The translations under genes were made by a program, and so were the position numbers. A stretch of 64,000 bases of DNA from Sacculina carcini (taxonomy: Eukaryota; Arthropoda; Thecostraca; Sacculinidae), in contig OU696583.1 of assembly GCA_916048095.2 (NCBI GenBank), positions 541,501 through 605,500 on the forward strand. Reading direction: 5' to 3'. This document shows positions 1-64,000 of the stretch, piece after piece. The notes under the pieces are model-generated. The model worked only from the letters and a program-made list of their open reading frames with translations, did not search any database and had not been told where the DNA came from. Numbering within the stretch: the first letter of the stretch is position 1; each line of letters opens with the position of its first letter.

Positions 1-30
1 TCAATACTATACTAAAAACGTTAATTGAGT

Positions 31-366
31 CAAAGGTTATAGGCCTAAGTGACAGCTGCTACACGGGAAGAAGCCGAAGCTTATGAACACACACAGGTGT
101 GTCCCGTGCAGCTCGCTGCCACCGCAGAACCGACCCTCTCCACGCTATGGCGTCATAAGGACGGAAGACGTATTAGAGAGGGCCACCTCCCCAGAATAAC
201 ATGACATGACACAATACATGACTGATATCTGGTACCATTTACTGCTGGGTGGACAGGGGCTGTTGTATTATAGTTTGCTCAAAGGAATTCTGCTCCGCCG
301 GGTTTCAAATCACGGACCTCCCGCTTGTGAGGCGGGTGTGCTACCACTACACCACGGAGTCCAACA
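31..366 (-). mobile_element. tRNA-Val-type SINE (copy 1)
   Basis: On the minus strand it starts at a tRNA-Val-like head (ctccgtggtgtagtgg box A, cctcacaag anticodon loop, tccgtgatttgaaaccc box B region) and ends in a ttaacctttg-like tail. It has the family body with ctgctgggtgg and ggtaccagatatcag. Orthologous to 59796-60130. Confidence 0.85.
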
Positions 367-425
367 GTATGTATGATACGGGGGATGTTTGGGGCGCTAT
401 TATTACTGCTGTTGTTGGTTTGCAG

Positions 426-597
426 GCGTGTCGCGTCACGTGGGCGACGCACTGGTGCCGAGTCAGTCGTGGCGCGCCGCGGACCAACGCACCGTGTGTC
501 TGGGCGTGGCACCATGGGGCGTGCTTCAAGGCAGACATCATCAACTTCTGGGACGCGACTGCAACGTGCTCTGTCACTGGCCCCAGCCTCTCAGCAG
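426..597 (+). CDS. Trpm: TRPM-a exon 4 equivalent (N-terminal homology region)
   Basis: Acceptor ttgcag precedes GCGTGTCGC and donor gtttct follows. It encodes [29 protein letters not shown], a strongly conserved TRPM stretch. It begins with two bases of a split glycine codon and ends with AG of a split serine codon. It differs from the copy at 60189-60360 by two silent changes. Confidence 0.9.
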
Positions 598-1657
598 GTT
601 TCTTTCTCCCTGTCTCTCTTTCTCTCTCTCACTTGTTCTCTCTTTCTGTCTCTCACTTTCTCTCTCTCTCTCTTCATATGTTATCATGCTCGATTCACAC
701 TTTTGAAGTACTTCGGCTCTGCTTCTAAGTGCTTGTGAAGTGAGTTGACAATCGAGAAGTTGTCGTTCATGACGCAGAGTAGGCAATATTTGTGTTTGTT
801 TTTATTTTCCGTGCATTTGTTTTGGAGCCTAATTCGTCCAGAATAGCAGAAATACTGAACTAAATTAGGAAAAATGAAAGTGTAGGCAAAAATATTGCCA
901 CGTGAGCGGAACAAACAACACCGCAATTGGCTGATAGACAAATAAGGAGTGTCGCACTTCTGAAATTGTTCGATTCATACCCTTCGGAAGTCTTCACTTC
1001 TGAAATTTTTAATCGAACAGATCTTATGGGTCTGTTTGTTTGTCTGTGTGTATGCTTATCTCTCTGTGTGAGTGTGTCGGTGTAACTGGCCACACCAGAA
1101 CAAAAGATACTCCAAAACCGATATGTGTATGTGTAATATGTAAAATATACGTGAATCAATCTAATTGTGTATGTGTGTGTATAAGTATGTATGTAGGGAA
1201 TGTTTCCACTAATAGGCTAGAGGTTAAAGGCTTCAAGTGGCAGCTGCTACACGGGAAGAAGCCTTAGCTTTTGAACTCAGGCGTGCCCCGTGCAGCTCGC
1301 TGCCACCGCAGAACCGACCCTCTCCACGCTATGGCGCCACAAGGGCGTATTAGAGAGGGACACCTCCCAGAATGCATGGCACAACACATGACTGATATCT
1401 GGTACCATCATTTACTGCTGGGTGGACATTGGCTGTTGGATTATAGAATTCGCCCAACGAAATTTTACTCCGTCGGGTTTCGAACCACGGACTTCCCGCT
1501 TGTGAGGCGGGTGTGCTGACAACTACACCACGGAGTCCAACAAAACATCAATAGGCTAACGCTTGGGCCAGCTTTCCTGTTTTATCCCATGCTGAATTGT
1601 TTTGACTGCGACAATCTGCGGCGATTACTTTCACTGACACGATAATTTCACTTTGGT

Positions 1658-1693
<36 letters not shown>

Positions 1694-4600
1694 AGGGGTA
1701 AACATGACCAGCTTTACTGAATGACAGAGAGAAAGAGAGAGTGAGACGATAAACAGGATGCAGAGGGACACACTGAGACAAAGATAAACAGTGTGTGTGT
1801 GTGTGTGTGTATGTGTGTGTGTATGCGAGACACACATTTGTCAATCAATCTTTTGACACGTGAAGTGATGTCTGCATGAACGTGTGAGACCTTGACTCAC
1901 TATCCTATTTAAATCAACCCCATTCTCATATATACGTTTGTGTGTTTGTGTGTGTGTGTGTGTGTGTTTGCTGATGGCGTTTTGTGTCTGCGTTTGAACA
2001 TTTGAAGTTACGGTTGTTATGTTTTGTTTGTTTTGTTTTGTTTTGGCCAATATCCTCTTTATGTGTCAATTAAATCGCGAAAACGTCCGCGAATCCTGAA
2101 AAAACGTCCACTTTCTTTCATTTAGCGGGTGACGAAATTCAATCACTTTATGCAAGATGAGCTAACAGCGTGTTCATATTAGACGCGTTTGCAATGTGTG
2201 AATGTTAACTGGTAGGTTTTATCTCACTGGTGTCATGTTTCATGTATCTAAGCCAACATAAGCGGCAGTTTGACCTGCTGGTTATGTAAATGAATTTATT
2301 AATTAATTGTATTGTTGTCAATCGGCCAGTTGATTGCGTTTGTTGATATATATTTGTAGCGTCAAATGTTGAAAAAAATAACAATGTATTTCTCGATGCA
2401 CAGACAAAGACAGACAGGCGCGTGCGGGACAGAGATGTCCCACACGCGCCTACAAGACTCCACTACACAGCGAGCACCATGAGACAATCCCCGATTCCTC
2501 CCCGTTAGCGCATTATATAGTCAAGCTTTGTTCGAAGAACATGTGTGTGACAACAGCGATGACACATGCAGATTCTTACACACACATGCACGCATACCAA
2601 TATACAACAGATACATTGCCACATATAGATGCATGGCAACAGTGACGATGACGCGATCACACCCACACACACGCACACATACACACTCACGCATATACAC
2701 ATACTCATATACACACATATGTTCGCGTGTACAAATAGTGCTTAGCAACAATGACGATTACGTGACCATACATACACACGCACACGCATACACACGCATA
2801 CACTCGTTGACTCACATGCACACACGCGCACACATACACACTCAGGCTAGCGCGCTTGTTCTGCAAACCTGCAGCGTGCGATTGCAGTTCCGTCTATTCT
2901 AGCTATGTGTGATTCAACAAGGGTGACATCATCGCAATCGAATGATGGCATCGCAACGCACACTGTTACTACAATATTGTCAACTGTGATTACGTTATTC
3001 CTGTTAAATATATCTAATCATTTTGCAAAACAATTGTGGTGTCTTGAAGAAATTATTATTGTGTAATATAATTCATAGTATACTTATAAGTTTTTATAGT
3101 GTTTATTTGTTTATATTTGCTGTCGCTCGCAGCATAGAAATATCAAACAATCGAGCGCAAGACAGCACATGAGCGCCTGTCGAGCGCTACATCAAGCACA
3201 TGCATGCCTGTTTGTGTGTGTGTTTGTGTGTGTGTGTGTGTCTGTCTGTATGGCAGCGGCATGCAGTTGAATGCACGTCACACGAACTTTATTCTGGCCG
3301 ACGATGGCACGGCAGGACGCTACGGAGCCGATTATCTGCTGAGGCGCGACCTCGAGAAACACATTTCCAGGCAGCGACTTTCCTCGCGTGAGTTTCTTCT
3401 GTGTACCGGTCGCTTGTTGGGGTTTTGCTTGGTATTCAGCGCGCGAATGTTCTGCCCAGTGTCACAGCCGTGATATATACATGCATTTTCCGTCGGTGAA
3501 TCAAGCGGATTCGAACCGCTTACCTCTTGGCTCCAAGACCGCGACTCTACCGCTGCACCATTTAACCAGCTTGCAACACTGCCTCTATCTGGCATTAACA
3601 TTACCAATCGACACAATCGAAACAACACAAATAACACAATAGAAAGTAAACGCATAAGAGCACAATAAAACGTCAGGGGAAAGGTTTGTTGGCAAACCTA
3701 ACTTTTTTAGTTAAAGGTTAAATGCCTAAGTGACAGCTGCTACACGGGAAGAAGCCGAAGCTTATGAACACACAGGTGTGTCCCGTGCAGCTCGCTGCCA
3801 CCGCAGAACCGACCCTCTCCACGCTATGACGCCACAAGGACTGAAGACGTATTAGAGAGTGTCACCTCCCCAGAATGCATGACACAACTCATGAATGATA
3901 TCTGGTACCATCATTTTCTGCTGGGTGGACAGGTGCTGTTGGATTATAGAATTCGCCCAAATAAATTTTCCTCCGCCGGGTTTCGAACCACGGACCTCCA
4001 GCTTGTGAGGCGGGTGTGCTAGCACTACACACTTACTGACTTATTCTGTCGAAATTTGTCAAACGTGTATGTGTGTGTGTGTGTCAGGTGTAAGTGGCGG
4101 CATTCCTGTGGTATGCGTGGTGGTTGAAGGCGGTTTGAACACGCTGCGAGCCGTGCTGGACTACGTGACTGACACGCCGCCAGTGCCTGTGGTCGTGTGT
4201 GAAGGCAGTGGACGTGTGACCGATATTCTCGCCTTCGCTATCAAGTTTGTCCTTCCTCATCCATTATCAACTATCCTTCTATCTATCTTTTTTATTTTTC
4301 TCTTATCACCCGGCGGAGCTGTATTTATTTAATAAAAAAGGTTAAATGCCTAAGTGGCAGCTACTACACGGGAATAAGCCGAAGCTTATGAACATACACA
4401 GGTATGTTCCGTGCAGCTTGCTGCCACCGCAGAACCGACCCTCTCCACGCTATGGCGCCACAAGGACGGAAGACGTATTAGAGAGGGCCACCTCCCCAGA
4501 ATGCATGGCGCAACTCATGACTGATATCTGGTACCATCATTTACTGCTGGGTGGACAGGGGCTGTGGGATTGTAGAATTCGCCCAATGAAATTCTGCTCC

Positions 4601-6040
4601 GCCGGGTTTCGAACCACTGACGTCCCGCTTGTGAGGCGGGTATGCTAACAACTGCACCACGGATTCATCGGGCGAATTATATGATCCCACAGCCCCTGTC
4701 CACCCAGCAGTAAATGATGGTACCAGATATCAGTCATGAGTTGTGACATGCATTCTGGGGAGGTGGCCCTCTCTAATACGTCTTCCGTCCTTGTGGCGCC
4801 ATAGCGTGGAGAGGGTCGGTTCTGTGGTGGCAGCGAGCTGCACGGGACACACCTGTGTGTTCAACATTCAACCTTTTCTGTATTATTTTGCATACCTCGT
4901 TATCTTATATTTGTTTCAACTGTTTAAACTTATTCACATTTGTTAATCTATTATCGTGCATTTGTTTAAATCCTTTCACGCCTATTTGATTTGCTATGTT
5001 TGCCAATAATTCACTCCACCAAGTACTATTCTTCTATTTGGAAATTCAAGCTGAATTTCTCTGCATCCCATCTGTGCTTGTGCTTGTGTGTGTGGTAGGC
5101 TGGTGAGCTGCGATAAGGGCGTGTCGATCCTCGACTCGCCAATGATACAGCAGCGCGTGCTGGCTATGATACACGCCATACTGGGCCGGCAGCACTCGGA
5201 CAAGCTGCTCGCCGATATTATTCAGTGTTGTCATCGACGTGAACTGGTACTGTTTGCCATAATACGCCCGCCAAATTACCGTTACACTTCTATAATTGCA
5301 TACACACACACACACGCTTGTCGTGTATTGCTTCGTTTTACCATGCTGATTGTGATGATAATATATCCAATGAACTGAACTCAGTAGAAATGTCGGGGAG
5401 TATAATTGCACATTGATTCTGCCAGTCAATTTGTCGTGGTTGTATCGATACCTCGATACCCCAGTGAGTGCGTGTGTTTGTGTTTGGATGCGGACTCACT
5501 TGTCACGCAGATCACCGTGTACAGCTGCACGGAGGGACACGAGCTCGACGAGACTATATTGAAGGCGCTGCTCAGAGGCTACCACATGTCGGCACCCGAT
5601 CAACTGCATCTGGCGCTCAGCTGGAACCGCGTTGATATTGCGCGCGCCACCGTGTTTTCCCGCGGTGGTCATGGCGGCGTTGAATGGTCCCCAGGTGAGG
5701 CGGCCCAGTGGTAGTGCGTGTGCCAGTCATTTGACCGCGTGTGCTCAGTGGTAGTACGTGTGCCAGTCATTTGACCGCGTGTGCTCAGTGGTAGGCATCA
5801 ATAGGGGTCGGCTTTTGTGTCGTGGTCACCGCAAGCTCTGTTGTGCAAGCTACCAAACATTTGCTCTCTTCCTTTCCAGCCATGGCTAGTGAAAAATTAT
5901 CAATTTATAGCAGTACATTCAATAAGTAGTCAATACAAAATTGTGACAAAATTGTTGTGTCACTTGTTTCATGCCGTCAATACGAAATTATGTTTTTGTG
6001 CTTGGCGTCCGACCCTTTGCCGGCTACTGTACATCCTAAA

Positions 6041-6103
<63 letters not shown>

Positions 6104-8978
6104 GCGTTCTTGAGCAGGTAATGAGTGATGCTCTGGTGAACGACCGCGTCGATTTTGTCAAACTTCTGCTGGAGAGTGGTGTTATGATGAGAAATTACCT
6201 CACCATCGCCAGACTCGAGGAGCTGTACAACTCGGTAACAAACAACTTTCCTTCATCACCTAGCCTATTTCACAGCGGAATTAAATACTTCACAGCACTG
6301 ACTAATTGTCTCATTGCTTTTGTTTTGCATTTTTACGTGACTTTTCAGGTTTTCCCTTTAAATTTTCCCGTTAATTATTTCTTTTTTTAACTTGACATTC
6401 CGGGTTTTAGCATCGTTGTGTGTTTGTGTGTGTATTCTGCATGCCAAACATTGTAACGTTGCAGAACCAGGGACCTGCCAACTCCCTGCATTGTATTGTG
6501 ACCGACGTGTGCAAGAGCTATTCACCTCATGGTCGACTTTCCCTGTTCGACATTGGACGGGCGATTAATCACCTAATGGGAGGCGCTTACAGGTGAGTTT
6601 GCGGCCCGCCAGGTCAGGTTAACATTTGTGTGGCATTTGTTAACATTTGTGTGGCAGGGCAGGGTAACATTTTTGTTTGAGTGTGTGTGTGTGTGTGTGC
6701 AGATCGTTGTATTCTCGGCGCAAGTTCCGCGTCGTATACAACAACATCATGTTGCGCTCCAGTAGAAGCAGCGGCGGTGCCGTGTTTGTCACGTGCAGTA
6801 GTGCCGTCAACACGCCGTGCACTGTCGCCGCTCTGGCGCCGCCCGGCCGCGCGTCCAACCGTCTTGGTCACAAGTCGGGCGACAGCAATTTCAGCGGCGG
6901 CAGCGCTCAGGGCTGCAACACGAACTTGAATCGAACTCACGACTCGAACTCGTACGCACCGTGGTCGACGGACGGAATGGACGGATTGTTGCCAAACGCC
7001 GGACTGGCTGCCGCCGACGGATGTGTATTTCGCTATCCGTTCAGCGAGCTGATGGTCAGTGTTGTCATGGCTTCTTCACTTGAGAAATGTATGTCAGTAC
7101 TTTGGAATATTAGCTGCTGAATGGCGCCGGTGGTTTTTTCTTTCTAGACAAAAAATCATGATTTATCTGCATGAACAGGTCACATTTATGTGTTGTGTTT
7201 ATATTCAGCGTTGATATCTTCGGTTTCATTCCACATGCATATATTATAATAATTAGTGTTTAGTGTATCCGCTTTGCTTGTTCTGTTGATTTTATTGTGA
7301 GGAGAAATGCATATTATACAATTGTGGTGCAGATGTGGGCGGTGCTGACCAACCGGCCGTGGCTGGCGCGCTTTTTCTGGCGGCGCCACGAGGACTCGTT
7401 GGCCAAGTGTCTGGTGGCGTGTCGCTTGTACAAGTCGCTGGCGCAGGAGGCCGCCGACGACAACCTCGACTCTGCTGTCTCCGACGATCTCAACGAGATG
7501 GCCGACGAGTTTGAAAATATCGGTCAGTCAAGAAGAAAGGGGATATATGGATTTAACGCTCAGGTTACCGTAAACCCTTTATTTGAGCGACATGCCGTTC
7601 GATTTTTCAAACCTTCCCTCGTATTTTTTTTCAAACCTTCCCTCGTATTTTTTTTTCAAACCTTCCCTCGTATTTTTTTCAAACCTTCCCTCGTATTTTT
7701 CAAACCTTCCCTCGTTCAATTAGAGGGTGTTGTTGTATTTTTCCACTAACTGGTGAGAACTTTGAGAAGATATGATCATTTTTATCAAACGTAATGGTAA
7801 ACATTAAACGTATGCATATATAGTTAACGAAAGACACAAATACAAGGTTATTACTGGTAATTAATCACAAATTCACTAATAAAAACCAGTCAGTTACAGC
7901 TATTGTCAAAAGAGAAGAGTTCATCAAATTAACGTTTAATTAGAGATGTCGTTTAAATAGAGGTTTTACGGTATATGTATACACACATTAGGTTATATAC
8001 TCGTACATTTTGTGGACTCCGTGGTGTAGTTGTTAGCAAACCCGCCTCACAAGCGGGAGGTCCGTGGTTCGAAACCCGGCGGAGCAGAATTTCATTGGGC
8101 GAATTCTACAATCCCACAGCCCCTGTCCACCCAGCAGTAAATGGTACCAGATATCAGTCATGAGTTGTGCCATGCATTCTTGGGAGGTGGCCCTCTCTCA
8201 TACGTATTACGTCCTTGTGGCGCCATAGCGTGGAAAGGGTCGGTTCTGCGGTGGCAGCGAGTTGCACGGGACATACCTGTGTGTTCATAAGGTTCTACTT
8301 CTTCCCGTGTAGCAGCTGTCACTTAGGCATTTAACCTTTATTTAACTGTGTATGTATGTATGTATGTGTCCTGGCAGCGCTCGAGGTGGTTGACTCGGCG
8401 TATATATGCGATCAAGACGGACTGAAACAGTTATTGACATGCGAGCTGGCCAGCTGGAGTTGCCAGACTTGTCTCAGTCTGGCCGTGATGGCCGACCACA
8501 AGCGACTGCTGGCGCGGCCGTGTTGCCAGGTGCTGCTGTCCGAGCTGTGGACTGGCGCGCTGCGACTGCGCCGCCACGGCCATTTGCAGGTGGTTGCCAG
8601 ATCGGCCTATTTTTTATACAACTTGGCGTTTTGTTTGTTTCTTTGTCTGTCGTCTTTTTTATCGTGATTTCTCCATATTGTTTGAAGGAATTATATTTTA
8701 TTTTTGTTATTTTTTATTATTTTGTTTATTTTGCTTTACTTATTTGTCGTGGACAACCCGACACGTTTGCAGTTGTCATAACATTCTTTGAACTGTTTTA
8801 TTGTCCTTTGGTCTGTTATGTTTGCCGGTATATTATTCCACTGATTGATGCAACGCTTTGGAAAACTGTATTTATCCACGTCCCTGCGATTCCTCTTTTG
8901 TAAAAGCTTTTTTATCTTGTCCTCGTTTAGATGTTGATATTTCAAATAATTTGTCGTGTGTGTGTGTGTGTGTGTGTA

Positions 8979-9013
<35 letters not shown>

Positions 9014-10515
9014 GTGTGTGTGTATGTGTGCAGGTGGTGATGGCACTGCTTGTACCCGTGTTCATTTCGCGGCTGGAGTTTTGCTCGCGCGATGAGCTCA
9101 GGCTGATGCCGCACACTGCCGAAGAACACTGGACTCAGATGACGGCCAGAGAAAACTGTGACGGAGCCGACGACGTTGAAGACGCCGTTTTAGTCGAATT
9201 CGACGATGCGCAACGGTGTCGAGACATGAACGGGTCGCAGGTGCGATTGTGGCCATTCAGGCCTTTTTATCTTAATTTTGGTTTTATATTATGTATTTAT
9301 TCGTTATTTTTTATTATTGTTCTCTCCTTAATTTCTCTCATGTAATCGCTCCCGTTGGTGTTTGATTTTCGTCTGCACAGTCGGTGGATTTTCCCACCTC
9401 TCTGTTTAATGGAGTCAAGAGCCACAGTACGGCCCACTTCGACTCGTTGAAAACCACTGGCCGCCGCCACAGTAGTCATCACACGTCGCCAGATGGCGGT
9501 GGTGTCGGCGGCGCAGGGTTCGATCACTGTTTGGACGTCAGTTCGTCGGCGGCTGCCGGTCAAGGCGGTGGTGGTGGCCGCAGACAACAGATGGATCTGC
9601 GGCGTAAAATATACGAGTTTTACAAGGCGCCCGTGGTGAAGTTTTGGGCTTTGACGGTGAGATGTAATTTTTATTTATCAAGTATTTCATTCATATAAAG
9701 CAGTCTTTCGTAACTGTGGACCCCGTGGTGGTTAGCACACCCGCCTCACAAGCGGGAGGTCCGTGGTTCGAAACCGGGCGGAGCAGAATTTCTGCCCCTG
9801 TCCATCCAGCAGTAAATGATGGTACCAGATATCAGTCATGTGTTTTGTCATGCATTCTGGGGAGGTGGCCCTCTCTAATACGTCTTACGTTCTTGTGGCG
9901 CCATAGCGTGGAGAGGGTTGGTTCTGCGGTGGCAGCGAGATTCACGGGACACACCTGTGTGTTCATACGCTTCGGCTTCTTCCCGTGTTGCAGCTGTCAC
10001 TTAGGACTTGAATCTTTGACATTTAACATTTAACTGGTGAATGGAGCGGTTGCCAATTGAGGGAATTGAAAGTCGGACAGAAGCAAAAATGCGTATTTGT
10101 CTATCCTAATTCGTTTTGAATTAGGATTGATACAACTATATCCTACTGAAATTATATCGTAATTCGTAAATTTTAATTGATGCAACAACCACCTGTATTT
10201 CTGGCCGCGAAAACTATGGTTTTTTTACTATAACATTTGTTGCACTCCACGAAGGGCTTTTCGGTACAATTTCATTCACACACACACACACACTGACATA
10301 CACACACATCACACACACACCCACATGTTCCTAAACAATCAATTCACTGGCGAAACAACGGAACAACTATCTTCATAAACGAACAACTGAAAATTTAATA
10401 GGTATAACGCGCAATTTATATTATAGTATTATATATTATATTATAGTATCTGGTTATATAAGTCTAGTCCACGTTCACTTCGTAATTTACTCACATGTTC
10501 CGTACAGAAATCGAG

Positions 10516-10560
<45 letters not shown>

Positions 10561-13500
10561 TGCAACAGTTGTCATACGTGGTGTTTTTATGTCTGCTGAC
10601 GTTTGTCGTGTTGGTCGAAATGAGTCCTCAGTACCCACGCTGGCAAGAAGTATACGTCACTCTGTACATTTTCTCTTTGGCTCTGGACCGTGTACGGGAC
10701 GTAATCATCTCGGAGCCCTACCAGACACGGTACACACGCTATTATCAGTATATATTCTAGCAGACACGGTACACATGCTGTTTTCAATATATATTCTAGC
10801 AGACACGGTACACATGCTGTTTTCAATATATATTCTACCAGACACGGTACACATGCTGTTTTCAATATATATTCTAGCAGACACGGTACACACGCTGTTT
10901 TCAATATATATTCTAGCAGACACGCTACACGGGTTGTTTTCAGTATGCGTGTATTGTTTGTTTTCGTTCACAGCCAAAAGTTGATTTTTGCTGATAGTGA
11001 GAGTAAAAGAGTCTATCAGTTAAATGCTGAGGATTTCCAGTTGATATATCTTCTGGCTCTATTTCTCTATATTGGTTTCTTGTTATCAATAGTTTTACTA
11101 TTGTAATTTGTTTTTTATTATCAATTGTTTTTATTTCTGCTACAAACACGTGGCGTATAGCGTGGCATATGCGTGACTGAATAATGAGCGGAGACAGGGT
11201 CGTATGGAGCACCAAGGGAATTGTACACCTGGGACTTGTACACAAAGGACTTGGACCCCTGATGTAATTGTACCTGATCGTGAGCGCGTGCGCGTGTGTG
11301 TGTGTGTGTGTTGGTATGGGGCGACGGTGCAGTCAAAAGTTGTGCACATGGCTGTCTTGTTTGTGGAACTTGTGCGACACCGTTTTCATTGGCAGCTACC
11401 TGCTTCTACAACCGCTGCGCTACACCGCCGCCACATTCCGCTGGGCGCGTGTTCTTATCTGCTGCAATAGTGTCTACTGGTGTGTATGCGTGTGTGTATT
11501 CACCTAAGTCAGGAGTGCGAGACTACTTCATAAGGGGTGACAGGAATCCTGTGAATAATGAAAGAAAGAATGTTTTTACATATGCTGTATATTTCCCCTG
11601 AAAAAAACTTTCTTACAGGAACTTTTATCTGTATGAGTAAATATCGAATTAAAAAGCATATAGCTATACAAAATCAAGGGGGTGTGAGAACTGACTTCTT
11701 ATTTGAAAAGAGTGCGGGCACTGAGAAAGGTTGAGAACCACTGGCATAGTTGTATACTGGCAGAAAATTAGCTGAACTTACATTGTCCTGCCTCGTATTC
11801 TCATCTCTTTTCCAGTATGTGTTTTTAATATCGCCATGTTTTTGACATCACAATTTCTTCAGCAAGAGTATTCCAATGATCTACACATCTAGCGCTGAAA
11901 CAGTATTTTGTGCGCGTGTGTGTGTGCTGGTGTATACGCAGGTACATTCGCTTATTTGAAACATTGAGCGTGGAAAAATACCTGGGACCAATGGTGGCAA
12001 TCGCGGGCAAGATGCTGGTTAAGATGATGCACCTGCTTGTGCTGCTGGTCATTGTGTTGTTCTCGTTTGGCGTGCTGCGTCAGTCTGTGCGCTACCCGCA
12101 CCAACCTGCCAGCTGGTACCTGCTACGCCACGTCTTCTACCAGCCCTACTTTATGCTGTACGGCGAGGTATTTGCGCCCGATATTGAGCCCGACTGCGGT
12201 GACGGAGACAAACAGCAGCCGTGCGAGCTATGGATCACCGTGGTCGCCATGACCGCCTACCTGCTGGTCGCCAACATTCTCATGCTCAACCTGCTGATTG
12301 CCGTCTTCAACAACATCTTCAGCGACATTCACGCCGTGGCCCACCAGGTGTGGATGTTTCAACGCTATCGGCTGGTGATGCAGTACGATTCGAAGACCGT
12401 CTGTCCGCCGCCGCTCGTGTTGTTTGAGCTGCTCTATCGGCTGCTCAAGCTGTGTTTCAATCGCTACCGGCGCGTTGCCAAGTTTCACGACCGCGGAATC
12501 AAATTGTTTGTGGACGCCGAGACGCTGGAGAGCGTGCACGAGTTTGAAGAGCAGTGTGTCGAGGAGTTTGAGCGTCGCAAGCAGATGGCCGCTCTCCAGA
12601 AGCCCGAGAATATGGTGTGTGATTGTTGGTGGTGCGAATGGGGAGGGGGGGGGGTGAAAACCAGTCATGCCCGGCTAGCGAAATATTACGTCTCTATTGC
12701 AACATTTGTTATTGTTTTGCGTGTGGTCATGTTGTAATGGGGTGCGACCTCTTCACTCATTGCCGATTTTCTTATTAATCTGGCCAATTCTATTCTGTAA
12801 TCGAGCTAGTATCAAGCAATACTCAAGAGCCGATTTAGTTGGTGACACACTTCACTCTACATATATATGATGTTGTATTGCGTGTGTGTGTGTGTGTGTG
12901 TGTGTACTCACTGAGTTGTGCTACAGAAAATGAGCTTCGGATCGAACTGTCCTGTTTCTTTTCCCATGAAGTTTATATTTGGACTCAGACAATTTTAACG
13001 TTGAACAAATTCAATGGGCAGCTTATTCCACTCGTCTATGGCTCTGTATACGAGAAACTCTGCACTTCTTAATGTCTTTTATACAACGTGTTTTCAACAG
13101 TTGTATGTATGTGTGTGTGTGTGTTCAGATTCAACAGGCGCTGGACCGTCAGACGACCAGCTTTCAGCGCCTCGAGGAACTGCTGATACGCCAACAATCG
13201 CAGCTCGAGCAGTCGCAGCGGCTGCACTTGCGCATGCAGCAGCTTGACGACTTGTTCGCATCATCACCGCTGACGACCGCCTCTGGGCGTCCAGCACCAC
13301 GAACACAGCGCCGCCAGTGTGACAGCCAGCAGAGCGGCCGCCACTCGGCAGCATTACGCTTGGTCGACGGATCTGGCACGATGCGGCACGAGCTGCGCCG
13401 ACTTTCCGAGTGTCAGAACGAGGAGGACGACGGCAGCAGCGATGCACGCGACTCAGAAGCATGCGCCGGCGACGGTCTCGACCAGCCGGTCCTCGACAGT

Positions 13501-14575
13501 GAGCTGTCTGCCAGTCTGGATGCGGCGTGCAACAGCGACGGCACGGTGTATTCGTCGCTTTCGACGTCGGGTGATGACGGCGACTCGGACGTAATGCTGC
13601 GGCGACGCTGCACGGCAGGAATGTCGATGCTGAATGCAGCGGCCGGTGTGTCGATTGAGCGTGTCGACGACCGAGGCAATGGGCAACTGATGTCCGACGA
13701 TGACGACTTGCACCAGTCGTTGCTCAGCACAGAGACGGCCAATTATCTGGTGAATTTGTGTGCCTTTCTCATTTCTCTCATTCTGCTTCTTTCTCGTGTA
13801 TTTCTCCGTTTATCTATGTAGTTTGGGCGCTGACGGTACGAGGGGCCACCACATGATGGTAATTGTGTCTCCTACACTCTTCCCCTATCTACTGGATTTG
13901 CCTGTGATTGATAACAATTAATATAATGAGTGTGATTTGGCAGTTCGGCCGACTGGGGCAATGTGGCCCGTCCACATCATGACAGATGATGATGATGGGG
14001 TAACACATGATGACAGATGATGATGATGGGGTAACACATGATGACAGATGATGATGATGTGGTAACACATGATGACAGATGATGATGATGGGGTAACACA
14101 TGATGACAGATGATGATGATGGGGTAACAGATGATGACTGTATGACAGATGATGATGATGGGGTAACACATGATGACAGATGATGATGATGGGGTAACAC
14201 ATGATGACAGATGATGATGATGGGGTAACACATGATGACAGATGATGATGATGTGGTAACACATGATGACAGATGATGATGATGGGGTAACACATGATGA
14301 CAGATGATGATGATGGGGTAACACATGATGACAGATGATGATGATGGGGTAACACATGATGACAGATGATGATGATGGGGTAACAGATGATGACTGTATG
14401 ACAGATGATGGAGCCGCTGGTTTGCGGGCGGCGGCGGCGTCCGTCCGTTAATTTGACGCTCTCGCTGGAGAATATGGCCGGAGTGGTGCGAGACGAACGG
14501 ACGCGCTTCCACTCGTCCGCCGAGCAAAACGGCAACGGCCACGTTACTCGCACACTTGATGAAGCCGAGATATGA
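426..14575 (+). CDS. Trpm: TRPM-a: TRPM-family cation channel gene (5'-partial, 17 exons in window)
   Basis: Seventeen exons join in one uninterrupted frame (4061 nt, about 1352 codons plus stop); the N-terminal exons lie left of base 1. In order: the N-terminal TRPM homology region with the motifs [36 protein letters not shown] and [16 protein letters not shown]; the ankyrin-like linker ([22 protein letters not shown]); [17 protein letters not shown] just before S1; six membrane segments; the pore loop [15 protein letters not shown]; a hydrophobic S6; the TRP segment [12 protein letters not shown] followed by CPPPLVLF; a glutamine-rich coiled coil; and an acidic/serine-rich tail. No alpha-kinase domain follows, so it resembles TRPM1/3 and insect Trpm rather than TRPM6/7. 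By family it is a plasma-membrane channel passing divalent cations. Introns carry SINEs, MITEs and (TG)n arrays, and two minisatellites sit exactly on splice sites. A second copy of its 5' part begins at 54303. Confidence 0.93.
1218..1543 (-). mobile_element. tRNA-Val-type SINE (copy 2)
   Basis: Same family; head at 1543, tail ttaacctctag at 1218. Orthologous to 60982-61312. Confidence 0.85.
1544..3256 (+). other. TRPM-a intron with microsatellites (duplicated at 61313-63006)
   Basis: Contains (GT)n at 1658-1690 and 1793-1822, TG-rich DNA near 1940 and CA-rich blocks at 2575-2850. No coding signal; all frames here are repeat shadows. Confidence 0.8.
3257..3387 (+). CDS. Trpm: TRPM-a exon 5 equivalent
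   Basis: Encodes [19 protein letters not shown] followed by a [16 protein letters not shown] segment, the TRPM homology part with the FILADDGT signature. The acceptor tatggcag follows a (TG)n run and the donor is gtgagt. One silent difference from 63007-63137. Confidence 0.9.
3494..3571 (-). other. tRNA-like sequence (second type), TRPM-a copy
   Basis: Minus strand: box-A-like tggtgcagcggtagagt, an anticodon-arm-like tcttggagccaaga, and a perfect T-arm with gcggttcgaatccgc. The acceptor stem does not pair well and the anticodon arm is unusual, so it may be the head of another SINE rather than a tRNA gene. Confidence 0.5.
3709..4029 (-). mobile_element. tRNA-Val-type SINE (copy 3, head clipped)
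   Basis: Same family; tail with ttaacctttaac at 3709, head ends prematurely at 4029. Orthologous to 63451-63770. Confidence 0.82.
4088..4244 (+). CDS. Trpm: TRPM-a exon 6 equivalent
   Basis: Encodes [15 protein letters not shown] through [14 protein letters not shown] to DILAF, the most conserved TRPM N-terminal motif. The acceptor gtgtgtcag ends a (TG)n tract. The phase (CG+T, then AA+G) joins its neighbours exactly. It has five silent and one replacement (Thr/Ala) difference from 63830-63986. Confidence 0.92.
4338..4667 (-). mobile_element. tRNA-Val-type SINE (copy 4)
   Basis: Full-length; lies head-to-head with a partial copy directly following, forming a palindrome centred near 4668. 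Confidence 0.85.
4668..4872 (+). mobile_element. tRNA-Val-type SINE (copy 5, lacks tRNA head)
   Basis: Body only, opposite orientation to copy 4, from gggcgaatta to the cacacctgtgtgttca region. The tail is missing or diverged. Confidence 0.8.
5099..5246 (+). CDS. Trpm: TRPM-a exon 7 equivalent
   Basis: Encodes [29 protein letters not shown], corresponding to the TRPM helical region after DILAF (family version ends MKKKELI). Acceptor tgtggtag, donor gtactg. Confidence 0.85.
5280..5460. repeat. Dispersed repeat R, partial copy 1 (TRPM-a intron)
   Basis: Contains ccaatgaactgaactcag, the cggggagtataattgca block and a gccagtcaattt block in the same order as the other two copies. Confidence 0.5.
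5511..5694 (+). CDS. Trpm: TRPM-a exon 8 equivalent
   Basis: Encodes [20 protein letters not shown] followed by [20 protein letters not shown], a near-perfect TRPM signature. Acceptor cacgcag, donor gtgagg. Ends with the first base of a glycine codon. Confidence 0.92.
5706..5794. repeat. 40-bp tandem duplication just after a TRPM-a donor
   Basis: Two 40-bp units (5706-5745 and 5746-5785) plus 9 bp of a third, differing at one base; unit starts cagtggtagt. Confidence 0.95.
6044..6102 (+). repeat. (TG)n microsatellite forming a splice acceptor
   Basis: About 29 TG units run directly into the tag acceptor of the exon at 6104. Confidence 0.95.
6104..6234 (+). CDS. Trpm: TRPM-a exon 9 equivalent
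   Basis: Encodes [20 protein letters not shown] then [12 protein letters not shown], conserved TRPM linker sequence. Its acceptor is an uninterrupted (TG)n run ending directly in tag, with no pyrimidine tract. Confidence 0.92.
6465..6592 (+). CDS. Trpm: TRPM-a exon 10 equivalent
   Basis: Encodes [15 protein letters not shown] and [18 protein letters not shown], matching the family pattern DIG..IEYLMGGAYR. Acceptor acgttgcag, donor gtgagt. Confidence 0.92.
6703..7054 (+). CDS. Trpm: TRPM-a exon 11 equivalent (variable Ser/Gly/Asn-rich segment)
   Basis: Follows MGGAYR with [17 protein letters not shown], then about 75 low-complexity residues rich in Ser, Gly, Asn and Ala, and ends in FRYPFSELM, the conserved HELM motif. 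The acceptor is a (GT)n run ending gtgcag and the donor is gtcagt. Confidence 0.88.
7333..7522 (+). CDS. Trpm: TRPM-a exon 12 equivalent
   Basis: Encodes [20 protein letters not shown] then [18 protein letters not shown], which aligns with the family [20 protein letters not shown] region. Acceptor gtggtgcag, donor gtcagt. Confidence 0.92.
7566..7973. mobile_element. Mariner-like MITE containing a 25-bp minisatellite
   Basis: 28-bp terminal inverted repeats (TACCGTAAA..CGACAT on both ends, 24 of 28 matching) in a TA context. Inside, 7605-7712 is a five-unit array of a 23-26 bp ttcaaaccttccctcgtatt unit. No coding capacity. Confidence 0.7.
8012..8339 (+). mobile_element. tRNA-Val-type SINE (copy 6)
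   Basis: Full-length plus-strand copy: gtggtgtagttgttagc box A, cctcacaagcggga anticodon arm, ggttcgaaaccc box B, tail catttaaccttta. Confidence 0.87.
8378..8589 (+). CDS. Trpm: TRPM-a exon 13 equivalent
   Basis: Encodes [20 protein letters not shown], then [20 protein letters not shown], and ends in [11 protein letters not shown]. Matches the TRPM segment AVELLDQ..ELKNWSNATCLQLAV. Acceptor tcctggcag, donor gtggtt. Confidence 0.92.
8760..8951 (-). mobile_element. Small LINE RT C-terminal remnant in a TRPM-a intron
   Basis: The minus strand reads [16 protein letters not shown] and [18 protein letters not shown], resembling the end of LINE reverse transcriptases (sequence type RVINQWNSLP). 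Short and isolated. Confidence 0.45.
9034..9240 (+). CDS. Trpm: TRPM-a exon 14 equivalent
   Basis: Encodes [20 protein letters not shown] then an acidic linker, matching family [21 protein letters not shown]. The acceptor is a (TG)n run ending tgtgcag; the donor is gtgcga. Confidence 0.9.
9381..9656 (+). CDS. Trpm: TRPM-a exon 15 equivalent (pre-S1 helix)
   Basis: A His/Ser/Gly-rich variable stretch is followed by [20 protein letters not shown], the conserved TRPM motif entering S1 (family RKIYEFYNAPIVKFW). Acceptor tctgcacag, donor gtgaga. Confidence 0.92.
9716..10034 (+). mobile_element. tRNA-Val-type SINE (copy 7)
   Basis: Plus-strand copy with a short deletion in box A and a clear ggttcgaaacc box B; tail tttgacatttaacattta. 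Confidence 0.83.
10515..10562 (+). repeat. (TG)n before the S1 exon
   Basis: About 20 TG units ending tgtgtgcaacag at the acceptor of 10569. Confidence 0.95.
10569..10729 (+). CDS. Trpm: TRPM-a exon 16 equivalent (S1 and S1-S2 linker)
   Basis: Encodes [20 protein letters not shown], then [20 protein letters not shown] and SEPYQT, matching family YIFTLGIEKMREILMSEP. The donor CACG|gtacac is fixed by phase: CG plus the first T of the next exon makes Arg and continues into QKLCTWL. The donor lies in the first unit of a 39-bp minisatellite that repeats it. Confidence 0.88.
10722..10955 (+). repeat. 39-bp minisatellite overlapping the donor of the S1 exon
   Basis: Six units start at 10722, 10761, 10800, 10839, 10878 and 10917. 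Each holds cagacacg then gtacaca or a variant. The first unit contains the real exon end and donor; units 2-5 repeat the donor, and unit 6 has gc in place of gt. Confidence 0.93.
11333..11479 (+). CDS. Trpm: TRPM-a exon 17 equivalent (S2-S3)
   Basis: Encodes [20 protein letters not shown] and ends [11 protein letters not shown], aligned with family KVKVWLQEYWNVTDLIAI..INIIYWYIRLLDIF. A (GT)n run lies upstream of the acceptor acggtgcag. The donor is gtgtgt. Confidence 0.88.
11505..11745. mobile_element. hAT-like end fragment in a TRPM-a intron
   Basis: Ends aaggttgagaaccactggc, the typical hAT terminus; the left side is indistinct. Confidence 0.4.
11840..11915 (-). mobile_element. Tiny LINE remnant in a TRPM-a intron
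   Basis: Minus-strand peptide [20 protein letters not shown] resembles the R.V..WN.LP motif at the end of LINE reverse transcriptases. Confidence 0.35.
11942..12614 (+). CDS. Trpm: TRPM-a exon 18 equivalent (S4-S6, pore, TRP domain)
   Basis: Encodes [20 protein letters not shown], a hydrophobic S5 ([18 protein letters not shown]), the pore loop [15 protein letters not shown], an S6 running into [29 protein letters not shown], and [12 protein letters not shown] of the post-TRP helix. This is the channel core and the most secure exon in the gene. Acceptor atacgcag, donor gtgtgt. Confidence 0.97.
13129..13749 (+). CDS. Trpm: TRPM-a exon 19 equivalent (coiled coil and acidic tail)
   Basis: Starts [20 protein letters not shown], a heptad-like glutamine-rich coiled coil as expected for TRPM assembly, then a long Ser/Asp-rich region ending [10 protein letters not shown]. 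Exactly 207 codons in phase 0. A (TG)n tract ends gtgttcag at the acceptor; the donor is gtgaat. Confidence 0.88.
13977..14404 (+). repeat. 31-bp minisatellite overlapping the acceptor of the last TRPM-a exon
   Basis: About 13 units of a 31-bp sequence containing atgatgacagatgatgatga and ggggtaacac. A variant unit with gactgtatgacag occurs at about 14127 and again at the true acceptor, which shows a higher-order duplication of about 250 bp. Confidence 0.93.
14405..14575 (+). CDS. Trpm: TRPM-a terminal exon
   Basis: Starts ATGATGGAGCCG after acceptor tatgacag and encodes [20 protein letters not shown] through to DEAEI and TGA (14573-14575). Phase 0 agrees with the preceding exon, and composition is GC-rich like the other coding parts. 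The acceptor is the last repeat unit of a 31-bp minisatellite. Homology in this tail is weak, so the call rests on phase, splice site and composition. Confidence 0.72.
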   Translation: MMEPLVCGRRRRPSVNLTLSLENMAGVVRDERTRFHSSAEQNGNGHVTRTLDEAEI

Positions 14576-15092
14576 TAACACGGTAGCCGGGTGATTTGTG
14601 CTAGTCTAGAGAATGTGTTTGGTGTTTTGCCTATGTATGTTTCTGTTTCGTCGGTGTGTGTTTGTGTATGTGTTGTACTTATATGGGCCGAGGATCATGT
14701 GCTAGTCTGTCAATTTCTCTTCCACACAAGAGATCAATTATACGGATTTCACGTGCTAATTTGGATGATGCGCACACACACACACACATACATACACACA
14801 TACATACACACACAATGTTTGTCGTGTGTGCAGCGACGCGTGACGTCACTTGATGATCTCACAGTGTGCATTGCTAGGCAGTATTCAATCACAGTATTTG
14901 GTGGCAGTGTGAGTTCACGCACTGTTTGAGTGGCTGTGGCGATATGTGAGGCGTCATTGTAGAGATATTACAATGTGTCTGTGTTGACTCGATGAGGCCG
15001 TATTGGCTGGTGTTGTTATTTGATATTGTTGGGCACCCACGCCGCGGGTCGTCACTATCATTGGTACTCGATCAACAGAACTGCTCAGCAGG
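14576..15092. other. Region downstream of TRPM-a
   Basis: Mostly low-complexity with (TG)n and (CA)n near 14660 and 14775; no polyadenylation signal or gene identified with confidence. Confidence 0.5.
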
Positions 15093-15100
15093 CAGGGCAA

Positions 15101-15361
15101 CAGTGGCGGCGCCAAGGGGGCTGAAAATATGTCAAGCCCCCCAAAATTATGATCGTGAACATTAAAATTTCTTACCGCTGTAAACGAAGTCCTGTAATTA
15201 TGGTTCAAGTTCGAGAAATGAGTCAGTGTGCCCCAATGCCTCATTATAATATTATGTAGTCAGCGTTCGAGTGTAGCTCTTCATGCTTCGTCAAGCCCCC
15301 TCAACTTTTTCCTTAGCCCGCCATCAGCCCCCTTATCGGAAAAATCCTGGCGCCGCCACTG
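15101..15361. mobile_element. hAT-type MITE (CAGTGGCGGCGCC ends)
   Basis: Terminal inverted repeats CAGTGGCGGCGCCA / TGGCGCCGCCACTG and a perfect 8-bp duplication cagggcaa (15093-15100 and 15362-15369). 261 bp, no coding capacity. Confidence 0.9.
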
Positions 15362-15389
15362 CAGGGCAAAATCACGTGCATGTAAGCCA

Positions 15390-15661
15390 GGGGTCGCAGA
15401 CTTTTTTGCTGAGGGCCGATTATTTTCTATCATTGCAAGCCGGAACGAAAGCTCTGGGAAATAAGATATAAGCCAAAGTTGGCATTTGATGTTTATCTCG
15501 GGTGAGTTTCCTGCAACAGAAAAGAAGCAAAAATAATTAAGATGTCTAGTTGCTTAAAGGTTATCATAGAAGCTAGGTGCGTACATTGTATCAAGCAAGC
15601 TCAAGTATTGTCGGCGGGGCGGATAGACCCAGGTGGCGGGTTGTAGTTTGCCGGCTCCTGA
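15390..15661. mobile_element. hAT-like non-autonomous element (cagggg ends)
   Basis: Left end ccaggggtcgcagactttt and right end gtttgccggctcctg are inverted counterparts. Flanks atgtaagc and atgtagca are only similar. The right part is copied in inverted orientation at 17200-17320. Confidence 0.5.
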
Positions 15662-15791
15662 TGTAGCACAGTCAGCGGTGCTCTGTCTAAGATCTCATTG
15701 AAAATGGAGCGAAAGAGGAGGATGCTAGCATACAAGCGTTGTGTGTTTGCAAAACAAGCTGGATTTCATGGAGGTTTTGCTGGTGAAATGA
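15539..15791. repeat. Inverted duplication, left arm
   Basis: 253 bp, reverse complement of 17068-17320 with few differences; includes a short frame MERKRRMLAYKRCVFAKQAG of unknown origin. Confidence 0.88.
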
Positions 15792-17067
15792 GTTGGCGTG
15801 AGAACGATTTGTCTGCAGTTGTTTTTTGAAATGGCTGTTGTTGCGAGTGCACACTTGATGTATGTGTCTCTGTTGTTCTGGCTTGTATTGGGACGATTTC
15901 GACGCAGAAGAGAGAAGAAAATGGCGTGCATTGTTGCGTAGGGAACGCGCATGTGCTTTTGCCACTCAGTTTCAAACTGAGAAAACGCTTCATCTATTTT
16001 TCCCAGCAGATCTTGAAAACACCAAGCATTTTATGCTGTCCTATGTACCTGTTGTGTTGTCGCGTATGGTTGAATTGTGTATTGTGTGCGAGAGAGTGTG
16101 TATAGTTGTGTCGGTGTGTGTGTGTGTGTGTGTGTTTTCAAGTGTCCATGCCCCGCGGGTGCGAGCGGGTGACCGACTCACCGCTGATTGGTTGTTGCGT
16201 TGTGTGTGAAGCTTGTGCATGTGTTGTGTGTGTGTATGTGAGTCTGACACCCCGCGTATTTTATTTAGTAGCTTGAAAAATTACTAAGAAAAGGAGGAAC
16301 GCAAAAATACTTGTGTTCTCACTTTTCATATTGAATTCGCCACCTCCTCTAACACATATTCACACATCTACATTGAAATTCTACCGGCAATGAATAATGC
16401 ATTCAGGCTGGATACCGTGCGCAGGATTCGTCTTCCTTCCAGACAATCCCCACGATCCAACATTTTTCTATCAGTGTATTTATGTGTTGTACTGTAATGA
16501 AGTGTATATTGTATTGTACAGTTTTTATAAGAGCATTATACCCACGCTGTGCTACGTGAAAACGTACCAGCTTTGTCGTCCGTTTTTACACGCAAAATAT
16601 GCCATATATTTTCACAATCCGTTTCACAGTCCTTTTTATAGACAAAATGTACCATCTATTTTCACAATCCGATTATTGGTACTTGAATATATTTGAAAAG
16701 GATTATTTTTAACATCAGTGCTTGCGGCTTCAGAGCGATAGTGATGGTCTTTTGTATACCTCGCGTGATTATTCAAGGAATCGGGTAATTGTGCTTCATA
16801 GTACCAGCATTCGTGTGCTGACGGAAGCTTTCATTTGTTTTCCCGATTTTTTCTGCCTGTGTATTAGTCGTAGATAAGTGTGTATTAGTCGTATCGGTGT
16901 GTGTCGCCACATTCACACATCTGTATTAAAATGTAGATGAATGAATGATTAAATATGTGTTAGTTGAAATATATATATATCAGTTGAAATATGTATTATG
17001 TATGAAATATGTATTAGTTTAAAATGAAATAATGAAATGAATAATGAATGTACACACACTTGTACAT

Positions 17068-17320
17068 TCATTTCACCTGCAAAACCTCCATGAAATCCAG
17101 CTTGTTTTGCAAACACACAACGCTTGTACGCTAGCATCCTCCTCTTTCGCTCCATTTTCAATGAGATGTCAGACAGAGCACCGCTGACTGTGCTACATCA
17201 GGAGCTGGCAAACTACAACCCGCCACCTGGGTTTATCCGCCCCGCCGACAATACTTGAGCTTGCTTGATACAATGCACGCACCTAGCTTCTGTGATAACC
17301 TTTAAGCAACTAGACATCTT
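17068..17320. repeat. Inverted duplication, right arm
   Basis: Reverse complement of 15539-15791; its outer end abuts the CR1/L2 LINE fragment. Confidence 0.88.
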
Positions 17321-17329
17321 ACTTATTGA

Positions 17330-18050
17330 TCGTCCGTCTGCTATCAAACTTGTACTCTCCCTTATCTTTCCTCGGATTGATTATTGCTGTTCTTTGCACT
17401 TTCATGTTCCTCGATATTCTCTCCGCATTCTCCAGCGTGTCATCAACTCTTCTTGTCGTTTTGTTCTCTCGCCCTCTCCCTGTCGTCATACATCTCAATT
17501 TCTGTTTAAGTTTCGTTGGCTCCCCATTATTCCTCGTATTCATTTTCGTCTTTGCTGTATTATTTTTAAACTTATTCACGATCCTAGTCAACCCTCTCAT
17601 CTTTCTGGTCTCCTCACTGTTGCTACTGCCCATTCTCGTCATCCTCACCCTCTTGTCTGCCCTCGAGCCTTGAACGAGTCATCTTGGTCTTCGAAGTCTT
17701 TTTCTTTCTTTGCTCCCCGACTGTACAACTCGCTTCCTCGTACTGTTCTGTAAGCCACTTCCTATTCCTCATTTCGTTCGGCACTCTTTAGATAATTATT
17801 TGAATTATCATTTGATTCCACTTCTCTCACCCTTACTTCGTATGCTTCAATCTGATTTCTTACGCTTGCTCTTACCTTTGCATCCACTTGCTATTTGTGA
17901 TGTCTTAATTAAGTCATGTTCCCTTTTGTCAGTTACTCTTGTGCTTGTTCATGTTTTATGTTTATCCTTGAATATTTTGGCTTATCTTGCTGTTTAACGC
18001 GCGTGTTTTTTTGACATGTTGACGCGTGTCACCAAATAAATGTTGTTGTT
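17330..18050 (+). mobile_element. CR1/L2-type LINE 3' fragment
   Basis: Encodes FPRIDYCCSLHFHVP, SLRILQRVINSSCRFV, FRWLPIIPRIHFRLCCIIFK, LIHDPSQPSHLSGLL, and NESSWSSKSFSFFAPRLYNS, the C-terminal end of CR1/L2-clade reverse transcriptases. The 3' end is aaataaatgttgttgttg, a TTG-type tail usual for this clade. Heavily 5'-truncated. Confidence 0.78.
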
Positions 18051-18612
18051 GGTGTTGTAGATATGTGTTAGTCGTAGATATGTGTTAGTCGTAGATATGT
18101 GTGAATTAGTCGTAGATATGCGTTAGTCGTAGATAAGTGTGTATTAGTCGTAGATATGTGTTAGTCGTAGATAAGTGTGTATTAGTCGTAGATATGTGTT
18201 AGTCGTAGATAAGTGTGTATTAGTCGTAGATATGTGTTAGTCGTAGATAAGTGTGTATTAGTCGTAGATATGTGTGAATTAGTCGTAGATATGAGTGTAT
18301 TAGTCGTAGATATGTGTGAATTAGTCGTAGATAAGTGTGTATTAGTCGTAGATATATGTGAATTAGTCGTAGATATGTGTGAATTAGTCGTAGATAAGTG
18401 TGTATTAGTCGTAGATATATGTGAATTAGTCGTAGATATGAGTGTATTAGTCGTAGATATGTGTGAATTAGTCGTAGATATGTGTGAATTAGTCGTAGAT
18501 ATATGTGAATTAGTCGTAGATATGAGTGTATTAGTCGTAGATATGTGTGAATTAGTCGTAGATATGTGTGAATTAGTCGTAGATATGTGTGAATTAGTCG
18601 TAGATATGAGTT
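18050..18612 (+). repeat. 21-bp-type minisatellite (tagtcgtagatatgtgtgaat)
   Basis: About 27 variant units (20-21 bp) in runs; the motif tagtcgtagata recurs throughout. Open in frame on both strands (VVDMCEL and STTNSHI heptads) purely because the unit length is a multiple of three. Related scattered units occur at 16860-17020. Confidence 0.93.
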
Positions 18613-19419
18613 TCATCTGGAGATTGTTCGCATCGTGATTATCAGTGAAAAAGAATACAAAAGGGAAGCTGTTAAGCGCGCGACCCAAGTGAAGACTGTA
18701 GTAGACAAACACAGACACACTGGTTTCTGACATTTAATAGTGAAAGCCGCAATATTGTGTTGTCAGCACCAGATCATCTCTAGACGACTAGCTAGGGGCA
18801 GTGGCTGAATGGCCAACAAAGACTCAATAACCAAACACGACAGTGGCCTGTATTCGAACGCCCGGCCCAAACAGCGGCGCTACATGAGACAGTGTAGGTC
18901 ATGTAGATCATGAGATCATCAGGTCACAAATGCTGCTGAAGACAGGAAGGTTGATCTCAGTGTACGAGGACGGATTTTCGCATGCTGTCTCTGTAATTGC
19001 GGTCTAGTAGCTTATTGACCGCAATTACAGAGACAGAATGCAAAAATCCGTCCTCTTACACTGAGATCAACCTTCCTGTCTTCAGCAGCATTTGTGACCT
19101 GATGATCTTATGATCTACATGACCTACACTGTCTCATGTAGCGCCGCTGTTTGGGCCGGGCGTTCGAATACAGGCCACTGTCGTGTTTGGTTATTTGGCC
19201 AGTGGCCAGTCTTTGTTGGCCATTCAGCCACTGCCCCTAGCTAGTCGTCTAGAGATGATCTGGTGCTGACAACACAATATTGCGGCTTTCACTATTAAAT
19301 GTAAGAAACCAGTGTGTCTGTGTTTGTCTACTAAAGTCTTCACTTGGGTCGCGCGCTTAACAGCTTCCCTTTTGTATTCTTTTTCACTGATAATCACGAT
19401 GCGAACAATCTCCAGATGA
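18613..19419. repeat. 0.8-kb near-perfect palindrome
   Basis: Arms 18613-19004 and 19017-19419 around a 12-bp centre (tagtagcttatt). The right arm has about 11 extra bases near 19195. Each arm contains a tRNA-like tggctgaatggcc and a gtattcgaac block, so it may be an inverted pair of SINE-like elements or a foldback element. Confidence 0.92.
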
Positions 19420-19822
19420 CATTTTTTATCGTGCAATCAAACTAGAGAATGATTTCCAGACCTGCCTACCTGCAGATTTCCATGTCGCCGTTTCATACAT
19501 GTATTTATATATTTTGTATTTTGTATGTTGTGTGTGTTCTATGGCTCTACTAGTATTATCTTCATGACTACCTGTCGGTGTTTTTATGTCGGTGTTGTAT
19601 CAGTGTTGATGTTGATGTTAATAAATGTTTCATGGAGTTTGATGTATTTCTATTAATAAAAGCTCTACAAAAACCATCAAGGAAAACAAACAATTGTTTC
19701 AAATAACGACAGACTTAAAAAATCAACGGGCGCATGCAATATTTCACTCACAAAGCATCCATCAGTGATTGTGTGAGCTGCGAATGAGTACAATGTCAAA
19801 GTGAGCATGCATAGCTGAATGC

Positions 19823-19988
19823 CAATGGCGGCGCCAGGGGGGCTGAAGATCCCAAAAATGTACCAAGTCCCCTCTGAGCTCCCCAACAATCCTGATCATG
19901 AACATTTCGCTTGAAGTTCCTCGTGTTTCGCCATGTCCCCGCATTTTTTCCTCAATCCCCCAGGGAGAAAACCCTGGCGCCGCCACTC
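19823..19988. mobile_element. hAT-type MITE, shorter relative of 15101-15361
   Basis: Ends aatggcggcgccagg and ccctggcgccgccact; flanks ctgaatgc and ctgattac are a decayed 8-bp duplication. Internal sequence resembles the larger copy. Confidence 0.75.
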
Positions 19989-20269
19989 CTGATTACTAAT
20001 GTGGGCTATGATGATCTAATATGATGGCACAATTAAATCTTGCATCCGATGAATCGCAGCCGCTTATGCTAACAAATCAGATGAACAAGAAAGCTGTATC
20101 TTGCTAGCAGAGGCTGGAATATCTTGGTAACGCGTACACTTGCTTTCAAATTATCTCTTACAGGCTACAAACATCTACAGCTCATTCTCCTCACTTGCCA
20201 CGAGCCAGCAGCCTTCATGCTGTCCGCCCAGCAGCGGTGAAGTGCCGCCACCACATCACTGATGCCGTC

Positions 20270-20562
20270 TCAATGCAGCGGCGGTGCGATGCCCAGCTCT
20301 GACAACGTCATTCGAGCCGCCGCCGCCGTCGCCGCCAGCTGCACGGGTGCACTGCGCGCCCTGGTCGGCACCAGTTGTCGCACGGCGTGCTCGCTCATGC
20401 CATGCACAGTGCGCATGTGAGAGCGCAGGTTGCCGACCATGCTGAAAACGCGCTCGCACACCGGACACACGGTGCGGCCCTGGTGACTTTTGATGTGTTC
20501 GGCCAGCGAGACGCGGTTCGAGTAGCGTCGACAGCACACCCGACACGTGTACACCGTACCGC
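20270..20562 (-). CDS. BTB-ZF exon 4 (two C2H2 fingers, stop)
   Basis: Encodes YTCRVCCRRYSNRVSLAEHI-KSH and CPVCERVFSMVGNLRSHM-RTVH, then an Ala-rich tail ending APPLH and TGA. Acceptor tgttgag in a TG-rich tract; begins with two bases of a split glycine codon. Confidence 0.9.
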
Positions 20563-21747
20563 CTCAACACACCCACATACAAACACACACATAGACGCGT
20601 CTCTATGAACCATTTCTCCTAGCAATAACTATGGGAAAGTGACAACAATACATTGGTATAAATATGTTCGACAATTGTGAAGTGTTGCATCATTGCAAAT
20701 ACTTGTTCGTTTGTTGACTAATGTTAGGTTATAGTGAAGAGACGAAATATACAGGCATGTGGCTACGCGAGGTCGAACTCCATGATATTCAACGCGTGAT
20801 ATTGAACTCCGTGATGTTCAATGTGTTCGGTCCATTGAAACCCCATAGAATTGTCTCGAAGTAAGCACCATCCACATCATGTTATTGACAATGTACATAT
20901 CTCAAAAACAGCGCTTTCGATTTATCCTTTCACCCTTCACCATCTAAGTCTTTTAATAGATCACAAACTGGAGGAAAACACGCTCAGACTGAAAACAAGC
21001 GGTATAGTACACAACTCATGTCTTACCTTCGCCAGCCGAAACTGATTGAGACAGGGACAGAAGTTCATGAGTCCAAGACTCAGCCGAGCCAATGGTCGAC
21101 GTCGTTTCACTCGGCCAATCGTGTTGTTTCAATTCGACGGCGTCTAACTTGGGCGTTGTTTCATCGACGCCGCCTGGGCTTTCTCCATCCAAAACGCTCT
21201 GATGAGTGATGTTTTGATCAACAACTGGCAGCGGCAGCGGTGGTGGTGGCGTGGAGCAATGATTGACGGAAACCGGCGGATTGCTGCAGGAAGTCGGCGC
21301 GGGAGAATGTGACAGGATTCGATCTTGAGTGGTGGCGCAGCTAGTTGTCGCGCTCTCGCCACCACTCTTGTCGTCCGTTGGCGGGGTGTTCAGCTGCAGC
21401 ACACATACATACACAAACACACACACATACATACACAAACAAACAAATGTTCACTAAAACCGCTCAAACGAATTTGTTCCAAGATAAAGACACAAAGACA
21501 TAACAAATGGAAAACAGACAGGCAGACAGAGAAGAGAGCTAGCTGCACGCACCAGGCCGTCTTTGTCACACAGTCCGCTGATCTGCAGTGCGCGCGCCAG
21601 TCGCAGGAACGACGGCAGTCGGGTGTGAGCCACGTTCACGCAGCCCGTGTAGACAAACTCGACCAGCAGTCGCACGTCGGCCAGCGCCGCCTCCATCAAC
21701 ACCACTGTCACGTGCGCCTCGCACGCTTGCTGCTGTCAATACACACA

Positions 21748-21802
<55 letters not shown>

Positions 21803-22823
21803 AGCTATTGAAAGGACTGAATATTAAGGTTGAAGGCCTCAAGTGACAGCTGCTACACGGGAAGAAGCCGAAGCTTATGAACACACAAGTGTGTCCCGTG
21901 CAGCTCGCTGCCAGAGCAGAACCGACCCTCTCCACGCTATGGCGCCACAAGGACGTAAGACGTATTAGAGAGGGCCACCTCCCCAGAATGCATGACACAA
22001 TACATGACTGATATCTGGTACAATTTACTGCTGGGTGGACAGGGGCTGTTGGATTATAGAATTAGCCCAATGAAATTATCCTACGCCGGGATTCGAATCA
22101 CGGTACTCTCGCTTGTAAGGCGGGTGTGCTAACCACTACACCACGGAGTCCAACAAATTTGCGGATCTGGGTGTTGGTAGAGCAGCCCGAACAAATTTTC
22201 ATTAAAACTAGAATTATTATAGGTGGCCATAGTTGATCATGTCAATATTGAAATGTATGAGCACAATTTAGTACAGCGGTTCTTGACCCTGTTGAAGGTT
22301 GACGGAACCCCACAAGTTCCATGCATGCATTCATCGGACCATTCGTGTTTGAAGTATTATAGAAAAATCACAAATAAAGTACGATCAAGATAGTCACACA
22401 AGTAGGCTACTACTGAGTGGACCGAGTTGCTTGCAGCACAGATATCAAGACCAAGCGATGTGGCGTGATTAGCTGCAGTCAATGATGACCAATCAGAGCG
22501 TGAAGTGACGAATCACACGAGAGGGTGAAACAAACCGTTGAACCCCTTAAACTGACTCATCGAATTCCTGCTGTTCGATCGAACCCATGTTAAAAACCAA
22601 TTATTAAGCGCCAGTGCCCGAGGCGATCAAAAGTACCAACTTTGAGCATGCTGCGGAAATAGCCGCTGAACGCCGACAGAATCAGTCTGTGCACATGAAA
22701 GCGCCCGTTCTGACAGTACAGCGTCATGTCGGTGAGTTCGTCGCACTGGCGCAGACGGTTGCACGCGGCCGCCAGCGATACCTGATGAGAGTCCCACTTG
22801 AGACAGAAATTCTGCTCGGCCAT
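20270..22823 (-). CDS. BTB/POZ domain protein with two C2H2 zinc fingers
   Basis: Four exons join in frame into 340 codons plus stop. Residues 1-61 (exon 1) and 62-121 (exon 2) form a complete BTB domain: MAEQNFCLKWDSHQ, CDELTDMTLYCQNGRFHVHR, LILSAFSGYFRSML, VRLLVEFVYTGCVNV, and RLARALQISGL. Exon 3 is a Ser/Thr/Pro-rich linker. Exon 4 has two fingers, C-x2-C-x12-H-x3-H and C-x2-C-x12-H-x4-H, then an Ala-rich tail. The architecture and the FCLKW..HQ opening are typical of arthropod lola/bab/tramtrack-type regulators: BTB dimerises, the fingers bind DNA. It is divergent from the dynactin gene starting 0.74 kb away. I cannot assign an orthologue. Confidence 0.9.
21027..21393 (-). CDS. BTB-ZF exon 3 (Ser/Pro-rich linker)
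   Basis: Encodes LNTPPTDDKSGGESATTSCA, a PPPPLPLP stretch, and ends SLSQSVSAGEG. Low complexity linker; acceptor gctgcag after a TG-rich tract, donor gtaaga. Confidence 0.78.
21553..21732 (-). CDS. BTB-ZF exon 2 (BTB second half)
   Basis: Encodes QQACEAHVTVVLMEAALADV, VEFVYTGCVNVAHTRLPSFL, and ALQISGLCDKDGL. The acceptor reads gacagCAG, a NAGNAG tandem acceptor, so one Gln may be optional. Donor gtgcgt. A long sense-strand (GT)n lies directly upstream. Confidence 0.88.
21736..21800 (-). repeat. (GT)n (minus sense) upstream of BTB-ZF exon 2
   Basis: About 30 units of AC on the plus strand, ending in the exon 2 acceptor on the gene strand. Confidence 0.95.
21829..22156 (-). mobile_element. 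tRNA-Val-type SINE (copy 8, intron of BTB-ZF gene)
   Basis: Lies in intron 1 of the BTB-ZF gene in the same orientation as the gene; head at 22156. Confidence 0.85.
22274..22600. mobile_element. Probable hAT-type non-autonomous element
   Basis: Begins cagcggttcttgaccctgtt and is followed by gaaccccacaag, the usual start of hAT elements; the right end is not well defined. In intron 1 of the BTB-ZF gene or just downstream of its SINE. Confidence 0.35.
22641..22823 (-). CDS. BTB-ZF exon 1 (BTB first half)
   Basis: Starts ATG, 61 codons ending RSMLK before donor gttggt. The only in-frame start near the conserved FCLKW motif. Confidence 0.88.
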
Positions 22824-23560
22824 TGATGCGGTTGTAGTGTGTAGTGCTGATACACAAACAAACACGAAGCACGATAACACATTTTGACCTGATAGCTAGT
22901 CATGTATATTTGGCCTTCTAGAATATAGGATGGTATAAATGAGAAATTATGCAGAAATTGAATGAATGAATGGACTGTTTAGTTTACAAATGGATCAACA
23001 TGAGTGGTGAACACAGCTTACCGAGTGTCTTCGAAAAACGTATAACTTATAACCAAGTTTAGTTTAACAAAATGAAACAAACTTAACTCCTATCAAGCAC
23101 TAAAATTTAATTAAATCAGGTACTGTAATCAAACATTATGTTTTGCCGCAAATATTACTATGTAAAAAAAGTATATCGTGAGTGATATATGAGATTTTGT
23201 ATAACTCACTCTGATGCGGTGTAAAAATTCAATGCCTGACAAATTGGTAAAATTTGGTTCTAGTCATACCCTGTTTCATTAGTGACTCAACCACCAGTCA
23301 ATGCGGGTGAAGTCACCCAGTTTCAGCTTATGGAAGGTGCTTTGTGTTGCGTGTGTGATATTTTACATTTATAGGGAATATTAACTCCACTTAAATGCTG
23401 TATTAGTCATATGCTTAGTATCTGTATGCTTGACTTTTTTGGATTCAAAACACAACCATATTTGATTGTAAATCAACATGATTAAATTTGTTGGCTTGAC
23501 CTGATCATATTTCGTGATATGCAACGCGGCTGTTTTTGTTTAGTTTTTTCTATTGGACAG
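22824..23560. promoter_or_regulatory. Divergent intergenic region between BTB-ZF and Dctn3
   Basis: 737 bp between two start codons facing away from each other, repeat-free compared with the surroundings. Would hold both 5' untranslated regions and promoters, or a shared one. No core promoter element is identified with confidence. Confidence 0.4.
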
Positions 23561-23671
23561 ATGTCGGTCGAATTTTCAGAAACGTCTGCCATATCGGATT
23601 TAGCTGAACGTGTGGCTGATCTGGAGCTGAAGGTGTTTGGCAACCTGGATAAAAATGAGACGTTCGCTAAG
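23561..23671 (+). CDS. Dctn3: Dctn3 exon 1
   Basis: ATG opens [20 protein letters not shown] then [17 protein letters not shown]; 37 codons, donor gttagc. A tattggacag lies directly before the ATG, so an upstream non-coding exon is possible. Confidence 0.7.
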
Positions 23672-24150
23672 GTTAGCGACAACTCGTGTAGTTTTTTATT
23701 TCTACGCTCTTGTCAAGTGTTTAGACTGTATTCGCCCTCGCTTAGGGATTGGACAGAATCCTCACTTTGGGTGCTCGCAAACAAAAGCATGACAATGAAT
23801 AGTTTCAAGGTTAATTGAAAAGGTTCATTCTTCATGAAAAGAATATCTCTCTAAAAAGAAAACGATTACACTAAACTATATATAATGGTGATACGCATTG
23901 AACCAAAGGGTAAAACAAAAATTGTGCATGAAAATTTAGCGTCTATAAACCTATGCAATAACAGTACATATGCAACTAACATTGGACATTACTGTCGTTA
24001 AATGCTTGGAATCACTTGAAATGCTTGCATTTTACGCCAATTAGAATCGATTGTATCGACATCATTGAATGAGTTGTATATGTGAATATTAAAAGTACGC
24101 GCGATGAACTGTTAAAGATCATTATTAATTTCGGAATTATTGAGCGTGTA

Positions 24151-24213
<63 letters not shown>

Positions 24214-27200
24214 TTTTTACATATTGCTTATCATGTTAATTGCATTGATGTTAATTGCTTGTTAATTTATAATTGTGAGAGTTCCTGAGTTGCCATGGCA
24301 ACGCAACGGAAAAATGTAACACGGGGAGATTTTTTGCGGGGAGTGAGAGAATAGTGAGGGGAACGGAAGGAGTGTTTTACGTGTATTGGAGTTTGTTGAA
24401 AGTGTTGTTTCATTGTTAACTGTTTTATAATAAAAAACCACAAGCTATTTCGGCATGGCAAAAATTTCCCAAGATATGATAAAGCCATTCAATGGAGACG
24501 GAGATGTTGTCGCATGGATAAAAAAAGTGCGACTTGTTGCCAAGCTCATGAAAGTGGATGATGTGGCGAGTTTGCTCCCACTGTACTTGGAAGGCTCTGC
24601 GCTTGCAACATATTTAGAAATGGAGGAGAATGATCAGGAAGATGCTGACAGAATCGAAGAAAAACTAAAGGAAGTATTTTCAGACAGTGCCTTCATTGCG
24701 TATCATAAATTGACCAGAATGAGATGGACAGGTGAGCCCATTGATGTGTTTTCAAATGAAATAAGGCGGTTGGCTGGACTGTCAGGATTTGTTGGAGAAG
24801 GTCTTGATAATATTGTAAAGTTATCATTCGTGAACGGATTTCCTGATGACATCAGCAAGCAGTTGCAGCAGATCAACAATGTGGGGCGTGTTCCATTGGG
24901 CGAAGTGCTTAGCAGGGCCAGAGTACTTGCTGTGAGAGGAGAGAGCTCCGTGAACGCAGTGGCGGCGAACAACACGCTGACTGACAGAAGAAAAACTGCA
25001 GTGCGCCGGAACTCATTCGAAGACAAATGCGTCGTACGCGGAGAGCCTCATATAGCGCGAAGTGGCAGCCATAGAAAATCAGTGACGTGTTTTAGATGTG
25101 GCAAGGAAGGCCACATTGCAGTTCAGTGCACCGCTGATCCGGGAAACGAGCAAAGGGGAACTGGTGCGCCAGCAGTCACCCCTTTGACTCACTGATGGCG
25201 CAGCCTGGCAGACTGCCTCTGGTCAATGTTTTAGTTGCAGGCAGAAATGTTCGGGCATTAGTGGATACCGGCTGTTCAACAGTTGTCGTGACGACGAAGA
25301 TTGTTAAGAATTATGAGGCAGGTGGTTTCATAAGTGCGTTTGACGGGAGGCAGGTGCAATGCCGAGGGAAGACCTGGGTCAACTTGACAGTGGAAGGCAG
25401 AAGCGTGAGAATGCGTGCGATGGTAGTTGATAAGATAGTGAACGACATAGATTGTGTATTAGGGATGGATGTGATTGATTGTCTTGGTGGTGTATTTGTA
25501 ACAAATAATTGTGTCAAATTTGGGGATTGCAGTTGTGCTGCTGTGGGTGCTGAGACACCAGTACCAGGCAATATAACATACCATATTAAGAAAAATGAGA
25601 GTAAACAATTGAGTATCAACGATAAAGATTTTTTCGCGTCGTTCGATGGAGAAAAATGGGAGGTAGAATGGTTTGTGAAGGAAGACTCACCAGTGTTAAA
25701 TAACTCTATCGGCTGCTACAATCAAACAATAAAGTCAGAAACACGTCACGAGTTTGACACCGAAGTGAAACGTTGGATAGCAGAAGGGATTCTGGTGCCG
25801 TGGACAGGCAACACAAAGTCGGGTGTATTACCGCTGCTTGCAGTGGTGCAACCGACGAAGAGAAAAGTTCGCCCAGTACTCGATTTTCGAGAATTAAATG
25901 AATATGTGAGTAGTCATACGGGTGATGAATTCATCGATATATGTAATGAAAAATTGAGGAAATGGAGGTGCATCGATGGTCCTGCGTCTGTGGTAGATTT
26001 GAAGACGGCATATCTGCAAATTCACATGTCAAAGAAATTATGGAAATATCAGTTGGTCAAATACAGCGGCAAAGTTTACACTCTGACGAGAATGGGTTTT
26101 GGGTTATGTTCAGCCCCTAGAGTAATGACAAAAATTGTGCGAACGGTGCTGCAGCAGTCAGATGTCATTGAGCGTGCTACCAACTCATACATCGACGATA
26201 TTATCGTAAATGAGGCCATAATTTCAGCGAAGGCAGTGGTGCAACATCTACAAAAATATGGATTGGTGGCAAAACAGCCAGTGCCTATTGAGGAAGGTGC
26301 TGTGCTGGGCTTGAAAGTGTTCAGAAACAGAAATGGTGCACTTGTGTACAAAAGAGGAAATGAAGTTCCACAGTCGGTTGATAAATTAACAAAAAGGGAA
26401 TTGTTCTCGTTGTGCGGAAAATTGGTAGGCCATTACCCGGTGGCGAGGTGGTTGAGACTGGCCTGCAGTTACATTAAACGCAGAGCGCATGGCGGACATT
26501 GGGACAGACTGGTCGGTGACAATGTTGTGAAAATGATTCGAGAAGTGTTAGATAGAGTAAGGCGTGGTGACCCTGTAGGGGGTGTGTGGAATGTGCCAAA
26601 AACAAAGAAGGGGGTGGTGTGGTGTGACGCTAGCAACTTGGCCGTTGGCGTGGCGCTGGAGATTGGTGGTCATATTGTTGAGGATGCAGCTTGGCAGCGG
26701 AAGGAGTCCGATGTTCACCACATCAATGTGGCTGAACTGGAAGGGGTATTGAAAGGATTGAATTTGGCTGTCAAGTGGAATTTGACCGATGTGGAAGTAC
26801 GCACTGATTCAGCAACGGTATTGGGCTGGGTCAACGCAGCCTTAAATAAGGAGAGAAGAATGAAGACAAAAGGTGCAGCTGAGCTTCTGATAAAGCGACG
26901 GTTGGGTATACTGTGTGACTTGGTGGAGGAGCTCGAGCTGAAATTAAAGATTGTGCGAGTTCCCACCACGGTAAATAAAGCAGACGAGCTGACCCGCGTC
27001 AAGAAAGAATGGCTGGCAATGCCCGTAGAAAGTGAAGAAGAGAATCATTGCACCGCGTCGAGTTCTAGTGTATGTGCTATGACATCGGAAAGACTCGCTG
27101 AACTCCATGAATTACATCATATGGGTGTGGATAGAACACTTTATTTAGCGCGACAAGAGGATCCAAGAGTGACACGAGACCAAACACAACGTGTTGTTCA

Positions 27201-28052
27201 ATGCTGTGTTAGATGCCAATCAATCGATCCAGCACCAGTCCAGCACACGTCCGGACATCTGAATGTGAGCAAGTCATGGTCAAGATTGGCCATTGACGTG
27301 ACTCATTACCGCCAGCAAACATATCTGTCAATTGTGGACTGCGGTCCAGGTCGGTTCGCCATCTGGCGAGAGTTGCGTGCTGAGAACGCAGAGCTGGTGT
27401 GTGCCATTCTCGATGAGATATTCAGGGAAAGAGGTCCAGTTCTCGAGCTGCTCATGGACAATGGTATGGTGTTTAGATCAGAGCAAATGAGAAGACTGAT
27501 GGAAAGGTGGAAGATACAACCCTATTTCAGAGCTGCATATCGCCCAAGTGGTAACGGCATTGTAGAGCGTCACCATCGTACCATCAAAGCTTTGGCAGAG
27601 AGAGCTCAAGTGACACCGTTGTCGGCAGTGTTTTGGTACAATATGACGCCACGCGAGGGCTTGACTCACAATTCGGTACCACATAAACACGTCCATGCAT
27701 ACGAGTGGAGAAATCCATCGTTAGAAATGCCGCCGAGACGCGAGTCCACTCAGTCTTCCATCAGCGTAGGGGACGAAGTTTGGGTGAAGCCACCCGTTCC
27801 TAAATGTACAACGCAGTGGACGCGCGGTAGAGTAACAGACATCAATTCGCCAAACAACATTTCTGTAGACGGGATGCCGCGACATATATTGGATGTGCGG
27901 CCGGCAAGAGACGCTCATGACGAACGCCACGTTCCTACAGATGCAGAGCACGACGATGTGGAATTGCCTCGGCGCTCAACAAGACAACGGAAGACCCCGG
28001 CGTGGCTAGATGATTATGTTACTGATTGATCTTCAGATCAAGGGGGCATGTA

Positions 28053-28125
<73 letters not shown>

Positions 28126-29743
28126 TTTTTACATATTGCTTATCATGTTAATTGCATTGATGTTAATTGCTTGTTAATTTATAATTGTGAGAGTTCCTGA
28201 GTTGCCATGGCAACGCAACGGAAAAATGTAACACGGGGAGATTTTTTGCGGGGAGTGAGAGAATAGTGAGGGGAACGGAAGGAGTGTTTTACGTGTATTG
28301 GAGTTTGTTGAAAGTGTTGTTTCATTGTTAACTGTTTTATAATAAAAAACCACAGAGCGCTTGATGAAATGCGTGAAATCAATGATTGTTGTGTTTGAGA
28401 GTCACCAGTTTGGCCTCAATGTACCCTATTTCCCCGTGTATAAGATACTCCTCTGTATAAGAGACTCCTTGGTTTTTTACGCAATAATTCTAGAAGAAAA
28501 GTATATGCTGGTGCTGAAAGACTGATAAATGTGTAAATACCGGCCAGAAAAGGGGTATCTCATGCAAATACGGTATATATAAATCGACGGATCGACACTG
28601 GAATATAAAAATGAAAATGCGTTGAGAATGAAATTTATGTGTTAATTCGCCGTTGACTTCAGCGGCTATGCACTGTTGCTCTCTGCTTTCAGACCAACGA
28701 TGTTCTGTTAGATTTCAGCACGCGCCTGGCTGCCGCACTCAACGACCAAGAACGTGCCATGATGGTGGCCAAGCGACGTGCGTTATTGCCACGGCTATTC
28801 ACACATAATGCGTTTGTAGAAGTATATTTAACAATAGTAAAATATGAAACAGGAACAAGTCAATCACGCAAACATTATAGACACTATCACACTACACTAC
28901 AACATATTACCATCCTCTCTAGCACACCATCGAACTTGTCAAAACCTCCGCGAATACCGTTATTTCTAATCACGGCAAAGTATAGACAATAACATCATGT
29001 GACATATTGATCAAAGAACCTCTCCCATATCAACATCTAAATAAACTCACAGCGTTCATGTTGAGATTTGCGCCAGTCTGTTGAGTCTACCGTACTCGTA
29101 CAAATAGAATGTATTTTCGAGTAGAATACTCCCCTCAATTTTCTCCCCGAAAGATTATTTTTTCTTTTTCTTGTGTTCAAAAATGTCTTCAATTGTTTAT
29201 ATGAAAGATCTATGTCCCACGCATAAATTAAATCTATATTTATGTGAATATTTGTACAATAGCCGCCAATGGTTTGCACACCAAACGCAAGAACTATAGG
29301 AAACAAACCGACCTCTTTTCGTACTCAAACAACTCTTTTCACACGAAAATCTCAAGTATCCTGGTAGAAGTCAATGAATTGAGGTCGCTGTCAGTCTTGC
29401 AATAATATGTATAGTTAGCACGTGATGTTGAAAGCGAGGGCCCTCCAATTTACATGTCCAATTTACGAGAATGTTTGAACACATTTAATGCATTTAGTTT
29501 AATAAAATTTAGATTTAGTATATTTAATATGCTCAATTCAATTATATATATACGTGTGTGTGTGTCGGTTAGTGGAAGAGCTGGAACGGTACCTGGACCC
29601 CATCTGTTACGACGAACTGGCAGCCGGTCACGAGCAGCTGACAGCTGAGCTGGTGTGCGTGCAGCCGCAGCTCAGCAAGCTGGCGACTCGGCTCAAGCTG
29701 ATTGATCAGCTTATTCCGCTTCTGGACAGTCAGCATATCACAG
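23561..29743 (+). CDS. Dctn3: Dynactin subunit 3 (p24) homologue, 3 exons, C-terminus not found
   Basis: Three phase-compatible exons give about 122 residues: [14 protein letters not shown] (family RVEELERWVYG), [20 protein letters not shown], then [15 protein letters not shown] (family LIKYLDPEYIDRIA), and [16 protein letters not shown] (family LEQVNALVPMLDSASI). Dynactin p24 is a small coiled-coil subunit of the dynactin shoulder that supports dynein motility. The family has about 60 further residues, which I cannot find before the TRPM-b gene starts. Intron 1 (5 kb) holds a whole Ty3/Gypsy-type element. A weaker alternative is another coiled-coil protein of similar design. Confidence 0.72.
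24147..24442 (+). repeat. Left LTR of the Ty3/Gypsy-type element
   Basis: Begins TGTAGT, contains an (AT)n run and ends ACCACA; preceded by gagcg. Confidence 0.9.
24455..25195 (+). CDS. gag-like frame of the Ty3/Gypsy-type element
   Basis: A capsid-like frame of 246 codons with a single CCHC knuckle ([14 protein letters not shown]) near its C-terminus, as usual for Ty3/Gypsy gag. It starts 12 bases after the left LTR, and its stop overlaps the start of the pol frame by one base. Confidence 0.85.
   Translation: MAKISQDMIKPFNGDGDVVAWIKKVRLVAKLMKVDDVASLLPLYLEGSALATYLEMEENDQEDADRIEEKLKEVFSDSAFIAYHKLTRMRWTGEPIDVFSNEIRRLAGLSGFVGEGLDNIVKLSFVNGFPDDISKQLQQINNVGRVPLGEVLSRARVLAVRGESSVNAVAANNTLTDRRKTAVRRNSFEDKCVVRGEPHIARSGSHRKSVTCFRCGKEGHIAVQCTADPGNEQRGTGAPAVTPLTH
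25195..28029 (+). CDS. pol-like frame of the Ty3/Gypsy-type element
   Basis: 944 codons. Aspartic protease motif [12 protein letters not shown] near residue 25; reverse transcriptase with VLDFRELN and YIDDIIV near residue 340; RNase H beginning VVWCDASN; integrase with an HHCC-type zinc region (HELHHMG..CCVRC), the core acidic residues (AIDVTH, LMDNG, GIVERHH), and no chromodomain. Appears whole. Confidence 0.88.
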   Translation: MAQPGRLPLVNVLVAGRNVRALVDTGCSTVVVTTKIVKNYEAGGFISAFDGRQVQCRGKTWVNLTVEGRSVRMRAMVVDKIVNDIDCVLGMDVIDCLGGVFVTNNCVKFGDCSCAAVGAETPVPGNITYHIKKNESKQLSINDKDFFASFDGEKWEVEWFVKEDSPVLNNSIGCYNQTIKSETRHEFDTEVKRWIAEGILVPWTGNTKSGVLPLLAVVQPTKRKVRPVLDFRELNEYVSSHTGDEFIDICNEKLRKWRCIDGPASVVDLKTAYLQIHMSKKLWKYQLVKYSGKVYTLTRMGFGLCSAPRVMTKIVRTVLQQSDVIERATNSYIDDIIVNEAIISAKAVVQHLQKYGLVAKQPVPIEEGAVLGLKVFRNRNGALVYKRGNEVPQSVDKLTKRELFSLCGKLVGHYPVARWLRLACSYIKRRAHGGHWDRLVGDNVVKMIREVLDRVRRGDPVGGVWNVPKTKKGVVWCDASNLAVGVALEIGGHIVEDAAWQRKESDVHHINVAELEGVLKGLNLAVKWNLTDVEVRTDSATVLGWVNAALNKERRMKTKGAAELLIKRRLGILCDLVEELELKLKIVRVPTTVNKADELTRVKKEWLAMPVESEEENHCTASSSSVCAMTSERLAELHELHHMGVDRTLYLARQEDPRVTRDQTQRVVQCCVRCQSIDPAPVQHTSGHLNVSKSWSRLAIDVTHYRQQTYLSIVDCGPGRFAIWRELRAENAELVCAILDEIFRERGPVLELLMDNGMVFRSEQMRRLMERWKIQPYFRAAYRPSGNGIVERHHRTIKALAERAQVTPLSAVFWYNMTPREGLTHNSVPHKHVHAYEWRNPSLEMPPRRESTQSSISVGDEVWVKPPVPKCTTQWTRGRVTDINSPNNISVDGMPRHILDVRPARDAHDERHVPTDAEHDDVELPRRSTRQRKTPAWLDDYVTD
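28049..28354 (+). repeat. Right LTR of the Ty3/Gypsy-type element
   Basis: Same ends as the left LTR, about 10 bp longer because of a longer (AT)n run; followed by gagcg. Confidence 0.9.
28427..28580. mobile_element. Short MITE-like sequence (cccgtgtataaga type)
   Basis: The stretch from taccctatttccccgtgtat to ggggtatctcatgcaaatac has imperfectly inverted ends and an internal tgtataagaga repeat, as in short non-autonomous DNA elements. Weak call. Confidence 0.3.
28693..28777 (+). CDS. Dctn3: Dctn3 exon 2
   Basis: Encodes [20 protein letters not shown] then RAMMVAKR after a normal pyrimidine-rich acceptor (tctgctttcag). The donor gtgcgt is chosen because C plus TG from exon 3 makes Leu and gives [12 protein letters not shown], matching the family. 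Confidence 0.7.
29573..29743 (+). CDS. Dctn3: Dctn3 exon 3
   Basis: Encodes [20 protein letters not shown], a helical stretch, and [15 protein letters not shown]. The acceptor tcggttag follows a short (TG)n. The donor gtgttc leads straight into a 440-bp GT-rich array. Confidence 0.75.
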
Positions 29744-29756
29744 GTGTTCAGGCCGT

Positions 29757-29982
29757 GTCAGTGTATGTATGTCAGTGTGTGTGTGTGTGTGTGTCAGTGT
29801 GTATGTTTGTCAGTGTGTGTGTGTGTGTCAGTGTATGTATGTCAATGTGTGTATGTGTGTGTCAGTGTGTGTGTGTGCCAGTGTATGTATGTCAGTGTGT
29901 GTGTGTGTGTGTGTGTCAGTGTATGTATGTCAATGTGTGTATGTGTGTGTCAGTGTGTGTGTGTGTGCCAGTGTATGTATGT

Positions 29983-30021
<39 letters not shown>

Positions 30022-30200
30022 AGTGTGTGTGTGTATGTCAGTGTGTGTGTCAGTGTGTGTATGTCAGTGTGTGTGTGTCAGTGTGTGTGTGTGTGTGTGT
30101 GTGTGTGTCAGTGTGTATGTGTGTGTGTCAGTGTGTATGTGTGTGTGTGCCAGTGTATGTATGTCAGTGTGTGTGTATGTGTCAGTGTGTGTATCAGATC
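29757..30200 (+). repeat. GT-rich cryptic satellite (gtcagtgtgtgtatgt-type units)
   Basis: About 440 bp of interleaved (GT)n, GTCA and GTAT units beginning 14 bases after the donor of Dctn3 exon 3. All three plus frames stay open through it, an artefact of composition. Confidence 0.95.
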
Positions 30201-30389
30201 AGATCAGATAAGAGACGAGAGTTTGGCCTTTACAACGGCACTCTCTGATGCTATTTGTATTCTATCTGTAAACACACAACAGTGCCTTATGTTGGCACTC
30301 GAATAACCGGTCTATACACATACATATGTACCTTAAATTACACTTATAAATGCACATAATCACCCTAAACTGGCACACAACACATTACA

Positions 30390-30393
<4 letters not shown>

Positions 30394-30466
<73 letters not shown>
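30394..30466. repeat. (AT)n microsatellite at the left edge of the Penelope-like array
   Basis: About 36 AT repeats. A second (AT)n run bounds the right edge at 36375-36411, which suggests the array integrated into an AT microsatellite. Confidence 0.95.
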
Positions 30467-30471
<5 letters not shown>

Positions 30472-30510
30472 AAAAAAGTATACTTCATCGGGCACAATTA
30501 TTTATGTATT

Positions 30511-30549
30511 AGTACGACGTTTCGCCTCAACAAGGCTTTATCAAGTACT
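30511..30549 (-). ncRNA. Hammerhead-ribozyme-like motif in the Penelope terminal repeat (copy 1)
   Basis: On the element strand: 5-bp helix I (AGTAC / GTACT), core TTGATAA, helix II GCC / GGC with loop TTGTTGA and one bulged A, then GAAAC and GTC at the expected cleavage position. Penelope elements are known to carry minimal type I hammerheads. Here core positions 3 and 8 are U and A instead of C and G. Confidence 0.65.
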
Positions 30550-30712
30550 GTTTTATAAAATACATCAAAAAGACGAGCCAAGAACACAACATATTTAGTA
30601 GATATAAGTGAATATAAACATTAAGACACGCGTATATGATTTTGACACACTTTTAAGTAAATAATATATAACTAACAATCCACAATTACATGCAATAAAT
30701 ATTACCATTAAA

Positions 30713-33211
30713 TCAGAATTTGCAATTAAGTTCAATTCCTTTGCAGCCGTTCATGATGCAGCTGGAGTCATTTTCTTGAATGTATGCTGCCTCTGCATAT
30801 CTTCTAGTAGCATCGTCTAATATTCCGCTGTGTATAACTGTCCACTTTATCGATACTTCCATTTTGTTATGCTCTTCCATGAAATGCTTTATAATTGGAC
30901 CTCCCAGCTTATAGTTGGAGTGTTCCAGGATCCTTACACGTACTGGTCGCGAGGTCTCACCAATGTAGATTTTTCCACATACCGTGCACACTATCTTATA
31001 AATTACATTTTTCCTCCAACATAGTTTTCTGTCGGGACTCATGGATGTGGCACAGGTATCACATTGTGGTGCGCATCTGAAACGCTCTCTTGGTGGAGCG
31101 AAAATCCGCTTCAGCGGTCGACCCGGGTCGAACCACACCCGTATTTTCCCCTGGAGACCTGTTCTCTTGATGAGGGAATAACATTGTCGGCGACTGCTCT
31201 CACCCAGATACGGTAGTTTGATAAAATATTTGGCTTCCTTGCTTTCAGCTTGCTTGTCTACTCTGATATCTCTAATTGCCTTGTTCTTGCTCCTTTTGAT
31301 CACATAGTCGGGGTAGCCATTTTGTCTAAATCGGTTCTCAATGGTCTTAATGGAAGTCTGAAGTGTCGCCGGTGTAGTGGCTCTTCTCGAAGCCCTCACA
31401 AATTCCCCATATGCTATTGCACACTTGGCACTTTTTGGACCATTAGACATCCAAGATGTGATTGAGCCGCTGTGGTGAGGCTTCATGTATACCTCAGATA
31501 CAAATTGTTCACCGTTGTAGCTGATGTTGCAGTCCAAAAAAGCCAGTCTGCCATTCTTAGGCAGCTCAATAGTAAACTCAATAAAATTTGAGATGGAATT
31601 GGCGGTAGCTAGCAACACTGCGGTGTCAATGTCGTCATACCAAGCTACAAATATATCATCGATGTATCTCTTGTATTTGAGTGGCCGATGAAATGCCGTT
31701 TGAAATTGCTGGTCCAAATAGTCGGCGAATATGATGGCCAGTTGAGGAGCCAGTGGATTGCCCATTGATAATCCTTCGATCTGTTTATAGAGTTTAGCTC
31801 CCTGAATGACGACATCATTTGATATGGCCATATTGACCAAATAAAAAATATCCTCAACCGCCATATCATGAAACATATCGTCTTTGGACTTGTTGTTAAT
31901 TAAAAAGTCACGTAACACTTCATCTAGGCCCTTATTGTTGTCATCTGAGCAGCGTGGAATAGTGCCATATAAGTTTTTTATGTCAAGAGAGGCAAACCCC
32001 TTTACTCCGCATTGTGGTAGTGTTTTAAGCCACTGCAAAAACTCATCTGAACTTCTAAGATGTGCGGGTACATTATTGAGAAGTCCATCCAATTTCTTCG
32101 AAAGGCATTTTGCTAGTTTTGTGGCTGGCCCGTCGACTGCAGCAACTATGGGTCGCCCTTTCAGTTCTCCGACCTTGTGGTCTTTGGGTAAGGTGTAAGC
32201 CGAACTAGGCATTGGGAAGCTACATTTGAGCTTAGAGAGGCAGCTCTGAACAGTTTTGTTCTTTCTATATTTTTGTATAACGTAGTCGAGGTTTTTGTTG
32301 AATTGGGCTTGCCTGGTGGATGGAAGCACAGATTTAATTTCCTGAAAATTTCCTCCCTCGACTGTTGATTCAGTCAGCATCCTCTCATAGTGCTCAGTGC
32401 TGAGTGCCATTAGACGTCCGGTCTTGTCTGTAGGAGTGATGACGGTATTGCTTTGCATCTTAATCTCTTTGATCTTATGCAACTCATCTGGCATTTTATT
32501 CGGTAAAAGTTTATGACTGTTTTTCAAAATCTTCATCGCCCCACCAGCAAATTCCTGTATTGCTTCATTTGGGATGCCATCTTTTTCCATTTTTGCGATG
32601 CTTTTTTGAATTGTGGCTCCACACTCTTTCGTAATTCGTCGACAATCTCTCCTGCAATATTGTTGAGGCACGTATGATGGACCATTGTTTAGCAAATTTC
32701 TGTGAGGAAGACCATCGTTAGACTTGTCTACAAACATTATCCTGTCGCTTTGTTCCGTCGCATCAAAACCGCACTTTGTCACCTTCTTCTCGGCCGTCGA
32801 CAGCAAGTTATTAAACTTTTTCATTTTCTTTGTGTGCAGCTCATTACTCCATTCCACCATCCTGTTATGTTCATTTTGTTCAAGTGGAAATACTGCACAA
32901 TTAAGGCTTTGCAGGCGTTCATATTCACAATCCAGTGTGAGCTGTAGCCATTCCTTAGCTTGTTTAGCCACTAATCTTTCGGCTTTTTCCGAAGGAAGAG
33001 TATTTTGTAGAATGTTCTTAACTCTGATACCTTTGGGAATAATCTTGTTTTTTCGGCAAAGTCGCAAAAATCTGATGTTGCTTCTGACTTGTTCCAATTT
33101 TTTGGCTTGGTGAAAGTTTGTCGAAATCTTCTGCGATGTATGCATTCTTGGCTCGTTTTTGTCTGTATTTTGAGTATTTGAATCAATTTCGCATAAAGAA
33201 GTTGCACTCAC
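30713..33211 (-). CDS. Penelope-like RT/GIY-YIG endonuclease (full copy)
   Basis: 832 codons. The conserved PLE N-terminal region is followed by RT motifs KDHKVGELKGRPIVAAVDGP, SLDIKNLYGTIP, GLSMGNPLAPQLA and YIDDIFVAWY, a Cys cluster CAPQCDTC, and the GIY-YIG nuclease (VIYKIVCTVCGKIYIGETS..R..EH). By family the protein nicks DNA with GIY-YIG and primes reverse transcription at the nick. The frame opens at a GTG, with the first ATG at codon 23 (33145), so true initiation may depend on an upstream leader. No other disruption is seen. Confidence 0.92.
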   Translation of the reverse strand: MSATSLCEIDSNTQNTDKNEPRMHTSQKISTNFHQAKKLEQVRSNIRFLRLCRKNKIIPKGIRVKNILQNTLPSEKAERLVAKQAKEWLQLTLDCEYERLQSLNCAVFPLEQNEHNRMVEWSNELHTKKMKKFNNLLSTAEKKVTKCGFDATEQSDRIMFVDKSNDGLPHRNLLNNGPSYVPQQYCRRDCRRITKECGATIQKSIAKMEKDGIPNEAIQEFAGGAMKILKNSHKLLPNKMPDELHKIKEIKMQSNTVITPTDKTGRLMALSTEHYERMLTESTVEGGNFQEIKSVLPSTRQAQFNKNLDYVIQKYRKNKTVQSCLSKLKCSFPMPSSAYTLPKDHKVGELKGRPIVAAVDGPATKLAKCLSKKLDGLLNNVPAHLRSSDEFLQWLKTLPQCGVKGFASLDIKNLYGTIPRCSDDNNKGLDEVLRDFLINNKSKDDMFHDMAVEDIFYLVNMAISNDVVIQGAKLYKQIEGLSMGNPLAPQLAIIFADYLDQQFQTAFHRPLKYKRYIDDIFVAWYDDIDTAVLLATANSISNFIEFTIELPKNGRLAFLDCNISYNGEQFVSEVYMKPHHSGSITSWMSNGPKSAKCAIAYGEFVRASRRATTPATLQTSIKTIENRFRQNGYPDYVIKRSKNKAIRDIRVDKQAESKEAKYFIKLPYLGESSRRQCYSLIKRTGLQGKIRVWFDPGRPLKRIFAPPRERFRCAPQCDTCATSMSPDRKLCWRKNVIYKIVCTVCGKIYIGETSRPVRVRILEHSNYKLGGPIIKHFMEEHNKMEVSIKWTVIHSGILDDATRRYAEAAYIQENDSSCIMNGCKGIELNCKF

Positions 33212-33273
33212 GCACCCGGTTATGTTATATGATGAAAAAAGTATACTTCATCGGGCACAATTATTTATGTATT

Positions 33274-33312
33274 AGTACGACGTTTCGCCTCAACAAGGCT
33301 TTATCAAGTACT
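33274..33312 (-). ncRNA. Hammerhead-ribozyme-like motif (copy 2)
   Basis: Identical to the motif at 30511-30549, in the repeat joining the truncated tandem copy to the full copy. Confidence 0.65.
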
Positions 33313-33475
33313 GTTTTATAAAATACATCAAAAAGACGAGCCAAGAACACAACATATTTAGTAGATATAAGTGAATATAAACATTAAGACACGCGTATAT
33401 GATTTTGACACACTTTTAAGTAAATAATATATAACTAACAATCCACAATTACATGCAATAAATATTACCATTAAA

Positions 33476-34733
33476 TCAGAATTTGCAATTAAGTTCAATT
33501 CCTTTGCAGCCGTTCATGATGCAGCTGGAGTCATTTTCTTGAATGTATGCTGCCTCTGCATATCTTCTAGTAGCATCGTCTAATATTCCGCTGTGTATAA
33601 CTGTCCACTTTATCGATACTTCCATTTTGTTATGCTCTTCCATGAAATGCTTTATAATTGGACCTCCCAGCTTATAGTTGGAGTGTTCCAGGATCCTTAC
33701 ACGTACTGGTCGCGAGGTCTCACCAATGTAGATTTTTCCACATACCGTGCACACTATCTTATAAATTACATTTTTCCTCCAACATAGTTTTCTGTCGGGA
33801 CTCATGGATGTGGCACAGGTATCACATTGTGGTGCGCATCTGAAACGCTCTCTTGGTGGAGCGAAAATCCGCTTCAGCGGTCGACCCGGGTCGAACCACA
33901 CCCGTATTTTCCCCTGGAGACCTGTTCTCTTGATGAGGGAATAACATTGTCGGCGACTGCTCTCACCCAGATACGGTAGTTTGATAAAATATTTGGCTTC
34001 CTTGCTTTCAGCTTGCTTGTCTACTCTGATATCTCTAATTGCCTTGTTCTTGCTCCTTTTGATCACATAGTCGGGGTAGCCATTTTGTCTAAATCGGTTC
34101 TCAATGGTCTTAATGGAAGTCTGAAGTGTCGCCGGTGTAGTGGCTCTTCTCGAAGCCCTCACAAATTCCCCATATGCTATTGCACACTTGGCACTTTTTG
34201 GACCATTAGACATCCAAGATGTGATTGAGCCGCTGTGGTGAGGCTTCATGTATACCTCAGATACAAATTGTTCACCGTTGTAGCTGATGTTGCAGTCCAA
34301 AAAAGCCAGTCTGCCATTCTTAGGCAGCTCAATAGTAAACTCAATAAAATTTGAGATGGAATTGGCGGTAGCTAGCAACACTGCGGTGTCAATGTCGTCA
34401 TACCAAGCTACAAATATATCATCGATGTATCTCTTGTATTTGAGTGGCCGATGAAATGCCGTTTGAAATTGCTGGTCCAAATAGTCGGCGAATATGATGG
34501 CCAGTTGAGGAGCCAGTGGATTGCCCATTGATAATCCTTCGATCTGTTTATAGAGTTTAGCTCCCTGAATGACGACATCATTTGATATGGCCATATTGAC
34601 CAAATAAAAAATATCCTCAACCGCCATATCATGAAACATATCGTCTTTGGACTTGTTGTTAATTAAAAAGTCACGTAACACATCATCTAGGCCCTTATTG
34701 TTGTCATCTGAGCAGCGTGGAATAGTGCCATAT
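33476..34733 (-). pseudogene. 5'-truncated Penelope-like copy (tandem)
   Basis: Carries the RT palm (YIDDIFVAWY) through GIY-YIG, identical or nearly so to the full copy, but lacks the N-terminal half. Ends in the AT-rich centre of the inverted repeat. Its 3' terminal repeat abuts the 5' end of the full copy. Confidence 0.9.
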
Positions 34734-34769
34734 ATATTAAAATATATATTTTATTATATATATATTTTA

Positions 34770-36085
34770 TTAAAACACTACCACAATGCGGAGTAAAGGG
34801 GTTTGCCTCTCTTGACATAAAAAACTTATATGGCACTATTCCACGCTGCTCAGATGACAACAATAAGGGCCTAGATGAAGTGTTACGTGACTTTTTAATT
34901 AACAACAAGTCCAAAGACGATATGTTTCATGATATGGCGGTTGAGGATATTTTTTATTTGGTCAATATGGCCATATCAAATGATGTCGTCATTCAGGGAG
35001 CTAAACTCTATAAACAGATCGAAGGATTATCAATGGGCAATCCACTGGCTCCTCAACTGGCCATCATATTCGCCGACTATTTGGACCAGCAATTTCAAAC
35101 GGCATTTCATCGGCCACTCAAATACAAGAGATACATCGATGATATATTTGTAGCTTGGTATGACGACATTGACACCGCAGTGTTGCTAGCTACCGCCAAT
35201 TCCATCTCAAATTTTATTGAGTTTACTATTGAGCTGCCTAAGAATGGCAGACTGGCTTTTTTGGACTGCAACATCAGCTACAACGGTGAACAATTTGTAT
35301 CTGAGGTATACATGAAGCCTCACCACAGCGGCTCAATCACATCTTGGATGTCTAATGGTCCAAAAAGTGCCAAGTGTGCAATAGCATATGGGGAATTTGT
35401 GAGGGCTTCGAGAAGAGCCACTACACCGGCGACACTTCAGACTTCCATTAAGACCATTGAGAACCGATTTAGACAAAATGGCTACCCCGACTATGTGATC
35501 AAAAGGAGCAAGAACAAGGCAATTAGAGATATCAGAGTAGACAAGCAAGCTGAAAGCAAGGAAGCCAAATATTTTATCAAACTACCGTATCTGGGTGAGA
35601 GCAGTCGCCGACAATGTTATTCCCTCATCAAGAGAACAGGTCTCCAGGGGAAAATACGGGTGTGGTTCGACCCGGGTCGACCGCTGAAGCGGATTTTCGC
35701 TCCACCAAGAGAGCGTTTCAGATGCGCACCACAATGTGATACCTGTGCCACATCCATGAGTCCCGACAGAAAACTATGTTGGAGGAAAAATGTAATTTAT
35801 AAGATAGTGTGCACGGTATGTGGAAAAATCTACATTGGTGAGACCTCGCGACCAGTACGTGTAAGGATCCTGGAACACTCCAACTATAAGCTGGGAGGTC
35901 CAATTATAAAGCATTTCATGGAAGAGCATAACAAAATGGAAGTATCGATAAAGTGGACAGTTATACACAGCGTAATATTAGACGATGCTACTAGAAGATA
36001 TGCAGAGGCAGCATACATTCAAGAAAATGACTCCAGCTGCATCATGAACGGCTGCAAAGGAATTGAACTTAATTGCAAATTCTGA
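34770..36085 (+). pseudogene. 5'-truncated Penelope-like copy (inverted)
   Basis: Same RT palm to GIY-YIG part on the opposite strand, with one residue difference noted (HSVILDD against HSGILDD). It begins about 60 bp further 5' in the element than the tandem copy, so the two truncations are independent. The 3' repeat continues into the element's 5' leader before meeting (AT)n. Confidence 0.9.
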
Positions 36086-36248
36086 TTTAATGGTAATATT
36101 TATTGCATGTAATTGTGGATTGTTAGTTATATATTATTTACTTAAAAGTGTGTCAAAATCATATACGCGTGTCTTAATGTTTATATTCACTTATATCTAC
36201 TAAATATGTTGTGTTCTTGGCTCGTCTTTTTGATGTATTTTATAAAAC

Positions 36249-36287
36249 AGTACTTGATAAAGCCTTGTTGAGGCGAAACGTCGTACT
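36249..36287 (+). ncRNA. Hammerhead-ribozyme-like motif (copy 3, inverted)
   Basis: Same motif on the plus strand in the inverted copy: AGTAC, TTGATAA, AGCC..GGC, GAAAC, GTC, GTACT. Confidence 0.65.
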
Positions 36288-36371
36288 AATACATAAATAA
36301 TTGTGCCCGATGAAGTATACTTTTTTCATCATATAACATAACCGGGTGCGTGAGTGCAACTTCTTTATGCG

Positions 36372-36374
<3 letters not shown>

Positions 36375-36411
<37 letters not shown>
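36375..36411. repeat. (AT)n microsatellite at the right edge of the Penelope-like array
   Basis: About 18 AT units directly following the element's 5' leader sequence. Confidence 0.9.
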
Positions 36412-36414
<3 letters not shown>

Positions 36415-39400
36415 ACCTATAAACCACATAACACGTTACATAGCATAGCATAGTTTTTTTTTGTTTTTTTTGTACGTATCAACATCCACACCCACCTAGA
36501 CATATGTCCAGATTTACTCGAACAATTTACAATACACACTCACATGACACATGTATACAAATCACTAGTTAACGCATACATATAACACAAAATACTACAC
36601 ATAATTTTTTTTTTTCATAACATGCATCGCTAATATTATGTACAAATATGAGTTATGCATAAAAATTAACACTACATGAATACACGTAACCTACGAACCG
36701 TTTACTTTCGGATATTATTGTATTTACATCCATACATTAATATAGTAACTAAAAATGCAACACTTCTATAGAAGTTAAAAATGTACCAGCTCAGAATAAT
36801 AGCTGGAACGGTTTCAACCATATTGCTATATTCCTACCCCTACTGCATCGGTCCACTCATCTCATCCTTTTCCTTATCGACCAGAATCTCGCTAGTGTTT
36901 CCTTCGTGTCCTGGATGTAGTCCTTGCAGAATAATACTTCTCCGATTACTTCGTGGTCTTCTCCTTTGTATGGTTGTACTAGTATTGGGTGTTTTACTCG
37001 CTCTTCCTGATATGCTGGGCACCATAGTATGAAATGCTCGAGGTTTTCCACTTCGTATCCGCAACATTCACATTCCATGCTCTCTCCTTTGAATCTCTTT
37101 CTGTCGTTCAGATTCAAGTTATTTGTGCGGCACTTCAGTAGCAGAATAGATTCTGGTCTATTGTCATACACCTTTTCTTGTCCTCCGAGTTCCTCTCTCC
37201 AATCGCTATATATTCTCAAGCTGGATCTTTCCTTGACTTCTTCCTTCCACATTTGTGTGTCCCACTTTCTTATCGTTTCTCGAATACTCTTTTTATCTGC
37301 GTTTTCCGTATTTTTTGCATTCACTCCGATTGACTTAAGCTCGTCTCTAATTCCATTCAGTATTCCTTTCTCTCGATTTTCCTTTTGTACTTCTGAAATT
37401 CTTTTGAGGATTTCGTTGTTTTCCTTGTTGCAATACGTCAAAAACTTCCATTTTCCTTCCAATATTCTGGCCCTCATCGACGATGCTCCAATTTCGCCTC
37501 TCAATGCACTCACCTGTGTGTAACTCGGCGCTCCTAGAATGCTCCTGTATACTCCGTTTTCAATTCTCTGTAGTTTCTCAATCTCTTGTTTCCTGATATC
37601 CACGACGTTGATTCCATAGAGTATTGCCGGAAGAGCGATTGACTTCCAGAAGGTTTTTCCTATCAATATTTTTGAACAGCTCTTCCTGATCACAGGGTAA
37701 GTCAGATACGCCAGTTTTCTCGCCTTTTCTATCATGGCCTTTCTTTGTTCCCGGAAACAGTTTCTGCCCTCGTTTATGATTAATCCCAAGTATTTCATTG
37801 ACTCTGCCACCTCTATATTTCTAATCTGTTCCGGCTTTTCTCTTGCATTGAATGCCAGGATTTTGCATTTGTTCTTGTTTGTTTCCAGGCCGTATCTACC
37901 GCTGATTTCTTCTACTTTGGTGATCATTTCTATCGCTTCTTCTTCGGTTGTAGTTAGCAGCAATGCATCATCGGCAAAAAACAGGCATGGTATTTTCAGC
38001 TCTTCATCTCTGAATCCTTTCCCCAATTTTTCTATTTCTTCAATGATCTCGAGCGTGACCAATTTGAACAACGAGGTGGACGCTGTGCAGCCTTGTCTTA
38101 CTCCGCTTGTGATCTTCATGGTGTTCTTCCTTTTCCCAATTTCAATTTGTGTCGAGTCTTCTTGGTACACTTCTGCAATAATATTGATCACGTCCGGGTG
38201 CAGCTTGAATCTCTTGCATGTTTCAATAATCTCTTCTCTTTTCAGACTGTCATATGCCTTGCAGTAGTCGATCGATATGAGGAATAGCTGTTTCTTTTGT
38301 TTGTATGTCCGGTCGATGCAGTATTTCATTATCACGAAGTTGTTTTCAATCCTTGCCTTCTCTGTAAATCCTCCTTGAAGATCGTTCCCCATATTGTTGT
38401 TCCTGATGTGGTTCTCTATGTAGTCTCTCACTACACTCATCATCAATTTGTAACACTGGTTCGCAACAGTGATGGGTCTCAATTCATGTGGCTGAGGTTT
38501 CTTTGTCTTCGGCAGCATTATGGTTTTCGTTTTTCTCCAATCTTCTGGAATTTGCCTGGAGGTCATTGTTTCTTGTAAGCACTGCACTATCTCGTCCACT
38601 AATAATTTACTCTTCGATATACATTTCACTATTTCCGGTTTTATTCCGTCATTTCCAGCCGACTTTCTGTTCTTGATTTTCCTCAAACATCTTTCCACTG
38701 CGTTTCTTGTGACGACATCGGTTTCCAATTTGATAAGTGGCTGTCTAACTGTAATCGCCATATCCATGTGCTCCCTCAGTATGTTTGTTCCATCTAAATT
38801 TCTTTTCAAGTCCTCGTATTCCCGTTTGTATTCTTCCATGACATGGTTGGTCCATACTTCTCCAATTTTGTTGTCATGTTTGCTGTAAATTGTGCTCCAA
38901 AAACTTTCCAGTTCTTCCGCTATATCCTCTTGATGCATCTGCTTTCCGCTCTTCTCGTATACTTTCAATTCTCCTGAATCTTCTTTCTTGTTTCTCAGTA
39001 TGTTTATGTATTTCCACATCTTTCTACTATTGTCTTTTGCATATTTTATTTCTTTTGTCAATGCTTCTTCATGCTTGTACAATTCCTCCTTGATGAGTTT
39101 TTGCGTCTTCACCTTTTGGTCTATATACTTTTGTTGCCATAGGGTCTTTTCCTCGTTTGTTTTCGCATTTCTTCTTTTCCTGTTTAGACATTTTCTTTCT
39201 TTGATAGCATTTTTTATTTCGGTCGTAATCCATTTTGGCTCCACTTTTCTTATTTTCCGTACCACGTATGTTCCTCTGAGTACGTCTTCCGCTGTTTGTT
39301 TCATTTTTTGTTGTAGTTCTTCCATATTCCTGTTCTTCTCCTCCGACACCTTATTCTCCATTTTTTCGATGAATTTGCACAGAGATTCCTGGTCCGTTTT

Positions 39401-40177
39401 GTAGTACTGCTTGGCCGTATTCTTATTTGTATCCTTGAAACCCTCATCTCTATTTAGGATCGTGACATTTACCATATTGTGGTCCGATATGTCCAATTCT
39501 TCTTTTTCCTCGTCAATAAACATGCTGTCGAAGTGCTGATACATCGCTTGGTTCACTAGGGCAAAATCTATTACACTTTTCTGATCACCTCGTGTCCATG
39601 TATACAAGCCACTGCATTTCATATCATTGTTCAACATTATCAAGTTGAACTTTTCTATATATTCTAAGATCATTTCTTCATTTGTATCAACCTTTTGCTC
39701 TCCTAGGAATCCCACATGTCCATTGAAATCACCTATTATTAGGAGCGGCTCCTCATGCTCTTCAATAATGGTTTGAATTTCTTTCTTCATGCAGTCGTTT
39801 CTATTTTTCTCGCTCGTACTGAAATACACCACTACTAATCTCATCTTAAGTCCACATATTGTTCCAAACACATGCAGTATATCTCTATTCTCCGTTTCGA
39901 TCTTCTCAAGGTTTACCTCTTCTGTTTTTTCGTGGATCACCATAACGCCTCCACCTTTTTTCTCCTGAATTCTCCTCATTCCGTCTAAAATCATAACATC
40001 GTCTCCGAACGTGATGTCTCTCATTTTCTTCTGTGTCTCTGTTAGACAAACAATTCTATTTCCAGCCAACAATTCTCTCACTTCTACACACTTCGCTTTG
40101 GTGAGTCCTTGTATGTTGATGCATTTTATTTCAATTTCCTTTCGCTTTCTTGATTTGTTACCTTGCTTTCCAGTTAG
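36412..40177 (-). mobile_element. Non-LTR retrotransposon (LINE), ORF2-type
   Basis: One long minus-strand frame open from 40177 to 36857. N-terminal AP-type endonuclease (INIQGLTKAK, IVCLTETQ, IIGDFNGHVGF, ISDHNMV); reverse transcriptase with RPITVANQCYKLM, SIDYCKAYDSLK, GVRQGCTASTSLFKL, FADDALLL and KYLGLII; C-terminal CCHC-type zinc motif CECCGYEVENLEHFILWC. The 3' untranslated part (36412-36856) holds T-runs on the plus strand that may mark an A-rich tail. No ATG lies in the open part upstream of the endonuclease start, so the 5' end is probably truncated or ORF2 starts unconventionally. Clade not assigned. Confidence 0.88.
36857..40081 (-). CDS. LINE endonuclease/reverse transcriptase ORF
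   Basis: About 1074 codons, continuing upstream to 40177 without an ATG. Endonuclease about residues 1-200, RT about 480-760 (FADDALLL), thumb with VYRSILGAPSY and ALRGEIGASSM, CCHC motif near residue 1020. Length and domains fit a complete ORF2. Confidence 0.88.
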   Translation of the reverse strand: MRELLAGNRIVCLTETQKKMRDITFGDDVMILDGMRRIQEKKGGGVMVIHEKTEEVNLEKIETENRDILHVFGTICGLKMRLVVVYFSTSEKNRNDCMKKEIQTIIEEHEEPLLIIGDFNGHVGFLGEQKVDTNEEMILEYIEKFNLIMLNNDMKCSGLYTWTRGDQKSVIDFALVNQAMYQHFDSMFIDEEKEELDISDHNMVNVTILNRDEGFKDTNKNTAKQYYKTDQESLCKFIEKMENKVSEEKNRNMEELQQKMKQTAEDVLRGTYVVRKIRKVEPKWITTEIKNAIKERKCLNRKRRNAKTNEEKTLWQQKYIDQKVKTQKLIKEELYKHEEALTKEIKYAKDNSRKMWKYINILRNKKEDSGELKVYEKSGKQMHQEDIAEELESFWSTIYSKHDNKIGEVWTNHVMEEYKREYEDLKRNLDGTNILREHMDMAITVRQPLIKLETDVVTRNAVERCLRKIKNRKSAGNDGIKPEIVKCISKSKLLVDEIVQCLQETMTSRQIPEDWRKTKTIMLPKTKKPQPHELRPITVANQCYKLMMSVVRDYIENHIRNNNMGNDLQGGFTEKARIENNFVIMKYCIDRTYKQKKQLFLISIDYCKAYDSLKREEIIETCKRFKLHPDVINIIAEVYQEDSTQIEIGKRKNTMKITSGVRQGCTASTSLFKLVTLEIIEEIEKLGKGFRDEELKIPCLFFADDALLLTTTEEEAIEMITKVEEISGRYGLETNKNKCKILAFNAREKPEQIRNIEVAESMKYLGLIINEGRNCFREQRKAMIEKARKLAYLTYPVIRKSCSKILIGKTFWKSIALPAILYGINVVDIRKQEIEKLQRIENGVYRSILGAPSYTQVSALRGEIGASSMRARILEGKWKFLTYCNKENNEILKRISEVQKENREKGILNGIRDELKSIGVNAKNTENADKKSIRETIRKWDTQMWKEEVKERSSLRIYSDWREELGGQEKVYDNRPESILLLKCRTNNLNLNDRKRFKGESMECECCGYEVENLEHFILWCPAYQEERVKHPILVQPYKGEDHEVIGEVLFCKDYIQDTKETLARFWSIRKRMR

Positions 40178-42013
40178 TCAATCCCTCCTGAATTTCTGTT
40201 TCTCGACTTCGACAACTTTGTTTTTCCAACAGGACGGAACAGACCAAAAGTACCAAAAGTACACAAGACAAGCATACAACAGTGAGTATTTAACAGAAAG
40301 CATACTAACGTATTCAAACAGTGATAACAAAATATTTAACGAAATGTTCGCATACGAGACTCTGAGAATATAATCATAACGATAAACAAATCGAACAAGC
40401 ATTGACTTGTAATTGAAATCAAAAGTACCCCAGAACACGACGGATATTGGATGCCAGCAAAATTCACAGCATGATCGAACTGATATTGAATCAGCGACAA
40501 AGCTTGACAAGCCAGCAGTAGCCAAATTCCCAATGTTCATGTTACAGTTATCACAGATTAAAATGTATTGGACACCGACAAGTTCAAGATCGATATATTT
40601 ACAATAATAAGGCATTTAGCTTATCTCATTGATGCCACCTTGACCTGGCAGCTCACGTTTCTCGACGCAGACAAGACAACCGGAGCTTGGGTAAAAATTT
40701 GCTGCCAGTTCAAATGTGCTTCTTGTGTGCTGGCTGCGACATGGGGGTACGTGATGAATTTTCAATTATTTTGAATGGTTCAATTGGCTCGGATATATGA
40801 AATAACTCAAAACAATGTTTTCATCGTACCCGGGCTACTTTCGGAGATGATAAAGTTTTTTCGACATTTAAATTTAAATTTATTCCTTCCCTGTGGGATA
40901 TTTGGACAGGTTATTTGAATTTATGTTGTTCGAAATAAGAAAATTACGTTACAAATTTAGTTCTTGCAAAAGTCTATTTTCCATTTAACTAAGCTGAGCA
41001 GGATTGAGGTGAAATTTGAGCGATGCGGCTCGAATATAACACTTATTGCGCGGTAATAACTCCGGAAATACTGTGCCAATTGATATTGAAATTTCTTAAT
41101 TTTATAGTTTGGTTCAATTTATGATGTACACAACTCATTGGGTAAAATGTATTGGGTGTAGTAGAAAAAACTAATATTAAAATATGTCTTCCGTATACTT
41201 TACTTTTTTCAATGGTGTATATTCTTTTATAGCTCCATAAACAGCGTGGCGACTCGATAGGCGAAGCTCTGGGCAAAACGTTCTCTGAAAAATTAAGAAA
41301 AAGTGGTTGACATACTTTGCCATTTTTTCTATTCACTTCAGAAACTATGTGCGATGTGTAATCGCACATCAAGTCAATCTGCCATAAATTTTCTATACAA
41401 TGGTGGAACTTGTACAAAACGGAAATTGGCTGGTTTTCGCGGGGTGCCAAATAAGTGGTGAATTTAGGGCACATATGGCACCGTATGGGGTGCAGGGTGA
41501 CCCATAGGGGGCGGCATTTTCGTGTTCAGAGGCGCCACAAAGGACTGTTGAAGACCGGATGAACTGATGGGCTCACAGAAGACTAACTAGGAGTTGTAGT
41601 AGTGCATGTGTCACTAATATGACTTCTTGCTTTATTTTTAGCATTTGTTTTTTCTGAAACATCTAACTAGGCTCACGTAAAAATGCATATCTAATTGTAT
41701 GCAATTTAATGTTGTTCGAAATGATGAAAATATGTTCAAAATGGACTGAATAGTTATATACCTATGAAGATAAAATACCATAGAAAATAATTATATTCAA
41801 CGATTTGTTGTACTATTCCTGATAAATTTTACTCAGTGGGCTTGTATGACATAAAATTGCATTTAGTGTGGATATATACTGGAAGACGTGTGCGTGTTGT
41901 GTTTTATTGTGTTGGCGCCCAGATGTCATACACATGTGTGTGTGTGTGTGTGCGTGTGTGTGCGTGTGTGTTGTAGTTAGTGAGTGTCGTTGGTCGCTTG
42001 CGTATGACAACCA
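40178..42013. other. Intergenic/intronic sequence without recognisable feature
   Basis: AT-rich. Short frames only, no family motif recognised; a (TG)n stretch at 41937-41970. Confidence 0.6.
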
Positions 42014-42021
42014 GTGATTAC

Positions 42022-43246
42022 TAGGGCTGTCAAAAGTTAATAAAGTTGCTTTTTCACCTAAAGGTCACTTTTTCATAAGCTACCTAAAACTGCATGAAAA
42101 AGTTGTGTACGATAATTATTAAAAAAGTTATTAGGTTACCAAAAGTTACTTTTTCATCGTTAGGTTACTTTTTTTGCTTTTAAGGTTACTTTTTTATCGT
42201 CAGGTTACCTTTTGTTATTTTTCTTGTTATTAGGTAAGTTTACCACAAAGTTTGGTGACTTTTTGCAGATAAGAGGCACAAAAACGGTATATATGAGGAT
42301 AAAATAGTAAAAGAGATGGAATATTAGGTCTGAAGATCAAGAAATGTCAATATTTCTGCTGTTAGGATTTAGCAATTGATATTCATCTTAATATCCGTGC
42401 TACTCAATATTTATACGTTTTTGGGTACGCAGGATAGTGTAATTCCATTTTAGGAAATGTCCACGAAACGGAGGGTGTCGTGAGATGTTTGGAGCGTGGT
42501 ATAGTACGATGTGTGAGCTCTCTATACCAGATACTGCACTGTAGCACTTGACAGTACGTATTTACTTTAACAGGAATTTGCACGTGATTTTCAGGGCGTG
42601 AGATAGCGCCATTATCCCACGTTTGACATATGGGAGGACGGGGGGCATTCACACATGCAGTGTTTACGCTACTGTAGTACGTGCTATTTGATAAAAAGTT
42701 ACATTGAAAAAATACAAAGAACATTATTGCGACCATTACTGAAAATATTTACATTTGCAATTAGTGTATTTCGCATTTGTATGAACTTTCCACTTAAAAT
42801 TATATTTTGATGGTTATGCTCCTTTTTTCGATGTTAGCTAAATTATGTTAAGTCACTTTTGGTTGTTTGTTGTAAAAATGTTACCAGATCGGAGAGGGTG
42901 GGAAAGTAGTACCAACTCGGAAAGATGATAAAAAAGAAGGACTGGTGTATTTTCTTCCTTCAGAACTGCAAACAGAAATTGACCTTTTTTGAAGGAGGTT
43001 ATTTTTAGGTTACCTTTTTATTGGTTATTAGGTTACTTTATATGTTCACAAACAAACAACACACAGACCGTGTATTTCATATAGCGCACCAATCAGAAAA
43101 GGCGTGATAAACATGTGATAAAACGATACAAAAGTGATAATAACCTTTAAACTCAGGTTATTTTTAGGTTACTTTTTTAGGTTACTTTTTCTCGAAAATA
43201 AAGTTACTTTCTTCTGATTTTTAGGTTACTTTTTTGACAGCCCTAG
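42022..43246. mobile_element. Non-autonomous hAT-type DNA transposon
   Basis: 14-bp terminal inverted repeats TAGGGCTGTCAAAA / TTTTGACAGCCCTA with a perfect 8-bp target duplication gtgattac (42014-42021 and 43247-43254), the hAT hallmark. The 1225-bp body has no transposase frame. Both subterminal regions carry many copies of aggttactttt, which look like transposase-binding repeats. Ends and duplication are intact, so the insertion is fairly young. Confidence 0.92.
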
Positions 43247-43584
43247 TGATTACCAATGCTGGATAAGCACAACTCTGTAAACAGTTTTCCAACAAACCAT
43301 GCGCGCGTGTGTGTGAGTGTGTGTGTGTGTGTGTGGGTGAATGTGTTGGCCTGATTGTTGGCTGGGGTATAAAAGTGGTGGTCGCGTCGGGGTTTGTGTC
43401 ATTTTGATGTGCATCTCTGATCGGCTAACAGCTCGGTGAGAGAAAATCTGCGTCTTTTATTTCATTTATCCTCAGTTTGGTTTGCTTATTTATCGAATTT
43501 AATTGTCAAAAGTTTTTGCATTTGGCTGCCGCCTGTGAGAGTTTCGTGTTTGAAATACGCAGTCTATTCAATGAGTTTAATTAA

Positions 43585-43890
43585 GGTTTGTGTCGAGGCT
43601 CGACGGGATGACAGCCATCATGCATTAGCGTTCAAGTCAATGACTCAGTTGGTTAATTACGTGGAACCCTCAACTATTTTATGCCTAGTCAATTGCAACA
43701 CATACCTCAATGTGTATTGCAAGTTTTATAAGTATATTGCATATTATTGCATACACACGTTTCGTATATTCACAGGTTTTCGTATATTGTTGCTTTTTTA
43801 CTGATTTTCATGACAATATTCCCAATGAGCTGAACTCAGCAGAAATATCGGGGGATACAATAGCATACGCATCGTTCAGTCAATTAGTCG
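43585..43890. repeat. Dispersed repeat R, copy 2 (target of the BEL/Pao insertion)
   Basis: Resembles 52355-52680 and, in part, 5280-5460: shared strings include atgcctagtcaatt, aacacatacct, attgcatacacac and aatgaactgaactcag. Family not recognised. Confidence 0.6.
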
Positions 43891-43895
43891 GGGTA

Positions 43896-44255
43896 TGTAA
43901 CGCCTGGCCAAACTTCGTCTTATTTTGTCTCGTCGTTTTTGTCTGGCAACGCAGCGCCTATATTTGGCAGCCTGTGCACGTGCCTTACTGCGTATTATGT
44001 GTATTGCCCCTGGAGTAGAGGTTTTGTGTCTGAGATTTTGTGCCTGAGAGTTGTACTTGTTTGCGCCACATTAAACCCAAGAGAGGCCAGAAAGTTTGAA
44101 CTGTAACGTACACGACGTTATTCAGACGAATCGGAAGCCATTAGTTTGATACCGCTATATTTTTCCGTGCACTCCGGTGTGGTGTAATGAATCGTAGCGT
44201 AGCGGTATCAAACTAATGGCTTCCGATTCGTCTGAATAACGTCGTGTACGTTACA
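43896..44255 (+). repeat. Left LTR of BEL/Pao element, with terminal hairpin
   Basis: Its 3' end is an inverted repeat: arms 44091-44157 and 44200-44266 (67 bp each, the last 11 bp lying beyond the LTR) around a 42-bp spacer 44158-44199. Confidence 0.92.
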
Positions 44256-44473
44256 GTTCAAACTTTGGCTGCTGTCGACTCGTCTTCGTACACTTTCTGG
44301 ACAGCTTCATCGGGAAGACATGAGTTGAATTTTTCGTTTTTTCATTTGAATTTGATTGAATTATGTTATGTATTTTGATTGTTATATTTTCTATCGGTGT
44401 GCCCAAGGCTAGCTTAGTCATATAACCACGCGCTACATCGTTTTTTGTGAATTGTTCCACTTTACGCTTAAGT

Positions 44474-47400
44474 ATGGCTGAACCAGATGAATCCAAGGGG
44501 TCAGATGAGGATCATTTGATTGAGATTAGGTCCCAAGTATGTGGGTCGGAATGTCCAAGTGTAGCCTCGAGTAATGCGCGTTTGGAGAGACTTGCGAAGA
44601 TCGCCAGAATAAGAACCGAAAGAGAATATAAACGTAGAGAGTATGAGAAATTGATTGAGATTCAGCGACAGAATATGGAACTAGAGGACTTGCGCTGTGA
44701 GAAAGAGATGCAGGCTACTATGGCTGAATTACAGGTGTTAGAGTCTGTCGAGGAGCCCAAGCCGGATATACCAATGAATATACCGCTAGGATCTCCGCAG
44801 TGTGATGGTTCCAGTAAAGTGTTAAAGCCGGAAATTGTTGGTGACATTCCCTTGAGATCCGGTGAGATACTGAAGCAAAGTTCTCCCTCTCCAAACAATG
44901 GTTCACGTGGGGATGCTGTAGCGAGCTCTCTTCACCGACTTGCTGATTTGCTTTCAGAACGACACAGTAGAGTGTCTCTTCCTCCTCCGGAGCCAGATGT
45001 ATTCCATGGAGACAGGCTTCAATTTCCGCTATGGTTGCGGTCATTTGAGTCTTGTGTTGAGTCACAGGTGAGTGGTGCTGATTGCCTGTATTATCTGCAG
45101 AAATATACAGAAGGAGAAGCAAAGGAAATTATCAGAGGGTTTTTAACCGTGAGGACTGGTGAGTCGTTCAGACGAGCGAAGGCACTCCTCGTAGAGAGAT
45201 ATGGTGATGAAGCGACCACATTTGATGCATTCAGGGAGAAACTGTACAAGTGGCCTGTTATTGATGAGCATGATGGTAGAGCTATAGCGAGGTTCTCTGA
45301 TTTTTTGCAGTATTGTCTCAGCTTGTCGGAAGCAGTTCCCGCGCTTGGCTATCTTGATGATCCGAGAGAAAGCCAGCGGCTGCTGAGAAAGCTGCCAGAC
45401 TCTATCGTGCAGAAGTGGGCATTAGAAGTGGACAGTTGGAGAGCCGGAAAACGGTCTTCAGTGTTTATGTATCCACCGTTTCAAGTTTTTTGTGAATTCA
45501 TTCAGAAAGAGGCACGCCTGGCATGTGACCCAATAACGTCGTTGCAAGCTGTAAAGAGGACACCGCAGGAACGGTCGGAAAGAAATAGACGAGGTCATGT
45601 GAGTCTGTTTACTCAAGCTGATGGTGAACATGAGTTATCGTTCAAATCAAGCGATTTATGTTGTGTCTGTTGCGGAAGTCATGAGACTATATCTTGTCCT
45701 GGTCTTCTGAAAATGAATGTTAAGGAACGGCAGCGTATTGTGATGGAAAAGAGACTGTGTTTTATATGTCTAAAAGGAGGACACGTTTTCAGTAAGTGCC
45801 CATCACAGTATAAATGCAGTGTGTGCAGTGGTCCGCATGCCCATATATTACATCAGGACAGCAGTGAGTTTAAGTGTCCTTGTTGTGACCAGCGACATTA
45901 CATTTTGCGTTGTCCACGCTTCAAGTCGCTGTCTATCAAGGAACGTTGGAATCTCGTGAAGTCGGAGGGTCTATGTGCCATCTGCTTTAAACGTGATCAT
46001 ATAGGCAGTAATTGCACGAGGAAATATTCTTGTACCGTTGACGGCTGTGGAAAGGCACATAGCAGTTTTCTACATTTACCTATGAATCGTGAAACTAATG
46101 TCAAATCCAGAACCAGTCATTTCACATGTAGTCAGGGTCAAAAACTGGCGCTGCTCATTGTCCCTGTGAGGGTCAGATGTCCCGGATCTGACAATCATGT
46201 TGATACTTATGCACTCCTTGACTCAGGTTCAAATTCATCTTACTGTACCGAAACCCTTTTCCAAGACGTTTGTGCCGAAGGAAAATCTCGTGCAATTGAG
46301 TTGACGACTATAACCCAGAGGAAGATGATAATTGAGTCGAAATCGACAAAGCTGGTTCTATCAGACGTGAAGGATACAAACTGTTCTCTCATTTCAGAGG
46401 TCACGGTGAGGCCGTCGTTGAATATTGATCTCTCAGGTTTAGCCTGCGATATCGAGGTTAACAAGTGGCGACATTTGAGTGATATTAGTATTCCGAAACT
46501 GGACGTTGGACAAGTACACCTTTTGATTGGTCAAGATTGTTCCGATCTGTTTATACCTACAGAAATTCGAAGAGGGAGGCCAGGTGAGCCGTATGCAATG
46601 AAGACTCCTCTCGGATGGGCCATCCATGGTCCTGTAGATGCTGGAATTACTATGAGATCATCGTATTTTGTTCATGGTGGGCATGTTTCGAACAACTTGG
46701 CTCGTATGTGGGATCTGGAAGATGCGCACTGCGAAACGACCGGAATGTCCCAGGACGACATGAAGGTGATGGAGTTGTGGAGCAAAAATATAGCATTGGA
46801 TGGTGTCCACTACACTTTGAATATTCCATTCAAGGCCGGCAACCTTTGTTTGCCAGATAATCGTACACTGGCAGTGACCCGCTTGCAGTCGCTAAAGAAG
46901 CGTCTGATCAAGGACCACACATTCAAAGATTGTTATTCCAAGGAAATACAGAAGCTAACTGAAAAGGGTTATGCCGAAGAAGTGCCAATTAGTGATTTGA
47001 ATCGATCAGACGGCAAGGTTTGGTACTTGCCTCATCATTCGGTGGTAAATCCTAGAAAACCGGGTAAGATGCGTGTCGTTTTTGATTGTGCGGCCAAGTA
47101 CAAGGGGGTGTCTCTGAATGACTGTGTACATCAGGGTCCTGAGTTGTCTAACAAGTTGATTGGTGTCTTATTGCGATTCCGACAAGGTCCGATCGCGTTC
47201 GTAGCTGATATTGAAGCAATGTTCCATCAAGTTAAAGTCAATTTGAAAGACCGAGATGTGTTGAGGTTTTTGTGGTTCGAAGGCGACGATACCAATGGAG
47301 AGTTGAAAGAATACCGGATGACGTCACACCTATTCGGAGGGAATTGGAGCCCTAGCTGTGCGGCCTACGCACTTCAAGAAGTAGCTCGCGAGTTTGTTAG

Positions 47401-49975
47401 TGAATATCCCCCCAGTGTACTAAGCACTATTTTGAGAAATTTCTATGTCGATGATTGCTTAAAGACAGAGAAGTCTGCATATGCGGCTGTTGAGGTGGCC
47501 AAGCAGCTCATGGAAATACTGTCGTTTCGAGGATTCAAGCTCACAAAGTTTGTCTCTAATTCTGCTGAATTTATGAAAGGTATACCAGAAGAGAGACGGG
47601 GAAGTTGTTATCAATCGCTTAATGTGAGTTTAGAGAAACTCTCGGTACAACGAGCCCTCGGTATGCTATGGGATGTCGAACTGGACGTTTTCAAATTTGA
47701 CGTTCAAATTCAAGAGAAGCCGTACACCAAAAGAGGACTACTTAGCACTTTGAGTACTGTATACGACCCTCTCGGATTTGTCAGTCCCTTTGTGCTGCCA
47801 GCAAGAAGGATGTTTCAGGAACTGTGTCGTCTGGATGTAGGTTGGGATAGCCAATTACCAGAGGACATAATGGAGCAATGGTTGAAGTGGACGAATGATT
47901 TTACTGTTGTTGCCTCCTACAGAGTGCCCAGGTGTGTTAATGCAAGTGATGAGCCTGCAGTAACTTACCAGCTTCACCACTTTTGTGACGCGTCAGAATA
48001 CGGTTACGGTGCCGTTTCGTATATACGTACCGAACATGATGCACACGTTTGTTCTGTCAGGCTGGTTTTGGCCAAGGCCAGGCTGGCACCAATAAAGGGT
48101 GCAACTATCCCGCGCCTAGAACTGGCTGGTGCAGTCGAGGCAGTCCGATTGGACAATTGTTTAAGATCAGAACTCGATGTTCCTCTTCGTGAATCTGTTT
48201 TCTGGACGGATAGCACCATTGTACTGTGGTATTTACAGAACAGCGAGAAACGTTTTCAGACATATGTGGCAAATCGAGTAGCCAAGATCTCGGAGAACAC
48301 GGTGCAAACTCAATGGAATTACGTCCCCAGTTGCGAGAATCCAGCAGATGATGCCTCTAGAGGACTCACAGCGACAGAGCTTTTAAATAACAGCAGGTGG
48401 TTAAATGGACCGTCATTTCTGCATTCAACGAGTGATAAGTGGCCGAGACAACCTGCACTGAAATGCGCAGAGCTGTCATGCATTGTGGAAACAAGAAGAG
48501 ATCCTGTTGTGTATGCAATCAAGACAGAAGAAGATCATACTGGCAAGTTATTAACCCATTTTTCTTCTTGGCACCGAATGAAAAGAGCTATAGCCTGGAT
48601 GCTAAGATTTCGAGCCTTTCTGCGTAAGAAACCTTTTAGTCATGGCTTTTTGTCAGTAGATGAACTAAAAAACTCCGAGAAATGGATTGTTATTTATGCC
48701 CAGAAGTCTTTGAATTCGGATGAAACAAGTATATTGGAGCGATTAGATCCGATGTTGTCAAATCGTGGAGTACTTGTTGTAGGAGGCAGGACTCAGGCCG
48801 CGAAGATCGAAGATCATGCGAAGCATCAGATAATCTTGCCTGGAGATCACCATGTGTCAAAATGCATACTATATGAAATACATAATCTATTTGGACATTG
48901 TGGCTCAGAGAGAACGCTTACAGAGAGCAGAAAACGATTCTGGATATTGAGAGGTCGTAGACTTGCAAAAAAGATAGTTTTTGAATGTGTCACTTGTAGA
49001 AGATTGAGGGGCAGTTTCAGGTATCAGAAGATGGCTAATCTTCCTGAATGTCGACTAACACCTTACGAAGCACCGTTTACGAGAGTTGGAATCGACTATT
49101 TTGGTCCCTTTGTGGTAAAAAGGGGGAGATCTGAAGTCAAACGATACGGATGTATATTTACTTGTATGGCTATCAGAGCAGTACATATAGAGGTTGCTCA
49201 TTCGCTAGATACTGATAGCTTCATCAACGCAGTAGAACGATTCACTGCAAGAAGAGGTGAACCCGTTGAGATTTGGTCCGATAATGGTACTAACTTTGTG
49301 GGTGGGCAACGGGAACTATCTCGAGCTGTGAAGTTATGGAACTTGGAAAAAATCCAGGATCACCTGTCGAAGAAAGAGATAACGTGGCATTTTAACCCAC
49401 CGGAAGCATCACATCATGGAGGCGTATGGGAGAGGCAGATTCGTACTGTACGGGCTGTACTAGATGGTATCGTTAAACAACAAAGGATGGACGATGAGAC
49501 TTTACTAACCGTGATGACGATGGCTGAAGGGATCGTGAATAGTAGACCTCTAACCAAGACTTCTGACGATCCTACGGACGACAGGCCGTTAACACCAAAT
49601 GACATATTGATTCAGCGGTCGGGACCAATTTTTCCTAAACTGAGTTTTGATCCAAAGAATGCATTTAGGCGTCGTTGGAAGCAATCACAATATCTTGCTG
49701 ACTTATTCTGGAGGCGATGGATTCGAGAGTACCTGCCGTGCTTGCAGGAACGGCAGAAGTGGAAAACCAAACAGCCGAATATGAAGACGGGTGATTTAGT
49801 ATTGTTACGACAAGAGGTGACTCCCAGAAATAGATGGCCTTTGGGGGTAGTCACAGAGGTTCATAAGGGTGGCGATCAGTTAGTTCGTTCTGTATCAATA
49901 AGAACGGGTACCGGAATTTATGTACGACCCATTACAAAGATATGTGTACTGGAAGCAAACGAGGCTGATTCTTGA
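44474..49975 (+). CDS. BEL/Pao gag-pol polyprotein
   Basis: About 1833 codons from MAEPDESKG. A coiled-coil-rich gag half with the conserved BEL/Pao region (PEPDVFHGDRLQFPLWLRSF), then Cys-rich knuckles (CFICLKGGHVFSKC, CAICFKRDHIGSNC), protease (LLDSGSNSSYC), reverse transcriptase (VFDCAAKYKGVSLND, FYVDDCL), RNase H (FCDASEYGYGAVSY), integrase (HH-CC region, GIDYFGPF, WSDNGTNF, core Glu in GGVWERQIR). Domain order and motifs fit BEL/Pao. No envelope frame follows. Confidence 0.92.
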   Translation: MAEPDESKGSDEDHLIEIRSQVCGSECPSVASSNARLERLAKIARIRTEREYKRREYEKLIEIQRQNMELEDLRCEKEMQATMAELQVLESVEEPKPDIPMNIPLGSPQCDGSSKVLKPEIVGDIPLRSGEILKQSSPSPNNGSRGDAVASSLHRLADLLSERHSRVSLPPPEPDVFHGDRLQFPLWLRSFESCVESQVSGADCLYYLQKYTEGEAKEIIRGFLTVRTGESFRRAKALLVERYGDEATTFDAFREKLYKWPVIDEHDGRAIARFSDFLQYCLSLSEAVPALGYLDDPRESQRLLRKLPDSIVQKWALEVDSWRAGKRSSVFMYPPFQVFCEFIQKEARLACDPITSLQAVKRTPQERSERNRRGHVSLFTQADGEHELSFKSSDLCCVCCGSHETISCPGLLKMNVKERQRIVMEKRLCFICLKGGHVFSKCPSQYKCSVCSGPHAHILHQDSSEFKCPCCDQRHYILRCPRFKSLSIKERWNLVKSEGLCAICFKRDHIGSNCTRKYSCTVDGCGKAHSSFLHLPMNRETNVKSRTSHFTCSQGQKLALLIVPVRVRCPGSDNHVDTYALLDSGSNSSYCTETLFQDVCAEGKSRAIELTTITQRKMIIESKSTKLVLSDVKDTNCSLISEVTVRPSLNIDLSGLACDIEVNKWRHLSDISIPKLDVGQVHLLIGQDCSDLFIPTEIRRGRPGEPYAMKTPLGWAIHGPVDAGITMRSSYFVHGGHVSNNLARMWDLEDAHCETTGMSQDDMKVMELWSKNIALDGVHYTLNIPFKAGNLCLPDNRTLAVTRLQSLKKRLIKDHTFKDCYSKEIQKLTEKGYAEEVPISDLNRSDGKVWYLPHHSVVNPRKPGKMRVVFDCAAKYKGVSLNDCVHQGPELSNKLIGVLLRFRQGPIAFVADIEAMFHQVKVNLKDRDVLRFLWFEGDDTNGELKEYRMTSHLFGGNWSPSCAAYALQEVAREFVSEYPPSVLSTILRNFYVDDCLKTEKSAYAAVEVAKQLMEILSFRGFKLTKFVSNSAEFMKGIPEERRGSCYQSLNVSLEKLSVQRALGMLWDVELDVFKFDVQIQEKPYTKRGLLSTLSTVYDPLGFVSPFVLPARRMFQELCRLDVGWDSQLPEDIMEQWLKWTNDFTVVASYRVPRCVNASDEPAVTYQLHHFCDASEYGYGAVSYIRTEHDAHVCSVRLVLAKARLAPIKGATIPRLELAGAVEAVRLDNCLRSELDVPLRESVFWTDSTIVLWYLQNSEKRFQTYVANRVAKISENTVQTQWNYVPSCENPADDASRGLTATELLNNSRWLNGPSFLHSTSDKWPRQPALKCAELSCIVETRRDPVVYAIKTEEDHTGKLLTHFSSWHRMKRAIAWMLRFRAFLRKKPFSHGFLSVDELKNSEKWIVIYAQKSLNSDETSILERLDPMLSNRGVLVVGGRTQAAKIEDHAKHQIILPGDHHVSKCILYEIHNLFGHCGSERTLTESRKRFWILRGRRLAKKIVFECVTCRRLRGSFRYQKMANLPECRLTPYEAPFTRVGIDYFGPFVVKRGRSEVKRYGCIFTCMAIRAVHIEVAHSLDTDSFINAVERFTARRGEPVEIWSDNGTNFVGGQRELSRAVKLWNLEKIQDHLSKKEITWHFNPPEASHHGGVWERQIRTVRAVLDGIVKQQRMDDETLLTVMTMAEGIVNSRPLTKTSDDPTDDRPLTPNDILIQRSGPIFPKLSFDPKNAFRRRWKQSQYLADLFWRRWIREYLPCLQERQKWKTKQPNMKTGDLVLLRQEVTPRNRWPLGVVTEVHKGGDQLVRSVSIRTGTGIYVRPITKICVLEANEADS

Positions 49976-50324
49976 TTGTCATTGTTTTTTTTTACATGTT
50001 TGTGAAGCTACTGTTGTATTCAGTTGCTTGTTGGCGTTTAGTTGTTTAAACGTGTGTTGCGCTGTTGATATCTTATCACAATCGCGATCAGTGACCACGC
50101 CCGAGTGGACTCCGATCTTTTGTATTGCGTTGCTTATTTACATGGTATTAAACTTACGGTGGACACTGGTAGTGTTTTTTGTGATGTATTGTCAGTTCAC
50201 CCGTGTTGTATTGAGTCAGAGACGACACTGATGGAGGTTTCGGTTCTCATTATTTCTCATTTATATGTTGGGTTTAGCGTTGTCCTGGCGTTGTGTTTGA
50301 GTGCAAGTGTTGCACTGGGGCCGG

Positions 50325-50684
50325 TGTAACGCCTGGCCAAACTTCGTCTTATTTTGTCTCGTCGTTTTTGTCTGGCAACGCAGCGCCTATATTTGGCAGC
50401 CTGTGCACGTGCCTTACTGCGTATTATGTGTATTGCCCCTGGAGTAGAGGTTTTGTGTCTGAGATTTTGTGCCTGAGAGTTGTACTTGTTTGCGCCACAT
50501 TAAACCCAAGAGAGGCCAGAAAGTTTGAACTGTAACGTACACGACGTTATTCAGACGAATCGGAAGCCATTAGTTTGATACCGCTACGCTACGATTCATT
50601 ACACCACACCGGAGTGCACGGAAAAATATAGCGGTATCAAACTAATGGCTTCCGATTCGTCTGAATAACGTCGTGTACGTTACA
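50325..50684 (+). repeat. Right LTR of BEL/Pao element, with terminal hairpin
   Basis: Same as the left LTR except that the 42-bp spacer (50587-50628) is the exact reverse complement of the left spacer. Confidence 0.92.
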
Positions 50685-50949
50685 GGGTATATATAACCCC
50701 CAGGATCTTCGCCCTTGACTTGAGTCAATGTTCGGCTGGCGTCTGTGTGGTTTGGCTCTGATTTGCCTGCGCAATATACGCGCCACTTTTGTGAGTGTTC
50801 GTGCAGTTGACAAGTTTCTTTTGGCAGCAATTAGGTGGGCGAGTGATGGCTGAAAGAAACTGGCGATAAGTCATTTTTATTAGCAGATTGATTGCATTCA
50901 TGTTGATCTGAATGCAGTTCTCTGAATTATTCGCCGCGCGCTGGGGTGT

Positions 50950-51105
50950 TTTACAATTAGAGGGTTGTCATGTGTGTGTTTGTGTGTGTGTGTGTTTGAG
51001 TGCGTGTGTGTGTGTGTGTGTTAGAGTGCGTGTGTGTGTGTGTGTTTGAGTGCGTGTGTGTGTGTGTTTGAGTGTGTGTGTGTGTGTGTGTGTCAGTGTG
51101 TGTAG
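50950..51105 (+). repeat. (GT)n array with gagtgcgt interruptions
   Basis: About 150 bp of GT repeat with regular ttgagtgc spacers. Confidence 0.9.
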
Positions 51106-51109
51106 AATA

Positions 51110-51190
51110 CTTCAAACACGAAGGGTTCGGTGAACGCATGTATCGAACTTTTGGGTTCAATACCTCCAACAAGGTTGAGAACCACTGAGC
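51110..51190. mobile_element. hAT-type end fragment
   Basis: The string caaggttgagaaccactgag is a typical hAT terminus; preceded by gaacttttgggttcaatac. Confidence 0.4.
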
Positions 51191-51399
51191 TAAACAAACA
51201 AACATATATTGGCTATAGAGCCTGAAGAGCACGGGCGCGCATGACGTCAACGAAGAGACAACAAAGAGAAAACAAACAATGAGAAAACAAGAGGTGGACA
51301 ATGTGTGCAGATCGACCAAAATGCATATATAAACACCGAAACCAAATGCAGAATGTCACATATAAGCGTAAATACGCACATATTTAGACGAGAAATTTG

Positions 51400-51830
51400 G
51401 CTGTAATAAGGTGAAGGAATAGAAAATGGTTAGCTGAATGATATCAGACTTTGGCGAAGGGAGTGAGAGTGTGAGAAGCAGGATCAAATGAAATGTCAAA
51501 AAGGTGATTTTGAAGTCGGGAAGCAAACAGGCGGTAGGAAGAAGATGAAGTAATGTGAGAAGGAACATAATTATAAATACGTGGACCGAAGAAAATAAAA
51601 GATTTAGATGACCACGAAGATTCATTAATAGAACGAGCGCATGTGAGGGGAACAAATATACGAGAGGACACAGTTTCAGAACGAGTTTGCGACTAACTAG
51701 GTAGTACGGTTGATTAGGATCGTGTAGAAGTTTGAAGATTTGACGGCGAAAGCGAAAATGAATACGAGAAACAATTGCAAGCCAACGAATAGAAATCTGG
51801 GTGTGTTGTATTGTGTAACTATACGTCATA
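51400..51830 (-). mobile_element. CR1/L2-type LINE fragment (C-terminal RT part)
   Basis: The minus strand shows IRWLAIVSRIHFRFRRQIFK and, in another frame, SINESSWSSKSFIFFGPRIYN, the same C-terminal signature as the plus-strand fragment at 17330. Degraded and frameshifted. Confidence 0.65.
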
Positions 51831-51957
51831 TTGGTGTGCAGTTATCAATGCATTTTTGTATTTGGCGTATAGTTGAATTCCAAGTATAATGCCAGTCTGA
51901 AACGAGCCAGTGTTTTCCGGGATCTCATGAATAGTGGCGTTTTGTGGATAGTAGCGT

Positions 51958-52303
51958 TTGGACTCCGTGGTGCAGTTGTTAGCACACCCGCCTCACAAGC
52001 GGGAGGTCCGTGGTTCGAAACCCGGCGGAGCAGAATTTCATTGGGCGAATTCTACAATCCCACAGCCCCTGTCCACCCAGCAGAAAATGATGGTACCAGT
52101 TATCAGTCATGAGTTGTGCCATGCATTCTGGGGAGGTGGCCCTCTCTAATACGTCTTACGTCCTTGTGGCGCCATAACGTGGAGAGGGTCGGTTCTGCGG
52201 TGGCAGCGAGCTGCACGGGACACACCTGTGTGTGTGTTCATAAGCTTCGACTTCTTCCCGTGTAGCAGCTGTCACTTGAGGCCTTTAACCCTTTAACCTT
52301 TGG
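51958..52303 (+). mobile_element. tRNA-Val-type SINE (copy 9)
   Basis: Best preserved head: box A tggtgcagttgttagc, box B ggttcgaaaccc; tail ctttaaccctttaaccttt. Confidence 0.88.
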
Positions 52304-52354
52304 TTCAGCAGTGTGTCAGCCGAGTGCTCACACACATAATGGCGTCGATTTGTG

Positions 52355-52680
52355 TTGAGGCTCGGGTTCTATGATTGCTGTAATGCATTAGTGTTCAAAG
52401 TTGGCTCAGTTGGCCAATTATATGCAATCATCAATCATTTTATGCCTAGTCAATTTCAACACATACCTAAATGAAAAGTATATTGCATACGATTGCATAC
52501 ACACACACATTTGTCATGTATTACTTTATGCTATGCTTATTTTGATGGCAATATATCCAATGAACTGAACTCAGCGAACTTCTCGGGGGTATAATTGCAT
52601 ATTCATACCCCCAGACAATTTATCGGGGTTATATATACCCCCTTATACCCCCAGCATATACGCCCATGATTACACGTACT
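52355..52680. repeat. Dispersed repeat R, copy 3
   Basis: Shares blocks with 43585-43890: gaggctcg near its start, ttttatgcctagtcaattt, aacacatacct, aatgaactgaactcagc and the gggggtataattgcat block. It shows an uninterrupted version of the region where the BEL/Pao element sits in copy 2. Confidence 0.55.
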
Positions 52681-53855
52681 AGCACAGAGGAGACGCGTGA
52701 ATTAATTGCACTTTTTATACGAACTGTTGAAGTGTGTGTCTCTACCGATCGATGTCATATCTAATGTCTGTTCGTCTCGGGTGTACGTTTGTGTGTATGT
52801 GTGTGTGTGTGTGTGTATGTTTGTGTGTGTTGTGCAATTGGGCGAGACACTTAATACGGGACAGCACACATGTGTGTGTGTGTGTGTATTTAATGGTTCT
52901 ATTCTCATCTAATTGCTGTTGTTTACTGTGATTTGATTACCTCAGATGCCGGCCATTTCATCCATAGTTTAGTTTCTGATTCCAAGTTTAATTCCAAATC
53001 TATGTTGCGTATTTTCCCTGAAGGGTCAAAGCTATTTCAGGGTGAAAATGCTCAGTCTGTCAAAGTTTTATTTATCCAAAACAACAAGCTTCATTTTGGT
53101 ATGAATTATATCAATGTATATAAAGTAAAATATGTGCAACTGTTTGATGAAAGTCGCATATTAACACTTGAATGATAGGAAAGGACGGGTTTATCTTCAA
53201 CATACTGTATATGTGGAACAAACAGAGTAATTTAAATATACTACCGGAGAAAAGTTCAAATTGTGGGTGGTCTTATTGGACCGCGCTAACAAAAAACTCC
53301 GTATTTCAAGCCTGAAAATCAGTATGGGCTTAATGTCTGGGATCTGTGGGTATTCTTATGTGTTCGCGTAAACGACTATAGTACTTACATATATTTTCAT
53401 TAATTTATCGTATTTATTTTGTCGTGTAATATTTATTAATATTATAATATCTATATTGTAATTTTATTTGCTTGTTTAATTGTCAGTTAATGATAAATTC
53501 ATGTTGTGTTAATCAAGACGTTTGAATTTGTTGCTAGTTTCGTTAGATGTTGTTTGTTGCTAGTTTTGTTAGGTCTCGCAATATTTTTGGTTTCTTGATA
53601 TTTTTATCACATTTTATGTCATGTTAATATCATTGTAATGTTATTTATTTAATATATTATCATGTCAGTTTCAAGAGACGCTATCGCTGATTGGATAACC
53701 AAAGCAGAAATTCTAGAGAAGATTTTAAGATGTCGGTATAAAAGCTGGCGGATATAATAATCCTCCTTTCTCTCTCCGACTGCACATCGTGTGTTTCGGG
53801 CTTTCATACTCGTTTTCCTCTAACTAAACTGTCCAACTAAACTCGTGCAAACTAA
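52681..53855. other. No recognised feature; one small open frame at 52933-53175
   Basis: A frame of 80 codons (GHFIHSLVSDSKFNSKSMLR, then FPEGSKLFQGENAQSVKVLF) is not recognised and is probably chance or a mobile-element scrap. The rest is AT-rich with a (TG)n run near 52795. Confidence 0.4.
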
Positions 53856-54187
53856 AGGTTAAAGACCTTAAGTAACAGCTGCTACACGGCAAGAAGCCTT
53901 AGCTTATGAACACACAGGTGTGTCCCGTGCAGCTCGCTGCCACCGCAGAACCAACCGTCTCCACGCTATGGCGTCATAAGGGCGGAAAACGTATTAGAGA
54001 GGACCACATCCCCAGAATGCATGACACAACACATGACTGATATCTGGTACCACAATTTACTGCTGGGTGGACAGGGTCTGTTGGATTATAGAATTCGCAA
54101 AAAGACATCCTGCTCCGCCTGGTTTCGAATCACGGACCTCCCGCTTGTGAGGCGGGTGTGCTTCTACTACACCACGGGGTCCAACAA
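53856..54187 (-). mobile_element. tRNA-Val-type SINE (copy 10)
   Basis: Full-length minus-strand copy ending about 115 bp before the TRPM-b start codon. Confidence 0.85.
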
Positions 54188-54302
54188 GTAAAAACAATAA
54201 TAATAATGTTCTCGTTTTTCTAACTGTTTGTAATCGTTAGTGTTGTGAACCCGACCACAGAACCCGACCGCCTCCACATCTAGTCGACGCACACATCGCG
54301 GC

Positions 54303-54421
54303 ATGTTTCATGCGTCGAATCGTCGCTCGTTGAAGACGGCGTCGGTCGGCTCATGGATCGAGTCGACGTTCTCTCGTCGCGAGTGCTGCCAATTTCTGCC
54401 CAGCGACAAAGACAACAGCCG
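54303..54421 (+). CDS. Trpm: TRPM-b exon 1
   Basis: ATG opens [20 protein letters not shown], then [19 protein letters not shown]. The SWIESTF..REC motif is the conserved start of TRPM N-terminal regions. Donor gtcagt; ends in CG, which takes T from the next exon. Confidence 0.82.
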
Positions 54422-57400
54422 GTCAGTGTTGCCAGATGTCAGTGTTGCCAGAAATGCGGATATTTGCAGTAGGTGTGTACATATGTATGTGTGTATTTTG
54501 TGTGCTTACAGTACATGGGGTCACCGCAGGGTGATAATGGTGTTTGCACTCTTCCCCCATGCTACTGGATTTGCCTGTAATTAATTAATTAATTAATAAT
54601 AATGAGGAGATTTTCAAGCCGCCCAAGGAGCTAAAGCCCGCCTCCCCAAAAATCGTGACCATTAACTTGTTGAGTGTAGTTCCTCACGTTTCATCATTTC
54701 CCCGCAGTTCCCGCCTCATATAGCTGTGTATAGTGATTTATTTTGTGAAATTGTATTGTTTTATAAGCGCACGTGTGTTCTCCAAGCGACTAAAGCGAAG
54801 TTTGTTCCTTATTTTTGAGCCGTGCCTCACTATACAGCAACCTTGTCCAACTGAGATTGGTTTATCACTTGAATGATGGTTTGATCCAGTTTGGCATGTG
54901 ATTTCTCGGTGTGGTGCGTCGTCTCGTGCGACCAATAGTGGATATTATGTTTGCTAATAGGATCAGTACGGTGTGCGCGCTGTTCTCTGTATTGTTGTGT
55001 TTGCGCTAATTGGCGTGATTGATAAAAAAGTGTGGTCGGGGCTTAATTTGGCAAACATGTTTCTCGTTAATCCACGCGCTATCCGATCAGATTGGGCAGT
55101 AACATATCTAGCGGCTAAAATATTAATACAGTTTTTGCGCTGGTTTTCGTCCGAAAAACATTGAGCGAAAGCTGCTATTTGCATGATATATTCATGTTAT
55201 TTGCATGGTATATGTATGATATTTGCATGATAAGCATAATGGAAATGTTGGGTGATATCACTAATCAGGCTGTGACTGAGGATTCATTTACACTCTCATA
55301 TGAATCACTGTGATGTGTCACGTTTTTATGTGTGACCATAATTACACATGTGTGTGTGTGTGTGAGAGTTTTTCGTCTAATCATCAATTATCCATTGTGT
55401 TGTGATGTCATATCATGATTAGTTCTCTGATCAGACAGACAGACAGACAGAGAATTCGGTGACAAATTACATTTGTTGTTTAATGGCACTTGGGTGGTTT
55501 GTTATGCCAGTGTCGGGACTGTTGAGCTAATTGAATATTTCCCCGAGGAGATACTTCCACAGTATCGGCACGGTATTTGTACAACATGCGGACGATTTGC
55601 CTGTATCCGTGAAACAAGCGGAGGCATTCAGATTAATAAAATTAATCACTCCCTTGGCGCCGTCACTTACAGGAAACTATTGAGGCACAAGCTCTGCAGT
55701 GCTGCGTAGTATATCCAGGTGTTTTCAACAATATGTGCTTGTATTCATGACACCAGTGTTATTGTGGCTTGCTGGGATTGGTGTACATGTATTGTTTCCA
55801 TGTCAATCAGCTTGTAATTTCGGTCCAACAGTGGGCCCCTTACCGCATCAATTCTGCAAACAAACCAGCTCTGGTGTGATATGTGTCATATTTATTAGTT
55901 TTTGGCCACTTTTTACATGTGTAATCTGAGTCGAGTTTTTGCCTATCAGCTTTGTGATCACATTATTATATTTTTGTGTTGTTTTGTGTAGCAAAGAAGT
56001 GGCGAATGTCCCGCTGTTTGCTACATAATAATTGGATTTTGTCTTCTCATAATTGGGTTTTGTCTGTAGGGGTGTTTGTGTGTTTGTGAGCTCGGGTCAT
56101 ATGTCATTTATGGACAGTTTGTGTTGCATTATTAATCATATTTTTCATGTGCATATATCGGGAATCAATTTTTTACTTTTTGCCGTTGTTGTTCGGGGAC
56201 CAGGGTTGGTGGTGGTGCCCGAGGGTGTTCACTAATTAGAAGTGACTGCATCAAAAAGCCTAGCCAAATGTATTTTTCATATTAATTCAGCATGGAGCTA
56301 GCGATATTACGTCTCAGTTACTTTTCTAACTAACCTTACTCAACAAAGAGAGAGAAAGAGAGGCGGGACCAAACGTACCCGAGCCGTAACATCCGGGCTC
56401 CTTTCAGCATGCTGAACTTGCTTTTGTCCATGAAAACCGGTTGATCAATGTGTGTGAGGCGAAATTCCACTGTTTGGCATGATATCGAAGAGAACTGGTT
56501 TTCATTTTTGAAGTCACATACTTAAACATCTCAATACTTTATGGGATATGCACGTTTATTGACGCACTCTTTGAACAAAGATGTTAGACAAGGCACAGGG
56601 CTGGCTAAGTTTATCTGTTACTAAGACTATGACTTCATATTGGTAATATTTTCCTAATGGCAGTTTCAAGTTCTGCAATGGACATTCTTTAGTTTCAAGT
56701 TCTGCTTAGTGTGTCCTGCCGTTTCAGTTGCGTTCAATTGGCTCACGTTAAATGTTTTCAATGTAAGGCGACTTACGCCTTCGTGTTTCGACTTTGCCAT
56801 TTTTCATCAAAGCTGGGATTTTCAAATTAGATTTACTACTCTTAAATCTCCTTCGGTTTTGATGATTTTAGCACCATTGGATTCAGCGTTGTCTTAGCCA
56901 TTAATATAAGTAGGCCACGAATAATTTTAGGCAAAAATCGCTAGGTAAAAAGCAGCCTTAATTGACAGTCATCAATTGACGGCTTCTGTTCTTCTAAGTG
57001 GTTAAAATCTCCCGTGTTTCTAGTATTGATGATATGCGTTGTGGAGAACACCAGTGTTGTTTTTTCTTCCCTGACAGCTGGCGTTTGTGTTTCGTTTCGG
57101 TGTATGTATGAATATATGCGTGTATTAATCAATGTGTAATTATTATCAATTGCGAATTCTCGCCGCCTGGTAGTTCTGTAGTGCTCATTGATCGTTCCTC
57201 GCGCTGTGCTCTCGTAAATAATAACAAAGATGGTGATGATGACACTAATAGTGGTACTGATCACGGTGTTAATTATCCTTATGGTAATGTTAGTGGTAAT
57301 AATGTTGATTGTGGCTGCGGTAGGTGTTGTTGTGGCAATCGTTGGCAGTATCATAACGACGGCAGTCCAGCCATACTTCAGTCCACTGTGCTGGGCGATC

Positions 57401-59462
57401 TGCACTGGTCTCCTCTGCGACACACCACTCTGCTGCCCACCAACGCTCACGGAACACTAGAGTTCAGGGTCAGTGCTAGCATCAAGAGTGCAATTTCGAC
57501 AGGGGCTGAAATAATTTGGGAGCTATCAGTCATGTACATGCATCATTATGCAACGTCTTTGGGATCATGCTTTTATCAACAAATTCTACATAAAGCTAAT
57601 TTTTCTTTACCTCTTTTAGTGAAATTCTTGGTTACGAGGAGTTGATGGAAACATTGGGGGGGGGGGGGTTCAACCCCCTGAGCTCCCCCCCTCTGGATCC
57701 GCTAGTGTGCAGGGTGACTGCCGGGTCGCACACACACACATGTTTTTATTTTGTAATTTGTATAATGGCTTAGTGGGTGCCCAATTCTTTGTATTGTGTC
57801 AGCGAGAAATGCTCGATTTACCAATAGTACTGGTTTACGACGAAATTGAGGCCATCACAAAAATACCCGTTTTTACCTAATTTTTGCGGTGCTGAATTCA
57901 AATTTGAAATGCGTGTTTTCTCATCGCTTCTAGTTTTGTAGTTATGCAAATTATGCATTTTGTGCATATACGGTACATAAAGGCGTATATGCATTTAGGC
58001 TTAATTTTAATATTGTTATACGTCTGGCTTGTTTTTTATCATGCACTAAATGTAAGCGATAACGTTGCAATTAGCACGGATTTGAGCAGTTTCAGGAGTC
58101 GGAACAAAGACTGCTGTTTTCTCTGTATCTGGGATAGTCGAGTTGTATCTCAGCATTACAAATCAGACTGAAGACTGGGAGAAGCACTTTTGTTTCTAGC
58201 GAACACAGCGTCAAGGAAAATCCTCTGGTGGACATGAATAAGCTGCTTCTTCCACCTCTTCACATCAAGCTTGGTTTAATGAAGAATTTCGTTAAGGTGT
58301 TGGACAAAAATGGTGCTTCCACTTGCCTACTGTGTTCCCAGGTCTTAGTGCTGCTGACCTCAAAGAGGGCATCTTTGACGGACCTCAGATCCGAGTTGAA
58401 GGATATGATTTTGAGGAGGTTGTTAACTTCAAGGAACTGAGAGCATGGGAAGCATTCAAGTTGGTCTGTAGTGGCTTCCTTGGTAACACACGCGTACCAG
58501 ATTACCAAGCCTGTATTGAGAAGTTGCTAAAGTCTTACGAGAATATGGGGTGCCGAATGTCACTCAAGATTCATTTTCTCTATTCTCACCTAAACTTCTC
58601 CCCGCCAACCCTTGAAGCGGTGAGTGATGATCATGGAGAAAGATTCCTTCGAGACATCACGAAGATGGAGAGCAATTATCAAGGCAAATAGAATCCCGGC
58701 ATGATGGGAGGCTTCTACTGCATGCTCTTGCGTAACATCCTGGAGGCAAAATACACCAGATCTTCTAGCAAAACACAATTTTGACTGTCTGTGATATTAC
58801 GAATTGTGTAATTATGTTATCCTAATATATTGAATCAATCAGTGTTCCCTAGCTATCATATTTTATCTGTTATATGCTGCTGCAATTCTTGAAATGTGCA
58901 CATATATTATCTGTGTATACTAAAATGAGACTGTATGAAAGCCAGAAAATTATACGCGATAGAGCAAAACTATTTTTATATTTGAATTCAGCACACCCAA
59001 ATTGGCAAAAAAACACCTATTCTCATTCTTGCCTAAGACCTATTTTTTAAACCTGCGTAATTTTTGTGCAATTGTGTGTGTGTGTGTGTGTGTATATGTA
59101 TGTATGTATATTTCACATGGCTCAAATACCACAATACACATACCCACACGTATATAAACATGCACACACCTACACATATAATCATACACACATATAAACA
59201 TACACATATACACTTACTCAGAGCGGCAGCCGGCCTACTCGCGCCTGCTATGCACGCGTATCGTTCGACTCGCGTCCTGAGCAGCTGCTGCAGCTGCTGG
59301 TGGCCGCATGGCGCGTGCAGCTGCCGCGTCTGGTGGTCAGCGTGCACGGCGGCCGCTCGCACTTCGAGCTGACGGCCGGCATGCGCAAGGCGCTGCGACG
59401 CGGCCTGTTGAAAACAGCTCGTGCCACCACCGCCTGGATTATCACCGACGGCATCAACTCGG

Positions 59463-59493
<31 letters not shown>

Positions 59494-61560
59494 CACTAAT
59501 TGCATCCACTAGTTGTACCCACTAGCAAGGCTGACACTGTGCTGTCTCCAAACCCACTGTTTTGTCTAATCTATGCTAAAATTGTCCAATACTGCTTGAT
59601 TCCATTACATTATTTTCTAGACTGTTCCAAATGTCGATACAACTATTTGGGAAACTATACTTTTTTATATCCCGGTAACTACTCTGGTCTGTCTAAGGCG
59701 TTTAGTGTGTCTCCTTCGATCTCTCTCACTCCAACTACCCAACCTTTTCTATCCAATTTGTCTTTGTCAATACTATACTAAAAAACGTTAATTAAGTTAA
59801 AGGTTAAAGGCCAGTGACAGCTGCTACACGGGAAGAAGCAGAAGCTTATGAACACACAGGTGTGTCCCGTGCAGCTCGCTGCCACCACAGAACCGACCCT
59901 CTCCACGCTATTACGCCACAAGGACGGAAGACGTATTAGAGAGGGCCACCTCCCCAGAATAACATGACATGACACAATACATGACTGATATCTGGTACCA
60001 TTTACTGCTGGGTGGACAGGGGCTGTTGTATTATAGTTTGCTCAAAGGAATTCTGCTCCGCCGGGTTTCAAATCATGGACCTCCTGCTTGTGAGGCGGGT
60101 GTTCTACCACTACACCACGGAGTCCAACAGTATGTGTGATACGGGGGATGTTTGGGGCGCTATTATTACTGCTGTTGTTGGTTTGCAGGCGTGTCGCGTC
60201 ACGTGGGCGACGCTCTGGTGCCGAGTCAGTCGTGGCGCGCCGCGGACCAACGCACCGTGTGTCTGGGCGTGGCACCATGGGGCGTGCTTCAAGGCAGACA
60301 TCATCAACTTCTGGGACGCGACTGCAACGTGCTCTGTCACTGGCCTCAGCCTCTCAGCAGGTTTCTTTCTCCCTGTCTCTCTTTCTCTCTCTCACTTGTT
60401 CTCTCTTTCTCTCTCTCACTTTCTCTCTCTCTCTCTTCATATGTGATCATGCTCGATTCACACTTTTGAAGTACTTCGGCACTGCTTCTAAGTGTTTGTG
60501 AAGTGAGTCGACAATCGAGAAGTTATCATTCATGACGCAGAGTAGGCAATATTTGTGTTTGTTTTTATTTTCCGTGCATTTGTTTTGGAGCATAATTCGT
60601 CCAGAATAGCAGAAATACTGAACTAAATTAGGAAAAATGAAAGTGTAGGCAAAAATATTGCCACGTGAGCGGAACAAACAACACCGCAATTGGCTGATAG
60701 ACAAATAAGGAGTGTCGCACTTCTGAAATTGTTTGATTCATACCCTTCGGAAGTCTTCACTTCTGAAATTTTTAATCGAAGAGATCTTATGGGTCTGTTT
60801 GTTTGTCTGTGTGTATGCTTATGTCTCTGTGTGAGTGTGTCGGTGTAACTGGCTACACCAGAACAAAAGATACTCCAAAACCGATATGTGAATGTGCAAT
60901 ATGTAAAATATACGTGAATCAATCTAATTGTGTATGTGTGTGTATAAGTATGTATGTAGGAAATGTTTCCACTAATAGGCTAGAGGTTAAAGGCTTCAAG
61001 TGACAGCTGCTACACGGGAAGAAGCCTTAGCTTTTGAACTCAGGCGTGCCCCGTGCAGCTCGCTGCCACCGCAGAACCAACCCTCTCCACGCTATGGCGC
61101 CACAAGGACGGAAGACGTATTAGAGAGGGCCACCTCCCCAGAATGCATGACACAACACATGACTGATATCTGGTACCATCATTTTCTGCTGGGTGGACAT
61201 TGGCTGTTGGATTATAGAATTCACCCAACGAAATTTTCCTCCGTCGGGTTTCGAACCACGGACTTCCCGCTTGTTAGGCGGATGTGCTAACAACTGCACC
61301 ACCGAGTCCAACAAAACATCAATAGGCCAACGCTTGCGCCAGCTTTCCTGTTTTATCCTATCCTATCATATGCTTGCTTTGACTGCGACGATATGCGGCG
61401 ATTACTTTCACTGACACGATAATTTCACTTTGGTTATGTTTCTGTGTGTGTGTGTGTGTATGAGGGGTAAACATGACCAGCTTTACTGAATGACAGAGAA
61501 AGAGAGAGTGGATGAGATGATACATCAGAATGCAGAGGGACACACTGAGACAAAGATAAA

Positions 61561-61607
<47 letters not shown>

Positions 61608-63986
61608 CGAGACACACATTTGTCAATCAATCTTTTGACACGTGAAGTGATGTCTGCATGGACGTGTAAAACCTTGACTCACTATCCTATTTAAATCAAC
61701 CCCATTCTCATAAACGTGTGTGTGTGTGTGTGTGTGTTTGCTGGTGGCGTTTTGTGTCTGCGTTTGAACATTTGAAATTACGGTTGTTATGCTGTTTTGG
61801 CCAATATCCTCTTTGTGTGCGAATGAAATCGCGAAAACGTCCGCGAATCCTGAAAAAACGTCCACTTTCTTTCATTTAGCGGGTGACGAAATTCAATCAC
61901 TTTATGCAAGATGAGCTAACAGCGCGTGCATATTAGACGCGTTTGCAATGTGTGAATGTTAAATGGTAGGTGTTATCTCACTGGTGTCATGTTTTATGTA
62001 TCTAAGCCAACATAAGCGGCAGTTTGCCCTGCTGGTTATGTAAATGAATGAATTAATTAATTGTATTGTTGTCAATCGGCCAGTTGATTGCGTTTGTTGA
62101 TATATGTTTGTAGCGTCAAATGTTGAAAAAAATAACAATGTATTTCTCGATGCACAGACAAAGACAGACAGGCGCGTGCGGGACAGCGATGTCCCACACG
62201 CGCCTACAAGACTCCACAGCGAGCACCAAGAGACAATCCCTGATTCCTCCCCGTTAGCGCATTATATAGCAAGCTTTGTTCGAAGAACATGTGTGTGACA
62301 ACAGCGATGACACATGCAGATTCATACACACACATGCACGCATACCAATATACAACAGATACATTGCCACATATAGATGCATGGCAACAGTGACGATGAC
62401 GCGATCACACCCACACACACGCACACATACACACTCACGCATATACACATACTCATATACACACATACGTTCGCGTGTACAAATAGTGCTTAGCAACAAT
62501 GACGATTACGTGACCATACATACACACGCACAAACATACACACGCATACAGACACGCATACACGCGTTGACTCACATGCACACACGCGCACACATACACA
62601 CTCAGGCTAGCGCGCTTGTTCTGCAAACCTGCAACGTGCGATTGCAGTTCCGTCTATTCTAGCTATGTGTGATTCAACAAGGGTGACATCATCGCAATCG
62701 AATGAAGGCATCGCAACGCACACTGTTACTACAATATTGTCAACTGTGATTACGTTATTCCTGTTAAATATATCTAATCATTTTGCAAAACAATTGTGGT
62801 GTCTTGAAGAAATTATTATTGTGTAATATAATTCATAGTATACTTATAAGTTTTTATAGTGTTTATTTGTTTATATTTGCTGTCGCTCGCAGCATAGAAA
62901 TATCAAACAATCGAGCGCAAGACAGCACATGAGCGCCTGTCGAGCGCTACATCAAGCACACATGCATGCCTGTTTGTGTGTGTGTGTGTGTGTGTCTGTA
63001 TGGCAGCGGCATGCAGTTGAATGCACGTCACACGAACTTTATTCTGGCCGACGACGGCACGGCAGGACGCTACGGAGCCGATTATCTGCTGAGGCGCGAC
63101 CTCGAGAAACACATTTCCAGGCAGCGACTTTCCTCGCGTGAGTTTCTTCTGTGTACCGGTCGCTTGTTGGGGTTTTGCTTGGTATTCAGCGCGCGAATGT
63201 TCTGCCCAGTGTCACAGCCGTGATATATACATGCATTTTCCGTCGGTGAATCCAGCGGATTCGAACCGCTGACCTCTTGGCTACAAGACCGCGACTCTAC
63301 CGCTGCACCATTTAACCAGCTTGCAACACTGCCTCTATCTGGCATTAACATTACCAATTGACACAACACGAAGAACACAATAGAAATTAAACGCATAAGA
63401 GCACAATAAGACGTCAGGGGAAAGGTTTGTTGGCAAACCTAACTTTTTTAGTTAAAGGTTAAATGCCTAAGTGACAGCTGCTACACGGGAAGAAGCCGAA
63501 GCTTATGAACACAACAGGTGTGTTCTGTGCAGCTCACTGTCACCGCAGAACCGACCCTCTCCACGCTATGACGCCACAAGGACTGAAGACGTATTAGAGA
63601 GGGCCACCTCCCCAGAATGCATGACACAACTCATGAATGATATCTGGTACCATCATTTTCTGCTGGGTGGACAGGTGCTGTTGGATTATAGAATTCGCCC
63701 AAATAAATTTTCCTCCGCCGGGTTGCGAACCACGGACCTCCAGCTTGTGAGGCGGGTGTGCTAGCACTACACACTTACTGACTTAGTCTGTCGAGATTTG
63801 TCAAACGTGTATGTGTGTGTGTGTGTCAGGTGTAAGTGGCGGCATTCCTGTGGTATGCGTCGTGGTTGAAGGCGGTTTGAACACGCTGCGAGCCGTGCTG
63901 GACTACGTGACCGACACGCCACCGGTGCCTGTGGTCGTGTGTGAAGGCAGTGGACGTGTGGCCGACATTCTCGCCTTCGCTATCAA
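54303..63986 (+). CDS. Trpm: TRPM-b: second TRPM-family channel gene (5' part, 6 exons; continues beyond window)
   Basis: Six exons join in frame from a start codon at 54303 through the N-terminal TRPM homology region and run off the right edge. Visible motifs: [12 protein letters not shown] (the TRPM N-terminal signature SWIESTF.KREC), a Cys cluster [70 protein letters not shown] and [13 protein letters not shown]. From 59767 the sequence is a near-copy of bases 1-4284, including intronic SINEs and microsatellites, so TRPM-b and TRPM-a share recent ancestry. Whether it is a tandem paralogue or the other haplotype cannot be decided here. The start codon is inferred from the family; an upstream non-coding exon is possible. 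Confidence 0.88.
54422..57173 (+). other. TRPM-b intron 1, no secure feature besides MITE scrap
   Basis: Contains unassigned open stretches such as 55473-55709 ([20 protein letters not shown]). No homology recognised. Confidence 0.4.
54605..54720. mobile_element. Fragment related to the CAGTGGCGGC MITE family
   Basis: aagcccgcctccccaaaaat, then gtagttcctcacgtttc and tttccccgca, match the interior of 19823-19988 without the ends. Confidence 0.4.
57174..57468 (+). CDS. Trpm: TRPM-b exon 2
   Basis: Phase selects the acceptor cctggtag. Encodes [14 protein letters not shown], an Asn/Asp-rich insert, [12 protein letters not shown], and [12 protein letters not shown], matching family CFCGR..SPTDAFGTIEFQ. 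Donor gtcagt. Confidence 0.78.
57655..57700. repeat. G-run / C-run hairpin-forming tract
   Basis: A run of 13 Gs followed by ttcaaccccctgagctcccc and more Cs; can fold on itself. Confidence 0.8.
58070..58690 (+). pseudogene. Broken copy of a mobile-element-associated protein of unknown function
   Basis: Segments [64 protein letters not shown] and [20 protein letters not shown] resemble a protein family I recall as multicopy in invertebrate genomes. I cannot name the element. The copy is decayed, with a few breaks, and lies in TRPM-b intron 2. Confidence 0.6.
59222..59462 (+). CDS. Trpm: TRPM-b exon 3
   Basis: Encodes [40 protein letters not shown] and [16 protein letters not shown], a clear match to the TRPM homology core. 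The donor opens directly into (gt)n. Confidence 0.92.
59463..59795 (+). other. TRPM-b intron 3 (unique part before the duplication)
   Basis: Starts with (gt)n from the donor. From 59767 it becomes collinear with base 1 of the window. Confidence 0.6.
59796..60130 (-). mobile_element. tRNA-Val-type SINE (copy 11, duplicate of copy 1)
   Basis: Same position relative to TRPM exon 4 as copy 1, so the insertion predates the split of the two TRPM copies. Confidence 0.85.
60189..60360 (+). CDS. Trpm: TRPM-b exon 4 (copy of 426-597)
   Basis: Same length and protein as 426-597, with two third-position differences. Acceptor ttgcag, donor gtttct. Confidence 0.9.
60982..61312 (-). mobile_element. tRNA-Val-type SINE (copy 12, duplicate of copy 2)
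   Basis: Positional counterpart of 1218-1543. Confidence 0.85.
63007..63137 (+). CDS. Trpm: TRPM-b exon 5 (copy of 3257-3387)
   Basis: Same length and protein as 3257-3387, one silent change. The (TG)n tract before its acceptor is shorter than in TRPM-a. Confidence 0.9.
63244..63320 (-). other. tRNA-like sequence (second type), TRPM-b copy
   Basis: Counterpart of 3494-3571 with three differences in the core; two fall in the same T-stem base pair and keep it paired. Confidence 0.5.
63451..63770 (-). mobile_element. tRNA-Val-type SINE (copy 13, duplicate of copy 3)
   Basis: Positional counterpart of 3709-4029, with the same clipped head. Confidence 0.83.
63830..63986 (+). CDS. Trpm: TRPM-b exon 6 (copy of 4088-4244)
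   Basis: Same length as 4088-4244, with five silent changes and one Thr-to-Ala replacement just before DILAF. The donor gtttgt lies 13 bases from the window edge. Confidence 0.9.
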
Positions 63987-64000
63987 GTTTGTCCTTCCTC

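Follow-up and report, generated by a model that had tools for sequence, protein, structure and literature searches.

How did the two long terminal repeats (LTRs) of one retrotransposon come to differ in nothing except the direction of a 42-bp spacer, and where did the hairpin around that spacer come from? The element lies in the window (the whole stretch of 64,000 nucleotides of Sacculina carcini DNA that was analysed) and is a BEL/Pao LTR retrotransposon by its Pao-type pol domains, its LTR pair and its short target site duplication. It shares with BEL/Pao elements as described a peptidase A17, DUF1759, DUF5641 and an LTR length within the 0.2–1.2 kb of the ICTV profile (PMC8742986). RVT_1 and rve were under the cut-off in its gag-pol when pieces of the open reading frame were matched to domains. 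The features of the element are as follows.

43891–43895, no strand: target site duplication, left copy (GGGTA)
43896–44255, + strand: 5' LTR, 360 bp, intron-less (spliced) palindromic form with flipped spacer
44091–44101, + strand: putative self-primer, the spliced exon junction AAAGT/TTGAAC
44095/44096 boundary, by matching bases: intron position in intron-bearing copies (e.g. LTR L012)
44091–44157, + strand: left hairpin arm of the 5' LTR, probable reverse copy of primer site and U5 end
44158–44199, − strand: 42-bp spacer of the 5' LTR, inverted relative to other copies
44200–44266, + strand: right hairpin arm of the 5' LTR, U5 end plus putative primer binding site
44256–44266, + strand: putative primer binding site GTTCAAACTTT, adjoining the 5' LTR end
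44447–49975, + strand: gag-pol reading frame, 1842 codons
about 45002–45310: DUF1759 match in gag-pol (E 2.8e-09)
about 47726–48037 and on: Pao peptidase A17 matches in gag-pol (Peptidase_A17, 3.5e-30 and 3.4e-11)
about 49670–49951: DUF5641 match in gag-pol (1.8e-33)
50325–50684, + strand: 3' LTR, 360 bp, native spacer orientation
50520–50530, + strand: spliced junction AAAGTTTGAAC in the 3' LTR
50530–50586, + strand: left hairpin arm of the 3' LTR
50587–50628, + strand: 42-bp spacer of the 3' LTR, native orientation
50629–50685, + strand: right hairpin arm of the 3' LTR, its final base being the first base of the target site duplication
50685–50689, no strand: target site duplication, right copy (GGGTA)

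The initial annotation had described inverted arms and a flipped 42-bp spacer in 360-bp LTRs that are otherwise identical, and the coordinates bear this out. The arms of the 5' LTR hairpin (44091–44157 and 44200–44266) are 67 nt each and those of the 3' LTR hairpin (50530–50586 and 50629–50685) 57 nt each, both pairs 100% complementary. The spacers at 44158–44199 and 50587–50628 are exact reverse complements, and reversing the right spacer reproduces the left LTR from the primer onward, with no other difference between the LTRs. The left palindrome also runs 11 bases past the end of the LTR, as had been noted, and these bases (44256–44266, GTTCAAACTTT) are the putative primer site. A perfect arm of 67 nt combined with an exact inversion of 42 nt is far beyond chance.

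The spacer orientation of other copies, proposed earlier as the thing to score, was read at 38 fetched LTR loci of the family. The native orientation is that of the right LTR – it was found at 36 loci, while one locus had a flipped spacer and one, the LTR on C25, had none. The sole flipped spacer belongs to the left LTR of a twin of the window element, located 60,781 bp downstream and carrying the same flip. Two stretches of 3360 bp, 1.5-kb flanks included, were compared between window element and twin; one is identical and the other has a single base difference, so both flips go back to one event. The idea of an orientation switch finds no support in these counts, and a regulated switch was rejected as the main reading because the flip is seen in a single event. 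The terminal hairpins of AAV (flip and flop) are self-primed, and their inner part inverts as a regular step of replication; the inverting hairpin interior is alike in the two systems, and the single event sets the window family apart.

Most LTRs of the family (F1), as read at these 38 further loci in the same genome, have a different structure. At 33 of the 38 there is a GT-AG intron and no palindrome. The intron (GTAAGT...CTCAG, 163 bp where measured) sits between AAAGT and TTGAAC; the remaining five LTRs are spliced. A pattern search of the genome found 39 exact F1 exon-intron borders and three with one mismatch. Removal of the intron joins AAAGT to TTGAAC, and the resulting 11-mer is the exact complement of the 11 nt directly behind the 5' LTR. 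Both LTRs of the window element carry the spliced form, and the spliced junction was found in seven F1 LTRs, from three insertions and the twin. Complementarity to the primer site is 11 nt in the spliced form versus 6 nt in an unspliced F1 LTR. More generally, the longest match to the primer site was 6–8 nt in unspliced LTRs and at most 9 nt in the LTRs of other families. These matches suggest a self-priming like that of Tf1, with a primer that would be assembled by splicing and that probably lies in R. The earlier suggestion of RNA pairing over the border between LTR and primer site was in the right direction.

The same design recurs in other BEL/Pao families of this genome. In F2, whose reverse transcriptase is about 55% identical, an LTR on C16 bears the intron and one on C21 is precisely spliced; the junction AAGTT/TTGGAC pairs with GTCCAAAACTT. 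In F3 (about 38% identical), three copies read bear the intron and one, on C7, is spliced; here TGTGAG/AAAAAC pairs with GTTTTTCTCACA, 5 nt behind the LTR. Both families differ in their letters from F1 yet stay complementary, and each has one precisely intron-less genomic element. For F5 and F7 the fit is by predicted joining at GT and AG only, with 11 nt in F5 and 10 nt in F7, bringing to five the families with 10–12 nt of complementarity across a splice junction in differing letters. A genome pattern search allowing up to one mismatch found no spliced copy of F5. For F7, pattern searches gave 40 matches to the unspliced border and three to the spliced form; these three all have two mismatches and are not counted as spliced copies. 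Among 120 leader positions used as F7 decoys, nine, all in one overlapping stretch, reach at least 10 nt and up to 11, equal to or better than the candidate site, so F7 counts little. Of 3000 shuffles for each family, the observed complementarity was matched by 6 in F1, 0 in F2, 5 in F3, 9 in F5 and 35 in F7.

F6 has a TGG-type site, as judged by eye, which indicates that the splice-built design is not in every BEL/Pao family of this genome. An LTR pair was not found for F6, for F4 (on C4), for F10 (on C11) or for the C9 and C4 copies of a 57% group.

Priming by a host tRNA, with the 11-nt complementarity coincidental or otherwise used, is the conventional alternative – the ICTV profile gives BEL/Pao elements host-tRNA-primed replication and a primer site of 18 nt that pairs with tRNA-Arg or tRNA-Gly (PMC8742986). 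The window element has no TGG at the LTR edge, but in both F1 and F2 a TGGCT lies 10 nt beyond the LTR, resembling the start of a tRNA site, and a CCA-ended copy of tRNA-Asp lies inside the C6 element. The end of this tRNA, the sole one compared, fits the TGGCT stretches of F1 and F2 over only 5–6 nt (5 nt in F1); F3 and F5 have no TGG within 25 nt downstream of the LTR, and the first TGG in F7 is 18 nt behind it. With complementarity recurring across splice junctions in five families, tRNA priming at TGGCT is unlikely. Deletions happen in LTRs, and the intron-less forms could in principle be chance losses of this kind instead of splicing products. Against this, the missing stretch has GT and AG as its exact limits in each of three families, and the intron is gone from both LTRs of four elements (the window element and those on C6, C21 and C7, the twin uncounted), which makes chance deletion extremely improbable.

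Self-priming by a splice-built primer also offers a route to the palindrome. Once spliced, the RNA would fold its 5' portion back onto the site behind the 5' LTR, and RNase H would cut it just past the 11-mer, as happens in Tf1. Primed by this 11-mer, minus strong-stop DNA would end at a (CGCTA)n repeat behind the cut. The 3' LTR would have the same repeat immediately past its intron, taken to be unspliced there, so a normal first transfer would restore the intron. This role of (CGCTA)n is suggested by its position and by its variation in number – the count differs between left and right LTRs in 5 of 15 countable pairs. In the ancestor of the window element, the 3' end of the strong-stop DNA (TAGCG) may instead have annealed to its own internal CGCTA; extension would then have run to the 5' end of the same DNA and further, across the RNA primer. 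The outcome would be a palindromic LTR with the spliced junction.

One such snap-back, primed by the 11-mer and starting from an ordinary LTR, predicts the last 165 bases of the right LTR at 165 of 165 positions. By our reading, the palindrome breakpoint falls within about one base of the predicted RNase H cut. The solo LTR on C25 matches the product of a second, separate snap-back, though it could alternatively have arisen from the palindrome by deletion. As a reading of genomic sequence, a snap-back origin of the palindrome is well supported, and taken together a splice-built self-primer and a snap-back origin are likely. The arm-to-arm template jump during reverse transcription that had been suggested was in the right direction; snap-back of self-primed strong-stop DNA would be the form of it that explains the palindrome.

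The flip of the left spacer is a separate matter. With the palindrome, the minus strand would contain the primer-site sequence twice. During the second transfer its 3' end could then pair with the wrong one of the two, which would yield a left LTR with an inverted spacer. The chance that the spacer was inverted in this way is about even. Somewhat short of that, but a serious contender, is a flip after insertion and before the 60.8-kb duplication, by recombination between the arms or by opening of a cruciform and rejoining, the palindrome itself having come from reverse transcription. The arms are identical over 67 nt, the spacer is only 42 nt, the LTRs are otherwise alike, and a single event would cover both the window element and its twin. 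On the other side, misannealing at the second transfer could invert the spacer within the same round of replication, and we know of no indication that inversion between inverted repeats so close together is frequent. Arm recombination after insertion, one of the two origins first proposed, could thus account for the flip but gives no account of the palindrome. Long perfect hairpins are difficult to assemble, and the flip might be an assembly error; the same arrangement is present at two places in the assembly, which makes this quite improbable, though both could share one source. The perfect inverted repeats and short spacer also recall a MITE captured by the LTR, as had been suggested. The arms are, however, the U5 end and primer site of the family, apparently copied backwards, the spacer is ordinary LTR sequence, and genome searches with the element sequence gave no solitary palindrome with its own target duplications among the matches listed. 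The probability of a captured MITE is close to nil.

The closest known parallel to a splice-built self-primer is Tf1, whose RNA base-pairs with the primer site through its first 11 bases, the RNase H cut falling between bases 11 and 12 (PMC7175516). The Tf1/sushi elements (Schizosaccharomyces and relatives; Ty3/gypsy) are alike in having an 11-nt primer from their own RNA and a site at the 5' LTR, and the window element, in spliced form, has 11 nt complementary to the site behind its 5' LTR. In contrast to Tf1, the 11-mer of the window family is split by the intron in intron-bearing copies and complete only after splicing. The Tf1 primer is the extreme 5' end of the RNA, while the 11-mer is known from genomic sequence alone. 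With a Pao-type pol, not a Ty3/gypsy one, the window element would share the mechanism of Tf1 without belonging to its lineage. An intron inside a terminal repeat is known from Penelope. In Penelope-like elements introns survive retrotransposition and self-priming has been proposed; their enzyme and integration are different, and the available portion of the source describes no splice-built primer for them (PMC3846280). The ICTV profile of BEL/Pao mentions no LTR intron, unlike the window family (PMC8742986), and the available portion of PMC3118150 makes no mention of primer binding site, tRNA, intron, self-priming or splicing. No prior report of a splice-built primer was found among the listings of an open-access library, subscription journals being mostly outside its scope, and self-priming by a primer that exists only after removal of an LTR intron is apparently unreported.

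BEL/Pao elements are found in vertebrates, insects and nematodes, and their replication has been called poorly understood (PMC8742986). It is likely that in a broad set of them reverse transcription is conditional on splicing, with primer halves flanking an LTR intron that is restored when the first-strand transfer lands downstream of it. With the halves on either side of the intron, copying could start only from RNA already processed by the spliceosome. If this is true, a primer assembled by splicing would be a new way of licensing reverse transcription; it would account for LTRs that carry an intron and keep it through an RNA stage, and would explain tRNA-based annotation finding no primer site in such families. 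The sequence rule is that about 11 nt behind the LTR are the complement of a GT-AG junction within the LTR, which can be tested in any BEL/Pao genome.

Predicted folding of natural spliced copies gave a primer-site pairing of 0.99–1.0 in F1, where a copied primer gives the folded copy additional complementarity, 0.54–0.57 in F3 and 0 in F2, where the site of the spliced copy has one base altered. With results mixed across the three families, RNA folding was dropped as support for primer pairing. An old copy on C2 (L081) has a changed primer site, GTACAAACTTT, and no compensating change in the LTR (CATACAATTTGAAC); it is intron-less at the LTR position and carries another insert, and is uninformative on compensation. 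Behind the 5' LTR of a C2 copy stands the 11-mer site and, next to it, 19 further bases of R in reverse complement, resembling the copy of a primer that had escaped cutting. On C16, C1 and C6, rearranged copies have their joints at most 3 bases from the LTR/primer-site edge.

The window element, a BEL/Pao retrotransposon of family F1, is flanked by the target-site duplication (TSD) GGGTA and has a single long gag-pol frame, pieces of which match Pao peptidase A17, DUF1759 and DUF5641. The initial annotation described a hairpin in each LTR, with the spacer inverted between the two. Both points hold: the hairpin is exact in both LTRs, with arms of 67 nt on the left and 57 nt on the right, and the left and right spacers, 42 nt each, are exact reverse complements of one another.

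5' LTR, 43896–44255, 360 bp
3' LTR, 50325–50684, 360 bp
Twin of the window element, G000:C18:646177–652965, same contig, 60,781 bp downstream, same hairpin and flip arrangement

The window element and its twin have 0 and 1 base differences in the two 3360-bp stretches compared (1.5 kb of flank on each side). This near-identity, flanks included, indicates a single flip event and a single doubling of the locus; the 60,781-bp-spaced pair (43896–50684 and the twin) is either a recent segmental duplication or an assembly duplicate.

The LTR survey of F1 covered 38 further loci, including the twin's two LTRs, with the window's own LTRs kept separate. An intron-like insert of ca. 163 bp was present in 33 of the 38; the five intron-less loci are the twin's two LTRs, both LTRs of an element on contig C6, and a solo LTR on C25 (TSD CTATC). 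In the 33 intron-bearing LTRs, ...GAGGCCAGAAAGT is followed by GTAAGT..., and in most of them the insert ends in TTTTTATGCTCAG. Behind the insert comes TTGAAC (in L044, an intron-bearing LTR, TTGAGC instead) and then a tandem repeat, (CGCTA)n; the "spacer" and the "right arm" follow, and GTTACA closes the LTR. None of the 33 contains the palindrome. This layout identifies the hairpin arms as the U5 end of the LTR itself rather than foreign sequence. Spacer orientation, which the initial annotation had proposed to score, was native in 36 of the 38 loci, flipped in one (the twin's left LTR), and absent in one (C25). In the window element the left spacer is flipped and the right one native, so the right LTR holds the ancestral orientation. 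An old, diverged copy (L081, G000:C2:10533431) is intron-less at the usual place, and further upstream its LTR carries ca. 100 bp of additional sequence bounded by GT...AG, which may be an intron in a different position.

The F1 exon–intron border occurs in the genome in 39 exact copies and three with one mismatch. The intron-less junction CCAGAAAGTTTGAAC is found in seven LTRs: two each in the window element, the twin and the C6 element, and the C25 solo LTR. Immediately after the 5' LTR stand 11 bases, GTTCAAACTTT, whose reverse complement is exactly the spliced junction AAAGT/TTGAAC, while the complementarity of the unspliced LTR to this primer site is 6 nt only. We infer that the element RNA is spliced in cells; the junction 11-mer would be cut directly behind its last base and prime reverse transcription, and the first transfer would restore the intron. 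Where counted in F1 LTRs (e.g. L009, L010, L022, L023, L061), the (CGCTA)n directly behind the putative cut has 1–18 copies.

This proposed mechanism resembles that of Tf1, in which the primer site is bound by the first 11 bases of the RNA and RNase H cleaves between bases 11 and 12 (PMC7175516). The layouts are alike in setting an 11-mer of the element's own RNA against the primer site, but the lineage here is BEL/Pao and an intron splits the 11-mer. For Belpaoviridae, the ICTV profile describes an 18-nt site matching tRNA-Arg or tRNA-Gly (PMC8742986). Among the entries listed by literature searches that covered open-access papers and few subscription journals, none reported a splicing-built self-primer. 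TGGCT lies 10 nt behind the LTR in the leaders of both F1 and a second family, F2 (window 44266–44270), and may be what is left of a tRNA primer site.

A reverse transcriptase (RT) search of the genome scored 150 of 333 candidates. Nine families or groups were tried (F1, F2, F3, F4, F5, F6, F7, F10 and a 57% group). Five of the nine fit, and spliced copies exist for three of these; of the remaining four, one shows a TGG-type site and three were not readable. The junction and primer site covary among families. In F2 (RT ca. 55% identical), the LTRs of the C16 element carry GTAAGT...TTCCAG, 212 bp, and the LTR of the C21 element is the same minus exactly this stretch; the junction AAGTT/TTGGAC complements GTCCAAAACTT, which follows the LTR directly. 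The two C21 LTRs are the only spliced F2 forms at up to one mismatch. In F3 (ca. 38%), GTGAGC...TTTTCAG is present in copies on C6, C11 and C2 (the last with a one-base change in the junction exon) and missing from both LTRs of the C7 copy, and TGTGAG/AAAAAC is complementary over 12 nt to GTTTTTCTCACA, 5 nt behind the LTR. GT-AG joins are also predicted in F5 (ca. 40%; ATGAG/GTTTAC to GTAAACCTCAT, 11 nt, donor GTTAGT, intron 168) and F7 (ca. 34%; CGC/GTTTAAA to TTTAAACGCG, 10 nt, donor GTGAGT, intron 148). Searches of the genome found no spliced copies of F5 or F7, in contrast to 40 matches to the F7 exon–intron border. No LTR pair was found for F6, whose site is of the TGG type known from tRNA priming, nor for F4, F10 or two copies from the 57% group.

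To estimate chance complementarity, the 17 bases behind the LTR were shuffled 3000 times per family and scored over any GT-AG join. The observed value was matched by 6 shuffles in F1, 0 in F2, 5 in F3, 9 in F5 and 35 in F7. At decoy leader positions (116 for F1, 120 for each of the others), the best complementarity was 7 in F1, F3 and F5 and 6 in F2. In F7, 9 of the 120 decoy positions, all overlapping in one stretch, gave at least 10, with a maximum of 11 against F7's own 10, so F7 alone proves little. The primer site of one family matched LTRs of other families over at most 9. For F2 the search ranked a 12-nt join with another donor highest, but the genomic spliced copy shows that the join in use has the GTAAGT donor and 11 nt. 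Because the F1–F3 junctions are fixed by genomic copies, chance is far smaller still, by our estimate ca. 4^-11 per placement.

The palindrome probably arose by snap-back. In an ordinary LTR with two CGCTA repeats (as on C37), minus strong-stop DNA primed by AAAGTTTGAAC would copy U5 up to the cut behind the 11-mer, ending in ...CGTAGCGTAGCG. Its last five bases would anneal to its own internal CGCTA, the sole internal partner, and the strand would be copied to its 5' end and then through the primer, giving a palindromic LTR. From the primer onward, all 165 bases of the predicted product agree with the right LTR of the window element, and the left LTR is this product with the spacer reversed. 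Only eight 5-nt snap-back placements are possible in the C37-derived strong-stop DNA. Since the primer RNA would be the template for R, a spliced junction would be expected in the window LTR. A second snap-back, at AACGT/ACGTT, predicts the C25 solo LTR exactly; a deletion from the palindrome through a short repeat would give identical letters.

Palindromic DNA would have the primer-site sequence a further time, on the minus strand where the arm borders R. During the second transfer this extra site, rather than plus strong-stop DNA, could pair with the minus 3' end (AAAGTTTGAAC); synthesis would then copy arm, spacer and arm in the inverted sense and return through the identical arm, leaving a left LTR with a flipped spacer within one round. 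An inversion between the arms after insertion would produce the same letters as this misplaced transfer. An assembly error is unlikely as the source of the flip; the twin, itself possibly an assembly duplicate, has the same arrangement.

Further traces are seen in other copies. On C2, one element has GTTCAAACTTT behind its 5' LTR and, after it, the reverse complement of 19 more R bases up to TAAACCC; a short sequence shared by both marks where this stretch meets pol. Such a structure would be expected if plus strong-stop DNA had copied an uncut self-primer. A 5' LTR on C6 has GTTCAAACTTTCTGG at the corresponding place. Between this copied primer and a pol fragment lies a tRNA-Asp copy (L102 1189–1262, G000:C6), and the CCA that follows it suggests that it came perhaps from a mature tRNA; PMC3286476 describes CCA-bearing tRNA copies beside the 5' LTR of a Culex Osvaldo-like element. 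Of 15 countable LTR pairs, each from one element, 5 differ in the (CGCTA)n just behind the predicted cut, which is compatible with slippage at a transfer point. In rearranged copies on C16, C1 and C6, element sequence starts at most 3 bases from the LTR/primer-site edge, where minus-strand synthesis would end.

The C16 array (G000:C16:8237820–8274072; L095–L099, L106) has five leader copies exactly 6718 bp apart and a sixth. The reading frame of another gene within it had no Pfam match above the cut-off. There, an inverted repeat in which that gene's start is copied forwards and backwards abuts F1 internal sequence at the primer-site edge.
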